DNA of 46,266 bases from a virus: IMG/VR virus record IMGVR_UViG_3300004807_000039, positions 1 through 46,266 of that record; one strand, 5' to 3'. Positions 1 through 46,266 of the stretch are shown here, piece by piece (the stretch's first letter is position 1; each line of letters opens with the position of its first letter). Below the pieces are notes generated by a model. The model ran no database searches. It worked only from the letters and a program-made list of their open reading frames with translations, and was not told the origin of the DNA. The position numbers were made by a program, and so were the translations under genes.

Positions 1-143
1 ATTGCTACAACGTCACCGTTGAACAAGCTAGTACTGTAACCGTTGGTGATAGGGAACATACGGGTAGAACCCGCAAATACACGACCACCAATAAGGTTAA
101 CTGGCTTTAGCCCGTAAGGGGCTGCTACTGTAGGATAAGCCAT
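1..143 (-). CDS. Major capsid protein, N-terminal part (cut by window edge)
   Basis: Only the first 47 codons are present; the gene runs off the left edge. It starts with ATG at 143, preceded by TTAGGAG at a good distance. The visible N-terminus (MAYPTVAAPYGLKPVNLIGG, then a stretch with FAGSTRMFPI and FNGDVV) matches what I recall of major capsid proteins from uncultured marine and freshwater tailed phages. Position supports this: it is the last visible gene of the leftward packaging and head operon, after portal, co-chaperonin and scaffold. The HK97-fold core lies outside the window, so the call rests on N-terminus and gene order. Confidence 0.75.
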   Translation of the reverse strand, partial: MAYPTVAAPYGLKPVNLIGGRVFAGSTRMFPITNGYSTSLFNGDVVA

Positions 144-160
144 ATAAATCTCCTAATAAG

Positions 161-613
161 TTAAGAACCTTTACCAAATGACACTGTAGACTTCCGTTCT
201 TGGAACAGAGGCATACGAGAATCGCTTTGCCGTAAAAAACTATTGTCTACTGCTTCTGCATTTTTTTGGGTTTGGTTAGCCTCATAATCCATCCTTGCCT
301 TCACAAATTCCTCAGGAATTTTGCATAACAGTAAACCACCGATTTCGATATTGTCTTTGTATCGACTATCTGGATCGGTCAACATTCCATATTTCGGTTG
401 CTCTTCAGCTCTGACTGCTTCCCAGCCTTCTCTTAGTTTGGAAGATAAGTTGCGAGGGTCAGCGTTGTTAAGCATCGAAACCCTAACCCAGCGATAAGCA
501 TAACCTGCTTGCTTGTCTGGTTCAGGTAACAACTCAGGGGGTTTCCACGCCATAGGGCGAGCCTCTTGTTGTCTTGTTTCAATTTCACGGGGGGTACGAT
601 TGTTATTAGCCAT
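161..613 (-). CDS. Hypothetical head-module protein between scaffold and capsid genes
   Basis: A 150-residue soluble, charged protein without membrane segments. It starts at 613, overlapping the scaffold stop by 8 bases, and ends 17 bases before the capsid start, so it is translationally coupled inside the head operon. It contains a Trp/Arg-rich stretch (YAYRWVRVSM) and a hydrophobic GGLLLCKIPEEFV segment. I recognise it only as a protein often seen between scaffold and capsid genes in environmental phages. Its place suggests a minor head or assembly role, but no catalytic motif is visible. Confidence 0.7.
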   Translation of the reverse strand: MANNNRTPREIETRQQEARPMAWKPPELLPEPDKQAGYAYRWVRVSMLNNADPRNLSSKLREGWEAVRAEEQPKYGMLTDPDSRYKDNIEIGGLLLCKIPEEFVKARMDYEANQTQKNAEAVDNSFLRQSDSRMPLFQERKSTVSFGKGS

Positions 614-1550
614 TTTGGGACTCCGTTTTAACTAGTTCGTTGTAATATTGCTCTGGCGTAATTTTGAATTTCTTAGCCAGTTCCATTTGACGGGTGTTTA
701 ATGTGATCTTTTTTGAAGACGTTGACCTCGTTGCTGGAGCAACCACCGTGCTTTTACGAGTTGTAGCAGGAGATTTGGTTCCTGCTTCTTCCCCAAATTT
801 CTCTGGGAAACGTCTTCTCATTTCGGTATCTATAGCGTTCCAGTAATGATCGGAGCCTGTCGGGACTCCCTCACGTTCCAGCCGCTTATGGATTCCCATA
901 GCGAGAAAACTCATGTCATCGTCAGTGCCGTACCATTTGTTTTTGTCAAGCCACGATTGGGTTTTTGAGTCCAGTCGTGTTGGTTGGCGCTGCTGTTGAG
1001 GTATTTGTACATCAACTTCAGAAGATTGTAAAGTATTTTCGTCATATTGTGGAATATAACGATCCATCTCTCGAGCTTTAAATTTAATTTCAGTTAAACG
1101 CTCTTGAGCTTCTACTAAACGCTCTGCATCGCCAGAGTCATAAGCCTCTTTGTATGCACGTCTTGCTTGATCAAGATCAGAGGCAATTTTTTCTTTAGCT
1201 GTTGATACATACACCTTTTCGCCATCAGAAAGTCGACCTTTAAGCCGTTTGTTTTCTTCAAAAATGGTGTTAGCAACCCGAACAGCTTCTTCGTTTTCAC
1301 GCTGGATAGCTTCTTTAGCCCTGCGTTCATCGTTAATTAGCTTTTTCATCTGCAAAAGGCGTTGTTTTGCCTCTTTAGAATAGGCTTCTAAGTCATCATT
1401 GTCGATTTCTTCAACGATTTCTTTAGGAAGCGGTGCTGCATTAATACGATCTTCTTCTGGGGTATCGTCAACAATCTCTAATTCAACCTCTGGTGGGGTT
1501 GCATCATCACTTTCCAAAAAAGAAAAGTCTTGTTTTTCAAATTCAGCCAT
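606..1550 (-). CDS. Capsid scaffolding protein (probable)
   Basis: A 314-residue protein with the usual design of phage scaffolds. It has a very acidic disordered N-terminus (about residues 1-55), a long charged coiled coil (about 55-175), a disordered linker (175-250, with a QQQRQP stretch) and a basic C-terminal helical segment (about 275-314) of the kind that binds coat protein. It precedes the capsid gene with only one small gene between. No protease motif is visible. Function is inferred from architecture and order rather than from a diagnostic motif. Confidence 0.72.
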   Translation of the reverse strand: MAEFEKQDFSFLESDDATPPEVELEIVDDTPEEDRINAAPLPKEIVEEIDNDDLEAYSKEAKQRLLQMKKLINDERRAKEAIQRENEEAVRVANTIFEENKRLKGRLSDGEKVYVSTAKEKIASDLDQARRAYKEAYDSGDAERLVEAQERLTEIKFKAREMDRYIPQYDENTLQSSEVDVQIPQQQRQPTRLDSKTQSWLDKNKWYGTDDDMSFLAMGIHKRLEREGVPTGSDHYWNAIDTEMRRRFPEKFGEEAGTKSPATTRKSTVVAPATRSTSSKKITLNTRQMELAKKFKITPEQYYNELVKTESQNG

Positions 1551-1561
1551 GTTTTTTCTCC

Positions 1562-1975
1562 TTAAACACGAGTAATTCCACGAGGATCTTCAACTACAGC
1601 CTCGACAGAATCGTCATTAATTAATCGGAACTCACGACCATGAATCTTTAGGCGTGTGCCAGTGTTTGGTCTGGCAAGAATAAAGTCACCTTCTTGGCAC
1701 CAAGGACCAGTAGGAAACTTTTTTTCATCTTTGTAGCAATCAGGTCCCATTTTGATAACAAAAAAGACGGTGGAAAGCACTTCTTCCATTTGCAGTGTGG
1801 CATCCGCTTTGAGGATTCCACCAGCGTGTTCTTTTTCAGCATCAGGAATACCAACAAGCATACGATAGCCTTGTGGCATGGGTAGTTGTCTTGCTTTTTC
1901 TTCACCTGTTTGAGGCAAAGTCGTTACGTTACTCACATCATCGGGGTTTGAGCCGATTAGTATTTCACTCATCAA
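1562..1975 (-). CDS. GroES-like co-chaperonin (Cpn10 fold)
   Basis: A 137-residue protein whose residues 36-130 follow the GroES pattern. There is a first strand GYRMLVGIP, a mobile-loop-like segment EKEHAGGILKADATL (about 48-62; compare ETKSAGGIV in E. coli GroES), a VIKMGPDCY strand in place of the GroES VLAVG strand, a WCQEGDFILARP strand matching VKVGDIVIF, and a closing acidic strand. The first 35 residues are an extra tail. Phage T4 gp31 is the known precedent: a co-chaperonin that lets GroEL fold the phage coat protein. Its place between portal and scaffold genes fits that job. It starts with ATG at 1975 and overlaps the preceding gene by 11 bases. Confidence 0.75.
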   Translation of the reverse strand: MMSEILIGSNPDDVSNVTTLPQTGEEKARQLPMPQGYRMLVGIPDAEKEHAGGILKADATLQMEEVLSTVFFVIKMGPDCYKDEKKFPTGPWCQEGDFILARPNTGTRLKIHGREFRLINDDSVEAVVEDPRGITRV

Positions 1976-2159
1976 AATTCTCCAAGTTCTTTTTAAGGTC
2001 TGAAATGTACATCCTTACAGACAGAAGACCCGTTATCTGTCCGCAAGTCTTTTGGTAGTCAGCGTAGTCTTTGGCTACACCAGTACCAAGGGACTCTTCC
2101 AAGTCCCTTACTCTCACATCTACCTGTTTGAGGAGATGATCTAGTATTTTTTCCTTCAT
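1965..2159 (-). CDS. Small hypothetical protein between portal and co-chaperonin
   Basis: A 64-residue protein, mostly alpha-helical and charged, with heptad-like spacing (KILDHLLKQVDVRVRDLEESL). It starts in a 4-base overlap with the portal stop and ends overlapping the co-chaperonin start, so the three are translationally coupled. Small helical proteins at this position after the portal are common in tailed phages, but I can assign no function. A head-completion or assembly role is only a guess from position. Confidence 0.6.
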   Translation of the reverse strand: MKEKILDHLLKQVDVRVRDLEESLGTGVAKDYADYQKTCGQITGLLSVRMYISDLKKNLENFDE

Positions 2160-4672
2160 TCAATTTCCTTTTTGGTTTTTTGAGCTTGGGTTTTTGCCAT
2201 TTCAGCTAAGATTTTGAGCTTCTCTGACTGGCGTTGTTGGTTCATTTGGGCTTTATTACTTCCTATTTGATGACCCAATTTCATGCCTTCTAGCTCTTGT
2301 TTAGCAGCAAGGTTGGCTTTATCAGAAGCAGTTTTTGCTCCCACTTGCATACCAGCAATTTCTTTTTGCGCTGCAATACGCATCTTTTCAATTTCAATTT
2401 GATCAGCTTTACCAGCTGCATCCATAGCCAGTTTCTTCTGCTTAATGTCGATTTCCTGTGCTTTAAGCTGTAATTCTTTCATCTGCATCTGAACAATAGG
2501 ATCTTGAGCAGCTTGCTGTGCCTGTTGTGCAGCCACCGCAGTCTGGTTCTGTTGCAATAGATTTTGAGCAGCTGGGACAGCCAGACGAGCAATTTGCATT
2601 TCTTGTTCTGGAGTCATATGAACATCTGGATCATCGTCATCAGAATACGGAATGTTAATGCCCATTTGCATCTGCATTTGTCGCATATATTCAAGACCAA
2701 CGTGTTCAGTAATGTGAGCTTGCATCGCTTGAATCATCATTGGAGCTTGTGGGTTTTGACCAATGGTTTGTTTGATCTTTGGATCATTCATAGCAGCCAT
2801 ATGAATCTGGATATGGGCTTGATGGTCTTGACCAATAAACGCTTTGAGTGGTTTGTTCTTTAAGGCGTTGACGTTTTCCGTTACTGGATCTGTAGGCTTC
2901 ATGTCTTCTGGCAATGGAACCAACTTCTCTAGGTTCTTAATGCCGATGACTTCTAACATTTGGCGATGTAAGTAAGGAAGGTTATAAAGCTGGGGAGCCG
3001 TCTGACATAACTGTAGGGCAGCTTGATACTGCACTACCTTTTGGCTCATGGTTGCTGCGTTTGGATCTGATACGGGAATGATATTGACCATATCGTAGTC
3101 AGATTTACGGGCTGTACGATTACCGCTGGTAGGCTGGTAACTGTAATCTTCTGGGGCGTAGTCAGCAATAATTTTTTTGAGCAGCTTAAATTCTTGCTTC
3201 ATGGAGTAATGAATACGAGCTTGAATCGCAGACATGACTTTAAGTGTGCGTTCTAAAATTGCTAAAGTCGTACCCACTGGAGCTTGGCTGCTCATGTCCG
3301 ATGCTTTTAAATCGCCAGAAGAAGCAAAACGTCTACCTTCTTCTACGATTTGATTGAGCAACGTCATTAAAGTCTGGCTTGGCTCTTTGTATGGCAATGG
3401 CATGATGTTGTCTTTCATCGCACCACTTGGAACATCTACGTCACGGAACTCACCTGGAGCTATCGGGGTATCGTCACCTTTGACACGCAACCCACGAGTC
3501 TTAAAGCCTCCAGGAAGATTGGACAATGACCCTGCATCAACCAGCTGACGAAGAATGGAAGTGCCCGATTTAGCAAAAGCTCCAATAAGATGAATAAGCC
3601 CGAAATGATAAAAGCCGAAGCCAGGGATATAGCCATAATGTACAAAATGCTGGCGTTTTTGGTGTGTTTTGTCATCTGGATCCCAGTTTCTACGGATTGC
3701 TAACACCTGTCCGTTTGATTTTTCAATGGTTACAACATAAGGAAGAGCAATGCCTGTTGGTTCGCCATGCTTATCTGTGTGCTCAAAACCTTCTAAATCA
3801 AGGTGGCAGTGCATTTCAAGGACTTTAAAACGGTCATCAGTAGATGCCCTAAATCCTAATTTTTCTGCAATTTTCTTTTCAATTTCATCTAAGACGTTAT
3901 CTGGCGATCCTAGATTTAAATCACGATAGAACCCTTCATACTGTAGGCGTTTGAGTTCATTTTCTGTCTTACGCATCACATGAGTAATGCGTTCTGCGGA
4001 TTCAAGACTAGAAGCACCGTAAGGCACAACCAGATCTTCAGCAGGAATATACATAGATACTTGACGATCTAGGCTTGGATCTACATAAACTTTTTTAAAG
4101 CCGTTACCTGAAAGCCCTACACCCCAGAGCATACGCTCATGTTCAGGGCGAAACTCTTGCATCACGTCAGTTAACTCATGGTTCATGTCTTCTACAACAC
4201 GCTCCATCGCATCTTTTTTCTCTGATGTTTCTTTACCAACAATCTCGCCCTTGACTGGACCAGCAGCTGGAAAGGTTTCCATGATGGTTTCAGATTGGAA
4301 TTTAATGACGGCTTCGGCTAAGACTGGGTGGTAAACACCGCAAGCACCTTCCCAAGGTTCTGAACGCTCTTCAATCTTTAAGCCAAGAAGTTCTAAGCCA
4401 TCAACATAGGTTTGAATCCAGTCACGTCTAGAATCAATGTCCGATTGAAAATCTTCTAAGAGTTCGCTGGCAATCTGTAGTAAAACCGATTCAGGCAAGT
4501 ATTCAGCAAGGTTTGCATCAAAGTCTTCAATCTCCTCGCCTTCCATTTGGATTTCCATTCCACCAACTTTTACGTCTACCTCTTCAGGGTCAACAATTTC
4601 AATTTCAACATCTGGTCCTTCTAAATCAGGTAGACCTTGGGGGGCTGCATACATTGCTTTATCGATTGACAT
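2156..4672 (-). CDS. Portal protein
   Basis: 838 residues, in the range of podovirus-type portals with a long C-terminal barrel. The N-terminus (1-55) is very acidic. The middle contains aromatic-rich portal-like blocks (for example DWIQTYVDGLELLGL and HYGYIPGFGFYHFGLIHLIG near 340-365). From about residue 640 the protein becomes rich in Gln, Met and Ala with long coiled-coil character, as in barrel-forming portal tails. It lies directly downstream of the large terminase with an 8-base gap, the classic TerL-portal order. The portal is the dodecameric DNA channel at one capsid vertex and the docking site of terminase and tail. Confidence 0.88.
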   Translation of the reverse strand: MSIDKAMYAAPQGLPDLEGPDVEIEIVDPEEVDVKVGGMEIQMEGEEIEDFDANLAEYLPESVLLQIASELLEDFQSDIDSRRDWIQTYVDGLELLGLKIEERSEPWEGACGVYHPVLAEAVIKFQSETIMETFPAAGPVKGEIVGKETSEKKDAMERVVEDMNHELTDVMQEFRPEHERMLWGVGLSGNGFKKVYVDPSLDRQVSMYIPAEDLVVPYGASSLESAERITHVMRKTENELKRLQYEGFYRDLNLGSPDNVLDEIEKKIAEKLGFRASTDDRFKVLEMHCHLDLEGFEHTDKHGEPTGIALPYVVTIEKSNGQVLAIRRNWDPDDKTHQKRQHFVHYGYIPGFGFYHFGLIHLIGAFAKSGTSILRQLVDAGSLSNLPGGFKTRGLRVKGDDTPIAPGEFRDVDVPSGAMKDNIMPLPYKEPSQTLMTLLNQIVEEGRRFASSGDLKASDMSSQAPVGTTLAILERTLKVMSAIQARIHYSMKQEFKLLKKIIADYAPEDYSYQPTSGNRTARKSDYDMVNIIPVSDPNAATMSQKVVQYQAALQLCQTAPQLYNLPYLHRQMLEVIGIKNLEKLVPLPEDMKPTDPVTENVNALKNKPLKAFIGQDHQAHIQIHMAAMNDPKIKQTIGQNPQAPMMIQAMQAHITEHVGLEYMRQMQMQMGINIPYSDDDDPDVHMTPEQEMQIARLAVPAAQNLLQQNQTAVAAQQAQQAAQDPIVQMQMKELQLKAQEIDIKQKKLAMDAAGKADQIEIEKMRIAAQKEIAGMQVGAKTASDKANLAAKQELEGMKLGHQIGSNKAQMNQQRQSEKLKILAEMAKTQAQKTKKEIE

Positions 4673-4680
4673 AAGGATCC

Positions 4681-6171
4681 TTAGTAATAACCTTTTTTAC
4701 GCCTAAATTCTTGTGGCTCATCTGGCTCATCGCTTTGCAGCGTAATAAAGCCACCTCTTCTAAATCTTAACAGTGCTTGGGTTGTGGAGTCTACTAAGTC
4801 ATCGTGATCTGAATTGGGAAATGCTGCTAATTCCTCTACTACTTCTTCAGCCCAGCGTTTTCTTGGTGCCCAAATTTTACCGCTTGCAAACAAATCAGAT
4901 ACGCTATTAACACGAGATATTTTATCGTTACCCCTAGTCGGTGTAAACTCTTGAACAGGAATACCCATCCTTCTAAGTTCAAATATAAGTGGAGCACCAG
5001 ATGCTTTCGCTTCAACAATGAACGAATCTGGTTCCCAGTCTTTATACATATCATAGGCTCGCTGTTTAAGAGTGGGGAACTCCATTCTCTCTTTAAACGC
5101 ATCCAATAAAATGATATTAGCATCCGTTTTATCTTCATTTAGGTAAAAAACTCCCCAAGTCGTACACGCTGAATAGTCAGCCCGTTCTGATTTTGTAAAT
5201 GCCGTATCCCAAGATTGGATGATGTAATCACAAGGGGGAGGGGTTTCTTTATCCCAGACCCTCCACCATTCCCGTTTAACAAGAGCACCTTCTTCAGAGG
5301 TCGGATCTTGTTGATACTGGGCTTGCCACTTGGAAAGCGGTAGTTCTATCCTTAGTTTATCTAATTCCTCGTAGCTCCAAAACTCAGGCCAAAGGGGTTT
5401 TTCGTTTCTTTTAATCGCTGGAAGGCTGATGATTTCCCATTCATCACCGTCTCTGTCCACCATCGCTTGGCAGATTTTTCCTGTTAGGTCTCGTTTAGAC
5501 CAACGGGTCATCACAACTACAATAGATCCTCCAGGCTGCAAACGCTGGCGAGGACCTGAAGTGTACCACTCGTACACCTTATCAAAAACGCTAGGGTCCC
5601 CAGCTGCAAGTGCTGCTTCTTGCTCGGAATGAGGGTCATCAATAATAAGAAGATCAGCACCTTTACCAGTAACAGTACCGCCAACACCAATAGCAAAATA
5701 CTCCCCGTTAGCATTAGTACTCCAACGACCAGCAGCCTTGCTATCCGATCTAAGAGCAACATTAGGGAATACTTTGGCATATGCCTCTCCATCAACTAAG
5801 TTACGCACTTTTCGACCAAAACCAACCGCAAGTTCAGCGGTATTAGAACATTGAATAATTTTCTTGTTAGGAAATTTTCCCAAGAACCAAGCAGGTAAAA
5901 GGTAACTGGCAAACTCAGACTTCGTATGACGAGGTGGCATATTAATAATCAGTCGCTTAATTTTCCCACTGGCAATCTCCTCAAATTTAGTCGCCATTAA
6001 TGCGTGATGTTCGCCATGAATAAAATTGGGCCACATGGTTTCTACAAACGACATAAAGTCAATTTGCCCAGTTTCACGAGTTACTGCATCTTGATAAGCC
6101 AACGCCAAAGGACGTAGCTTTGCCTGTTCCTCCTCAGGAAGCTGATCAATGATGGCTAACAACTCATCCAT
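4681..6171 (-). CDS. terL: Terminase large subunit (packaging ATPase and nuclease)
   Basis: 496 residues with the full set of terminase motifs. Walker A is MPPRHTKS (78-85), Walker B is LLIIDDP (174-180), and the coupling-type motif VVMTRW lies near 219-224. The RNase H-like nuclease follows, with acidic residues in SWDTAFT (Asp322), IVEAKASG (Glu388) and HDDLVDST (Asp457-458). It pumps DNA into the prohead through the portal and cuts concatemers. The start overlaps the upstream winged-helix gene by 8 bases, and the portal follows 8 bases after its stop. Confidence 0.95.
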   Translation of the reverse strand: MDELLAIIDQLPEEEQAKLRPLALAYQDAVTRETGQIDFMSFVETMWPNFIHGEHHALMATKFEEIASGKIKRLIINMPPRHTKSEFASYLLPAWFLGKFPNKKIIQCSNTAELAVGFGRKVRNLVDGEAYAKVFPNVALRSDSKAAGRWSTNANGEYFAIGVGGTVTGKGADLLIIDDPHSEQEAALAAGDPSVFDKVYEWYTSGPRQRLQPGGSIVVVMTRWSKRDLTGKICQAMVDRDGDEWEIISLPAIKRNEKPLWPEFWSYEELDKLRIELPLSKWQAQYQQDPTSEEGALVKREWWRVWDKETPPPCDYIIQSWDTAFTKSERADYSACTTWGVFYLNEDKTDANIILLDAFKERMEFPTLKQRAYDMYKDWEPDSFIVEAKASGAPLIFELRRMGIPVQEFTPTRGNDKISRVNSVSDLFASGKIWAPRKRWAEEVVEELAAFPNSDHDDLVDSTTQALLRFRRGGFITLQSDEPDEPQEFRRKKGYY

Positions 6172-6391
6172 TCAAATTCCTTAGTTTGATATACGCTGGT
6201 CTAATGCTACGAGAGTACTTCATGTTCCCTTTGCAAACCCCTATTTCAATTAGGATTTTCATTTTCCTAGCCGTACCTCCACGCCCCCGATAACCTGTCA
6301 TTCGCATCACGTCATCAATGGTTGGACCAAAACCAAAGTCCTCCCAGAACTTTTCAATGACATGAAAGACTTCTTTTTGTGCAGGAGTCAT
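6164..6391 (-). CDS. Small winged-helix DNA-binding protein (LexA N-terminal domain type)
   Basis: 75 residues that align by eye over nearly their whole length with the DNA-binding domain of LexA. The opening TPAQKEVFHVIEKFWEDFGF resembles LexA LTxRQxEVxxxI, then comes GPTIDDVMRMTGYRGRGG in the place of PTRAEIAQRLGFRS, and a helix ending in a basic wing. There is no LexA protease domain. It overlaps the TerL start, so it could be a DNA-binding packaging accessory or a regulator. A separate TerS candidate lies upstream, which makes TerS less likely for this one. Confidence 0.6.
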   Translation of the reverse strand: MTPAQKEVFHVIEKFWEDFGFGPTIDDVMRMTGYRGRGGTARKMKILIEIGVCKGNMKYSRSIRPAYIKLRNLNG

Positions 6392-6576
6392 CCTATCCTC
6401 ACTACATTAGGAAAATATTCTTTTTGCAATTCTTCTTCTGTTTTATTTTTAGATGGGTAGTTTTTATGCAAACCTTTATTGCCACCACACCATTGGCAGT
6501 TATCTACTTCCTCATCAGGAACTGGACCAGCTTTCAAAGGATTAACTCCATTGCACCAAACATGATGTAGTTTCAT
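6388..6576 (-). CDS. Small cysteine-containing hypothetical protein
   Basis: 62 residues from the ATG at 6576, which overlaps the upstream stop as ATGA. An ATG nine bases further upstream would place the start inside that gene and has no better ribosome site. It has a Cys in HHVWCNGV and a CxxC in DNCQWCGG, suggesting a single zinc site, though only three cysteines plus His are available. Function unknown. It is coupled on both sides in the run of small genes between TerS and TerL. Confidence 0.55.
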   Translation of the reverse strand: MKLHHVWCNGVNPLKAGPVPDEEVDNCQWCGGNKGLHKNYPSKNKTEEELQKEYFPNVVRIG

Positions 6577-6761
6577 TTGCCACAATCCTCAGGTTCGTAA
6601 ACTTTAGAACTGGCTGCTTCACCAGCTACCCAATGGTATTGTTTTTTACGAATCCCAAATTCATTCATAGGCAAAGACTGGCAAGCTACGGCATCCCTTA
6701 ATAACTTTAAGTGAGCAATTGCCCTGTCTAGTGCTGCAATTTCTATTTCTATATTATTCAT
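6573..6761 (-). CDS. Small hypothetical protein with N-terminal helix
   Basis: 62 residues from ATG 6761 (MNNIEIEIAALDRAIAHLKL). A longer reading from 6815 is possible (80 residues), but the start at 6761 forms an ATGA overlap with the stop of a 23-residue membrane peptide read in another frame and fits the coupling pattern of this operon. The N-terminal half is an amphipathic helix; the rest has no motif I know. The alternative start is the main uncertainty. Confidence 0.5.
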   Translation of the reverse strand: MNNIEIEIAALDRAIAHLKLLRDAVACQSLPMNEFGIRKKQYHWVAGEAASSKVYEPEDCGK

Positions 6762-6829
6762 ACGATTCCTGCCCATAAGAAAATCACTGTTATCAGTATC
6801 AAAATGATTAGCCATTGTTCTCTATCCAT
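6758..6829 (-). CDS. 23-residue single-pass membrane microprotein
   Basis: A short frame starting at ATG 6829, nine bases after the TerS stop. It is preceded by a six-G ribosome-binding run and its stop overlaps the next start as ATGA. The peptide is MDREQWL followed by one continuous hydrophobic segment (IILILITVIFLWAGIV), a typical transmembrane helix with a charged N-terminal end. Shape and coupling both suggest translation. Function unknown; small phage membrane peptides may be holin-like or modulate the host envelope. Confidence 0.45.
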   Translation of the reverse strand: MDREQWLIILILITVIFLWAGIV

Positions 6830-6837
6830 ATACCCCC

Positions 6838-7773
6838 CTACCCTTTTTGATTAGAAAAAGATGACGGGGGGGTTTCTAAAACAGTGTTTTTTTCCTGCCA
6901 GTTAGGATTTTGTACCCCCTCCCCCCTACCAATTGGAATTAAATCATTAGGGTTAATACTTAGTTCCTCGTAAGTATTTGATTCTAAAGGATTTGTCACC
7001 GTAACAGGTGTTAGGGTGAGATTTGTTGGTGATTGAATGTGTGAAATACTATGCAAATGACCCGCATCAGCCTCGGGCAAAAAAGGGGTCATGCCCCTCG
7101 GTGGGGGGTCGGAAATTGGACTTTCAGAGCCAGTACCCACCGATGTTTCCTCAATGAGTGAATGATCTTCAGAAGAAATGGAAATAGATTGGGGTATATC
7201 AACATAGCTGATCTCTGCTAAGAGTTGCTCGGCTGTTCGCTTGGTCGATACCCTCAGACTATTACTGTTCTGTATCGCCAGTTGGACTGCTTCCATCAGC
7301 TTGGACTTGAGCGTGTTGCTATCCATCGTATGCACCAGTTCCCGTCTCTCAGTGAACAATGCCACCTCAGTCATCTTACCTACAAGCTCTAACGCCTTGA
7401 GTTGCTGTGCGGGGGGCAAGTCATCATTCAGAGCCATGCTGGAGAGTTTATGGATTGCCATAGCCCTCAAGCGAGGGGGTAATAGATATTCCTCCACCTC
7501 TTTCTGTGCTTCTAGAGCCGTTATGTATGTTTGAACATTGGTGGACTTCACAATGGTCTGTGCGTTCCTACTGGCGGTAGTGTTCTTGCCCTTGTGGTTG
7601 TAAGCCCGTTTGTATGCTTCAGTCTTATTCCCAGTCGCTACTACATTCTCAGCGAAAGCCTTTTGTTTCTTGGTTAGCTTGATCCCTTGCTTAGACTGGG
7701 AGCCTAGAATGATGGTCTCAATCGGCACTGCTTTCATGCCTTCAGCTATCTCTTTCTTGGTCAATCGCTTCAT
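6838..7773 (-). CDS. terS: Terminase small subunit (probable, extended C-terminus)
   Basis: 311 residues. Residues 31-60 carry the small-terminase signature LTKKQKAFAENVVATGNKTE followed by AYKRAYN, a DNA-binding helix-turn-helix start seen in Terminase_2-type TerS proteins. Residues 60-180 are helical, as in the oligomerisation region. From about 200 to the end the protein is Pro/Ser/Thr-rich and disordered (DPPPRGMTPFLPEADAGHLH), longer than usual for TerS. It recognises pac or cos DNA and regulates TerL. It is the first gene of the leftward packaging operon. The ribosome site upstream of the start is weak. Confidence 0.75.
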   Translation of the reverse strand: MKRLTKKEIAEGMKAVPIETIILGSQSKQGIKLTKKQKAFAENVVATGNKTEAYKRAYNHKGKNTTASRNAQTIVKSTNVQTYITALEAQKEVEEYLLPPRLRAMAIHKLSSMALNDDLPPAQQLKALELVGKMTEVALFTERRELVHTMDSNTLKSKLMEAVQLAIQNSNSLRVSTKRTAEQLLAEISYVDIPQSISISSEDHSLIEETSVGTGSESPISDPPPRGMTPFLPEADAGHLHSISHIQSPTNLTLTPVTVTNPLESNTYEELSINPNDLIPIGRGEGVQNPNWQEKNTVLETPPSSFSNQKG

Positions 7774-7896
7774 AGGTATCTCATGGGTATATTTATACCC
7801 CCCAAGTATAGGACAGTTCTTACTGGGACATCAATAGTCTTCTCTCCCTTACTCTTATCTCTCTCTACTGGAGCATGAGCCACACTGTTCCGCTTC

Positions 7897-7961
7897 GCTC
7901 TCTAACCCTAACACTGTTAAGGTGAGACCGCATTTTAGGGTTTTCATACGCATCAGAGAGC
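7897..7961. other. Nested inverted-repeat element (possible structured RNA)
   Basis: GCTCTCT (7897-7903) pairs perfectly with AGAGAGC (7955-7961). Immediately inside, AACCCTAA (7904-7911) pairs with TTAGGGTT (7935-7942). The inner loop carries GAGACCGCA (7924-7932), a nonamer found twice more, both inside the stem III loop of the third hammerhead ribozyme. Two nested perfect stems in a gene-free leader suggest an RNA structure or a protein-binding site. Which strand acts is not clear. Confidence 0.4.
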
Positions 7962-8063
7962 CATGCTTCCCATTTTTATGAGCCTTGATACACAAGCAAG
8001 GGATTTTAGGACACACTCCACCGCCCTCTAAGCCTTATCCAGTAAGGGCTAAAAATATTTTTA

Positions 8064-8091
8064 ATAAATACTATGCAAGTCAAGTATTTAT
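8064..8091. promoter_or_regulatory. Operator-like palindrome upstream of the rightward operon
   Basis: ATAAATACT (8064-8072) and AGTATTTAT (8083-8091) form a perfect 9-base inverted repeat around a 10-base spacer, 64 bases before the first rightward gene. Spacing of about two helical turns between half-site centres suits a dimeric DNA-binding protein. It could also fold as a weak AT-rich RNA hairpin, but no U-run follows. The binding protein is unknown. Confidence 0.35.
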
Positions 8092-8154
8092 GGTTTAAGA
8101 TTTAATCTCATTCACTAGATGAATGAATAAACAAACCACCTACTAGGAGCAGAT

Positions 8155-8403
8155 ATGCAAACACTACAAGACACAATCGCCATATGGGATAAGCAGATAG
8201 ACGAGGAGCAGATGATTGGGTTTGTTCGTCTTCATGCCAATACAAACTACAACAAGGGTTGGGATGTCATCGTGGAATGTTGGACAGATGGAGACATCCT
8301 TGAGTATCTATCTGAATCCAAGTTCGATATGGCTAAGACACTGAAAGCCATTCAGGACTGGATTGATCTACGGGATGAGATGGAAGATAACTGCCAGTTC
8401 TAA
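8155..8403 (+). CDS. Hypothetical acidic protein, first gene of the rightward operon
   Basis: 82 residues from ATG 8155, preceded by CTACTAGGAG, a variant of the leader shared by the ribozyme-linked genes. The protein is acidic with many Trp and Asp residues (GWDVIVECWTDGDILEYL) and no membrane segment. I do not recognise a family with certainty; its look is that of small early phage proteins. Just after its stop comes the first hammerhead ribozyme, so its mRNA 3' end would be defined by self-cleavage. Confidence 0.65.
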   Translation: MQTLQDTIAIWDKQIDEEQMIGFVRLHANTNYNKGWDVIVECWTDGDILEYLSESKFDMAKTLKAIQDWIDLRDEMEDNCQF

Positions 8404-8406
8404 CCA

Positions 8407-8458
8407 GTCAATCTGATGATGGGCTAATGCCCGAAACCTGAGAGATCAGGTCATTGAC
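8407..8458 (+). ncRNA. Hammerhead ribozyme 1 (type I)
   Basis: Stem I: GTCAAT (8407-8412) pairs with ATTGAC (8453-8458). The conserved core CTGATGA is at 8413-8419 and GAAA at 8433-8436. Stem II: GGGC/GCCC (8421-8424, 8429-8432) with loop TAAT. Stem III: CCTGA/TCAGG (8437-8441, 8446-8450) with a GAGA tetraloop. The predicted cut is after C8452 in GTC. One extra T (8420) lies between the core and stem II, which may lower activity. Stem I is the open helix, hence type I. It fills the gap between two genes and ends just before the next ribosome site. Confidence 0.85.
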
Positions 8459-8478
8459 AACACTGCTAGGAGAAACAA

Positions 8479-8667
8479 ATGGAATCAACATTGTTAAAGA
8501 AGTTAGCTAAAGGTGAGTTCTTCAAACTCAAAGGGTCTGAGACTGCTCCAGTATGGATGATTGACTATCGTGATGGTCATTTCATTCATGCCCACAAGTT
8601 TGATGATGTAAACCACACCAAAGTGTTTAAGCAAAACAAAGTAGTTTTCTTCGGCTTTACTTTCTAA
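8479..8667 (+). CDS. Small basic hypothetical protein after ribozyme 1
   Basis: 62 residues from ATG 8479. Its ribosome site TAGGAG (8467-8472) lies in the leader ACTGCTAGGAG directly downstream of the first hammerhead. The sequence (KGEFFKLKGSETAPVWMIDY) looks like a small beta-rich domain, unlike its acidic neighbours in being basic overall. I know no function. After ribozyme cleavage this gene would head an mRNA with a short 5'-OH leader of about 26 bases. Confidence 0.65.
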   Translation: MESTLLKKLAKGEFFKLKGSETAPVWMIDYRDGHFIHAHKFDDVNHTKVFKQNKVVFFGFTF

Positions 8668-8676
8668 GGGGGATTT

Positions 8677-8793
8677 ATGGGAACACTAGAGCAACGCTAC
8701 GCTATTTATCTCGCCTGTGCTGATGATGGCACTGGACATTCAATCACTGATGGCAAGCCACTGAAAACTTTTGAAGAGTGGTTGAATTCATAG
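8677..8793 (+). CDS. 38-residue conserved-looking phage microprotein
   Basis: A short frame from ATG 8677 with AAGGGGGA just upstream, nine bases after the preceding stop. It reads MGTLEQRYAIYLACADDGTG and continues through a KPLKTFEEWLNS end. I recall close relatives as tiny hypothetical proteins in environmental phages of Proteobacteria. Its stop TAG shares its last base with stem I of the second ribozyme. Probably a single small helical domain; function unknown. Confidence 0.6.
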   Translation: MGTLEQRYAIYLACADDGTGHSITDGKPLKTFEEWLNS

Positions 8794-8842
8794 TCAAACT
8801 GATGAGCCTTTAATAGGCGAAACCCAGTGATGGGTCTTTGAC
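8793..8842 (+). ncRNA. Hammerhead ribozyme 2 (type I, perfect core)
   Basis: All consensus parts are present. Stem I: GTCAAA (8793-8798) with TTTGAC (8837-8842). Core CTGATGA is at 8799-8805 and GAAA at 8819-8822. Stem II: GCCT/AGGC (8806-8809, 8815-8818) with loop TTAAT. Stem III: CCCA/TGGG (8823-8826, 8831-8834) closed by a GTGA (GNRA) tetraloop. The T8835-C8836 dinucleotide marks the predicted cut between 8836 and 8837. The open helix is stem I. The leader ACTGCTAGGAG of the next gene follows after two bases. Confidence 0.92.
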
Positions 8843-8861
8843 AAACTGCTAGGAGTTCAAA

Positions 8862-9224
8862 TTGGAAACACAAACTGTAAAGAAAACAATCGACTTATCC
8901 CAGTTTTATGGCACTGAGTCGTATCACCGCACTAACCTGTTTACCCCTAACCTTGTTCACACTGATGGGGTTCAATACTTTGCTGATCAAGGTGGTTGCT
9001 ACTGGTTCTTGGATATCGTTGCCAGTGAATACTATCCACTGTTAGCTAAAGAGCCACTGCTCTCCATCCAGTTAGCCGTTGAGGATGGGAAAGCAGATAT
9101 CTGCGTGGAAGACGGGGATTGCAACATCATCAAGCAAAAGCATATTGCCCTAACCGATTGCCCTGATGGGATGTATCGGTTCTTCCTGACTGACAATGTT
9201 CTGATGCTTACTTCGGAGTATTGA
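8862..9224 (+). CDS. DUF6876-type protein, TTG start, after ribozyme 2
   Basis: 120 residues starting with TTG at 8862, six bases after TAGGAG (8850-8855). No ATG with a better site exists nearby. The protein shows the pattern I associate with DUF6876: an N-terminal FYGTESYHR, then THTDGV-like VHTDGVQYFADQGGCYWFLDIVAS, a central strand pair rich in acidic residues, and a C-terminal FFLTDNVLMLTSEY. Family function is unknown; members occur in phages and plasmids. It is the second gene directly behind a self-cleaving ribozyme. Confidence 0.72.
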   Translation: METQTVKKTIDLSQFYGTESYHRTNLFTPNLVHTDGVQYFADQGGCYWFLDIVASEYYPLLAKEPLLSIQLAVEDGKADICVEDGDCNIIKQKHIALTDCPDGMYRFFLTDNVLMLTSEY

Positions 9225-9226
9225 TC

Positions 9227-9526
9227 ATGGCAGACTTGATTGACACGATGACAGTCAAGTCTCCCCTCTTCCTTGAGGGAAGTTGGGGAGAGCGAGACAT
9301 CGGCACACACGAATCCACACTGGAGTTGTATTTCAACAAGGACAACACTGGGTTTATCGAATGGGACATTCCCGATGTTGCCTTTGAATACATTGGTCTT
9401 TGGTTCGATATCGACAAAGATGGAAAACGCTCTTTATCTGAATACGATGGGGTTATGAGTCTCAATGACCATGCAATAGCACTGCTCCGCAAAAACGGGG
9501 TGGAAGTAGGAAAGGACTTCGAATAA
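9227..9526 (+). CDS. Hypothetical acidic protein with an EF-hand-like loop
   Basis: 99 residues from ATG 9227, nine bases after GGAG; an in-frame TTG at 9221 is too close to that site. The central part GLWFDIDKDGKRSLSEYDGV matches the calcium-loop spacing DxDxDGxxxxxE. I recall relatives with FEIDxxGKxxLxDYDGVFSLP that lack this loop, so calcium binding is doubtful. The C-terminus (HAIALLRKNGVEVG) is helical. Function unknown. It ends in a TAATG overlap with the next gene. Confidence 0.6.
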   Translation: MADLIDTMTVKSPLFLEGSWGERDIGTHESTLELYFNKDNTGFIEWDIPDVAFEYIGLWFDIDKDGKRSLSEYDGVMSLNDHAIALLRKNGVEVGKDFE

Positions 9527-9642
9527 TGTTCCCCAAGCACGACTGGTTAGTAAACACCATATTGGTCGTTGCTTGGGCATACATAGCCTTTTATGTATTC
9601 CCACAAGCAATTTATCTTTTTATCAAAACTGGAGGGTTCTGA
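9526..9642 (+). CDS. 38-residue membrane microprotein
   Basis: Starts at ATG 9526 in a TAATG overlap and stops in a TGATG overlap with the next gene, so it is coupled on both sides. It has a short polar start MFPKHDW, then one transmembrane helix (LVNTILVVAWAYIAFYVFPQ) and a short C-terminus IYLFIKTGGF. Double coupling and membrane character argue that it is translated. Role unknown. Confidence 0.55.
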   Translation: MFPKHDWLVNTILVVAWAYIAFYVFPQAIYLFIKTGGF

Positions 9643-9812
9643 TGTTCTGTATGCACGAAAACCAACACACTTGGGATGAGTATGACGCTCAAGGGATTTT
9701 TCTTACAAGGGTCTGCGAAAAGTGCGTGGATGCCAAGTTAAGCCAATACCGCCCTGAGATCCTTTCAGGGTATTTTCAATCAGATGTAGATGAGCCAATA
9801 GAGGAGCAATAA
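9642..9812 (+). CDS. Small zinc-binding-type phage protein
   Basis: 56 residues from ATG 9642, coupled to the preceding stop by TGATG. A longer in-frame start would overlap the membrane microprotein. It holds CxxH near the N-terminus (FCMHENQH) and CxxC in RVCEKCVDAK, consistent with one zinc knuckle, followed by LSQYRPEILSGYFQSDVDEP. I recall this CEKC...YRPEIL...DEPIE pattern from other phage hypothetical proteins. No function is known to me. Confidence 0.62.
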   Translation: MFCMHENQHTWDEYDAQGIFLTRVCEKCVDAKLSQYRPEILSGYFQSDVDEPIEEQ

Positions 9813-9813
9813 C

Positions 9814-9978
9814 ATGAATTATCAAAACTACTTTTCGTATTTAGATGTTTTACGAGATTCAGGTGTAACCAATATGTTTTTGGCATCACCTTACTTGGAA
9901 GCAGAATTTGGTTTATCTCGCAGAGAAGCAAGAGATGTATTGCTTACTTGGATTAAATCATTTAATAAAGGGGAATAA
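9814..9978 (+). CDS. Conserved small phage protein (54 residues)
   Basis: From ATG 9814, two bases after the preceding stop, with GAGGAG upstream. It reads MNYQNYFSYLDVLRDSGVTN then MFLASPYLEAEFGLSRREAR and ends in a helix DVLLTWIKSF. This LDxLRxSGxTNMFxAxPYL...FxLxxxEA pattern is widespread among tailed phages as a small uncharacterised protein. Predicted to be a compact helical, helix-turn-helix-like domain. Function unknown. Confidence 0.68.
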   Translation: MNYQNYFSYLDVLRDSGVTNMFLASPYLEAEFGLSRREARDVLLTWIKSFNKGE

Positions 9979-9979
9979 C

Positions 9980-10552
9980 ATGGGATGGACTGGGACACAA
10001 TGCTTTTTCAAAATCAGTCGCAAAGACTTTTTGATCAAAGAATTTACGCAAGAAAACGATACCCACAAATGGTGGCTAACCAATATCTCGATGCGTGGCA
10101 ACACCGCATATTGCATTAGTTGGCAAGAGGAGAAAGCCACTGGGATCAAACACCATGAGGGCATGGTTATCCTGACAGAGAAACGCAGAGAAGATCCTGA
10201 CTGGATCTATTACAAGAATATGGGGGAGACTGTATTGCCCTATTACTTTGATGCTCCCAAGAGCCTTATTACGACTCTTAACGCATTAGGTATGCCGTTC
10301 AATACAAGTGCTAAACAATGGCGAGAGCGATGCTTGGCAAATGCCAGTGTCAAGAAGCCAAAGTTGAAGTTTGGGGATGTTGTGAAGTTTGCCCATCCGA
10401 TGTCATTCTCATTTTCTACTGGGAGGGTTGAAGAGGACACCTTTACCTATGTTGAATACGGGACAAAGAAAAATGTATTCAAGACCAGTCAAGGGCATCT
10501 TTGCCGTATATCAAAGTTAGCCAATAAAGAATTTACAGTTCTATCAAACTGA
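9980..10552 (+). CDS. MGWT-type protein (resembles DUF6927)
   Basis: 190 residues from ATG 9980, directly after the preceding stop; an upstream in-frame start at 9908 would overlap that gene. The opening MGWTGTQCFFK is typical of a phage and bacterial family I associate with DUF6927. It is followed by NTAYCISWQEEK and MGETVLPYYFDAPKSLITTL blocks. The C-terminal 65 residues (LKFGDVVKFAHPMSFSF) look like a small beta-barrel. Function unknown. Its stop codon TGA (10550-10552) lies inside the CTGATGA core of the third ribozyme. Confidence 0.62.
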   Translation: MGWTGTQCFFKISRKDFLIKEFTQENDTHKWWLTNISMRGNTAYCISWQEEKATGIKHHEGMVILTEKRREDPDWIYYKNMGETVLPYYFDAPKSLITTLNALGMPFNTSAKQWRERCLANASVKKPKLKFGDVVKFAHPMSFSFSTGRVEEDTFTYVEYGTKKNVFKTSQGHLCRISKLANKEFTVLSN

Positions 10553-10642
10553 TGAGCCAAGAGTAATGGCGAAACAAGTAAGTATGAGACCGCAAAGTCG
10601 TATGACGAGACCGCAAATTACTTACTTGTCTTTGATTAACTG
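10536..10642 (+). ncRNA. Hammerhead ribozyme 3 (type I, long stem III)
   Basis: Stem I: ATCAAA (10543-10548) with TTTGAT (10631-10636), extended after a small internal loop by CAGTT/AACTG (10536-10540, 10638-10642). Core CTGATGA is at 10549-10555 and GAAA at 10571-10574. Stem II: GCCA/TGGC (10556-10559, 10567-10570). Stem III has ten pairs, CAAGTAAGTA (10575-10584) with TACTTACTTG (10619-10628), and a 34-base insertion with two copies of GAGACCGCAAA. T10629-C10630 gives the predicted cut after 10630. The first core bases overlap the stop codon of the upstream gene. Confidence 0.9.
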
Positions 10643-10656
10643 CTAGGAGAATTAAC

Positions 10657-11124
10657 ATGGGTTTAGATATGTATTTAACCGCTAAGAAATACCTTTGGTC
10701 TGATGCCGATAAGGAGTTATCTGCCAAGATCAATGAAGCCATTGGAGTTGAGCCTGACTTTGAGAAACGATTTAATGGTTCGAGTTTGGTTGCTAAAGAG
10801 ATATCACTGGATGCGATGTATTGGAGAAAAGCCAATGCCATTCATGGATGGTTCGTCAATGTTGTGCAAGACGGGGAGGATAACTGCCGAGAATATGAGG
10901 TAGATCGAGAACAGTTGGAGACACTGCGAGACTTGTGCAAAGACATCCTTGAGCATCCTGATGCTGAAAGGGAGACCGACTTAGAGCCGACTGAGGGATT
11001 CTTCTTTGGTTCTTACAAAAAAGACGAATGGTATTACGAAGACCTGAAGAACACTGTTGAGGGGTTGGATAAGGTTTTGGCATTACCTGACGAGTATTCA
11101 TTTAGCTATCAAGCCAGTTGGTAA
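10657..11124 (+). CDS. MGLDMYL-type hypothetical protein, after ribozyme 3
   Basis: 155 residues from ATG 10657, with TAGGAG (10644-10649) directly behind the third ribozyme. It starts MGLDMYLTAKKYLW and contains AMYWRKANAIHGWFVNVVQDG (about 50-70), a pattern seen in many phage and prophage hypothetical proteins. Then come an acidic helical region and a GFFFGSYKKDEWYYEDL block. No enzyme motif is known to me. It is the third gene in this operon that would head a ribozyme-generated mRNA. Confidence 0.68.
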   Translation: MGLDMYLTAKKYLWSDADKELSAKINEAIGVEPDFEKRFNGSSLVAKEISLDAMYWRKANAIHGWFVNVVQDGEDNCREYEVDREQLETLRDLCKDILEHPDAERETDLEPTEGFFFGSYKKDEWYYEDLKNTVEGLDKVLALPDEYSFSYQASW

Positions 11125-11134
11125 GGAGAGAGCC

Positions 11135-11425
11135 ATGCAAAACATATGCGAAGACGGATATCAGGGCAATCACGATCCAGTATTAGATGAGTTTGGATTA
11201 GATGCTTACGAGCAGATTCAGATGAATTATGAGTCTCTTGACAATGGATCAGTGGTTGTCAATTTTGATGTATGGGACACCGATAATGACCAAGTTGTAA
11301 AGCAAGGGGGTTATGTCATGGTGCGTAAAGACGAAGATGACAAAGTGTTTGCCGTTGTCGTTATTGATGCCAATGGCGATAAGGTTGCAGAGGTTCATTT
11401 GCCATTTAACTTTTTGGAGTGCTGA
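11135..11425 (+). CDS. Hypothetical acidic beta-rich protein
   Basis: 96 residues from ATG 11135, with GGAGAG upstream; a longer reading would overlap the preceding gene. The sequence is strongly acidic with alternating strands (SVVVNFDVWDTDNDQVVKQG, then VFAVVVIDANGDKVAEVHL). No membrane segment or cysteine cluster. Not recognised; one of the series of small acidic early-type genes. Confidence 0.6.
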   Translation: MQNICEDGYQGNHDPVLDEFGLDAYEQIQMNYESLDNGSVVVNFDVWDTDNDQVVKQGGYVMVRKDEDDKVFAVVVIDANGDKVAEVHLPFNFLEC

Positions 11426-11426
11426 T

Positions 11427-11705
11427 ATGCCAAAAATGCACATTAAAGCGTATGAGGTTCTTATCAAATCAGAATGGTATGAAGAGCCTACCTATGTCTT
11501 ACTGGGAGTAGATGAAGAGGGTCATCCTGATTATGCCGTTTGGGAGTGTTGGGCAGATGAAAAGATTTACTTTTATTTGTCTCCCGATGAAATGGCTAAT
11601 CTCAAAGTTGGGGATGTTCTTAACGATGGCGAGGATTTTACGATCCTTGAGATTGATCCTGAGCCGACTATTTACGAAGTTGAATACGAATTGGAGACTG
11701 TATGA
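11427..11705 (+). CDS. Hypothetical acidic protein
   Basis: 92 residues from ATG 11427, immediately after the preceding stop and with GGAG upstream. It is acidic, with Trp/Tyr-rich strands (AVWECWADEKIYFYLSPDEM) and a late block LKVGDVLNDGEDFTILEID that looks like a small beta-barrel. It overlaps the next start as ATGA. Function unknown. Confidence 0.6.
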   Translation: MPKMHIKAYEVLIKSEWYEEPTYVLLGVDEEGHPDYAVWECWADEKIYFYLSPDEMANLKVGDVLNDGEDFTILEIDPEPTIYEVEYELETV

Positions 11706-11953
11706 AAGATATCAAAGATTACGACAAATACTGGAATGACGAAGCTAAAAAACTATTGCTTCACAAACGCATTGTCAATGTTCGGTATTTAACGCAACAA
11801 GAGACTGAAGACATGGGTTGGCATGAAAGGGTTGTTGCCTTTCAAACGCATGATGGATTGTGGTTTTTCCCCAGTTGCGATGATGAGGGAAACAGTGGAG
11901 GTGCATTATTTACTTCCGATGAAAAACAAAGTTGTTTACCAGTAATGAGGTAA
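11702..11953 (+). CDS. Conserved-looking hypothetical phage protein
   Basis: 83 residues, coupled by ATGA to the preceding gene and by TAATG to the next. The pattern KRIVNVRYLTQQETEDMGW, then a DDEGNSGGALF block and LPVM end, resembles small phage proteins I have seen with the same RYLTxxExxxMGW and DDEGNxGGALF elements. These look like a single alpha/beta domain. No function is assigned. Confidence 0.62.
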   Translation: MKDIKDYDKYWNDEAKKLLLHKRIVNVRYLTQQETEDMGWHERVVAFQTHDGLWFFPSCDDEGNSGGALFTSDEKQSCLPVMR

Positions 11954-12141
11954 TGATGCCTAAATACATTATCAGGGCTGAGACCAATGTGATGTATGAG
12001 AGGGTTATAGAAGCCACCAGTGAAGCCGATGCTTGGGAAAAGGGCAAAGCCCTACCTGAGTGCGACTTTCACTTGGTAGGCGAATATGACCATGTTGTCT
12101 ACGATGTAGAACAAACCGATGACGATGAGGATATCGAATGA
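11953..12141 (+). CDS. Small DpnD/PcfM-like hypothetical protein
   Basis: 62 residues from ATG 11953 in a TAATG overlap; a second ATG at 11956 is equally possible. A short strand-helix protein: KYIIRAETNVMYERVIEATS followed by a helix EADAWEKGKAL and a very acidic tail DDDEDIE. The pattern of a beta hairpin ending in an EA-rich helix resembles small DpnD/PcfM-type proteins, but this is a weak resemblance. Function unknown. Confidence 0.55.
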   Translation: MMPKYIIRAETNVMYERVIEATSEADAWEKGKALPECDFHLVGEYDHVVYDVEQTDDDEDIE

Positions 12142-12350
12142 AAAATGTTTACTTAGTTGAAACCAGTGAGACTTGTTTGGTTCACAAGCAATACTCCGTA
12201 TGTGCTTACACGATGGAGCAAGCCAAAGATATGGTTTTGCGTGGGGATCTTTATGACTCAGGCAGGGAATTAGATCATTGGATTATGGATGATCTTGATG
12301 TCAATGAAATAAGAAGTATCAAACATTCAAGAGTAGTGGAGGAAGACTGA
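12138..12350 (+). CDS. Small hypothetical protein
   Basis: 70 residues, ATGA-coupled to the preceding gene and sharing one base with the next start. It has the same strand-helix plan as its neighbour (NVYLVETSETCLVHKQYSVC, then a MEQAKDMVLRG helix), which suggests these short genes arose by duplication and divergence. Acidic, no motif known to me. Confidence 0.55.
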   Translation: MKNVYLVETSETCLVHKQYSVCAYTMEQAKDMVLRGDLYDSGRELDHWIMDDLDVNEIRSIKHSRVVEED

Positions 12351-12568
12351 TGTTTGAAGTTCAACACTACACCCTGTGCGATGGTTGGATTAACTGTTGG
12401 TCGGAGGAGGATGAAAACGGAGTAATGATCCCCTCCATTTATAGGACATATACCGAAGCCCTAGATGCCTTGAATGAATTTCTTGAAGATGAGTTGATGG
12501 AATTTAACGCTGGCAATATTGATTCGATGTATGAATTAGACGAGTTCAGAATAATGGAGATTTTTTAA
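12350..12568 (+). CDS. Small acidic hypothetical protein
   Basis: 72 residues from ATG 12350, sharing one base with the preceding stop (TGATG), with GGAGGAAG just upstream. It reads as a beta hairpin with Trp residues (YTLCDGWINCWSEEDENGV), then a helix (TEALDALNEFLEDEL) and a short acidic end. The DGWxNxW...EALxxLxEFL pattern occurs in small phage proteins of unknown function. Confidence 0.58.
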   Translation: MFEVQHYTLCDGWINCWSEEDENGVMIPSIYRTYTEALDALNEFLEDELMEFNAGNIDSMYELDEFRIMEIF

Positions 12569-12753
12569 TGCCTAAGAAAACATTGGAAGAAATTGAAGCA
12601 GAGATGAACAACATGGTTTTCCAATTAACGAAGCTATGCAAGATGGAGTATTACGACTGGCGATTAGAAGACAGGATGCACTATGGTCGGCTGATGGCTA
12701 TGAAGCAAAGAAGATTGGCTGAACAACAACATAAGAGGACTGAAAATGCCTAA
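12568..12753 (+). CDS. Small helical hypothetical protein
   Basis: 61 residues from ATG 12568 in a TAATG overlap. It is all-helical and charged (TLEEIEAEMNNMVFQLTKLC, then a basic MKQRRLAEQQHK end), likely a helical hairpin. Basic at the C-terminus, unlike most neighbours. It overlaps the next start by 8 bases. Function unknown. Confidence 0.55.
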   Translation: MPKKTLEEIEAEMNNMVFQLTKLCKMEYYDWRLEDRMHYGRLMAMKQRRLAEQQHKRTENA

Positions 12754-12916
12754 ATACGAAGTTAGCTATACATCATGGGTAACGATTGAAGTAGATGCCC
12801 ATGATGATGACCAAGCCCTTTCTATGGCTGATGCCATTCTCGACACCTTTACTGGTGCTGACTTTAGAGAATGTTGTGATTATCAAGGGATCAGGGAGGT
12901 AGAACATGGATTATGA
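12746..12916 (+). CDS. Small strand-helix hypothetical protein
   Basis: 56 residues from ATG 12746, overlapping the preceding gene by 8 bases, with AAGAGGA upstream. It has the plan KYEVSYTSWVTIEVDAHDDD plus a helix DQALSMADAIL, like the other strand-helix genes of this run. Two adjacent cysteines (ECCDY) near the end. It overlaps the next gene by 11 bases. Function unknown. Confidence 0.52.
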   Translation: MPKYEVSYTSWVTIEVDAHDDDQALSMADAILDTFTGADFRECCDYQGIREVEHGL

Positions 12917-13082
12917 GCAATTAAAAGACTTGGTTGGCGAGGACAATGCCATTTCAGTCTATGACTATTTTGCCGACTTTACAGTCGATAACTTGATCCA
13001 GTTGGTGCTAGATGGCTACACACCTAGCCAGTTGTTGCACCTTGCCAAGCAATTAAACCCGTTGGAGGATGACGATGTCTAA
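12906..13082 (+). CDS. Small acidic helical hypothetical protein
   Basis: 58 residues from ATG 12906, with GGGAGGTAG as ribosome site inside the end of the preceding gene. Acidic and helical: MDYEQLKDLVGEDNAISVYD, then LIQLVLDGYTPSQLLHLAKQ, which could form a small helix-turn-helix-like bundle. It overlaps the next start by 8 bases. Not recognised. Confidence 0.52.
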   Translation: MDYEQLKDLVGEDNAISVYDYFADFTVDNLIQLVLDGYTPSQLLHLAKQLNPLEDDDV

Positions 13083-13239
13083 TTGGAAACCAGTTGAATT
13101 GGTAGAAGACTATTGGATCATTATTGATGAGGATAGCCAAGAAGAGTATCAGGATGGCACTGGTCATAACATGATGTTTATAAATAAATGGGGTGCTGAA
13201 AGAAGGATTCAACAAATAAAGGAAGAAGAAAATGCCTAA
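13075..13239 (+). CDS. Small acidic hypothetical protein
   Basis: 54 residues from ATG 13075, overlapping the preceding gene by 8 bases, with GGAGGATG as ribosome site. It is acidic with a beta hairpin (VELVEDYWIIIDEDSQEEYQ) and a charged helical tail. It overlaps the next start by 8 bases, repeating the ATGCCTAA junction seen several times in this operon. Function unknown. Confidence 0.52.
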   Translation: MSNWKPVELVEDYWIIIDEDSQEEYQDGTGHNMMFINKWGAERRIQQIKEEENA

Positions 13240-13465
13240 CATGAACCGCCTACACCGATTCAAGGAATTACTTTGGAATAAGTATGACGAAGAGATCAAA
13301 GAAGAGACTGATTGGTTTTACAAGGGATGGGGTTGGGAGATTAACTTTGTCGAGGATGAAAATGAATCCAGTGCCGTTATCTATCGTGTCAAGGATGGTT
13401 TGACTGACTGGAGCGATTACATCGTTTTAGAACGCTATATCAAAGAATGGAGGAAAGTTGTATGA
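13232..13465 (+). CDS. Small hypothetical protein
   Basis: 77 residues from ATG 13232, coupled by an 8-base overlap; a second ATG at 13241 is possible but has a poorer ribosome site. Trp-rich (WFYKGWGWEINFVEDENESS), with strands in the middle and a helix at the C-terminus (ERYIKEWRKVV). Ends in an ATGA overlap. Function unknown. Confidence 0.55.
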   Translation: MPNMNRLHRFKELLWNKYDEEIKEETDWFYKGWGWEINFVEDENESSAVIYRVKDGLTDWSDYIVLERYIKEWRKVV

Positions 13466-13656
13466 CTGAACTTTATTTAGTAAAAAGCAGTGGCGAAGAT
13501 GAATGGGGTAATGAGTATTGGGAAAACCTACAAATCTTTGAGAATCCTACTTTAGCTAGGAAGTTTGTAGCCAAGCTAAAAAGGTTGTTGAGAAAAGATA
13601 AGTCTACCGATAAGGTGGAGATTGAGAACTTCACGCTGAGAACGGAGGAAATATGA
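13462..13656 (+). CDS. Small hypothetical protein
   Basis: 64 residues from ATG 13462, ATGA-coupled, with GGAGGAA upstream. A strand-helix-strand protein: TELYLVKSSGEDEWGNEYWE, then a basic helix ARKFVAKLKRLLRKD and a final strand. It is more basic than its neighbours because of that helix. Function unknown. Confidence 0.55.
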   Translation: MTELYLVKSSGEDEWGNEYWENLQIFENPTLARKFVAKLKRLLRKDKSTDKVEIENFTLRTEEI

Positions 13657-13829
13657 ATAAATGGGAAGTAGTGCCATTCTTTGACTATGACGATTACTAC
13701 CAAGTTGGTAGAACAGTCATGGTAGATGGAAAGTATAAATTTGAATCAAAGGGCATCAAGTATCGGGAAAAATCACAAGCTGAGACTTATGCAAACAAAC
13801 TTAATAACAAGGAGAATCAAAATGCCTAA
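13653..13829 (+). CDS. Small hypothetical protein
   Basis: 58 residues from ATG 13653, ATGA-coupled, with CGGAGGAA upstream. It begins MNKWEVVPFFDYDDYYQVGR and ends in a helix KSQAETYANKLNN. The plan (strand, turn, strand, helix rich in Ala/Glu) recalls small DUF-type phage proteins with a hairpin and a C-terminal helix. Overlaps the next gene by 8 bases. Function unknown. Confidence 0.52.
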   Translation: MNKWEVVPFFDYDDYYQVGRTVMVDGKYKFESKGIKYREKSQAETYANKLNNKENQNA

Positions 13830-14406
13830 TTGGTGCGATAACACATTGTATTTAACTCACAAAGATCCAAAGATGGTGGACAAAGCCATTGAGGGATGGA
13901 AGAACAATAAATTTTTTGCAACACTGCGACCTGAACCTGATTACACAAAAGTCAAAGTAAAGCCTACATTTCCTATGAATGTGGCTACTGGGCAAGCAAA
14001 GCCTGAGTTTGTCGAAGCTGACCAAGCATGGTGGGATTGGCGATTACAGAACTGGGGAACAAAGTGGGAGATTGTCTCCGATGAAAGCTATATGGACATT
14101 CAAGAGAATGAGCATGGCAAATCTATCAGGGCATCATTTTCTACTGCGTGGAGTCCTCCCACTGACTTGTATGAGTATCTGCATGAAGAGGGTTATGAGA
14201 TCAAAGCCCACTACTATGAGGGTGGTTGTGCCTTTTGTGGCACATGGGAAGATGGTATGGAAGACTTCTATAACATTGAGCCACCTGAAGGTATGAAGAC
14301 TAGCGTGTGGGTGCGTGAGAACATTCCTGAAGAACTCGATGCAGAGATGGGTATTGCCGATAGCTATGAATCATTTGAAGACGAAGATGAAGAGGAGCAA
14401 GCCTAA
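13822..14406 (+). CDS. Api92-like ferredoxin-fold protein (DUF1281 type)
   Basis: 194 residues from ATG 13822; an earlier in-frame ATG at 13726 would overlap the preceding gene and lacks a ribosome site, while AAGGAG precedes 13822. It opens MPNWCDNTLYLTHKDPKMVD and later has WWDWRLQNWGTKWEI, the hallmark pair (MPNWCxNxLxV and NWGTKW) of proteins with an Api92-like ferredoxin-like domain. A helical and aromatic region follows (FSTAWSPPTDLYEYL), then an acidic tail. Such proteins occur in phages, plasmids and integrative elements. Their function is not established. Confidence 0.8.
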   Translation: MPNWCDNTLYLTHKDPKMVDKAIEGWKNNKFFATLRPEPDYTKVKVKPTFPMNVATGQAKPEFVEADQAWWDWRLQNWGTKWEIVSDESYMDIQENEHGKSIRASFSTAWSPPTDLYEYLHEEGYEIKAHYYEGGCAFCGTWEDGMEDFYNIEPPEGMKTSVWVRENIPEELDAEMGIADSYESFEDEDEEEQA

Positions 14407-14576
14407 TGACTAAATACAATGTTTATGCAACGGAAAAAGTTTGGTATCAAATTAAAGTAATTGCCAATACAGAAGAAGAAGCAAGACAAATGGTTATGGA
14501 TGGTAATTACTCATCTTATGAAGCTATTGATGGCGAAAATTTTAATATTTTAGAGATTGAAAAGGAAGAAGCATGA
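14406..14576 (+). CDS. Small strand-helix hypothetical protein
   Basis: 56 residues from ATG 14406 in a TAATG overlap, with GAGGAG upstream. It reads MTKYNVYATEKVWYQIKVIA, then a helix TEEEARQMVMDG and a final acidic strand, close in plan to the gene at 12746. This supports duplication of a simple strand-helix module. ATGA overlap with the next gene. Function unknown. Confidence 0.55.
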   Translation: MTKYNVYATEKVWYQIKVIANTEEEARQMVMDGNYSSYEAIDGENFNILEIEKEEA

Positions 14577-14740
14577 ACCAAGCAGACAAAGATGCTCAGA
14601 AGTGGATGGAGATGAATCAGAGAGTGCAATACCGCAACCTTATTAAAGCCAAAGAACTAGGCGATCTTTACTATATCGACCAACATGGCACAGTCATTGT
14701 CCATGATCCGAAAGAAGAGAATGAACCTAAAGAACTGTAA
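14573..14740 (+). CDS. Small hypothetical protein
   Basis: 55 residues from ATG 14573, ATGA-coupled, with AAGGAAG upstream. Mostly a long helix (ADKDAQKWMEMNQRVQYRNL) followed by a short hairpin LYYIDQHGTVIVHD and an acidic end. It overlaps the start of the next gene by 20 bases in another frame. Function unknown. Confidence 0.52.
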   Translation: MNQADKDAQKWMEMNQRVQYRNLIKAKELGDLYYIDQHGTVIVHDPKEENEPKEL

Positions 14741-15002
14741 GGGGAAAGTGCCAGTCTTTGTGGGGGGCGATGCCCCTTACAAACTGGTGGATTTTCCGAC
14801 TAGGGAGCAATTTGACGAAATGTTCAAGCGTAACAATGTTGTTTTACGGGAGAAATACTGGAATGTTTTGAAGAAGCGTTCACAAGGGCATACACTTATA
14901 GAAGTAGGAGGAATGTATACCCTGACTCGTGAAAGGATCAGGCAGATAGAAGCTAAGTTTTTAAAGAAAGTAGCAGTTTCTTTAGAGACTGGGATGCTTT
15001 GA
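14721..15002 (+). CDS. Stand-alone sigma-70 region 4-like DNA-binding protein
   Basis: 93 residues from ATG 14721, with AAGAGAG upstream; an earlier in-frame ATG at 14685 lies deeper in the preceding gene. Residues 58-83 read TLIEVGGMYTLTRERIRQIE then AKFLKKV, nearly the textbook region 4.2 helix-turn-helix of sigma-70 (TLEEVGxxFxVTRERIRQIE). Regions 1-3 are absent. Region 4.2 contacts the -35 element, so this small protein may bind promoters or interact with RNA polymerase as a late regulator. Its last 50 bases overlap the 3' end of the opposing primase gene. Confidence 0.78.
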   Translation: MNLKNCKGKVPVFVGGDAPYKLVDFPTREQFDEMFKRNNVVLREKYWNVLKKRSQGHTLIEVGGMYTLTRERIRQIEAKFLKKVAVSLETGML

Positions 15003-15780
15003 AATTGCCCACTCGCCTATGGTAATCGTTGAAATCCTCCCCGATTGTTGGGGAGATCCAATACGGCTTGCCTGTTTTTTTGGCAGTCATTTCTCCGACA
15101 CTGTTGGGATCGTTATCGGCAATAATGATCCCGTTCCCGATGTTCCGACTTACAAACTCCATGTTGCTTGCACTAAAGCAAATATTGACCGAATACGGCA
15201 GATTCATCTGTTTCATAATATCCCTGACGGACAAGCCAGTGGCATAACCCTCGCAAAATATTGCAGTCCCTTTTGCTCCAATCGTGAAAGTTGCTCCTTT
15301 GCTCGTCTGACCATGCAAGAACTTCTTGTTCCCCTCATGGTCGATGAGTTGGCATCCTATCAAGGTCTTACCACTTCTCATCGGAATGACTAAGATCTCT
15401 TTATTATCTTTGACCCAAACATTGCCATGTTCCATAGGAAATCCCTTTTTGATAAGGTATGGATGAGTTTGCATACTGCACTGGCTAAGAATCCACTCTG
15501 CTTTTTCCCTTGCTTTTTGTGCCAGTTGGTCTCTTTCTTGATTTGACGAGGCTATACGCTTCTTTACATCCGCTGACGAGGGCGATTTTCCTTGCGCAAA
15601 CCAAGTTACAGGCTTTTCCATCGTTGCCCAGTTGATGACCCAACCAACCTCGCCTAAGAACTTGTAGCGACCATTGGAGGATCTTGGGTGGTCTTCCGTT
15701 GGAGTAGCGACCCACTTGTCATAGATAACATTGTTCAGGATCAAGCCATGATCCCTAGCGAAATTGACGAACTCAATCAT
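14953..15780 (-). CDS. Toprim-domain primase
   Basis: 275 residues. A Toprim core lies at about 168-250: AIFCEGYATGLSV (catalytic-type Glu177) and IIIADNDP (Asp222, Asp224). Residues 95-165 resemble the primase-associated region found in phage and plasmid primases. There is no N-terminal zinc finger, so template recognition may rely on the helicase next door. The start is ATGA-coupled to the helicase stop, suggesting a helicase-primase pair for phage DNA synthesis. The 3' end overlaps the opposing sigma-like gene by 50 bases. Confidence 0.85.
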   Translation of the reverse strand: MIEFVNFARDHGLILNNVIYDKWVATPTEDHPRSSNGRYKFLGEVGWVINWATMEKPVTWFAQGKSPSSADVKKRIASSNQERDQLAQKAREKAEWILSQCSMQTHPYLIKKGFPMEHGNVWVKDNKEILVIPMRSGKTLIGCQLIDHEGNKKFLHGQTSKGATFTIGAKGTAIFCEGYATGLSVRDIMKQMNLPYSVNICFSASNMEFVSRNIGNGIIIADNDPNSVGEMTAKKTGKPYWISPTIGEDFNDYHRRVGNFKASQSLKKLLLSLKT

Positions 15781-17264
15781 GCTGCCTTCCTCATTTTATT
15801 TTGTCGTTTTGACCAAGCAATATTGCGGTGCTGCACCCACTTTTGAGTTTCCAGTGACGGCACTCTTCTGACCTCATCTAATCCACGAGGCCATACTCCG
15901 AACTTCTCTCGATACTTGTTACTTGCCCAGTAAGGGTTATAAAGTTTCTCTTGGGCGATATAGAGTAATTCTGAATAGAACTTTTGCTTCACATCCTTTT
16001 CTACTCTGCCGTTAAAGCCAAGCTCTACAAGCTCTCCCTCGACTGCTTCAATTTGCCGTCTTGGTCTGACATAGCCACAAGATGCACAAGAATGACTGCC
16101 TTTAATCCATAGGGCATGGCATTGTGGGCATTGTTGTTCTGCTTTTTCCCCTTCTGTTGGTTCTTTCTTGGTCTTTTCAATCTTCTTATCAAGATCTTTG
16201 ACCCCTTCAGCATAGATTTCTTCCCAGTCTTCCCTAAATCGAATGTAATTGCCTGAGTGATCGAGCCATAAACCGAACTCTTTCCCCTCATAAGATCGCA
16301 TTACACGACCCAGTTGCTGAATATGAGAAGAAAGTGACTTACTAAAAGGGCGAGCTGATACCCCAACCATAACATCAGGCACATCAAACCCACGAGTAAG
16401 GATATCAGTAGCAATAAGCCCATGAATATCTGTATCAGGCTTGGCGAAGTCATCGATTACCTCCTGTTTGTATTCGCCACTGTCCTTGTAGGAGATGCTG
16501 ACGAAGTTATAACCCTTGCGAGCAAACTGCTCTACTAAATCCTGACCATGTGCGACACCAGCACAAAACACAATGGTCTTTCTTGGTCTGCCAAAGACTT
16601 CATGGCACTTCTTAATCCATTCGGCAACAATGTCCCCTGTGATCTGCATACCACGCTTGGTAACTTCTTCAGGACTCCATTCTCCTGCCAGTTTCTTTGC
16701 CCCTTTCATGTCAATTTCTTTGGCAATAAAGACCCGTAGTGGAGCTAACCACTTATCATTGACAAGGGATTCGGTGGTTGATGCACACACCACATTGGAA
16801 TAGATATGACCTAGACCTTTGGTGAACGGAGTGGCGGTAAGCCCAATGACCTTGATCTTGGGATTGGTCTGAATGATCTCGGTGATCTGCTTGCGAGTGA
16901 TATGACATTCATCCACGACCAGTAGGTCAATATCAGGGAAGTTTTGCCGTCTTTCGATGGTTTGTGACGAACAAATTTGGATGCGTTGGGTGGGATCTTT
17001 TTTCCAGTGATCAGCCTGTAAAACCCCATGATCGATTGAATACTTGGTAAGGCGAAGACTGGTCTGATCAATCAAGACTATCCTGTCAAGGATCATGGCA
17101 GCCCTTTTGTAATTGTCTGCCGTAGCCTTCATTAGGTAGATTGCGACTTCTGTCTTACCAAAGCCTGTTGGTGCGTAAAGGAGTTGGCAGCGGTGTCCGT
17201 CTTTGAATCCTTGACGGAGTTTATCCACTACCCCCATCTGATGTTCCCTCAGTACTAAATCCAT
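15777..17264 (-). CDS. Superfamily 2 DEAD/DEAH-type helicase with zinc ribbon
   Basis: 495 residues. Motif I is APTGFGKT (31-38), motif II is DECH (118-121), motif III is TAT (143-145), and motif VI is QLGRVMR (317-323), with a helicase C domain between. A four-cysteine zinc ribbon follows (CPQC near 379 and CASC near 393). The arrangement fits SSL2/UvsW-like SF2 helicases of phages. It likely unwinds DNA during phage replication or recombination with the coupled Toprim primase. The gene starts three bases after the ParB-like gene ends. Confidence 0.88.
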   Translation of the reverse strand: MDLVLREHQMGVVDKLRQGFKDGHRCQLLYAPTGFGKTEVAIYLMKATADNYKRAAMILDRIVLIDQTSLRLTKYSIDHGVLQADHWKKDPTQRIQICSSQTIERRQNFPDIDLLVVDECHITRKQITEIIQTNPKIKVIGLTATPFTKGLGHIYSNVVCASTTESLVNDKWLAPLRVFIAKEIDMKGAKKLAGEWSPEEVTKRGMQITGDIVAEWIKKCHEVFGRPRKTIVFCAGVAHGQDLVEQFARKGYNFVSISYKDSGEYKQEVIDDFAKPDTDIHGLIATDILTRGFDVPDVMVGVSARPFSKSLSSHIQQLGRVMRSYEGKEFGLWLDHSGNYIRFREDWEEIYAEGVKDLDKKIEKTKKEPTEGEKAEQQCPQCHALWIKGSHSCASCGYVRPRRQIEAVEGELVELGFNGRVEKDVKQKFYSELLYIAQEKLYNPYWASNKYREKFGVWPRGLDEVRRVPSLETQKWVQHRNIAWSKRQNKMRKAA

Positions 17265-17267
17265 GAC

Positions 17268-18080
17268 TTACTTCTTCTTGGATAAAGATTTGACCTGACG
17301 GATCAATTCAGCGTTCCTTTGTTGATACATATCTCGGCTATCACGCAGAGCTTTGTTGTCAATTTCAAGGACACGAATCTGTTCACGCAGATTTACCACT
17401 GTGTCGTGGATGTCCTCAACCTCAATCTCGGTAGCGTTCCATCGTTTGGTGGCGATGATGTCTCTTGCTTCTGTGAGTTCTTTGTCTAAGATGATGACAG
17501 TGTCGGTGAGTTCTTGAATCTTTTCTTCAACGGAGGGGGCTGGTTCTTCTTTTGGTTCTTCTTTGACCTCAACCTTTGGTTCTTTCTTACTTAACTTCAT
17601 GGTAGCTTCTTTGCCATGCTTGTTGATGTAAGTAACCTCTTCTTTGGGTGTCTCTTCCAGTGACTTGCGAATACGACCTATGGTCATGCCTGACACACCG
17701 ATGTGCTTGCCAATCTGAGCGTTAGACCATTTACTCCATTCGGAGTCTTTAATCATGTCTAGAACGATTTGGCGGTTATCTTCTGATGTATGGGGTATGC
17801 CATGCTTGTTAGAGCCGTAGGCAAACAGTTTGGCATCTCTGACTGTACCTTCTTTGACATCGCAGTCAATCGATACATTGCCTATTTGCTTGGTAGCGAA
17901 GTAGCGGTGGAATCCTGCTGATAGCCAGTAATCTGAGCCGTCAAAGAACACTGTTATGGGTGGAAACTCAACCTTGTCACGCATGAGATCTGCGTATTCT
18001 TGTACCTTATCTTGGTTAAGTTGTTTGCGTACTTGTGTGCCACCATCAATACGGATGACAGCAAGATTTAATCTTTTCAA
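17268..18080 (-). CDS. ParB/Srx-like protein with helix-turn-helix and coiled coil
   Basis: 270 residues from a TTG start at 18080, with TAGGAG (18093-18088) inside the shared leader ACTGCTAGGAG; no ATG competes nearby. Residues 1-90 match the ParB N-terminal domain (VRKQLNQDKVQEYADLMRDK and LSAGFHRYFATKQIG). Residues 115-140 form a helix-turn-helix (SNAQIGKHIGVSGMTIGRIR). An acidic linker and a coiled coil (about 185-265) end the protein. Likely a DNA-binding replication or regulatory factor, given the adjacent helicase and primase; nuclease activity of such domains is also known. Confidence 0.8.
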   Translation of the reverse strand: MKRLNLAVIRIDGGTQVRKQLNQDKVQEYADLMRDKVEFPPITVFFDGSDYWLSAGFHRYFATKQIGNVSIDCDVKEGTVRDAKLFAYGSNKHGIPHTSEDNRQIVLDMIKDSEWSKWSNAQIGKHIGVSGMTIGRIRKSLEETPKEEVTYINKHGKEATMKLSKKEPKVEVKEEPKEEPAPSVEEKIQELTDTVIILDKELTEARDIIATKRWNATEIEVEDIHDTVVNLREQIRVLEIDNKALRDSRDMYQQRNAELIRQVKSLSKKK

Positions 18081-18087
18081 TTTATTT

Positions 18088-18121
18088 CTCCTAGCAGTTG
18101 GAAATTCCAGTTTATCAAACT
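18088..18121 (-). promoter_or_regulatory. Leader of the ParB-like gene with ACTGCTAGGAG and palindrome
   Basis: Read leftward, the gap before the TTG start holds the exact 11-mer ACTGCTAGGAG (18098-18088), the same leader used by the three ribozyme-linked genes. Next to it is the palindrome TGGAATTTCCA, a possible operator or small RNA hairpin. There is no CTGATGA/GAAA core, so it is not a hammerhead. The shared 11-mer suggests a phage-specific translation-initiation context. Confidence 0.45.
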
Positions 18122-18355
18122 TTAGTTATCAAGCCAAGAACAATCCCACTCTTTTAGTGCAGGGTTTGTCCTAGCTTTCTCTTTTAGCCATTCTTTAATC
18201 ATTGCCCAGCACTCTTCTTCAAGAATCTCAGGCAGCGGAAACTCTAGCCATGTAGTTTCAACCGCTGGGGCAGTTATTTCATATTCATCCTGACCTTCAT
18301 CAAACTTGACTTGTTGACCTTCTGCCCTGATTGGTGCATCCCCAAATCCGTTCAT
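18122..18355 (-). CDS. Small acidic hypothetical protein
   Basis: 77 residues from ATG 18355, coupled to the stop of the upstream small gene by ATGA. Acidic and Trp/Glu-rich (WLEFPLPEILEEECWAMIKE), with a helical C-terminal half. No motif known to me. It precedes the ParB-like gene with a 41-base leader between. Confidence 0.58.
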   Translation of the reverse strand: MNGFGDAPIRAEGQQVKFDEGQDEYEITAPAVETTWLEFPLPEILEEECWAMIKEWLKEKARTNPALKEWDCSWLDN

Positions 18356-18549
18356 AGCTCTTCCTTTAGTGAATTAATAGCGTATTCAGGAATGTTTTTC
18401 CCTTCTTTACGCAAACGAAGAAGTATTTCTATTGCTTCTTCAGCCGTCTTTACTGTCCATTCTTCATCGCACCAAATTTCATACTCATCATTGGTGTTAT
18501 AAAAACAATAAACATCTGACCCATCTGCTCCAAATCTACAAAATGCCAT
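18352..18549 (-). CDS. Small conserved-looking phage protein
   Basis: 65 residues from ATG 18549 (MAFCRFGADGSDVYCFYNTN), which has GGGAG upstream; the in-frame ATG at 18576 has no ribosome site and lies in the structured leader. The first half is a beta hairpin with the MAxCRxxxDxxxSDVYxY pattern seen in small phage proteins. The second half is a helix (AEEAIEILLRLRKEG). Function unknown. It is the first coding sequence downstream of the structured non-coding region. Confidence 0.6.
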   Translation of the reverse strand: MAFCRFGADGSDVYCFYNTNDEYEIWCDEEWTVKTAEEAIEILLRLRKEGKNIPEYAINSLKEEL

Positions 18550-18576
18550 AATTCTGTTCTCCCATAGATAGCCCAA

Positions 18577-18930
18577 GGGTGATAAGCATCACACCTGACC
18601 CATTGTTGATAAAACAACCAGTCCTACACTGAGTTAATGTTCAATCGATGGAAAGTTTGTCTCACCGCTGGCCTTTCCGTCTTGTGTAGTCCCCATTTAA
18701 GGCTACGAGGCATAAACGGGGTGAATCGTCAGCCTATGTTCTCTTCCACGCAACCCATGTAGGTTCTTACTAACGGATGGAGTCCGTCAATAGATAGCCG
18801 ACAACAAAAGATAACGACCCATACCTTACGGCATATGTTGTTTACTTAAATTGTCTAGTGGAGATTGATTCAGCTTCACTATCGGCTAGCAGTTGAGTCT
18901 GTAGGTTACTACGGCTAAAAATATTTTGCA
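18577..18930 (-). ncRNA. Gene-free, multi-hairpin region (candidate structured RNA)
   Basis: No coding frame fits here. Perfect or near-perfect stems follow one another: GTGAT/ATCAC (18579-18592), CTACAC/GTGTAG (18624-18689) enclosing GGAAAG/CTTTCC (18650-18678), a nine-pair stem CCCCATTTA/TAAACGGGG (18691-18721), ACGGA/TCCGT (18773-18787), ACAACA/TGTTGT (18801-18841) and TAGTGGAG/CTTCACTA (18856-18881). The nine-pair stem has a G-U wobble on the minus strand but an A-C mismatch on the plus strand, favouring minus-strand RNA. The last stem favours plus. Strand and boundaries are therefore uncertain. Confidence 0.45.
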
Positions 18931-18935
18931 AGCAC

Positions 18936-18970
18936 AAAAGAAAAGACCCCCAGGATTAGCTGGAGGTCTT
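18936..18970 (-). terminator. Leftward intrinsic terminator or attenuator
   Basis: AAGACC-C-CCAG (18943-18953) and CTGG-A-GGTCTT (18960-18970) form an 11-pair stem around a 6-base loop. The central pair is a U-G wobble only in minus-strand RNA, and minus-strand transcription then meets TTTTCTTTTG, a U-rich tail. Both facts point to termination of leftward transcription. It lies between the promoter-like site at 19.1 kb and the small gene at 18.5 kb, so it could attenuate transcription into the ParB-helicase-primase operon. Confidence 0.7.
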
Positions 18971-18974
18971 GGTG

Positions 18975-19055
18975 TGATCGAGGGCGATCAACGGAGGGCT
19001 TGCCATTATTAGAGCACTCATCAACTGCTAGGCCAATAGGGACTAGAAATGGCAA
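18975..19055. other. Two further hairpins upstream of the terminator
   Basis: TGATCG-AGGG-CGATCA (18975-18990) is a perfect six-pair hairpin. TTGCCATT (19000-19007) pairs with AATGGCAA (19048-19055) around 40 bases that contain CAACTGCTAGG, a copy of the shared leader core but here not in front of a gene. They extend the structured region toward the promoter-like site. Confidence 0.45.
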
Positions 19056-19078
19056 TGTCTATGGGGTAGACAGCACTA

Positions 19079-19117
19079 AGTATAGTATAGATTGACCTAA
19101 AAATGTCAATAGGTTGA
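19079..19117 (-). promoter_or_regulatory. Leftward promoter-like site with inverted repeat
   Basis: Leftward, TTGACA (19109-19104) is a perfect -35 box. TATACT occurs twice downstream with spacers of 14 and 19, and TACTAT with a spacer of 16, so the -10 choice is unclear. The -35 lies in the inverted repeat TTGAC-N8-GTCAA (19092-19109). The 12-mer ATGTCAATAGGT (19103-19114) recurs exactly at 24787-24798 before the other leftward early genes, supporting a shared promoter or operator. Confidence 0.45.
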
Positions 19118-19118
19118 T

Positions 19119-19412
19119 TTATTTTGTATCAATTAGGTGGTTTTCAAACAACCAACCTATTGTTTTGCGGTGAGCTTCCTCCCACATCTCAATCCTTTGG
19201 GATTTTGAGAGTTTCGTGCCTTGGTCGAGTTCCGAGTGGCATGAATAACAGAGGGCAGCGCACCTATAGTCATGTGCCTTAATTCCCCTACCTTTACCGT
19301 CTCGAAGCTGATTGGAATGTGCAGCCACAACTGTGCCGTCAGATCGACCACACGCTTGGCATGGGGATTGCCGTAGTAAATCAAGGAGTTTCCTATTTCT
19401 ATAAATCGTCAT
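19119..19412 (-). CDS. HNH-type nuclease, YbcO-like (DUF1364 type)
   Basis: 97 residues. A zinc-binding and catalytic layout CQAC (18-21), VVAAHSNQLRDGKGRG (His32) and ALCYSCHSELDQG (Cys55, Cys58, His59) matches YbcO-like phage nucleases, where CxxC...AH...GxGxK...CxxCHxxxD is typical. YbcO of E. coli prophage DLP12 is a structurally known relative. It may resolve or trim recombination intermediates; the Erf annealing protein and the exonuclease are encoded upstream in the same direction. It starts overlapping the preceding gene by 14 bases. Confidence 0.75.
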   Translation of the reverse strand: MTIYRNRKLLDLLRQSPCQACGRSDGTVVAAHSNQLRDGKGRGIKAHDYRCAALCYSCHSELDQGTKLSKSQRIEMWEEAHRKTIGWLFENHLIDTK

Positions 19413-19602
19413 CTTCCCTTATGGGATTTTTGGAGATGTTATGGTTCAAAAGCGCAGCGTAAGCGTTGTAATAGGCTTCTTTTTCCTGACGGAGCTGGTT
19501 AATAATGTAATTAAGTCTGTCTATTTCCATCTGCTGGATATGAAGTTGTTTACGCAAATAGTCATCGGCCTCTTCCCGATCATCGGTAGTAAAAGTAGTC
19601 AT
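19399..19602 (-). CDS. Small coiled-coil hypothetical protein
   Basis: 67 residues from ATG 19602, ATGA-coupled to the upstream gene. Almost entirely a coiled coil (ADDYLRKQLHIQQMEIDRLN, then IINQLRQEKEAYYNAY), with acidic ends. Probably an oligomerising small protein. No family known to me. Confidence 0.58.
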   Translation of the reverse strand: MTTFTTDDREEADDYLRKQLHIQQMEIDRLNYIINQLRQEKEAYYNAYAALLNHNISKNPIREDDDL

Positions 19603-20168
19603 TTCTCTTGTGCCTTTCTTAGTATTGCTCTAGCAAAGTCTTTAATATCGCCTTTATAGCTAAACCAAACAGCATCTATTTCCTCATCTGTTAGTGTCTT
19701 TGCTGTTGCCGCCTTGTAGCCTTTCTCAAACCCAATGGATTCCGCAATCCCTAAATCATGCTCTGCTGGATGGGTGTAGAGTGGTACAGATTTAGCATCA
19801 CCACCTTTAAGACGGCACAGTTCATCTGCTTCTTCTTTATAAAGAAATACATCATGCGGGTTTCCTTCCCATACTGCCCACGCTACTGGTTCAGGACTTG
19901 GTAAATCAATCTCAATAGTTTCTAACTTATCTGGGTCTATTTCATAACTTGGTTCAGGGGTGTTGGTAATAGGGTGTGCCATTGAGTTTAAAGATATTCC
20001 ATCTTGTTGCTCTAGCTTGGTTGCTATCAAATATCGCAAGTCGGTATTCTCTTTCTCCAACTCTTCTATTTCAGCTTGTTGCTGGCAAAGCATAATGGCT
20101 ATTTCTTTAAACCATGAACAGTTGCCACCATTTTTTAATAAATTATCAGCTAGTTCATTTGCGTTCAT
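19599..20168 (-). CDS. Phage hypothetical protein with coiled coil and PLYTHP element
   Basis: 189 residues. The N-terminus MNANELADNLLKNGGN and a coiled coil (AIMLCQQQAEIEELEKENTD) are followed by a disordered acidic linker. A VAWAVWEGNPHD...SVPLYTHPAEHD block comes next, then KTLTDEEIDAVWFSYKGD and FARAILRKAQEK. I recall the PVAW...PLYTHP...LTDEEI...FARAIL layout from many phage and prophage proteins of unknown role. The C-terminal AQEK and N-terminal MNANELA are shared with the next gene upstream. Confidence 0.65.
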   Translation of the reverse strand: MNANELADNLLKNGGNCSWFKEIAIMLCQQQAEIEELEKENTDLRYLIATKLEQQDGISLNSMAHPITNTPEPSYEIDPDKLETIEIDLPSPEPVAWAVWEGNPHDVFLYKEEADELCRLKGGDAKSVPLYTHPAEHDLGIAESIGFEKGYKAATAKTLTDEEIDAVWFSYKGDIKDFARAILRKAQEK

Positions 20169-20368
20169 TTCTCTTGTGCCTTTTTATGTTTAGATAAAGC
20201 ATCTACCAAAACAATGCCTATTTCATTGTCCCAAACTGTATTTTGACCATCACTCCAACCTTCTTGAACATAGATAACCTCTTGGTCATAGTTAATATCG
20301 TAAGTTACTTTTGACCTACTAACACGCTTTTGAGTACATAAATCTTCAGCTAGTTCATTTGCGTTCAT
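20165..20368 (-). CDS. Small hypothetical protein sharing ends with its neighbour
   Basis: 67 residues from ATG 20368, coupled by ATGA on both sides. It begins MNANELAEDL and ends KKAQEK, like the 189-residue neighbour, but the middle (RSKVTYDINYDQEVIYVQEG) is different and beta-rich. This looks like a partial duplication or recombination that exchanged the central part. Function unknown. Confidence 0.58.
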   Translation of the reverse strand: MNANELAEDLCTQKRVSRSKVTYDINYDQEVIYVQEGWSDGQNTVWDNEIGIVLVDALSKHKKAQEK

Positions 20369-20541
20369 TTTTTATCCTTTGAAGAAAACTTTTGATGGCT
20401 AATTTTCTTTAAACAATTGGCACACTTCCAGCGTTTGATGCTTTTATGAGCAGTCTGTATGACCTGACCAGTGTCTGCTGGCTGATAGGAAATACATGAC
20501 GAGCAGTATCTGAGCTTACCGACAGATGGAATTTCAAGCAT
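20365..20541 (-). CDS. 58-residue zinc-ribbon protein
   Basis: A short frame from ATG 20541, overlapping the upstream gene by 8 bases and ATGA-coupled downstream. It has RYCSSCISYQPADTG with CxxC and KRWKCANCLKKIS with a second CxxC, about 26 residues apart: a clean four-cysteine zinc ribbon. The C-terminus is basic. Likely binds nucleic acid or protein; similar small zinc ribbons are common in phage replication regions. Confidence 0.62.
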   Translation of the reverse strand: MLEIPSVGKLRYCSSCISYQPADTGQVIQTAHKSIKRWKCANCLKKISHQKFSSKDKK

Positions 20542-20740
20542 CTTTTTTAGATCTCCGTTTAATGGCTGGTAAACCTACAGTCTCCTTTGGTTCTAAGGCT
20601 TCTAGTAGGGCATCGGCATACTCGACAGATGCATTACTAATCATATCAAGGGGTGCAGCTCCACCATACGCCAGTAATCCGTTCATGGCAAACAGTGAAG
20701 CCAGTAACCTTGCGTGTTCTTTATCTTGTTCGTTCATCAA
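20534..20740 (-). CDS. Small hypothetical protein
   Basis: 68 residues from ATG 20740, ATGA-coupled to the upstream gene. A helical N-terminal part (DKEHARLLASLFAMNGLLAY) and an Ala/Glu-rich helix, then a basic tail AIKRRSKKDA. The DKExARxLAxLFAxNGL pattern may be a small conserved phage domain but I know no function. Confidence 0.55.
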   Translation of the reverse strand: MMNEQDKEHARLLASLFAMNGLLAYGGAAPLDMISNASVEYADALLEALEPKETVGLPAIKRRSKKDA

Positions 20741-21006
20741 TGCACCTGTTTAACCAGTTTCTTTAATCGGCTTTTAGCGTTCCTGAAGGATCGTGTAAAG
20801 GCATATACGGCTTTCTCTTCTTCCATACCCATTTCTACGGCAATGGTAGATAGCACCATAGATACTGCTCCCAAAATAACAGTAGCCTCTACATCTGCTT
20901 TAGGAGCTAATAAGTGAAATATCTCTAATGCTATTTCACGAGATGGATCTTTAATCTTTTCTTGCAATGCTGCTTCCATAAATTTTGGATCACCGATTTC
21001 AGCCAT
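20737..21006 (-). CDS. Small helical hypothetical protein
   Basis: 89 residues. All-helical, with an acidic N-terminal half and a basic end (FTRSFRNAKSRLKKLVKQVH). The middle is hydrophobic (DVEATVILGAVSMVLSTIAV) and could be an amphipathic helix rather than a membrane segment. Coupled on both sides. Not recognised. Confidence 0.55.
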   Translation of the reverse strand: MAEIGDPKFMEAALQEKIKDPSREIALEIFHLLAPKADVEATVILGAVSMVLSTIAVEMGMEEEKAVYAFTRSFRNAKSRLKKLVKQVH

Positions 21007-21364
21007 TTGTATTTCCTTGTTTAATTATTGTTGTGGATCCAAAGAACCTACGTTCTAGCAGATCTTTATCTTCATCACCACTGCGTTCCATTACTAAAGT
21101 CTTGGCAAAGTCTCTAAATAACTTCACATCTTTGTATTTATCTTGGAAAGTGCCACGCTGACCATGTTCGTAACTTAATGGATCAAAAGCATGAAGAACG
21201 ATGTCTTGATCCCAATACTTATAGCGTTTACGCAAATAGTTCATAGTTAATCGAACATCTTCTACTTTTGCCATCGTGGGATCTAGCGTTAGCATAAGAA
21301 ACAGCAAACGCAAAATGATCCAGTCTTGTTTTTTAACCTTATGTAAACCGCCATATTCAATCAT
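20999..21364 (-). CDS. Hypothetical basic protein
   Basis: 121 residues from ATG 21364, ATGA-coupled to the upstream ribbon-helix-helix-like gene. A helical N-terminal part (DWIILRLLFLMLTLDPTMAK), then YLRKRYKYWDQDIVLHAFDP and a charged C-terminus. No motif known to me. Its 8-base overlap with the next gene keeps it within the leftward early operon. Confidence 0.55.
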   Translation of the reverse strand: MIEYGGLHKVKKQDWIILRLLFLMLTLDPTMAKVEDVRLTMNYLRKRYKYWDQDIVLHAFDPLSYEHGQRGTFQDKYKDVKLFRDFAKTLVMERSGDEDKDLLERRFFGSTTIIKQGNTNG

Positions 21365-21639
21365 CGCTTTAGCTCCTCTATGCGTTCTGACAGAACCACG
21401 CCCAAGTCTTTACCTTTAATGGCAATCATTTGGGCTTCTTCGCAGTCATAAATTACTTTGGCTGCATCTTGGATTCCTACGTTGTAGCCAGTCGTAAATG
21501 CATCTGTGCCATCAACCAACATACCGATGGCGTTACGAATCAGAACAGATGCCTTACGCTGTTTTGCCAGTTCCTTTAGCTTGTTGTGATGCTCCAAAGG
21601 GAGGTATACCGAGTAGGGTATTAGTTTTTTTGTGTCCAT
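21361..21639 (-). CDS. Ribbon-helix-helix-like DNA-binding protein (probable)
   Basis: 92 residues. The first 45 residues, with strand IPYSVYLPLEHHNKLKELAK and helix KASVLIRNAIGML, follow the ribbon-helix-helix plan: a short strand, a helix, and a second helix beginning with a Ser/Val-rich cap. The rest is an acidic alpha-helical region. Possible small transcription regulator of the early operon. The match is by eye and moderate. Confidence 0.5.
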   Translation of the reverse strand: MDTKKLIPYSVYLPLEHHNKLKELAKQRKASVLIRNAIGMLVDGTDAFTTGYNVGIQDAAKVIYDCEEAQMIAIKGKDLGVVLSERIEELKR

Positions 21640-22043
21640 TCCGTATATTTTCTGTGTAATTTGTCTAAGAGTATTTGAGCTGAACGATTAGTTTTGAGGT
21701 CGGATCTGGATGGGACATTGAGATAATTACGAACCCATTCAGTAGCCTCTTCCATATCTTCATCAAAGATCTGCTCTTCGGCATACAAATACTTCCAAAA
21801 TTTAGGATCTCGGCAGAGTAAACCAGCGATACGAATAGCTCTATCGCCAGCAAACTCTTCTGCTTTATCCATCGGTTGCTCATCTCCGTTAACTCTGACT
21901 AAGACACATTGATATCTCGCCCCAACGTAATCCCTGAGTAAATCTTCAGGAATCTCATCAGGATGCAGTGACAATGTAAGCACATAGCCAGTCTTATCTT
22001 GTTTGAGAGCGACTTTAACGGCTTCGAATTGTAAGGTATTCAA
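21621..22043 (-). CDS. Hypothetical phage protein, TTG start
   Basis: 140 residues from TTG 22043, six bases after GGAGGG. The longer ATG reading (22145) would overlap the upstream gene by 130 bases and has no ribosome site. It begins (L/M)NTLQFEAVKVALKQDKTGY, then LTLSLHPDEIPEDLLRDYVG and YQCVLVRVNGDEQP. This TGY-LxLxxHPDE-P layout is familiar from phage recombination regions, but I know no function. The C-terminal half is helical. It ends overlapping the next gene by 19 bases. Confidence 0.6.
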   Translation of the reverse strand: MNTLQFEAVKVALKQDKTGYVLTLSLHPDEIPEDLLRDYVGARYQCVLVRVNGDEQPMDKAEEFAGDRAIRIAGLLCRDPKFWKYLYAEEQIFDEDMEEATEWVRNYLNVPSRSDLKTNRSAQILLDKLHRKYTEWTQKN

Positions 22044-22389
22044 CTCTGCCCTCCAAGTATTTAACAAGCTTCTTCCAGTCTTCAATGGTTTCCCAACGCT
22101 GAACGCAAATACGAGCCAGCTCTTCGTTTTCCTGACGGAGCACATTGAGTTCTACTTCTTGCTTTTGGGCTACTTCTTCCCAATGCACTGGTGCTCTTTC
22201 AGAAATCAAGCGTTGAATATTGGCTTCATGTGCAGCTTCTGCTTCCATTTGATCAAAAGATACTGGAGCTGGTTTTTTAATGTGCTCCATCATCTCTATA
22301 AGTTCTTTTGCTTTGGCTGCTTTAGATGGGCGACCACGTTTCTTTTTCGTAGGAATCTCTAGATTGATTGTGTAATTAGGGTTTTGCAT
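22015..22389 (-). CDS. Hypothetical protein with AT-hook-like motif and coiled coil
   Basis: 124 residues from ATG 22389, with AAGGAT upstream and 10 bases after the preceding stop; the in-frame ATG at 22431 lies in that gene. The N-terminus has TKKKRGRPSKAAKAKE, an AT-hook-type RGRP motif that would bind the minor groove of AT-rich DNA. A coiled coil (about 65-120) follows. Perhaps a DNA-associated accessory of recombination or replication, given Erf and exonuclease upstream. Confidence 0.58.
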   Translation of the reverse strand: MQNPNYTINLEIPTKKKRGRPSKAAKAKELIEMMEHIKKPAPVSFDQMEAEAAHEANIQRLISERAPVHWEEVAQKQEVELNVLRQENEELARICVQRWETIEDWKKLVKYLEGRVEYLTIRSR

Positions 22390-22399
22390 TTTCTTATCC

Positions 22400-22651
22400 T
22401 TAGTACGGGAGTTCTTCTTCAGGTTTGACATAGGGTTCCGCTGCGGTTAGTGAGGTGTAATTCATGCCAGACTTGGAGGTATTGTTCCAACCTGACAGGG
22501 CAATCTTGACCATTGATCCTTTGGATTTATCCATCTGCTCAATGAGAAAAGTCTTATCCAAGAAGATATCTCCACGCACATCAGGATGATTGGGAGTCTT
22601 CTTTTGATTGGGGAATAACGCCCCAGTGTTTGGTTTTTGTTCGTAAGCCAT
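22400..22651 (-). CDS. DUF736-like small protein beside Erf
   Basis: 83 residues from ATG 22651, three bases after the Erf stop. It contains PNTGALFPNQKKTPNHPDVR then GDIFLDKTFL and KIALSGWNN, the NTGxLFxNxKKxxxxHPDxxG...LSxW pattern of small proteins often found beside single-strand-annealing or SSB genes. A role in single-stranded DNA handling is an inference from context. Ends PEEELPY. Confidence 0.62.
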   Translation of the reverse strand: MAYEQKPNTGALFPNQKKTPNHPDVRGDIFLDKTFLIEQMDKSKGSMVKIALSGWNNTSKSGMNYTSLTAAEPYVKPEEELPY

Positions 22652-22654
22652 GTA

Positions 22655-23335
22655 TTACTCCTTTGCAAATTTGTTTTTGGTTTCAGTAAACTTGCCCATC
22701 ATCTCTTTGAAGAAATCAGGGTTCATTAGTTTGACGGTATCAAAGAGGGCTTTGTTCTTCTTAAATATCGTCATAACATCGGCATCGCTAGAACATAGGT
22801 CTAGCAACATATGGGAGGAAGTCTTGACCAGCTCAAGCCATTCAGTGGTATCGCCTTCAGGTGGACCATCAATAACAATCTGAAACTCACCCTTTTGACC
22901 TTCAATCCTTTTGACTGGCTTGGGTTCAGGCTTTGGTTCTATTTTCTTTACTGGCTCAACCGCACCAGTGGTCGCATCTAAGGCATCGTGCTCCACAATA
23001 GCCATAGCAGTGGTGTAAAGATACCTACGTTGATAGGTCTCTACTGCACCAATGTTTTGGACTTCATGGCAACCTTTGAGGGCTGCTGAACCCATTGGAG
23101 ATGTGAAAGTAACCCAGCTACCACCATCCATATCGTAAAGGGTCATCGTAGCTAACTCTGCATCAAAAGAAATGATATCAACCAAGCCGACTTCTTTGAA
23201 GATCTTCTGAACTTCAGGCAGAAAATCACCCAGTTCAAAGTATTTATATCCTGCGAACTTGTTATGTCCTGATTTCGTGAGTTGTTTGGTCTGCAAGATG
23301 TTCCTTGCTTCTATTAGTTTTTTATAAACGCTCAT
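22655..23335 (-). CDS. erf: Erf-family single-strand annealing recombinase
   Basis: 226 residues from ATG 23335, with TTAAGGA upstream. Residues 1-125 show the ERF pattern: MSVYKKLIEARNILQTKQL, the NKFAGYKYFELGDFLPEVQK block, a mixed beta core (MDGGSWVTFTSPMGSAALKG) and the signature GAVETYQRRYLYTTAMAI then EHDALDA (97-121). After a Lys/Pro linker comes a helical C-terminus. Erf proteins form rings that anneal complementary strands. With the adjacent exonuclease it forms a two-component recombination system like that of P22. Confidence 0.9.
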   Translation of the reverse strand: MSVYKKLIEARNILQTKQLTKSGHNKFAGYKYFELGDFLPEVQKIFKEVGLVDIISFDAELATMTLYDMDGGSWVTFTSPMGSAALKGCHEVQNIGAVETYQRRYLYTTAMAIVEHDALDATTGAVEPVKKIEPKPEPKPVKRIEGQKGEFQIVIDGPPEGDTTEWLELVKTSSHMLLDLCSSDADVMTIFKKNKALFDTVKLMNPDFFKEMMGKFTETKNKFAKE

Positions 23336-23344
23336 GTTAGTTCC

Positions 23345-23494
23345 TTAAAAACAAGTAGTGTTGCAATTGCCGTAGTTATCGCAACAAGTGGTACAAACGA
23401 CCATTTTGTTGCCATACATGACAGTTTGAGTAGTACAGGCTGCATAGGTAAATGCCGATGCAGAGATAAGCCAAATGGCTATTAGGTATTTCAT
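23345..23494 (-). CDS. 49-residue exported cysteine-rich peptide
   Basis: From ATG 23494, ATGA-coupled to the exonuclease stop, with AAGGAAC upstream. An N-terminal signal peptide MKYLIAIWLISASAFTYA is followed by a mature part of about 31 residues with seven cysteines, including VVCTTCCDNYGNC and NTTCF. Signal peptidase I cleavage at AYA-A or similar is plausible. I recall similar tiny CTTCC...NTTCF peptides in other environmental phages. A disulphide-bonded periplasmic peptide is likely; role unknown. Confidence 0.62.
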   Translation of the reverse strand: MKYLIAIWLISASAFTYAACTTQTVMYGNKMVVCTTCCDNYGNCNTTCF

Positions 23495-24366
23495 GCTTGT
23501 TCCTTTAAATAAGTTTGATACTGGTTACACCATGTAGACACTGGGCAATAGCTTGCACAGCGAGTTCTTTCCCCTTTACGCTCTACGACTTCGTACTTAT
23601 CACCCAGTTCTGTATAGGCTGCAATAGCTTGTTCAGCCGTTTCATACAAGGAATGAGCACGTTTACCGCCAATCTTCATTACCGCCCATACTGCTGGCTT
23701 TTCCCACATTTCTTCGGGGGTACAATCAGGTAAGTCTCCATCGGTTTCTAAGGCGAACTCACACGCTGAATGTGCAGAGATACGGGCTTTGATGAACTCT
23801 TCACGCTCTGCCATAGTCCATAAAGTGATTGGTACTTCTTTGACTGGGGCTTCGGGATAGCCCTCTTTGGTTCCTACTTCTCTAGACTTCCAATCACGCA
23901 AAATAGCCACGATGCCTAAGTCTGTGATAGGGGTTCGTTTGACCTTCTCAACTAACCAAGCGTAACAATTGAGCTGATATTCCCACTCAATCTTCTCGTT
24001 CATCACAGCCCAAACACTGGTAGTCTTGTAGTCTTTGATAGACAAGCCACCATCGTTAGTGATCTGTAAGTCGATAGCACCGCTTAGATTCCAGCCATCT
24101 ATCTCGGCATGGATGCGTTCCTCCACAGTGTGATTAGCATCTTTGCCATGCTCTAGGATGTTATGAATGGCAGAACCAAATAGTGACCAAACCATCTCAG
24201 CCACATCTTGCTCAAGCTCATCATCAAACTTCTTAGTCAAGGCAACAATCTTAGGACTGTTGATTAACTGGGTTACGGATAGATTAGCCTTACCTTTGGA
24301 ATAAGTAGGGCGTTTTAAGACATTGACAAATGTCTGTGGGATATTAAATTTGTTTGTTAGCTTCAT
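23491..24366 (-). CDS. PD-(D/E)XK exonuclease with C-terminal cysteine cluster
   Basis: 291 residues. The nuclease core shows GSAIHNILEHG (64-74), GAIDLQI (Asp99), IKDYKTTS (Asp112, Lys114) and EYQLNCYAWL (129-138), the Cas4/RecB-type PD-(D/E)XK order. Near the end are Cys270, Cys274 and Cys280 (RCASYCPVSTWC), recalling the iron-sulphur cluster of AddB/Cas4 nucleases, although the fourth cysteine is not obvious. It likely resects DNA ends to feed Erf. Coupled to the peptide gene downstream. Confidence 0.85.
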   Translation of the reverse strand: MKLTNKFNIPQTFVNVLKRPTYSKGKANLSVTQLINSPKIVALTKKFDDELEQDVAEMVWSLFGSAIHNILEHGKDANHTVEERIHAEIDGWNLSGAIDLQITNDGGLSIKDYKTTSVWAVMNEKIEWEYQLNCYAWLVEKVKRTPITDLGIVAILRDWKSREVGTKEGYPEAPVKEVPITLWTMAEREEFIKARISAHSACEFALETDGDLPDCTPEEMWEKPAVWAVMKIGGKRAHSLYETAEQAIAAYTELGDKYEVVERKGERTRCASYCPVSTWCNQYQTYLKEQA

Positions 24367-24505
24367 CTGCTGCCTCGTCTAACTTTAAGTTGAAAGCCTT
24401 GATCTGTTCCTCAGTCAAGGGTCGGATTCCCAGTTCTTTATCCATAGACCGAAAGACGGCTCTGAGAATTTCGCACTGCATGGGGGTAAATACATCATCT
24501 TCCAT
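24344..24505 (-). CDS. 53-residue helical hypothetical protein
   Basis: From ATG 24505 (MEDDVFTPMQCEILRAVFRS), with ATAGGAA upstream; an in-frame ATG at 24580 lies inside the preceding gene. Acidic, entirely helical, ending KLDEAADEANKQI. It overlaps the exonuclease start by 23 bases, so translation is coupled. Function unknown. Confidence 0.55.
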   Translation of the reverse strand: MEDDVFTPMQCEILRAVFRSMDKELGIRPLTEEQIKAFNLKLDEAADEANKQI

Positions 24506-24513
24506 AATGTTTC

Positions 24514-24735
24514 CTATCTGAAAAGAAAGCTGTAGAAGGCAAGTAGTAGTAACCCAATTACGCTCAAGCGAATAACCCATGCTTCTATGCGTTTGGCTCT
24601 ACGGTATTGCGGAGTGGATAAAAGTGCTTCTTGAAGAAACAACATATCTGGGTCATCAATTCGTGTTCTGTTACCATCTTCTTGATAACGAGAACCCATC
24701 TTGATACCAGTCTTTGTGGTATATGGTACGGTCAT
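24514..24735 (-). CDS. Small tail-anchored membrane protein, first gene of the leftward early operon
   Basis: 73 residues from ATG 24735, with CTAGGA upstream in the shared leader ACTGCTAGGA. A polar N-terminal 50 residues (MTVPYTTKTGIKMGSRYQED) precede one C-terminal transmembrane helix (AWVIRLSVIGLLLLAFYSFL). Its topology is that of a tail-anchored inner-membrane protein. Role unknown; perhaps an early host-envelope modulator. Confidence 0.6.
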   Translation of the reverse strand: MTVPYTTKTGIKMGSRYQEDGNRTRIDDPDMLFLQEALLSTPQYRRAKRIEAWVIRLSVIGLLLLAFYSFLFR

Positions 24736-24822
24736 TTGATTGTCCTAGCAGTTAATCAGACTTTATTTTCACTGATATAATTAACCATGTCAATAGGTCG
24801 TACCAATTAAAATACATCTACT
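24736..24822. promoter_or_regulatory. Divergent leader with leftward promoter-like site
   Basis: Between the leftward early operon and the rightward RusA gene. Leftward, TTGACA (24793-24788) is followed after 17 bases by GAAAAT (four of six -10 bases). The 12-mer ATGTCAATAGGT (24787-24798) is identical to that at 19103-19114. The leftward leader carries a small ATCAG/CTGAT hairpin enclosing TGAAAATAAAGT, then ACTGCTAGGA. No clear ribosome site precedes the RusA ATG. Confidence 0.45.
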
Positions 24823-25164
24823 ATGAATACAGTAATTTTGCCCTGGCCTCCTAAAGAATTAAGCCCAAATTCCACATTACACTGGGCTAAGAAGGCTAAA
24901 TTTAAGAAGGCTTATCGTCATACTTGCTGGGCGTTGACACTAGAAGCCAAGCTCACAGCTGACGGATTAGGGAAAATCCCTATTCTGATTACCTTTTATC
25001 CCCCAGATAAACGCCATCGGGATGCAGATAACATGGTTGCCAGCATCAAAGCTGGATTGGATGGCGTAGCAGATGCCCTAAAGATAAACGATAGGCAGTT
25101 TATGCCTACGTTTACCTTTTCAGATGAGGTTAAGGGAATGGTTAAAGTCCAGCTGACAGCCTGA
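24823..25164 (+). CDS. rusA: RusA-like Holliday junction resolvase
   Basis: 113 residues, the usual length of RusA. Key pattern: LPWPPKELSPNST at the start, HRDADNMVASIKAGLDGVAD (65-84) with Asp67 and Asp69 as metal ligands and Lys76, and INDRQF (88-93). It cuts four-way junctions in branched phage DNA before packaging. It is the only rightward gene here and is divergent from the leftward early operon. Its last 23 bases overlap the 3' end of the giant gene on the other strand. No clear Shine-Dalgarno is seen. Confidence 0.88.
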   Translation: MNTVILPWPPKELSPNSTLHWAKKAKFKKAYRHTCWALTLEAKLTADGLGKIPILITFYPPDKRHRDADNMVASIKAGLDGVADALKINDRQFMPTFTFSDEVKGMVKVQLTA

Positions 25165-28100
25165 ACTTAATCGTCTGTTCCAGAATTTCTTCTTTTTTGT
25201 TCTTATAGAAGTTAATCTGTTTGCGTTTTTCGTCTGGAGACATCTGGGATGCTGGTAGATCCTCAATCCTACGAATCTGGGCATTGATATCAATTAGAGC
25301 TTTACCAGCTTGACCAGTAAATCCAGAGGCTTGTATTTCCCCTTTATGGTCGTTAAACCATTGTTGAGCTTCTTCTGGGTGTCCTTTTTTCATTAAATCT
25401 TTGAATGTGCCCATAGCAGTGTCAGAACGGGTCTTCAGGTCGTAGAAGAGGTCTTCCCTGCCTCGTGGTACTTCAGGAGCTACAAACGAGCCATAGAGGG
25501 GATTATTGCGTTCCTCTGGGCTTGCTTTGTGACCAGAGAATAGGTTAGATCCCCACATCGCAGCAGCAGCCACAGAACCGCCTAATCCACGCATGACGTG
25601 ATCAGCTTGGATTGGGCTTAACATCCGATGCTCTTGGGAGCCTAGACCGCTGGCATAGCTAATCCACTTACCTAATTCAGAGGTGCTGCCGTTGTATTGA
25701 CGGAAGGCAGCCAAGTCTTTCATGGATTGTGGAGTGACGTTACCGCCAGTGTAGAAGTCATGGTTTAGGGCTATCTCAGCAAATGGCTTGATGGCAGTAG
25801 GCACTGGACCCGATCCAAGTGGGCCAAGTAATGCATCCACTGCACCTTCCTTGAGAGCTTTACGCAATCTAGCATTGTCGATGGCATCTTTAGTACCCTC
25901 TTTAGTGATCTTGTTATAGAGCATCTCAGGGATAGACTTAAAGAAATAGCTGGCAGAAGTATGCATTGGGATGAGCAAGGTATGGTCATAGCCAATTGTC
26001 TTCATCATAGAACGAGGGATAACAAAGTTACGCATCTTTGTCTGGTCATCCATCTTTTTGTATTCGTCATCATCACCAATCGCAAAGGCATATAACAGGC
26101 AAGTAGAAGCCAATAGACCGCTGGCAATAGCCAATCTGGTCATTGCTTGCTGACGATCTAATCCTCTTAGACCACCGCTAATACTGGTAATTTTTTGACC
26201 TGTGAGCCTTTCTACACCACCAGCAATAGGCTCTGCCAATGCTTGGGTCAGCACATCAATCTGCTGGGCATAGGCGTTCATAAACGCAATAGTCCTGTTG
26301 AGGAATTGAGCTGTTCTGCCCATGCCACGTTTGTCAAAGTCAATGACGTTAGTCGCTGCCAAAATTGCTTTACGCTGGTCTCCACCGCTTGGGAAACCGC
26401 CAGTCTCTTTCATTACACGCACATAGACGGCTCTACGCTGGGCAAAGTCTGAGGCATCGGCAATCTGGTCAAGGATGCTGGTCACTCTGGCAAAGGCTGA
26501 TTTATTCAATAAACCAATTTCTTGCTTGTATTGATGCTCTGCTGTTCTAGCACCAGAGTGATAACCGCCAATACCGTAAGACTTGAGCAACTCAACCACT
26601 TCATCTTTTTGAGTCAAGCCTTTAGCAAATGAACCAAACACACCGCCAAACAATGCTAATGGGTTCTTCACGCCAGTCACGATGGCAGCTGTTGGAGCAT
26701 CCATGAAAAGCTGTTTAAGCTGGAATACACCAGAGAAAGTAATCGATCTACGCAAACCGTTAGCAAAGTAAGCCATGATCTCGTTCATTGGAATCTGGAT
26801 ATTCTCAATACCAATCACGGACTGGGCAATCAATGGGTCAGCAATTTGGATGTTGACCTTTCTGCCACTAATCAAAATCTTAACGATGCCACGAGCTGCA
26901 TCTTCTTTAGGGAAGACTTTGAGCTTGCCGTTCTCATTACGAGTGCCATACTCCTGGGCAATACGGTTAGCTGCATAGTTCTTAATGGCGTTACGAGTAG
27001 TCACCATGACGTTGTGAAGCATATTGTCTACGATGTCATCGATGTCTAAATCAACCTTACCTTCTTTGAAACGATGCTCTCTGGCTACGTTCTTGACACC
27101 TTTAGAGCTATAGATTGGGGTATGAACGTCTGTTTGATCATCCATAATCCGCTGCCAAGGCACATAATCTTCGATGTTACGCAAGGTATCAGCACGTTGT
27201 TTGCTGATCATGCGAGCTTGTTCCATCATGTCAATCATGTTCTTGTTAACAGCGTTCCAGTTATCCATCATTTTTCTAAGTTCTGGATACTGTTTGTCTA
27301 GCTTGCTAAAGTCATCGATAGCTTCATCGGACATATTGACTTTTTGCAAGGCAATACCGATGTTTTTAAAGTCTTGTTCGGCATCAGCAATCTTGTCCAA
27401 AAGCAATAGCTGACGGTCTGGTGAAGTACTTGGATCCATCTGCTCTGTTCTTAGCATCTCCAATTCGCCTTCACGCTTGAGGTATTCATCCACAATAGAA
27501 CGTGAACGCTTGGCTTCAAAGTAGGCTTGGATGACGTTGGCAGCACGTTGAACGCCAATTTCTTTCTCTAACTGGTGCTTCAAGGTCAGAATATTAGCCA
27601 TCGAGAACTTGTCTTGAACGGCATGGAACATCTGATTGGTGTTATCAAAGACTAACTTACCCAGCATGATGACCTGAGTACCAATACGAGTAGCCTTCAG
27701 AGCTTGGTTCATAGCCACAGAAGCCACAGCACGACCTTCGCTGTCCTCTAACATACGACCATAACGGGTTGCATCGGCAGCTGTCAAACCAGCTGTAAAG
27801 TCTGTTGTCTTGATACGAGTAGCCAACACTGCACGATCTAAGTTGCCAACCATGTTGTTAACAGCAAGGCGTGGTGACTCGACCATCTTCGCACCAATAT
27901 TCTTGGCTTCTTGAGCACCGCCCAAGAACTTATCCATCACACCGTTAGAAGTATGGATAGGAGCATCATTGCGATTGTGCTTGGCTAGTAACTCATCAGT
28001 CTTCTCAACGCTGTAGAGGAACTTAGTCTTATATGGTCCTGAACTAATCAGGTCTACCAACATGGTCTTATGAGTTCTTGGTGTCTCGCCTTTGATTAAA

Positions 28101-31100
28101 TCATTGAAGGCTTTGTAAACTGAATGGGTATTGTTAAAACCAAACAGCTTCTTCATTGCCTCAAATACTTGACGGATGGCGTTAACATAACGACCCCAAG
28201 GAGTTCCCATACGAGTGCCAAATAGCTTTTCAGCGTTGACAGCCCAGAACTCTGATGGATTGATGTATTGGTACATATCCTGTGAAGGCAACAACTCCAT
28301 CGCCTTTTCAAAGTTCTTCTCGCTTGGATCGTTGACGTAATCGATTACCGCCATGAAATACTTTTGAGACACTTCATCAGTGTTCTTCTTGATGGCTTTC
28401 TCAAGGGCTGCTCTCCAAGATTCAACAATTGCTTGCTGGGTCTGTGGATCCATCATCTGCTCAAGTGTATGCATCAACTCATGTCGAATAGTGCCAGGAT
28501 TAACAGCTCCTGATTCCTTGTATAGCCTGACGATACGCTCTAGATTATTAAATACGCCAGCAGCTGTGTAGGCTGCGTTCTGTGGGGCTTGCTTAACGGA
28601 TAAGCGTAGACCAGTCAGGATAGCTGGGGATTGTCTGTAGATGTATTGGATAACGTCTAAGACATCCTTGCTGATATTGCCTTTGTTGTATTCGTTAAGG
28701 GCACGAGCCATAAACGCTTCAGGCGTAATCTTCTTCTCAGCAGTCATCTTCTTGTCGGCTGCCAACTCTTTAGCAAGCTGATCAAGGTAAGTTAACTCAC
28801 GCTGAGTATTGATTGTGGTCTCGCCTTTGATGACTTCACGCTTAATCTTGGTAATGCCACGCCTTACACGAGCCAACTCATCTGTTTTAGCTTTGTGAAT
28901 CTGGGCAATTTGCTCTCTTAGATTTTTAGGAATCACGCTTGGATTTAGCTTTGGAATATGAGCGTAATTGGTTAAAGTAAATCCATCTTCATGGGCTTTA
29001 CGGTCATATTCAATAGCTTTAGCAGGACTTAAAATACCGTTCTCTGATTCAGCACCGTTGTAATAATCAATAGCAACTGGCAAGTATTTAAAGCCTAGCT
29101 CTTTTGCTGCCATGATTCGATGGTTTCCTTCATTTACATAAGGAGTGCCATCTTGGTAAACATTGATATATGGGGTGTAATGGGTTTTACCATCTTTCTC
29201 AAATGGCAAATGGTTTTTCTCGCCCATGTAATCCATTAAGGATTTCAAATCTGCAACTCTTACATTGCGTTGCTCATCATTTATACCTTGCATTTTTGCA
29301 AGAACATCAACTGGAACAAGCATTTTGCGAACTGGTGAGTTTGTTACACCCTCTTTTGTTCTGAAATAAGCTGTTGCAGAACCAAATCTATATGGAACGC
29401 CATATGATTTTCTGCCATCTTCCCTAGATAATTGACGTTTGTGTTCTAGCCAATTTCCACCTGGGTTATCTGTAATCATATAAACAGGAGGAACTTTTGG
29501 CTGATACATCACGCTTGGAGTAACAGTCGCTTTGGGTGGAGCAAACATCTCTCTGGCTTTGTCTCTAGGACTAGAGGCAATCAGAGTGTCACCACGCTCA
29601 TTCAGGATAAAGTCAATCGCTTTGGCAGCCTGTTGCTCATTACCTCTGGCATACATAGTGTTGCCAGACTTATAGAAGTCACTAGTAATATCAGTCAAAC
29701 CTCGGTCTAGGAAGTATGTACCGCCTTCTTTCTTAGAGCTTGGGACATTGAATTGATACTGGTTGCCATAGCTAGACTTGGTAATCCGCAATACATTATC
29801 GGCAGAAGTAATTACACCGTTTACTTCATTCATAAACCGCATAGCATCGGCAGCTGACCGCAGACGGATAGGAGCTTCACGAGCAGCCTTTTCAAAGTCA
29901 TAAGTGCGTGGCATGAGAATACCCTGACCAGTAGTGCCGTCAGCTTTGGTATAGCTCATAATCTGACCCTGATTCTTTACCGCATCAGAAGCAAATCCAG
30001 CCAAAATATTGCCTGTAACCATCCAGCGTTTCTCACGCCTGACGTTAGAACCTTTGTCAAACAAGTCAGTTAACGGAATGTTCTCTGCTTGCTGGGTATC
30101 TGGGTTGTACCAGTTAATGTAATTCTCTTGGTTTAATTGATAAGTGCTGCCAATCTGGGAGAAGTTAATCGTAATGGCTTTTGCATCACCGTTAGCCAAA
30201 GCAATATGCATTTTCCAGTCTGAGCCAGCAACAGGGTTAGCAGTCTTCTTTTTATTTTCTAAATCAGTCACAACACCATAGACAAAGATGCCTTGGTTAT
30301 TCTTAATAGAAATTGGCTGACCTACTGCATAGTTTTCCAAAATAGACTTGATGTGCTGATACTGAAGATTTAATTGACCCTTGGCAGCATCAATACGGAC
30401 TTCATCTGCACCTTTTTCTTTCAGGTTCTCAATTTGTTTTCTACCGTATTCGGCTGCACGTTCTCTTACACCATCCATGAGCTTGTCAACTTTTTGGCGT
30501 TGTGTTCCACCTTCCAAGTTCTCACTCACCATTTCCTGAACTTCTTGTTTGGTGTATGGCTTAACAGTACGTTTAACGTCTACCTTTTCCATGTAAGCTG
30601 GTTGAGCAAACAAGGATGGATCACCTTTATCTGGGGTAATAGGCACGGCTGATAGAGTCTCAGCATCAAGGTCAACAGCTTTAGCTTCGAGCTTATTGGT
30701 TCCCATGCTGTTCTCACGCTCAACTAAATCGTTGTAACGATCAATCAGATCCTTATAAATTTCTTCCTGTTCTTTAATTGGCAGGATAGGAATGTAGCCA
30801 GTCAATCTACGGATATCATCTTCTTTAGCATCGGTTGGGTCTTCTATAAGATCTACAACCTTTTTACCGCCAATAGCTTCGTGAACCTCTGGGTTATCAC
30901 GCAAGTATTCCTGTGCAATCTGACCACCGTAGTCATTCATAAAGTCCACAGCACCTTCGGCTGTAACGGCAGACTTACGGGAAGCTGTCGTATTGGCGTT
31001 CAAGGAAGCCATCTTCTTGAGCAATACCGCAGCTGGCCTCATCTCCGCTGGGATGTCAGCCATCATTTGTGAGTAAGCTGGAGCTACAACTTGACCAGTA

Positions 31101-34100
31101 CGATGCACACGACCAAGCATCTGCATATGGGTATCAATGTTCTTTTCAGGCTGAACAATGATCATGTGGCGTTTGCGTTGATCTTTAAAGCTAGAGGATG
31201 CGTGTAATGACAAGCCAGTAGAACCAGCTTGGTTCAGGATAATGACATCGGCTGTGCCATTGTTAAATGCACGAACAGCACCAACACGCTGTTTAATATT
31301 GGCAGAACGAGAAGTAAGGATTGGTGTGCCACTCTCATAGTTAAGGGTCACTGTACGACCAGTAATCTCTTCTGTCTTATACCCAGCTTTACGCAACTCA
31401 TTGTGCATATAGTCAATTGGGGAGATTGGAGCTGAACCAAAACCAGCATTTTCAATAAATGTCTTAATTTGGTTATAGGCTGCCAAACGCTCTGGACCAA
31501 GATCTTGATCGGTCATACGGTATTGTTGTACGCCATTCGGTCCTTTGATCTTGAGCATCCGTTGCTTTTCCAAGTAACGCAGATACAGATCTTTAAAGGT
31601 CAGATTGACTGGATCACCTACGTTGATGCCCATTTCATCAGCATAACTTTGTAAGAATGAACCCATCGTATTGGAAACGGTCATTACGACCTTCTCGCCA
31701 TTCTTTAGGCTTTCCACAGCGTGTTTGATAGAGTCCTGGGCTTTTAATGACAAAAGCATCTGGTCAATCAAGTTATGCATGATGGCACCAAAGTTTGCAC
31801 TTTGGATCTGGGTCTTCTCACCTTCGATACTTGCTCTACCGCCAGACTTGTCAAACTCCTTTTGCATCTCTTTGACAACGGCTTCTTTAGAACGGGAGAA
31901 CGCCAAGATGTCACGCATCGAGGTAGCCATGTTCTCAGCTGTCTGCTTATCGACCTTTGTCTCTTGGGTCTGATAACTTACACCAGCAAAGGTTCTTTCC
32001 CTGCGAATATATTGACCGACTTTGGTCAGCATATTGGCAACAATCTGTTGCATTGGAATACCGCCTAGCTTGATGGCATCGGCTAATTCATTGATGTTAT
32101 CAACCGCTAACTTCATGTCTGTGCTGGAATACAAGTCCATCACATCAGGGCGTTTAGCGTAGGTAGCTGACGAGAAGAACGTACCAAAGGCGTTATCTAC
32201 CAAGTCACGGACAAAGGCTGCACGACCAGTGGCTAGGCTCTTGCCTTCCTTTTGGGATTCTCTTTGTTCTTTGCTACGGGCTTGGGTTTCACCAGCACCA
32301 CCAGCGTTATGACTTTCGTCAAAAATCATGTAGTTGCCAAGACCAAACGATTTAATAAAGCGTTGGCGTTCTGTTTCGTTTTTCTTAACAGCTTGCAACT
32401 GGCTATAGGTAGTAAAGATTACCTTGTAATCGCCAAGGCTTTCTTTCTCTTGCATACCCTTCATCATCTCGTCTAATGCTTTGCCAGTCTTAGGAGCTTT
32501 GAGGGTAAGGTTGTTTTCTGTTACTTCGCCATTAACAGTGCGGAGCAAGGTATAAGGAATAGATTCACTAGAGTTAGTGATAAAGATGCGTGGTTTGGCT
32601 GTATCTAGTCCTAACTCTTTGGTCATACCGATATCATCCAAGTCACGGATCATGTCGGAGTAAAGGTTTGGCTTCTCTGTAACAAAGATAGGTACTTTGT
32701 CATTCTCGATGGCGTACTTGATCATCGCAGCAACAACACGACCTTTACCAATACCAGTCTGGTCTCCAATAATGAAGCCTTTGCCAGCTTCAGCATTACG
32801 GATAGCCAAAACCAAGGCATCAATTTGTTCAGCGGAGAACTTCTCACGCAGGGTCTCTGGATCCATGTGCAGGGCTTCTGCTACATATTCATCCACATCA
32901 CCGACTTCACGCTCTACGGCTGAAATAGAGTTATCAATGGATTCTGCCATTGCTTTAGGAACAAGCGTTCCTACAGAAGCAGCTTGTGAATGAGGCTCGT
33001 AACCTACTTGATGACCAGTTTCTGTTTCCTGACCTCTACGGTCTTTTAATCCAGACTCGACTCGTGTACCTGAGACAACGCTAGGTCCACCCACTGGGCT
33101 AGGCTCGTTTCCTGCAATGCCTTTTCTGCCACTGGGTTGCTGCTCTCCACCTTCGCTGGGAACGGGTCCTCGATTGATGCCACGTTCAGGTTCGTTAGCA
33201 AGTCTAGGTTGTCCTGCACTAACACCTGCCCCAGCTGGTTCGGGTTGTCCACGTTTGCTAGGCTCATTCTCAGACACGCCTCGTCTGCCGCCTTCTGTGG
33301 GTCGCTCTCCTTCAGCACCAGCTTCACGACCTTGTCCGCTAGGGCGTTCACCCACTGGTTCTGGTTTAGGCTCCCCTGCGGTACGCTCACTGACGTTAGT
33401 TCTGGTGGGGCTGACATTTTCTCTGGAAACCACGCTAGGTTCATTTAACTTCTCCTTGAGTTCTTCGTATGAGGTAATTTGCTGTGGGAGTTCCGCAGCT
33501 GGTAAGGCTCTTTGTGACTGACCTTTTCCATCAATAACAATGACATCTACAGGGTAAGAAGCTCCCTGTTTACTGTACATATCCCCAGCTACGGAGAAAT
33601 GGTCAACTACGTTGTAATCTTTGTAGAGGTTGTAATAAAACTCTCGTTTTGCTTTTTGACGATATCCTTCACGCCTTGCATCTTCGCCTTCAGCACGAAC
33701 ACCGCCTAGGATCAATACGGCTCTGCCATTAGCTGGCATATCATTTAAAGCTTTGTATGAAATAGCATGATCTATTTCTCTAGTGGTTTTTCCATAAACA
33801 TGAAATTCTTCGCCAATAGAACCAAAAGGAGGGTTGGCAATGACTACATCGACAGGATTTATGGATTTAAGAACTGCATTTTCATTAGATACTTTTGCAC
33901 CTGGAAGCACCTTTTTGAGCATTTCATAACGGCTAGTATTGAGTTCGTTCACCGTAACATTGTTAGGGTTAGAAGCTATCAACAACATTCCGTTACCGCC
34001 AGTAGGCTCGTAAACCGTTGTTTTATCAGTAATTCCTGCTAGTTGCGATGCAACATAAGCCAATGGAGCTGGGGTGGAATAAGCCTGTTCTCTAACACTG

Positions 34101-36988
34101 GTAGAACTTCTGACAGCCAAATTAGGCTGACGGTTGTATAGATTTACCAAGCCATCATAGATTTCGCTTGGCTTTCTGTTCTTATGGGCAATGTTCTGGG
34201 CAGCCAATACGACACCCACTTCCACAGCCTCATCAGCTTGTTTGGCAGCCATCGTGCCAGCTTCAATCTTTTGACCAGTCAAATCGGCAATGAATCTACG
34301 GGCTTCGTTGATATCTTTAAAGCCTAGACCACCCATGAAATGCTTAGAAATAGCTTGTGCAATATGGAACTTGCCATCTTCTGTATTGAGGTCAAGAGTA
34401 CCTTTTGGCTCTTCAGCCTTTTCTAGCTCATCCAAAGATTCAACTTCAACCACTTCTTTCTTGGAGCTGGCTTCTGGATAGTTAGCAGACATACCAATAT
34501 AAGCACCTTGTAGGTGATTAAGATTGATTTTGTCAGCAACGTCTTTACCAAACTTCTCAAGAATCATGTCCCTGACAAACTTGGCAGCCTGTTTGAACTT
34601 GTGATAGCCCATACGGAACGCAGCATCCATTAACCTAGTAAGGATAGGCATCAAGCGTTGCTCATCCTCTGGCATCATATTCATACGGGTTGGCTTAGTA
34701 GCCAGCCATGCGAGATCTGCTAATGCATCCTCTAGGTCTTGTTTGGCTTGCGCTTCAGGAGATAGATTCTCTGGGGCAACAGTAGGCGCTGCTATAGGAG
34801 CTTCTGCACCAGTTATTTGAGGAATAAACTTGGCAAATAAGGCTTTTTGGTCTTCAGCACTCATGCTAGGAGCCATTGGCTTCTTAGCTTCACGAATGTT
34901 ATTAAGCAACTGATTACCTTTTGGTAATAGCTCTAACTTGCCATTTGGATTCTCTTTAACCAGTTCATTTGCTTTCAAAAGCTTAATAGCATCTTCAGAA
35001 GCAATAGCTGGATTAGGTTTTTCATTGTTCATTGCATAGATAATTCCTTGATGGAATTCGTGCAATGGAACTTCTTCTGCATTTACACCACGCAACTCTT
35101 TTTCTGTTGCTTTCTCTTGAGGTGTCTTTGCCCTTTGTGCAGCTTGGCGTTCTTGGTTTATTTGAGCTTGAGTTTTTTCCTCAGTTTCTGGTGCAACTTC
35201 TTCAGCTGCTGCTTCAGTTTCTGCAACAGGCTTTTCTTCAGTGGGAACTTCGGCAGCTGGTTCGGCTGGCTTTTCTTCACTGGGCTTGATTTCTTCGCTG
35301 GGCTTTTCTTCACTGACGGATTGCTCAATGTAGGGCTTGGCTTTTTCATGTTCGGAGTTCGCATAATCAATCGCTTTCTGTTTTGATTCTTCGGTATTAC
35401 CAAAATTTCTAGCCGTTACAAGCTGGTTAGAATCTTTATCAACTAAAACGGCAGTCCAGCCGTTATCGTTTTTGACAACACGATACTCAGTGTTATCTCC
35501 CATATCCAATGGAGCAATTACTTCATTTGGTTTAATTTCTGGAGTTTCTAATATTTTTGGTGTTTCTAATGGAATACCAGTTTCAAGTGCCTTTTGTTTT
35601 ACGGCAGCAAAAGTTTCTTGTGCAGTTTTCCCAATAGGTACTTCTAATTCTCTAGCAATAGGATTTACATTACGAGCTGTAAGTGGTTGATCGCCTTTGT
35701 CAATTGCTTCAATTGCATACTTTGTAACGTATTGAGCTTCTCTATTAACTGGCTCTTCAACAGTAGTTTTAGGAGCACCAACGACTGGTGGAGCAGCAGG
35801 AGCCTCTAAATCTGCTTCATTTACCAAGCCAGCTGCAACGGTTTCTGGTGTTGCCACTTTAGGAGCTGGAGGTGCTGGTGGAACTACAGGAGGAGCTTTA
35901 GCTTGTTCAATTTCAGTTCTTTTACCTTGATAGGTAGCAGCCACTTCAGCTGGAGCACCAGCCAATTCACCGATAGCCTCTTCAAACATAGCACGAGGAT
36001 TAACTGGTTGATTACTTGCAACAGAACCTAAACCTTCACCAGCTGCACCAAACGCAGCTTGCTTTGGTATTTCTTTGCCTACATCTTTAACAGTTTCTTT
36101 CCAAGCTTTCTTGGTGGTGTCTTCAAACAGATTCTTAGCAAGGGTGCTGGCAGACTTCAAAGAAGCAGCATCAAACATACCAATAACGGCAGACTTAACC
36201 ATCGCTTTATTGTTTGCTTCTTCGTGTGTGTAACCTTGTTCTCTGAGGTCAACATACTCTTGACCGTATTCCATCAGTGCAGATGAACCACCGCCAGCCA
36301 CCATTGCAGCTGATGGACCAGCCTTCATACCAACTTTGGCTGCAACAGCCATAGCAATAGATTGTGGAAGACTGCTAAGACCTACGTTAATAGCGTATTC
36401 AGGGAAATCAGTAATGTTCTTTAGGTATTCTTTACCAACTAAACCTGTTTGTTCCCATTTACCAGCATTTTGAAACTCTGGTTTTTGCTCTAAAGCATCA
36501 ATCTTTTTAGCTAATGGATCTTTTCCATATTTAGCTTCAATGGCTTTTACATCTGCTTTTGTATTTTCTAATTTGCCTAAAAGTTGGTTAATTTTTGCAT
36601 CATCTTGTGCAAAGAATTTTTTCTCTTCTGGATTAGCTTTTTCGTAATTATTACCAAACTTTTCTTTACGAAGTTCTTGCAATGGCAATAAGTCACTAAG
36701 TTGATATGCAGGATATATATCCCCCATAGACTTAATACCTTTAGCCAAAGAACCGACTGCTGTGCTAGGCTCTTCCACCATCTTAGCCCCTGGCATGATT
36801 GCATCAATAGGGCTAAAAATAGATTTTTGTAATACGTCAGCAACTTTGGTCGATGGTGGCTCAGTCCCAACTGTTGGTTGGGGGGCGTTAGGCATAATTT
36901 GAGTTTTAATGACATTTGATATCTCGTCAGAAGACATCGTGTCAGGAAAATCAACTACGCCAACATACGGTATGTTGACTGATGGCAT
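25142..36988 (-). CDS. Giant polyvalent protein: methyltransferase, strawberry-notch helicase, ParB/Srx-like and zincin-like motifs
   Basis: 3948 residues, about a quarter of the window. N-terminus: SVNIPYVGVVDFPDTMSSDE, a start I associate with phage virion-associated proteins, then Ala/Pro/Glu-rich linkers (about 370-620). Methyltransferase: EPTGGNG (994-1000, SAM motif) and NPPF (1052-1055, catalytic motif of N6-adenine type). Disordered linker about 1185-1330. Helicase: GDQTGIGKG (1408-1416), DESH (1557-1560), GRVHRTGQ (1959-1966), as in strawberry-notch-type SF2 enzymes. A NEGNHRIMAAKELG segment (2619) is ParB/Srx-like. HELMH (2836-2840) is an HExxH zinc-protease-type motif. The C-terminal 1000 residues are helical with LPD-type features. 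Such polyvalent proteins, like P1 DarB, are packaged and injected to defend phage DNA; that role is inferred here. Only 5 bases separate it from the preceding virion gene. Confidence 0.85.
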   Translation of the reverse strand: MPSVNIPYVGVVDFPDTMSSDEISNVIKTQIMPNAPQPTVGTEPPSTKVADVLQKSIFSPIDAIMPGAKMVEEPSTAVGSLAKGIKSMGDIYPAYQLSDLLPLQELRKEKFGNNYEKANPEEKKFFAQDDAKINQLLGKLENTKADVKAIEAKYGKDPLAKKIDALEQKPEFQNAGKWEQTGLVGKEYLKNITDFPEYAINVGLSSLPQSIAMAVAAKVGMKAGPSAAMVAGGGSSALMEYGQEYVDLREQGYTHEEANNKAMVKSAVIGMFDAASLKSASTLAKNLFEDTTKKAWKETVKDVGKEIPKQAAFGAAGEGLGSVASNQPVNPRAMFEEAIGELAGAPAEVAATYQGKRTEIEQAKAPPVVPPAPPAPKVATPETVAAGLVNEADLEAPAAPPVVGAPKTTVEEPVNREAQYVTKYAIEAIDKGDQPLTARNVNPIARELEVPIGKTAQETFAAVKQKALETGIPLETPKILETPEIKPNEVIAPLDMGDNTEYRVVKNDNGWTAVLVDKDSNQLVTARNFGNTEESKQKAIDYANSEHEKAKPYIEQSVSEEKPSEEIKPSEEKPAEPAAEVPTEEKPVAETEAAAEEVAPETEEKTQAQINQERQAAQRAKTPQEKATEKELRGVNAEEVPLHEFHQGIIYAMNNEKPNPAIASEDAIKLLKANELVKENPNGKLELLPKGNQLLNNIREAKKPMAPSMSAEDQKALFAKFIPQITGAEAPIAAPTVAPENLSPEAQAKQDLEDALADLAWLATKPTRMNMMPEDEQRLMPILTRLMDAAFRMGYHKFKQAAKFVRDMILEKFGKDVADKINLNHLQGAYIGMSANYPEASSKKEVVEVESLDELEKAEEPKGTLDLNTEDGKFHIAQAISKHFMGGLGFKDINEARRFIADLTGQKIEAGTMAAKQADEAVEVGVVLAAQNIAHKNRKPSEIYDGLVNLYNRQPNLAVRSSTSVREQAYSTPAPLAYVASQLAGITDKTTVYEPTGGNGMLLIASNPNNVTVNELNTSRYEMLKKVLPGAKVSNENAVLKSINPVDVVIANPPFGSIGEEFHVYGKTTREIDHAISYKALNDMPANGRAVLILGGVRAEGEDARREGYRQKAKREFYYNLYKDYNVVDHFSVAGDMYSKQGASYPVDVIVIDGKGQSQRALPAAELPQQITSYEELKEKLNEPSVVSRENVSPTRTNVSERTAGEPKPEPVGERPSGQGREAGAEGERPTEGGRRGVSENEPSKRGQPEPAGAGVSAGQPRLANEPERGINRGPVPSEGGEQQPSGRKGIAGNEPSPVGGPSVVSGTRVESGLKDRRGQETETGHQVGYEPHSQAASVGTLVPKAMAESIDNSISAVEREVGDVDEYVAEALHMDPETLREKFSAEQIDALVLAIRNAEAGKGFIIGDQTGIGKGRVVAAMIKYAIENDKVPIFVTEKPNLYSDMIRDLDDIGMTKELGLDTAKPRIFITNSSESIPYTLLRTVNGEVTENNLTLKAPKTGKALDEMMKGMQEKESLGDYKVIFTTYSQLQAVKKNETERQRFIKSFGLGNYMIFDESHNAGGAGETQARSKEQRESQKEGKSLATGRAAFVRDLVDNAFGTFFSSATYAKRPDVMDLYSSTDMKLAVDNINELADAIKLGGIPMQQIVANMLTKVGQYIRRERTFAGVSYQTQETKVDKQTAENMATSMRDILAFSRSKEAVVKEMQKEFDKSGGRASIEGEKTQIQSANFGAIMHNLIDQMLLSLKAQDSIKHAVESLKNGEKVVMTVSNTMGSFLQSYADEMGINVGDPVNLTFKDLYLRYLEKQRMLKIKGPNGVQQYRMTDQDLGPERLAAYNQIKTFIENAGFGSAPISPIDYMHNELRKAGYKTEEITGRTVTLNYESGTPILTSRSANIKQRVGAVRAFNNGTADVIILNQAGSTGLSLHASSSFKDQRKRHMIIVQPEKNIDTHMQMLGRVHRTGQVVAPAYSQMMADIPAEMRPAAVLLKKMASLNANTTASRKSAVTAEGAVDFMNDYGGQIAQEYLRDNPEVHEAIGGKKVVDLIEDPTDAKEDDIRRLTGYIPILPIKEQEEIYKDLIDRYNDLVERENSMGTNKLEAKAVDLDAETLSAVPITPDKGDPSLFAQPAYMEKVDVKRTVKPYTKQEVQEMVSENLEGGTQRQKVDKLMDGVRERAAEYGRKQIENLKEKGADEVRIDAAKGQLNLQYQHIKSILENYAVGQPISIKNNQGIFVYGVVTDLENKKKTANPVAGSDWKMHIALANGDAKAITINFSQIGSTYQLNQENYINWYNPDTQQAENIPLTDLFDKGSNVRREKRWMVTGNILAGFASDAVKNQGQIMSYTKADGTTGQGILMPRTYDFEKAAREAPIRLRSAADAMRFMNEVNGVITSADNVLRITKSSYGNQYQFNVPSSKKEGGTYFLDRGLTDITSDFYKSGNTMYARGNEQQAAKAIDFILNERGDTLIASSPRDKAREMFAPPKATVTPSVMYQPKVPPVYMITDNPGGNWLEHKRQLSREDGRKSYGVPYRFGSATAYFRTKEGVTNSPVRKMLVPVDVLAKMQGINDEQRNVRVADLKSLMDYMGEKNHLPFEKDGKTHYTPYINVYQDGTPYVNEGNHRIMAAKELGFKYLPVAIDYYNGAESENGILSPAKAIEYDRKAHEDGFTLTNYAHIPKLNPSVIPKNLREQIAQIHKAKTDELARVRRGITKIKREVIKGETTINTQRELTYLDQLAKELAADKKMTAEKKITPEAFMARALNEYNKGNISKDVLDVIQYIYRQSPAILTGLRLSVKQAPQNAAYTAAGVFNNLERIVRLYKESGAVNPGTIRHELMHTLEQMMDPQTQQAIVESWRAALEKAIKKNTDEVSQKYFMAVIDYVNDPSEKNFEKAMELLPSQDMYQYINPSEFWAVNAEKLFGTRMGTPWGRYVNAIRQVFEAMKKLFGFNNTHSVYKAFNDLIKGETPRTHKTMLVDLISSGPYKTKFLYSVEKTDELLAKHNRNDAPIHTSNGVMDKFLGGAQEAKNIGAKMVESPRLAVNNMVGNLDRAVLATRIKTTDFTAGLTAADATRYGRMLEDSEGRAVASVAMNQALKATRIGTQVIMLGKLVFDNTNQMFHAVQDKFSMANILTLKHQLEKEIGVQRAANVIQAYFEAKRSRSIVDEYLKREGELEMLRTEQMDPSTSPDRQLLLLDKIADAEQDFKNIGIALQKVNMSDEAIDDFSKLDKQYPELRKMMDNWNAVNKNMIDMMEQARMISKQRADTLRNIEDYVPWQRIMDDQTDVHTPIYSSKGVKNVAREHRFKEGKVDLDIDDIVDNMLHNVMVTTRNAIKNYAANRIAQEYGTRNENGKLKVFPKEDAARGIVKILISGRKVNIQIADPLIAQSVIGIENIQIPMNEIMAYFANGLRRSITFSGVFQLKQLFMDAPTAAIVTGVKNPLALFGGVFGSFAKGLTQKDEVVELLKSYGIGGYHSGARTAEHQYKQEIGLLNKSAFARVTSILDQIADASDFAQRRAVYVRVMKETGGFPSGGDQRKAILAATNVIDFDKRGMGRTAQFLNRTIAFMNAYAQQIDVLTQALAEPIAGGVERLTGQKITSISGGLRGLDRQQAMTRLAIASGLLASTCLLYAFAIGDDDEYKKMDDQTKMRNFVIPRSMMKTIGYDHTLLIPMHTSASYFFKSIPEMLYNKITKEGTKDAIDNARLRKALKEGAVDALLGPLGSGPVPTAIKPFAEIALNHDFYTGGNVTPQSMKDLAAFRQYNGSTSELGKWISYASGLGSQEHRMLSPIQADHVMRGLGGSVAAAAMWGSNLFSGHKASPEERNNPLYGSFVAPEVPRGREDLFYDLKTRSDTAMGTFKDLMKKGHPEEAQQWFNDHKGEIQASGFTGQAGKALIDINAQIRRIEDLPASQMSPDEKRKQINFYKNKKEEILEQTIKFRLSAGL
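33046..33444 (-). CDS. Possible overprinted gene inside the giant gene
   Basis: A second frame on the same strand, 132 residues from ATG 33444. It is preceded by a perfect AAGGAG (33457-33452) with 7-base spacing. It lies exactly over the disordered Pro/Gly/Glu linker of the giant protein, where selection on the main frame is weakest. The product looks like a normal soluble protein (WVNALADKVVKLVLKESDPQ, helical, balanced composition). Caution: the stretch is richer in GC than its surroundings, and other frames are open there too, so chance cannot be excluded. Confidence 0.3.
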   Translation of the reverse strand: MNLAWFPEKMSAPPELTSVSVPQGSLNQNQWVNALADKVVKLVLKESDPQKAADEACLRMSLANVDNPNQLGQVLVQDNLDLLTNLNVASIEDPFPAKVESSNPVAEKALQETSLAQWVDLALSQVHESSLD

Positions 36989-36993
36989 AAATT

Positions 36994-39504
36994 TTAACTT
37001 GGTTGTGCTGCTACTAATGCACCCTTACCGCCATTTGCAGTGGGATCCCACCGCATTTGACCTACTGGTGCTGATGGCATTGCTGGGTTAACTTTTGCTG
37101 CTGGTGCTGCTGGTGCTGCTGGTGGTACATTTGCTACAGGTGCTGCTGGTGCTACTGGTGCTTGTAAGTTAATCAAATTACGAGTGACTTCAGGCATTGA
37201 GTTATAAACTTGTTCACGAGCTTGTTGCCATAATTGTTCTGGATGCAACTGGAATGTCAGTGCGTTTTTCTCTTGTGTTGCTAAATCTTTAAATACTCGT
37301 TCTACGTTTGTTTGATAAGCAGTAGAAGCAGTATTAATAAGGGCAGCTTGTTTAGCATCCAAACCAGCCTGACGGGTTGCAGCTGCTTGAGCCAGACCAA
37401 TTTTCTTAGCCTGTTCTGTGCCATATACGTTAGCCAATACGCCAGTAAGCTGATCTCTGCGTTGCTGGTCAGCTTTGGTAGCTTCAATAGTGCCTTGTTG
37501 TAAGGTTTTCTTAGCAGCATTGATATCTTTAAGATTGCTGGTCATTCCTTGAACAGCACCTAAACCTGATACTCCTACGTCTTGCAAGGTCTTATTGAGT
37601 AATGAACCGCCTCTACCACCTTGTGAGTTCATTAATCCTAGACCAAAGCGTGTTGCTAATTCAGGGATTAACATGGCTTTTTGCTGTGCAATATCTTCTT
37701 GGGCTGTTTTAGCCAATGGCTTATAGGCTTCAGATACAGAACCTTTGCCTGATTGCTCTTCAGCCAAACGAGGAGCAAGGATAGATGCCCAGTCTAATTC
37801 TCCAGATTTGGTTCGTGGAATAGCTGGGTCTTTTACTTCTCCTTCATCAGCAAACGCAATAATGCCACCACCAGCCATTTGAGTCATTTGTGGAGGAGTA
37901 GCAATTGAAGCTACGCCTGAACGATCTTGTGGTGCTTGTGCCATCTGCTGTGCAGGTGGCATACCTTGCTGAATCATTTGACCAGCTTGTGGGTTATTGT
38001 GTATATAACCATGTAATTGCTCCAATCCTTGAGCGTTCATCTTTGCCATTGGGCTAGAAGTAGGATTCTGTTGAACCTGACCTAATTGTTGGTCGCTCAT
38101 CATGTCCATAGGAATAGCACCACCTACAGCCATTTTCTTGGTGGTAATCTTACCGCCTCGTTTAGATCCTGCTGCTTTCATTAAAGAAGAAGCACCCAAT
38201 CCAGCGATACCTAGACCACTTAATTGGGATACGGTACTTGGGGCAGCCTGATACATCGAGGTAGAAGACTGTTGCATAGGCAAACCACGGAGCATCGCAT
38301 TGAGCTGACCCAATTGCATATATGGATACTGCTGGGCCGTAGCGTAATTCTGAACCGCTTGGTTAATGATGTTTTGTTGATTTTGCTGTTCTGTAGAACC
38401 TTGTTGTGCTTGAGTGCTAATAATGCCCTGTTGTGCAGCTAATTGTTGAGTGCCAATATTTGCCAAGTTAGAAGCTTGTGTGCCAGCTTGCGCATATCCA
38501 GCTTGTTGAGCACCAACTCCAGAAAGACCTGCTTGTGCTCCAGCAATACCTAGATTAGCACCTTGATTTGCACCTTGTAGTCCAAGACCAATACCTTGCA
38601 TTGCCTGAGAGCCAGCCTGACCAGCACCTTGTAATCCTGTGTTGTAACCTTGCAGGGCTTGTGCATTACCAGACAAAGCAGCTTGATTAGCAGCGTTCAT
38701 CTGAGTTTGGGCATTGTTAAATGCTGTGTTGTAACCCTGACCAATAATTTGATTATTAGCCAACATTTGATTTTGTTGATTTAAACTTTGTTGCAAAGCA
38801 TTTCTTGATCCGCCAAAAGCACCAGCACCAGTAGCTTGCCCAGCCATTTGTGTACCAGCAATGCCATACTGTTGATTAGCTAATTGTAATTGTGGGGCTA
38901 AAGATTGTTGCAAATATGGGTTCATATAAGCGCCCACTGCATTAGGATTTGTGGACATTTGTCCTAATGACTGACCAATATTTGCGCCTTGCTGACCTTG
39001 GTTAGCAGCCAAACCACCATACATAGATGATTGTCCAGCAGCGTTCATGCCAGCATTAGTACCCATGCCACCATACATATTGGATAACTGAGATCCTTGT
39101 TGACCAGCCATGTTGCCCATCCTGCCATACATTCCAGCCTGTCCTGTAGTACCTAATACTCCCATACCAGCAGTACCAGCTAAATTTGTAGCTGTATTGT
39201 ATTGTCCTGGCACTTGCATATTGGCAGCAGTAGACTGAGCTTGCTGTTGTAAAGGGCTAAAGCCAGCTACATAATCAGAAGGATTGGTGCTGTAAGGTGT
39301 ATATGGATTAAACCCAGTCATATCTGGGGTATAAATCTGAGCCTGTGCAGCATTAAGCATATTGCTGACATATGGCTGTGCATAGTCAGGAATATTGGTA
39401 TTGGTTACGGTTGTATTGGTCGGACCACCTCCACCAGAGCTAGGAGAGCTGGTCTGTGGGTTGCCTAAAGGCAATAATTTTTGTTTCCATCTTAAAAAAC
39501 TCAT
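36994..39504 (-). CDS. Repetitive Gln/Ala/Gly-rich virion protein (DNA-transfer type, probable)
   Basis: 836 residues. After a short head with a GGGGPTNTTVTNTNIPDYAQ stretch, residues 90-400 are low-complexity Gln, Ala, Gly, Asn and Met repeats (GYNTGLQGAGQAGSQAMQGI). This composition is typical of P22 gp7/gp20-like ejection proteins and other internal virion proteins. A glycine-rich GGGIIAFADEGEV element lies near 545. The C-terminal 250 residues are helical and end in a Pro/Ala-rich stretch. It directly precedes the giant gene, so both may be delivered together. No sequence-diagnostic domain was found. Confidence 0.6.
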   Translation of the reverse strand: MSFLRWKQKLLPLGNPQTSSPSSGGGGPTNTTVTNTNIPDYAQPYVSNMLNAAQAQIYTPDMTGFNPYTPYSTNPSDYVAGFSPLQQQAQSTAANMQVPGQYNTATNLAGTAGMGVLGTTGQAGMYGRMGNMAGQQGSQLSNMYGGMGTNAGMNAAGQSSMYGGLAANQGQQGANIGQSLGQMSTNPNAVGAYMNPYLQQSLAPQLQLANQQYGIAGTQMAGQATGAGAFGGSRNALQQSLNQQNQMLANNQIIGQGYNTAFNNAQTQMNAANQAALSGNAQALQGYNTGLQGAGQAGSQAMQGIGLGLQGANQGANLGIAGAQAGLSGVGAQQAGYAQAGTQASNLANIGTQQLAAQQGIISTQAQQGSTEQQNQQNIINQAVQNYATAQQYPYMQLGQLNAMLRGLPMQQSSTSMYQAAPSTVSQLSGLGIAGLGASSLMKAAGSKRGGKITTKKMAVGGAIPMDMMSDQQLGQVQQNPTSSPMAKMNAQGLEQLHGYIHNNPQAGQMIQQGMPPAQQMAQAPQDRSGVASIATPPQMTQMAGGGIIAFADEGEVKDPAIPRTKSGELDWASILAPRLAEEQSGKGSVSEAYKPLAKTAQEDIAQQKAMLIPELATRFGLGLMNSQGGRGGSLLNKTLQDVGVSGLGAVQGMTSNLKDINAAKKTLQQGTIEATKADQQRRDQLTGVLANVYGTEQAKKIGLAQAAATRQAGLDAKQAALINTASTAYQTNVERVFKDLATQEKNALTFQLHPEQLWQQAREQVYNSMPEVTRNLINLQAPVAPAAPVANVPPAAPAAPAAKVNPAMPSAPVGQMRWDPTANGGKGALVAAQPS

Positions 39505-39507
39505 AAC

Positions 39508-39963
39508 CTATCCTAACATTTTAGAAAATGTTTTATCCGTATGTTTGTATCCTAAATATTCAAATAACCTCGAATTGTCTAAATGAACCTTAGTACTCAA
39601 AATAATTCTATTTACACCACGCTCTTTTAATACTTGTTCTGCGTATTGAAAAAGCCTAATTCCTACTCTTCCTTTACGATATTCTTTTTTCACAAAATAT
39701 ATATCTTCAAATGCTGTCATACAAGACTTATAGTGAAAATGCGGATGAACAGTAAAAATAATGTATCCAATCAATTCATCATCTGCTCTACAAGTAATTG
39801 TTCTTAAAACTCCATTGTTTGCCAGTCTTTTATATGCATCATAGTCTGGCTCTAATTCATATTCTTTTGTTACACTTAATTCCTCATAGTGTAGAGGCAA
39901 AATTTTTTCAAGTTCTGGTAAAAATTTAAACGCATCTACGTCTTCATAAATTAATGTTGTCAT
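39508..39963 (-). CDS. GNAT-family N-acetyltransferase
   Basis: 151 residues. The GNAT fold is recognisable: strands around LRTITCRADDELIGYIIF, then AFEDIYFVKKEYRKGRVGIR with the acetyl-CoA-binding motif A (R/Q-x-x-G-x-G/A equivalent RKGRVGIRL, 96-104), and the closing NSRLFEYLGYKHTDK typical of motif B. Stray GNAT enzymes occur among structural genes of environmental phages; the substrate is unknown. It starts in a 4-base overlap with the upstream virion gene. Confidence 0.82.
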   Translation of the reverse strand: MTTLIYEDVDAFKFLPELEKILPLHYEELSVTKEYELEPDYDAYKRLANNGVLRTITCRADDELIGYIIFTVHPHFHYKSCMTAFEDIYFVKKEYRKGRVGIRLFQYAEQVLKERGVNRIILSTKVHLDNSRLFEYLGYKHTDKTFSKMLG

Positions 39964-42356
39964 GCTGGTAAGTATTTATATGCTTTCGTATCGGCTGCAA
40001 TGTCTTTGGCTTTTTTTCTTGCGTGTTTAATTCTGTCCATCATGGCATACAGGCGTTTTGCACCTGCATCAGTACTACCATTACCTAACTCTGAAACAAT
40101 TCTAGCTGGAATAACAAACTCACCATCAGCTAGTCGTGCTGGTTGTTTACCGCCAATCGTAGCTGGGATGCCATCGCTTACTCCGTCACCTGGACCTTTG
40201 AGCAAACGACCACCGTCTGAGAATGATCCTAAATGACCATCAGTAACTCCACCAGATGCCATGCCATTAGTAGCCTCTAAAATTTGTTGCAATTGTGCCT
40301 GTTGTGCAGCTTGATTAGCGTTATAAGCTGGAGAACCTTGCATTAATAATGGATCAATTTTGTAACCTTGTGCAGAAACAGAAGCTGGTCTAGTTGGCAT
40401 TGGAATACCACCAGAAGCTTGCGGTTGATATTGTTGTTGTGCGTAATTTTGATATTGTGGATGGTAAATGTGACCTTGAATTGTTCCTTGATTAAATATA
40501 TTAGGAATTGAACTATTTTGAAAGCCAACTAAAGCATTGCTTAACATACCGCCAGTGGGCTTAAAATCACCACCAGCGCCCATGCCAGAAGCTGGCTGGC
40601 GATAAGTAGGAATATCTCCGCCAGCAGCATATCCCATTAATCCACCTTCTTTGGCAGAAGTCTTCTGTTGTGCAGCTTCATCAATGTCAGCTTGAGCTAT
40701 TGCTGCAGCTGGGGTTGTTTCGTAGTCACCTAACTGACCTACTGGTTGTAGCCCTTTTGCTACCGCAACCTTATTCGCTTTCATTAAAGCAGGAAAAGTC
40801 TTCTTGGCATATTCAATATCGCTAAGATGGTATACGCCATTTTTTGAATTTTCTTGCCCTGCAGCAATGAGTTCTTTTTGTAATTCTGATAACTGCTGTG
40901 GGCTAGTAGCTTGAGCCAACCCTTGTTGCATTTCATTAGCACCAGTGACCATACTGCCGTAATCAGCACCAGAATACTTAGGGATATCCATTAAGCCTCC
41001 AGAGGCAGCCATAGTAGGCTGATATGGATTCTGTACATAGTTAGGATAGCTAGCCTGATAGTGTGGGTTTGGAACTGCTGGAATAGAAGCGTTAAAAATA
41101 GGATTGCCATTAGCATCTTTTGGAATAGTTTTCATCCCAAAAGGATTGGTGCTTGTATTGGTTGCTGTAGGAACTGTAGGTTGTTTAAATAAACTAGTAG
41201 CACCAGATAATAGTGGCACACCAACGGCAGCTACTTGACCTAAATGATCCATAGCATAGGATCCTAAATTGCCAGAAGTTAACCCTTTTCCTAATAAATC
41301 CATGCTTGATGGACCTGGAGCATTTGGAGTGCTTGGCAATACGTTTGCATTGGCAACTTGATTGGCTGTCATGCCTTCTGCTTCTGGTCCTAAATTGCTT
41401 TGAGCAGCTTGAAATGCTTCCGTTCCTGGAGATGTAGTTACTCCAGCAGAACTTACTGTTGGTACGCTTTCTGCCCCTGCATTGGTTAATCCAGCAGATG
41501 CATCTAAAGTATCGGCACCTAAACCCATAATGCCTGAAGTTAAACCAGCACCACCCCAAGCACTTAAACCAGCCATAAGACCTTGAGTAAGGCTTCCTGT
41601 ATAGGCATACTCTCCACCAGCAGACATAGCCATAGCAAGGGGAACAGCCCATTCTTGACCTGTTGCAGCTGCTACTGCTCCTAAAGCCAGAGGCAATACT
41701 GAACTTAAAAAGCCAGCTTCGGGTAAACCCGTATGTGGGTTAACGGTTAATGAACCACCATGCTTTTCTGCCAATTTTTGCATAGCGTTTAGTTCGACAG
41801 CAGTCATATGGACCAGATGTGTATCTTGACCACGGCCTTTAGCTTGCAAATGCTTTGCAGCTGCGGTTAAACCACCATTATTGTAAGAACTCATTGAGTA
41901 CCCTTTATTAACGCCATTTGCTAAATTAATATCAGCATTTTGGGCATTTACACCAGCATTGACATTAGGGTTAGCCATTAGTCCAGCATATTGCTGTGCA
42001 AAAGCAGAACGTGGATTTTGGGCTGCATACCGATCAGCTGCTGCCTGTCCTACAATTAATGGGGTTGCAGCACCAGCAGTCATATACTCTGCAACTGCAT
42101 CACCTACTGCATTAGCTGCCATTGGACCTGTATTACTGTATCCCTGTGCAGCGTTTTGCTGCATTTCACCTTGTGTAGCACCGCCCATCATATTGACTGT
42201 AGGCGTGTAATGTTTATTAAGAGTTGGAGCCACGGTTTTATTCATAACATAGGTAGACTCAGGCGTGTTTGCACCAACAGCAGCCTGTTCGGGATTAGCT
42301 TCAATATTAGCCATTTGTAGCCCAGCTACATTAGCAAGTCCACCGAAAAAACCCAT
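39960..42356 (-). CDS. Large glycine/alanine-rich virion protein
   Basis: 798 residues with many low-complexity Gly, Ala, Asn and Gln stretches. Residues about 180-330 are Ala/Gly-rich and hydrophobic (LPLALGAVAAATGQ), perhaps membrane-active. The C-terminus has GPGDGVSDGIPATIGGKQPA then RLADGEFVIPARIVSELGNG and a helical KRLYAMMDRIKHARKK end. I have seen this PARLADGEFVIPA end in many uncultured phage structural proteins. Its place suggests an internal or tail-linked virion protein that assists DNA ejection. The precise role is unknown. Confidence 0.6.
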   Translation of the reverse strand: MGFFGGLANVAGLQMANIEANPEQAAVGANTPESTYVMNKTVAPTLNKHYTPTVNMMGGATQGEMQQNAAQGYSNTGPMAANAVGDAVAEYMTAGAATPLIVGQAAADRYAAQNPRSAFAQQYAGLMANPNVNAGVNAQNADINLANGVNKGYSMSSYNNGGLTAAAKHLQAKGRGQDTHLVHMTAVELNAMQKLAEKHGGSLTVNPHTGLPEAGFLSSVLPLALGAVAAATGQEWAVPLAMAMSAGGEYAYTGSLTQGLMAGLSAWGGAGLTSGIMGLGADTLDASAGLTNAGAESVPTVSSAGVTTSPGTEAFQAAQSNLGPEAEGMTANQVANANVLPSTPNAPGPSSMDLLGKGLTSGNLGSYAMDHLGQVAAVGVPLLSGATSLFKQPTVPTATNTSTNPFGMKTIPKDANGNPIFNASIPAVPNPHYQASYPNYVQNPYQPTMAASGGLMDIPKYSGADYGSMVTGANEMQQGLAQATSPQQLSELQKELIAAGQENSKNGVYHLSDIEYAKKTFPALMKANKVAVAKGLQPVGQLGDYETTPAAAIAQADIDEAAQQKTSAKEGGLMGYAAGGDIPTYRQPASGMGAGGDFKPTGGMLSNALVGFQNSSIPNIFNQGTIQGHIYHPQYQNYAQQQYQPQASGGIPMPTRPASVSAQGYKIDPLLMQGSPAYNANQAAQQAQLQQILEATNGMASGGVTDGHLGSFSDGGRLLKGPGDGVSDGIPATIGGKQPARLADGEFVIPARIVSELGNGSTDAGAKRLYAMMDRIKHARKKAKDIAADTKAYKYLPA

Positions 42357-42393
42357 ATGAGCCTTTAAAGTTATTTGGAGATAAGTTTAACAT

Positions 42394-42699
42394 TTAAACT
42401 ACCGTTCCACTAGCATTTACCCATTTAGTACCGTTCCACCATATAGGATATCCCAGAGTGGTATCAAAGTAAAACTGACCAATTTGTTGATTAGCAGTCG
42501 GTCTTTGGGTTTTTGTTCCGTAATCTGGTGTAGCTGTGGCTTGGGTATAGTTATTTAGCTGGTTAAAGTACAGACGTAGCTGGCTTAATATTTGGTTTTC
42601 AAATTGAGGCGTGTAGTTATTAGGAGCAGATACTGGTAGGTTTGGTGGCGCTGGGTTTAACGGTGTACCGTTATAGTTAAAGTAGGTTGGAATTGTCAT
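42394..42699 (-). CDS. Small virion-module protein
   Basis: 101 residues, between the nozzle-like and the large glycine-rich gene. Proline/Asn-rich start (YFNYNGTPLNPAPPNLPVSA), a helical middle (FENQILSQLRLYFNQLNNYT) and an end with GQFYFDTTLGYPIWWNGTKW. That last YFDTTLxxPxWWNGTxW element is frequent in phage tail-fibre and head-tail proteins. A minor structural protein is likely. Confidence 0.6.
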   Translation of the reverse strand: MTIPTYFNYNGTPLNPAPPNLPVSAPNNYTPQFENQILSQLRLYFNQLNNYTQATATPDYGTKTQRPTANQQIGQFYFDTTLGYPIWWNGTKWVNASGTVV

Positions 42700-42702
42700 A
42701 GG

Positions 42703-45084
42703 TCACCTTCTGCCATCAGGTCTGACATCGTAGCGTGGAATACCAATTTGCCAAGCTACACCTACTCCTGTTGATTCAATCCGAATAGCCATCTGACGAC
42801 CACGAACCCGTGTGTAGACCTGACCTGTAAATTGATTGACCGTATAAGCAGGGATATTAGTAAAGTTTTGTGAACTTAAAACCTGTGGCTTATCTACAGC
42901 CGTATTGTAATCAGTGCCTGAGTTTTGCCGAGGTATTAACTGCATCGTTACCGATGGCTGATTAGTTGTTGAACTATTAAAGTTAATATCTGGCAACATA
43001 CGCCAGACAAAGCCAAAATGCTGTCCAGAATCTTGTGGGGATATTTCAAAGTCTGAAGATTGAATATAAGCATTAATTGGTAGGGTAGCTGCCGTTGAAA
43101 GGTCATCGTTACCATTTTCTTGGTATAACAAAATACTATTGCCATTTGTAGTAGTAATAGTAGTTGAAGCTGTTATTTGAGGCAAATTGACTGTATAAGT
43201 ACCAACGCCACCTGACCCTGAACCAAGCGCAGTTATCGTAGTGCCAACTGCAATTCCACTTCCAGCAAGTATTTGACCTACCGCTAAAGAACCTACCGTA
43301 ACAGAAGTAACTGTTAAAGTTGAACCAGAAATGGAGCCAGTGCATATTGCATTTGTAGCATAAGTAGAAGATATTGGATATTGAACAATACCTGTTTGAT
43401 ACCAAGCAGTTCTAGGCATAGTGCCGTAATACCAAACTTGGTCTAAATAATTATAAATAACGTATTTATCTACCGTTGTGTTACCGCTAGACTGGCTAAC
43501 ATAAAACCACCAGACTTCGTTAAAACCTTCGTTAGCACCACATACGACTTGATAAGACTGATCTTGATTGATATCTTCAAAAATGTATTGTTTTAATGAG
43601 CAAGGCAAGGTTTGTACTGTACCGTTATACATATAGAAACGGTCTTTGCCCATCCAGTACGTTACGTTATTAACCGTAATCATGCAGTTAGGAGATATAA
43701 CAGATATGTTATCCATGAGCATTTGGAAACCCCATACATAAGGAGCGCCAATATACTGCATTGAATAAAGGGCAGAATCAGTCCAAACTAGAATCTCTTG
43801 GCGGGTGGCACGAGCACCCATAATGAATGAGCCGTTAGACAAGGCGTATTCACCAGATTGATTAGTTAATTGGGGAACCCATTGATATGCATTAGCTTGG
43901 TCTGACCAACGCACTAACATAGGGTTAAATCCAGAGTTACTAACTAATTCACCATTTAATGTGCTAGTCGGAGCACCAGGAGTATAGGGGTTAGCACCAA
44001 AACAAATAATAAATTCTTGAACTTCAGACGAAATAACTTGGTAAGTCTGAGTAGGTATATAACCACCAGAATAAGAAAAACTATAATTACCTGAGCTATT
44101 TAAAGTAGTGGTTTTAGTAATCGGTACAGTAGTTGCGCCTGTTATATAGTTTGCAGCTACTTGAGTTCCTGCTGGGATACCTATTCCTGTAATCACCATT
44201 AACGGATAAATATAAGGTGCATTAGTTGAAGTTACGGTAATTGACGTTGCGCCAGAACTAAATGTAGAAGCATCAGTAAGTAAGGTTGTAGCATTTGCAA
44301 GGCTGCTTAAATATTGAGCACGAGCACTATCTCCACCACTATCTTGCCAGTAAAAAACAGGACCATTACGAGGAGCTAACACAAGGTCAGCACCAAAGTT
44401 ATCGTTAGACCAAAGACGTAACTGCTCACCAATACCTGCGGAATATGATGAACCCCAAGTGCCACGACCCCAAGGACCAGCGCCCCATCCTGTACCAATA
44501 GAATAGACGTTTAGACCTGATGGATATTCATAGGCAAGAGTAACTGTTCCACCTGTACCAGAGCCTGTTCCAGAAGCATTGGTAGCAAAATTAACTGTAA
44601 ATTGATTAGTTGCTGGAATACTGGTTACTTGATAATCGCCACCAGCAAATTGAACTCCGTTAACTGCAGTTGTAGAAGTAATTAAAACATAATCACCCAC
44701 CGAAGGTGAGTAAGAAGTATCAGTAATAGTCACTACTGGGCTACCGCTTACTGTTGAGATAGTTCCAGCAACAGACGTTATAGTATCTGTTTGTATAATT
44801 GGAGTAATATCGTAATAAGTACCGCCTGAGTAAATATAGTATTTTGAGTTAGTACCTAAACCATAATAGACATTACCAGCGCCAAGGTCTTGATCTGACC
44901 ATACCCAAATAGAACGGCATATACCGTTAATTGTATTAGGTGATACTTGGGTCCAACCACCAATCTTTTCTGCTAAACCAGAACGAAACCGCACCTTATC
45001 ACCGTCATACCAGCCACCCTCATTGGAGTAAATAGTACCTTCACGGTTCAGTCCTGGCTTTAGTGCTAGTTTTTGTAATGGCAT
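42703..45084 (-). CDS. Tail nozzle / DNA-stabilisation-type structural protein
   Basis: 793 residues. It starts [20 protein letters not shown] then [20 protein letters not shown], the pattern of podovirus proteins that wrap the tail (T7 gp12 or P22 gp10 class; assignment by overall look, not alignment). Beta-rich throughout, with Trp/Tyr-rich propeller-like strands ([20 protein letters not shown]). It carries two Ser/Thr/Gly-rich Ig-like insertions (about 110-175 and 590-650). It would form or seal the tail nozzle beneath the portal. Confidence 0.6.
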
Positions 45085-45086
45085 GA

Positions 45087-45680
45087 TTAACCTAATATTT
45101 CTCTAGCTTTCGCTATTTTGGCTTTACGGTCATCTAACCCTAAAGTTCCACCATTGATACGTTTAGTCATTGTCTCGTAATCGCCAGTATCTGCCAAGTC
45201 ATTTAAACCTTTTTTGTTCCAGAACCAGCCAGCACTTAGAGCCGCATATTGAGGATCAAGTAACCTATCAGGATCCCCAATAAAATCCATACCCAAACCA
45301 GATCCGCAGTTTGCATACGTTTCCTTCCCAGTCATTTGTATAAGACCTCTTCCTCTGTAGGCGTAACCCTCACCAGATTCCTCATCGCCATTGCCCATGC
45401 GCCCAGAATATATTTTGTTGGCTAATTTTTGAGGATTATTCGCATATTGATTAGCCACATCCAAACTAGGAAATCTACTGGGCCAAACAGCCATAAGTCT
45501 ACTAGCTGAGTAATTAAGTCCTTCTTCGAGCTTCGTAAAATTTTCGGATTCATGTTGGCACTGTCCTATAAAACAAGCCTGTCTTTGGGTGGTAGAAATA
45601 TTGTATTTGATGAATGTGTCCATCAATGGTTTGTACCATTTTTGGTCTATACCTAATGCATCTAGTTGGTCGTATGTCAT
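45087..45680 (-). CDS. GH19 endolysin (chitinase-like muramidase)
   Basis: 197 residues forming a single glycoside-hydrolase-19 domain. Motifs include [20 protein letters not shown] (Glu44 as probable acid and Glu52 or Glu53 as base), then [15 protein letters not shown] and the GH19 strand [17 protein letters not shown]. The end is [19 protein letters not shown]. There is no signal peptide, so it needs the holin to reach the wall. It degrades peptidoglycan at lysis. ATGA-coupled to the Rz-like gene upstream. Confidence 0.93.
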
Positions 45681-46087
45681 TTAGACACCATATCGTATTG
45701 TTTGTAACAAGCTTCTAAGGCTGTCCGCAGTTTGTCTGCTCTGGCAGCTTCCCATTCAAGAAAAGTGCTATCCTCGGCAGAAAGGGACAACCCAGTTCCA
45801 CTTTGTCCATTGTTGGTAATTTGGGTTCTGCTGGGGCGGTTGCGCAACTCGATAAGAGCAGTAGCAAGCTGATTATTAATAGCATTGATTTGAGCATCTT
45901 TGTCTTTCCTTATTTGGTCGGTGGCTGCTTGTTGGGCTGCTTCTTTGGTTCTGGTGGCTGTTTCTTGCTCCAGCTTATATGTTGTAAGCTTGCCATACCC
46001 AATGCTATAACCGTTATACCAGCTACCGAATATAATGAGAGCACCAACGATAATTTTGACATACGTGCCTATGGATAATGGAAACAT
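45677..46087 (-). CDS. Rz-like inner-membrane spanin
   Basis: 136 residues. An N-terminal transmembrane helix (TYVKIIVGALIIFGSWYNGY) is followed by a long periplasmic coiled coil rich in Glu, Gln, Lys and Ala (about 35-95), the layout of i-spanins. The start overlaps the holin-like stop as TAATG. The nested lipoprotein frame inside it confirms the identity. Together they fuse inner and outer membrane at the last step of lysis. Confidence 0.85.
   Translation of the reverse strand: MFPLSIGTYVKIIVGALIIFGSWYNGYSIGYGKLTTYKLEQETATRTKEAAQQAATDQIRKDKDAQINAINNQLATALIELRNRPSRTQITNNGQSGTGLSLSAEDSTFLEWEAARADKLRTALEACYKQYDMVSK
45715..45897 (-). CDS. Rz1-like outer-membrane spanin lipoprotein, nested in Rz
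   Basis: 60 residues in a different frame inside the Rz-like gene. It has a hydrophobic signal MLKSMLLIISLLLLLSSC with a lipobox LSSC (Cys18 to be lipidated), followed by ATAPAEPKLPTMDKVEL, a Pro-containing mature part of 43 residues. Size, lipobox and nesting match lambda Rz1. The whole gene lies within Rz. Confidence 0.85.
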   Translation of the reverse strand: MLKSMLLIISLLLLLSSCATAPAEPKLPTMDKVELGCPFLPRIALFLNGKLPEQTNCGQP

Positions 46088-46266
46088 TATTGTGGCTCAG
46101 TGTCTTTTTTCATCATTACACTAGCACCGCCAGCACCAGATACAATACCTAATGCTTCAGCTAGTTCTGTAAGGCTTACTTGATGCGCTTGAATAACTTC
46201 ATAAACAGCAATGCTTATAACCGCAATAAACCCAATCATCCACGCCCAACGAGCAATATCTTGCGT
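46087..46266 (-). CDS. Holin-like membrane protein, C-terminal part (cut by window edge)
   Basis: The last 59 residues of a gene running off the right edge. They contain a transmembrane helix (WAWMIGFIAVISIAVYEVI), a polar helix QAHQVSLTELAEALGIVSGA and a charged tail ASVMMKKDTEPQ. The stop overlaps the Rz-like start (TAATG). A small membrane protein directly before Rz/Rz1 and endolysin is most simply the holin, but the N-terminus and number of membrane segments are not visible. Confidence 0.55.
   Translation of the reverse strand, partial: TQDIARWAWMIGFIAVISIAVYEVIQAHQVSLTELAEALGIVSGAGGASVMMKKDTEPQ

Follow-up and report, generated by a model that had tools for sequence, protein, structure and literature searches.

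From the comparative analysis of a 46,266-base phage record and its relatives, we propose that the 11-mer ACTGCTAGGAG, which lies within the ribosome binding sites (RBSs) of several phage genes, is likely the box targeted by a small antisense RNA that the phage encodes and that acts in trans. Since the leader is common to these genes and an exposed loop of the predicted RNA is exactly complementary to it, the translation of all leader genes is probably under the control of a single small RNA. The leader is retained behind unrelated upstream elements, namely hammerhead ribozymes, a second structured RNA (motif X) and promoters. All of the evidence is comparative and comes from metagenomic contigs, among which related sequences are not independent. 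The record (IMG/VR IMGVR_UViG_3300004807_000039, positions 1 to 46,266; hereafter the window, meaning this whole stretch) is that of a phage, with terminase, portal, primase, helicase, ParB-like, Erf-like and endolysin proteins; its terminase is up to 57% identical to those of phage 023Pt_psg01 and Pelagibacter phage HTVC027P. It also encodes, at 25142-36988 on the minus strand, a large polyvalent phage protein of 3,948 aa with Strawberry-notch-type helicase domains (PF13871, PF13872) and LPD38.

A shared leader in the ribosome binding sites of phage genes

The exact 11-mer occurs at 8462-8472, 8845-8855 and 10639-10649 on the plus strand and at 18098-18088 on the minus strand, the four positions named in the original prediction, and nowhere else in the record; by simple arithmetic, about 0.02 copies of a random 11-mer are expected on the two strands of 46,266 bases. 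A few other 11-mers also occur four times, so the copy number by itself is unremarkable; what is special is the position. The four copies form the RBSs of the gene at 8479-8667, the DUF6876 gene at 8862-9224, the gene for the MGLDMYL protein at 10657-11124, and the ParB-like gene at 18080-17268 on the minus strand, the last of which has no ribozyme and, in relatives, a -10-like element upstream. The two predicted variants are likewise present, ACTGCTAGGAC at 24752-24742 (minus strand) before the first leftward gene (24735-24514) and CCTACTAGGAG at 8139-8149 (plus strand) before gene 8155, and relatives carry an intact leader before the apparent counterpart of this first rightward gene. When about 55 gene starts of the window were inspected, ACTGC preceded the Shine-Dalgarno core in the five leader genes only, and the remaining starts had ordinary AGGA/GGAG sites without ACTGC; on this ground we rejected the leader as a genome-wide RBS consensus.

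The site before the MGLDMYL gene was located in relatives through the protein and is hence unbiased. Relatives with at least ~55% protein identity mostly retain CTGCTAGGAG there, and the most distant have plain RBSs. Neither outcome named in advance as telling against the prediction, a randomly spread 11-mer or relatives reduced to the AGGAG part, was observed; what relatives retain is (A)CTGCTAGGAG. From the variants ACTCTGCTAGGAG, CCTGCTAGGAG and TTGCTAGGAG the fixed core can be placed at about (C)TGCTAGGAG, and CTCTGCTAGG and TTTGCTAGG are further variants of the box.

Across the loci examined, the distinct leader copies comprise 77 behind a hammerhead, 46 behind motif X and 78 with neither element upstream. 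One class in this last group lies just behind -10-like or TTGACA/-10 promoter elements, assigned by eye, often with a small 5' hairpin. Some lie within the 3' end of an upstream reading frame, where a number of leaders show no visible 5'-end maker, and one class has no gene downstream at all.

A candidate small RNA complementary to the leader

The gene-less leader copies proved to be antisense to a small transcription unit, which consists of TTGACA, a TATATT/TATACT -10 element, a predicted RNA of 110-140 nt with a 5' hairpin and middle hairpins, and an intrinsic terminator. In the window, the key to this was an antisense copy of the leader core, CTGCTAGG, at 19025-19032 on the plus strand, a site absent from the original prediction. 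The candidate RNA lies on the minus strand at 19072-18935 (its start estimated from the -10 element), behind a promoter at 19109-19079 (TTGACA at 19109-19104, TATACT at 19084-19079) and ending in an intrinsic terminator with its stem at 18970-18943. Its anti-leader seed, CCTAGCAGTT at 19032-19023 (minus strand), is the complement of AACTGCTAGG and places CUAGCA in a predicted 6-nt hairpin loop. Directly 3' of the terminator, at 18893-18883 on the minus strand, stands a decayed sense copy of the leader, ACTGCTAGCCG, whose counterpart is intact in L006 (plus strand, 9423) and other records; such a copy could act as a sponge or head another transcript.

A promoter-only profile identified 23 loci, and CCTAGCAG was found downstream in 23/23, although the small RNAs are homologous and these loci are thus not independent. 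The pattern of promoter, spacer and CCTAGCAG was recovered in 29 of the 33 whole leader-bearing phage records, with 0/33 for the reversed control; of the four unmatched records, one is a 9-kb fragment and two appear to hold an antisense copy in a similar arrangement. Counted across records, CTGCTAGG occurs about six times per record versus about once for its reversed control. The 18 small RNAs that we aligned are 47-98% identical in pairs (47-68% between the window and the others), and compensatory changes are seen in 13 of the 20 predicted pairs. Apart from CCTAGCAG, no stretch of this alignment has eight successive invariant columns, and none of 100,000 column shuffles reached such a run. 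Most predicted folds hold the seed in a 6-nt loop, C[CUAGCA]G, which is the exact complement of the leader; the seed is less exposed in the predicted folds of L031 and L223. Watson-Crick runs between the small RNA and the leaders of its own phage measure 9-11 in the window and 8-14 elsewhere. When about 55 gene starts of the window are ranked by duplex energy with the seed, all five leader genes come within the top six. Taken by itself, duplex energy is modest: some shuffled seeds equal or surpass the best target, and the fifth best is only near the extreme of the shuffles (~1/200).

The candidate thus carries by sequence a promoter and intrinsic terminator of its own, and by prediction a conserved, accessible seed complementary to the target RBSs, as expected of a trans-acting antisense small RNA. 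No Rfam family matched it. RF02932 (Betaproteobacteria-1 RNA) follows the small RNA directly, on the same strand, in L054 (986-1100), L189 and L195 and in records G010, G013, G022, G023 and G029; it has no match in the window. In 13 loci (L182, L187, L195, L196, L198, L223, L240, L243, L249-L251, L254 and L038), an unrelated hairpin, UUUAC[CUAGCA]GUAAA, carries this loop too; it stands immediately ahead of a terminator that closes another gene at its 3' end and is possibly a second antisense source.

It had been argued at the outset that conservation upstream of the Shine-Dalgarno core implies a second role for the leader, such as binding a regulator. A small RNA gene with a conserved complement of the leader supports this argument, and the regulator would then be a phage-encoded antisense RNA. 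We consider it unlikely that the leader is simply the efficient 5'-proximal translation initiation sequence of this group, retained for loading ribosomes onto the short 5' untranslated regions that ribozymes or promoters make, with the small RNA match being secondary or acting elsewhere. The Shine-Dalgarno core is indeed part of the leader, a start codon comes after it in almost every ribozyme and motif X case, and predicted mRNA 5' ends are close by. However, ACTGCT is not complementary to the usual 3' end of 16S rRNA, other genes of the phage do without the leader, and the conserved anti-leader loop would be left unexplained. That the leader is instead the site of a phage or host RNA-binding protein, a translational repressor of the RegA or Csr type, is very unlikely in our judgment: an exact box of 10-11 nt over the Shine-Dalgarno sequence is typical of such sites, and a protein would equally be a regulator as originally proposed, but no such protein was seen among the window proteins searched (a non-exhaustive set), and the phage has an RNA gene whose predicted loop is the exact complement.

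Hammerhead ribozymes upstream of the leader

The first three leader copies each stand behind a type I hammerhead on the plus strand and start 8-9 nt past its predicted cleavage site. Ribozyme 1 (8407-8458) has its CTGATGA core at 8413-8419, predicted cleavage between 8452 and 8453, and one extra U before stem II. Ribozyme 2 (8793-8842) has its core at 8799-8805 and predicted cleavage between 8836 and 8837. Ribozyme 3 (10543-10636) has its core at 10549-10555, with the stop codon of the upstream frame inside it, predicted cleavage between 10630 and 10631, and a long stem III. This stem, here and in L007, L011 and L170, contains two copies of GAGACCGCAAA (GAGTCCGCAAA in relatives). All three show the CUGANGA ... 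GAAA ... UH core and three helices with stem I open, and it is on the core and helices that the assignment rests, since no window hammerhead reached the gathering score of the Rfam hammerhead models (the top match, HH9, had 21.4 bits against 52), a score that is no defining feature of the fold and comes from models poorly suited to these short variants.

Scanning IMG/VR for the hammerhead core together with the leader yielded a set of 56 contigs, biased by that very choice, in which two or three copies per contig were frequent. Within leader-containing loci, 71 of the 74 distinct hammerheads match the leader at 10 or 11 of 11 positions, including 17/17 whose non-CTGATGA cores were invisible to the first pattern. 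A scan for the core alone, in newly fetched loci, returned 171 distinct hammerheads, and only one of them is followed by the leader; outside the group, 0/157 distinct hammerheads have it, the best match being 8/11. The leader as a general rule for phage hammerheads was rejected on these counts. Hammerheads between phage genes are common, and each phage group has its own following sequence. The proposed link between ribozymes and RBSs holds only within this freshwater phage group; type I hammerheads of other phages carry other leaders.

Many type I hammerheads occur in other groups (L073, L078, L088, L138, L175 and others), in several of which the hammerhead copies have a group-specific following sequence in common, such as TATAACAGGC in L138 and ATAGGAGA in L088; no clear antisense RNA against such leaders was seen in the fragments examined. 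A hammerhead-like element at L035:5900-6011 (plus strand) has a CCGATGA core, a mutated form of CTGATGA, with an intact leader behind it. L044, a 196-kb record, was rejected as a carrier, its match not folding as a hammerhead. The pattern of hammerhead plus leader had 0 matches in genome_contigs, and a host or prophage origin was rejected on that basis.

Motif X and exchange of the upstream element

Motif X is a structured RNA of ~57 nt that is unrelated to the hammerhead. In L006, L192 and L230 it stands in place of hammerhead 2 before the same gene (8862-9224 in the window), and from the leader onward these records are 96-97% identical to the window. The MGLDMYL gene in relatives is likewise preceded either by a hammerhead or by motif X, which takes the place of ribozyme 3 in many of them; both elements end at the leader. 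Carriers include L006, L017 (e.g., L017:525-610), L021, L028, L053, L069, L233-L254 and others. Further contigs with motif X were detected by a pattern that did not include the leader, and a small number of these have other leaders (L015, L054, L183, L184, L221).

An alignment of 39 sequences supports hairpin H1 of motif X, with changes on both sides counted 13, 10 and 20 times at three pairs, and a helix GAUUGYC/GRCAAUC, with 13 such changes at one pair. In addition, the 5' GAGUG pairs with a CAUUC that lies between the two strands of this helix (94% paired versus a shuffle maximum of 88%). Folded alone, some members nest the GAGUG/CAUUC helix around H1, so that the third helix would be a pseudoknot. 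Searched in seven loci at E<=3, no Rfam covariance model matched motif X convincingly. We regard motif X as a strong candidate for a new self-cleaving ribozyme or RNA processing element, its exchange with hammerheads being what points to self-cleavage. A third structured element directly before the leader, "motif Y", consists of a hairpin AAGACC..GGTCTT followed by GGC..GCC and was seen at L032:8600-8710 (plus strand) and, on the minus strand, at L054 4410-4506 and L188 5270-5368.

An exchange placed so exactly upstream of the leader, with ~97% identity downstream, in a phage that encodes an Erf-like annealing protein, might mean that the leader marks the border of a mobile cassette of ribozyme and leader, or a recombination point, and is shared by copying and not by function. 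This we judge highly improbable, as the ribozyme stems differ widely while the leader is fixed, and the leader is also found behind promoters and inside reading frames. Scarcely credible is the original idea that ACTGC belongs to the ribozyme through pairing with the 5' flank of stem I: CAGTT can indeed pair with AACTG to extend stem I in ribozyme 3, but this is no general feature, since AACTGC pairs with the 5' flank over at least 5 bp in 7 of 71 leader-bearing hammerheads (7.4 expected from shuffles), the distance between leader and stem I varies from -2 to 6 nt, and the leader persists unchanged where another RNA or a promoter replaces the ribozyme.

Discussion

Comparison of sequences shows the leader, the ribozyme folds, the exchange with motif X, and the small RNA gene with its conserved complement. 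In the antisense model that we favor, hammerhead self-cleavage, motif X or, directly, a promoter would generate the mRNA 5' end near the box. Once transcribed, the small RNA would present CUAGCA in its hairpin loop, where pairing would begin and then lengthen to 9-11 bp in this phage and 8-14 bp in its relatives. Where CCUAGCAG pairs with CUGCUAGG, the duplex would cover the AGG of the Shine-Dalgarno sequence, which makes repression the natural outcome, and the translation of the whole set may thereby be blocked at once. We infer both that such pairing takes place in vivo and why the box would be coupled to ribozymes: the cut would free each gene from the upstream reading frame and leave the box near a fresh 5' end, after which the translation of each gene would depend only on the box. 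The nature of the targets points to a joint switch for several early or replication genes. A broader proposal is that this is an RNA-only regulon, in which the small RNA with the CUAGCA loop controls a box at ribozyme-made 5' ends and motif X (two helices and a pseudoknot) is a new class of self-cleaving ribozyme replacing the hammerhead gene by gene; this we put forward tentatively, as possible more than probable.

The early region of T7 has RNase III processing sites between the genes of its polycistronic mRNA. Cleavage between the genes of a polycistronic early mRNA would be common to both phages, except that a host nuclease cuts in T7 and the RNA is predicted to cut itself here. Type I hammerheads of (pro)phage genomes are clustered and flank individual phage genes, and Perreault et al. 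(2011; PMC3088659) proposed that they process long phage transcripts to yield shorter mRNAs. The hammerheads described here have the same core, the same three stems and the same clustering beside single phage genes; unlike those, each comes with one invariant leader, which stays in place where another RNA is substituted for the ribozyme. A search of the text of that article (PMC3088659) gave no mention of ribosome or Shine. In our literature search, whose coverage was incomplete and is no proof of absence, we came across no description of a common target box following phage ribozymes.

In the c4 system, pairing involves the RBS region of the target, and c4 is made from the same transcript as that target. 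The candidate small RNA has instead a separate promoter and terminator on the minus strand, with three of its predicted targets on the plus strand. It resembles c4 of P1/P7, sar of P22 and OOP of lambda as a phage-encoded RNA predicted to control phage mRNA by base pairing; those RNAs have one main target and are made nearby, whereas the RNA here has a promoter of its own and matches a standard box carried by at least five genes, which lie on both strands. The c4 RNA of phages P1/P7 is an antisense repressor, and the phage antisense RNAs known mostly have one phage target (reviewed in PMC12197685). As far as the citation of Franch et al. (1999) in PMC4485353 conveys, antisense RNAs that initiate pairing from a loop have a YUNR U-turn; the small hairpin loop predicted here would start pairing in a similar manner, and its CUAG fits the YUNR of fast antisense RNAs. 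Unlike the systems so cited, the target here is a linear RBS box common to many mRNAs and not a loop in one mRNA.

No biological function has been settled for phage hammerheads, known since 2011, and here they have a precise partner, a fixed target box with a matching candidate small RNA. The exact exchange of hammerhead and motif X is a natural experiment. In essence, the arrangement offers a testable reason for the cutting of phage mRNAs, which would yield separate messages that one small RNA can switch together.
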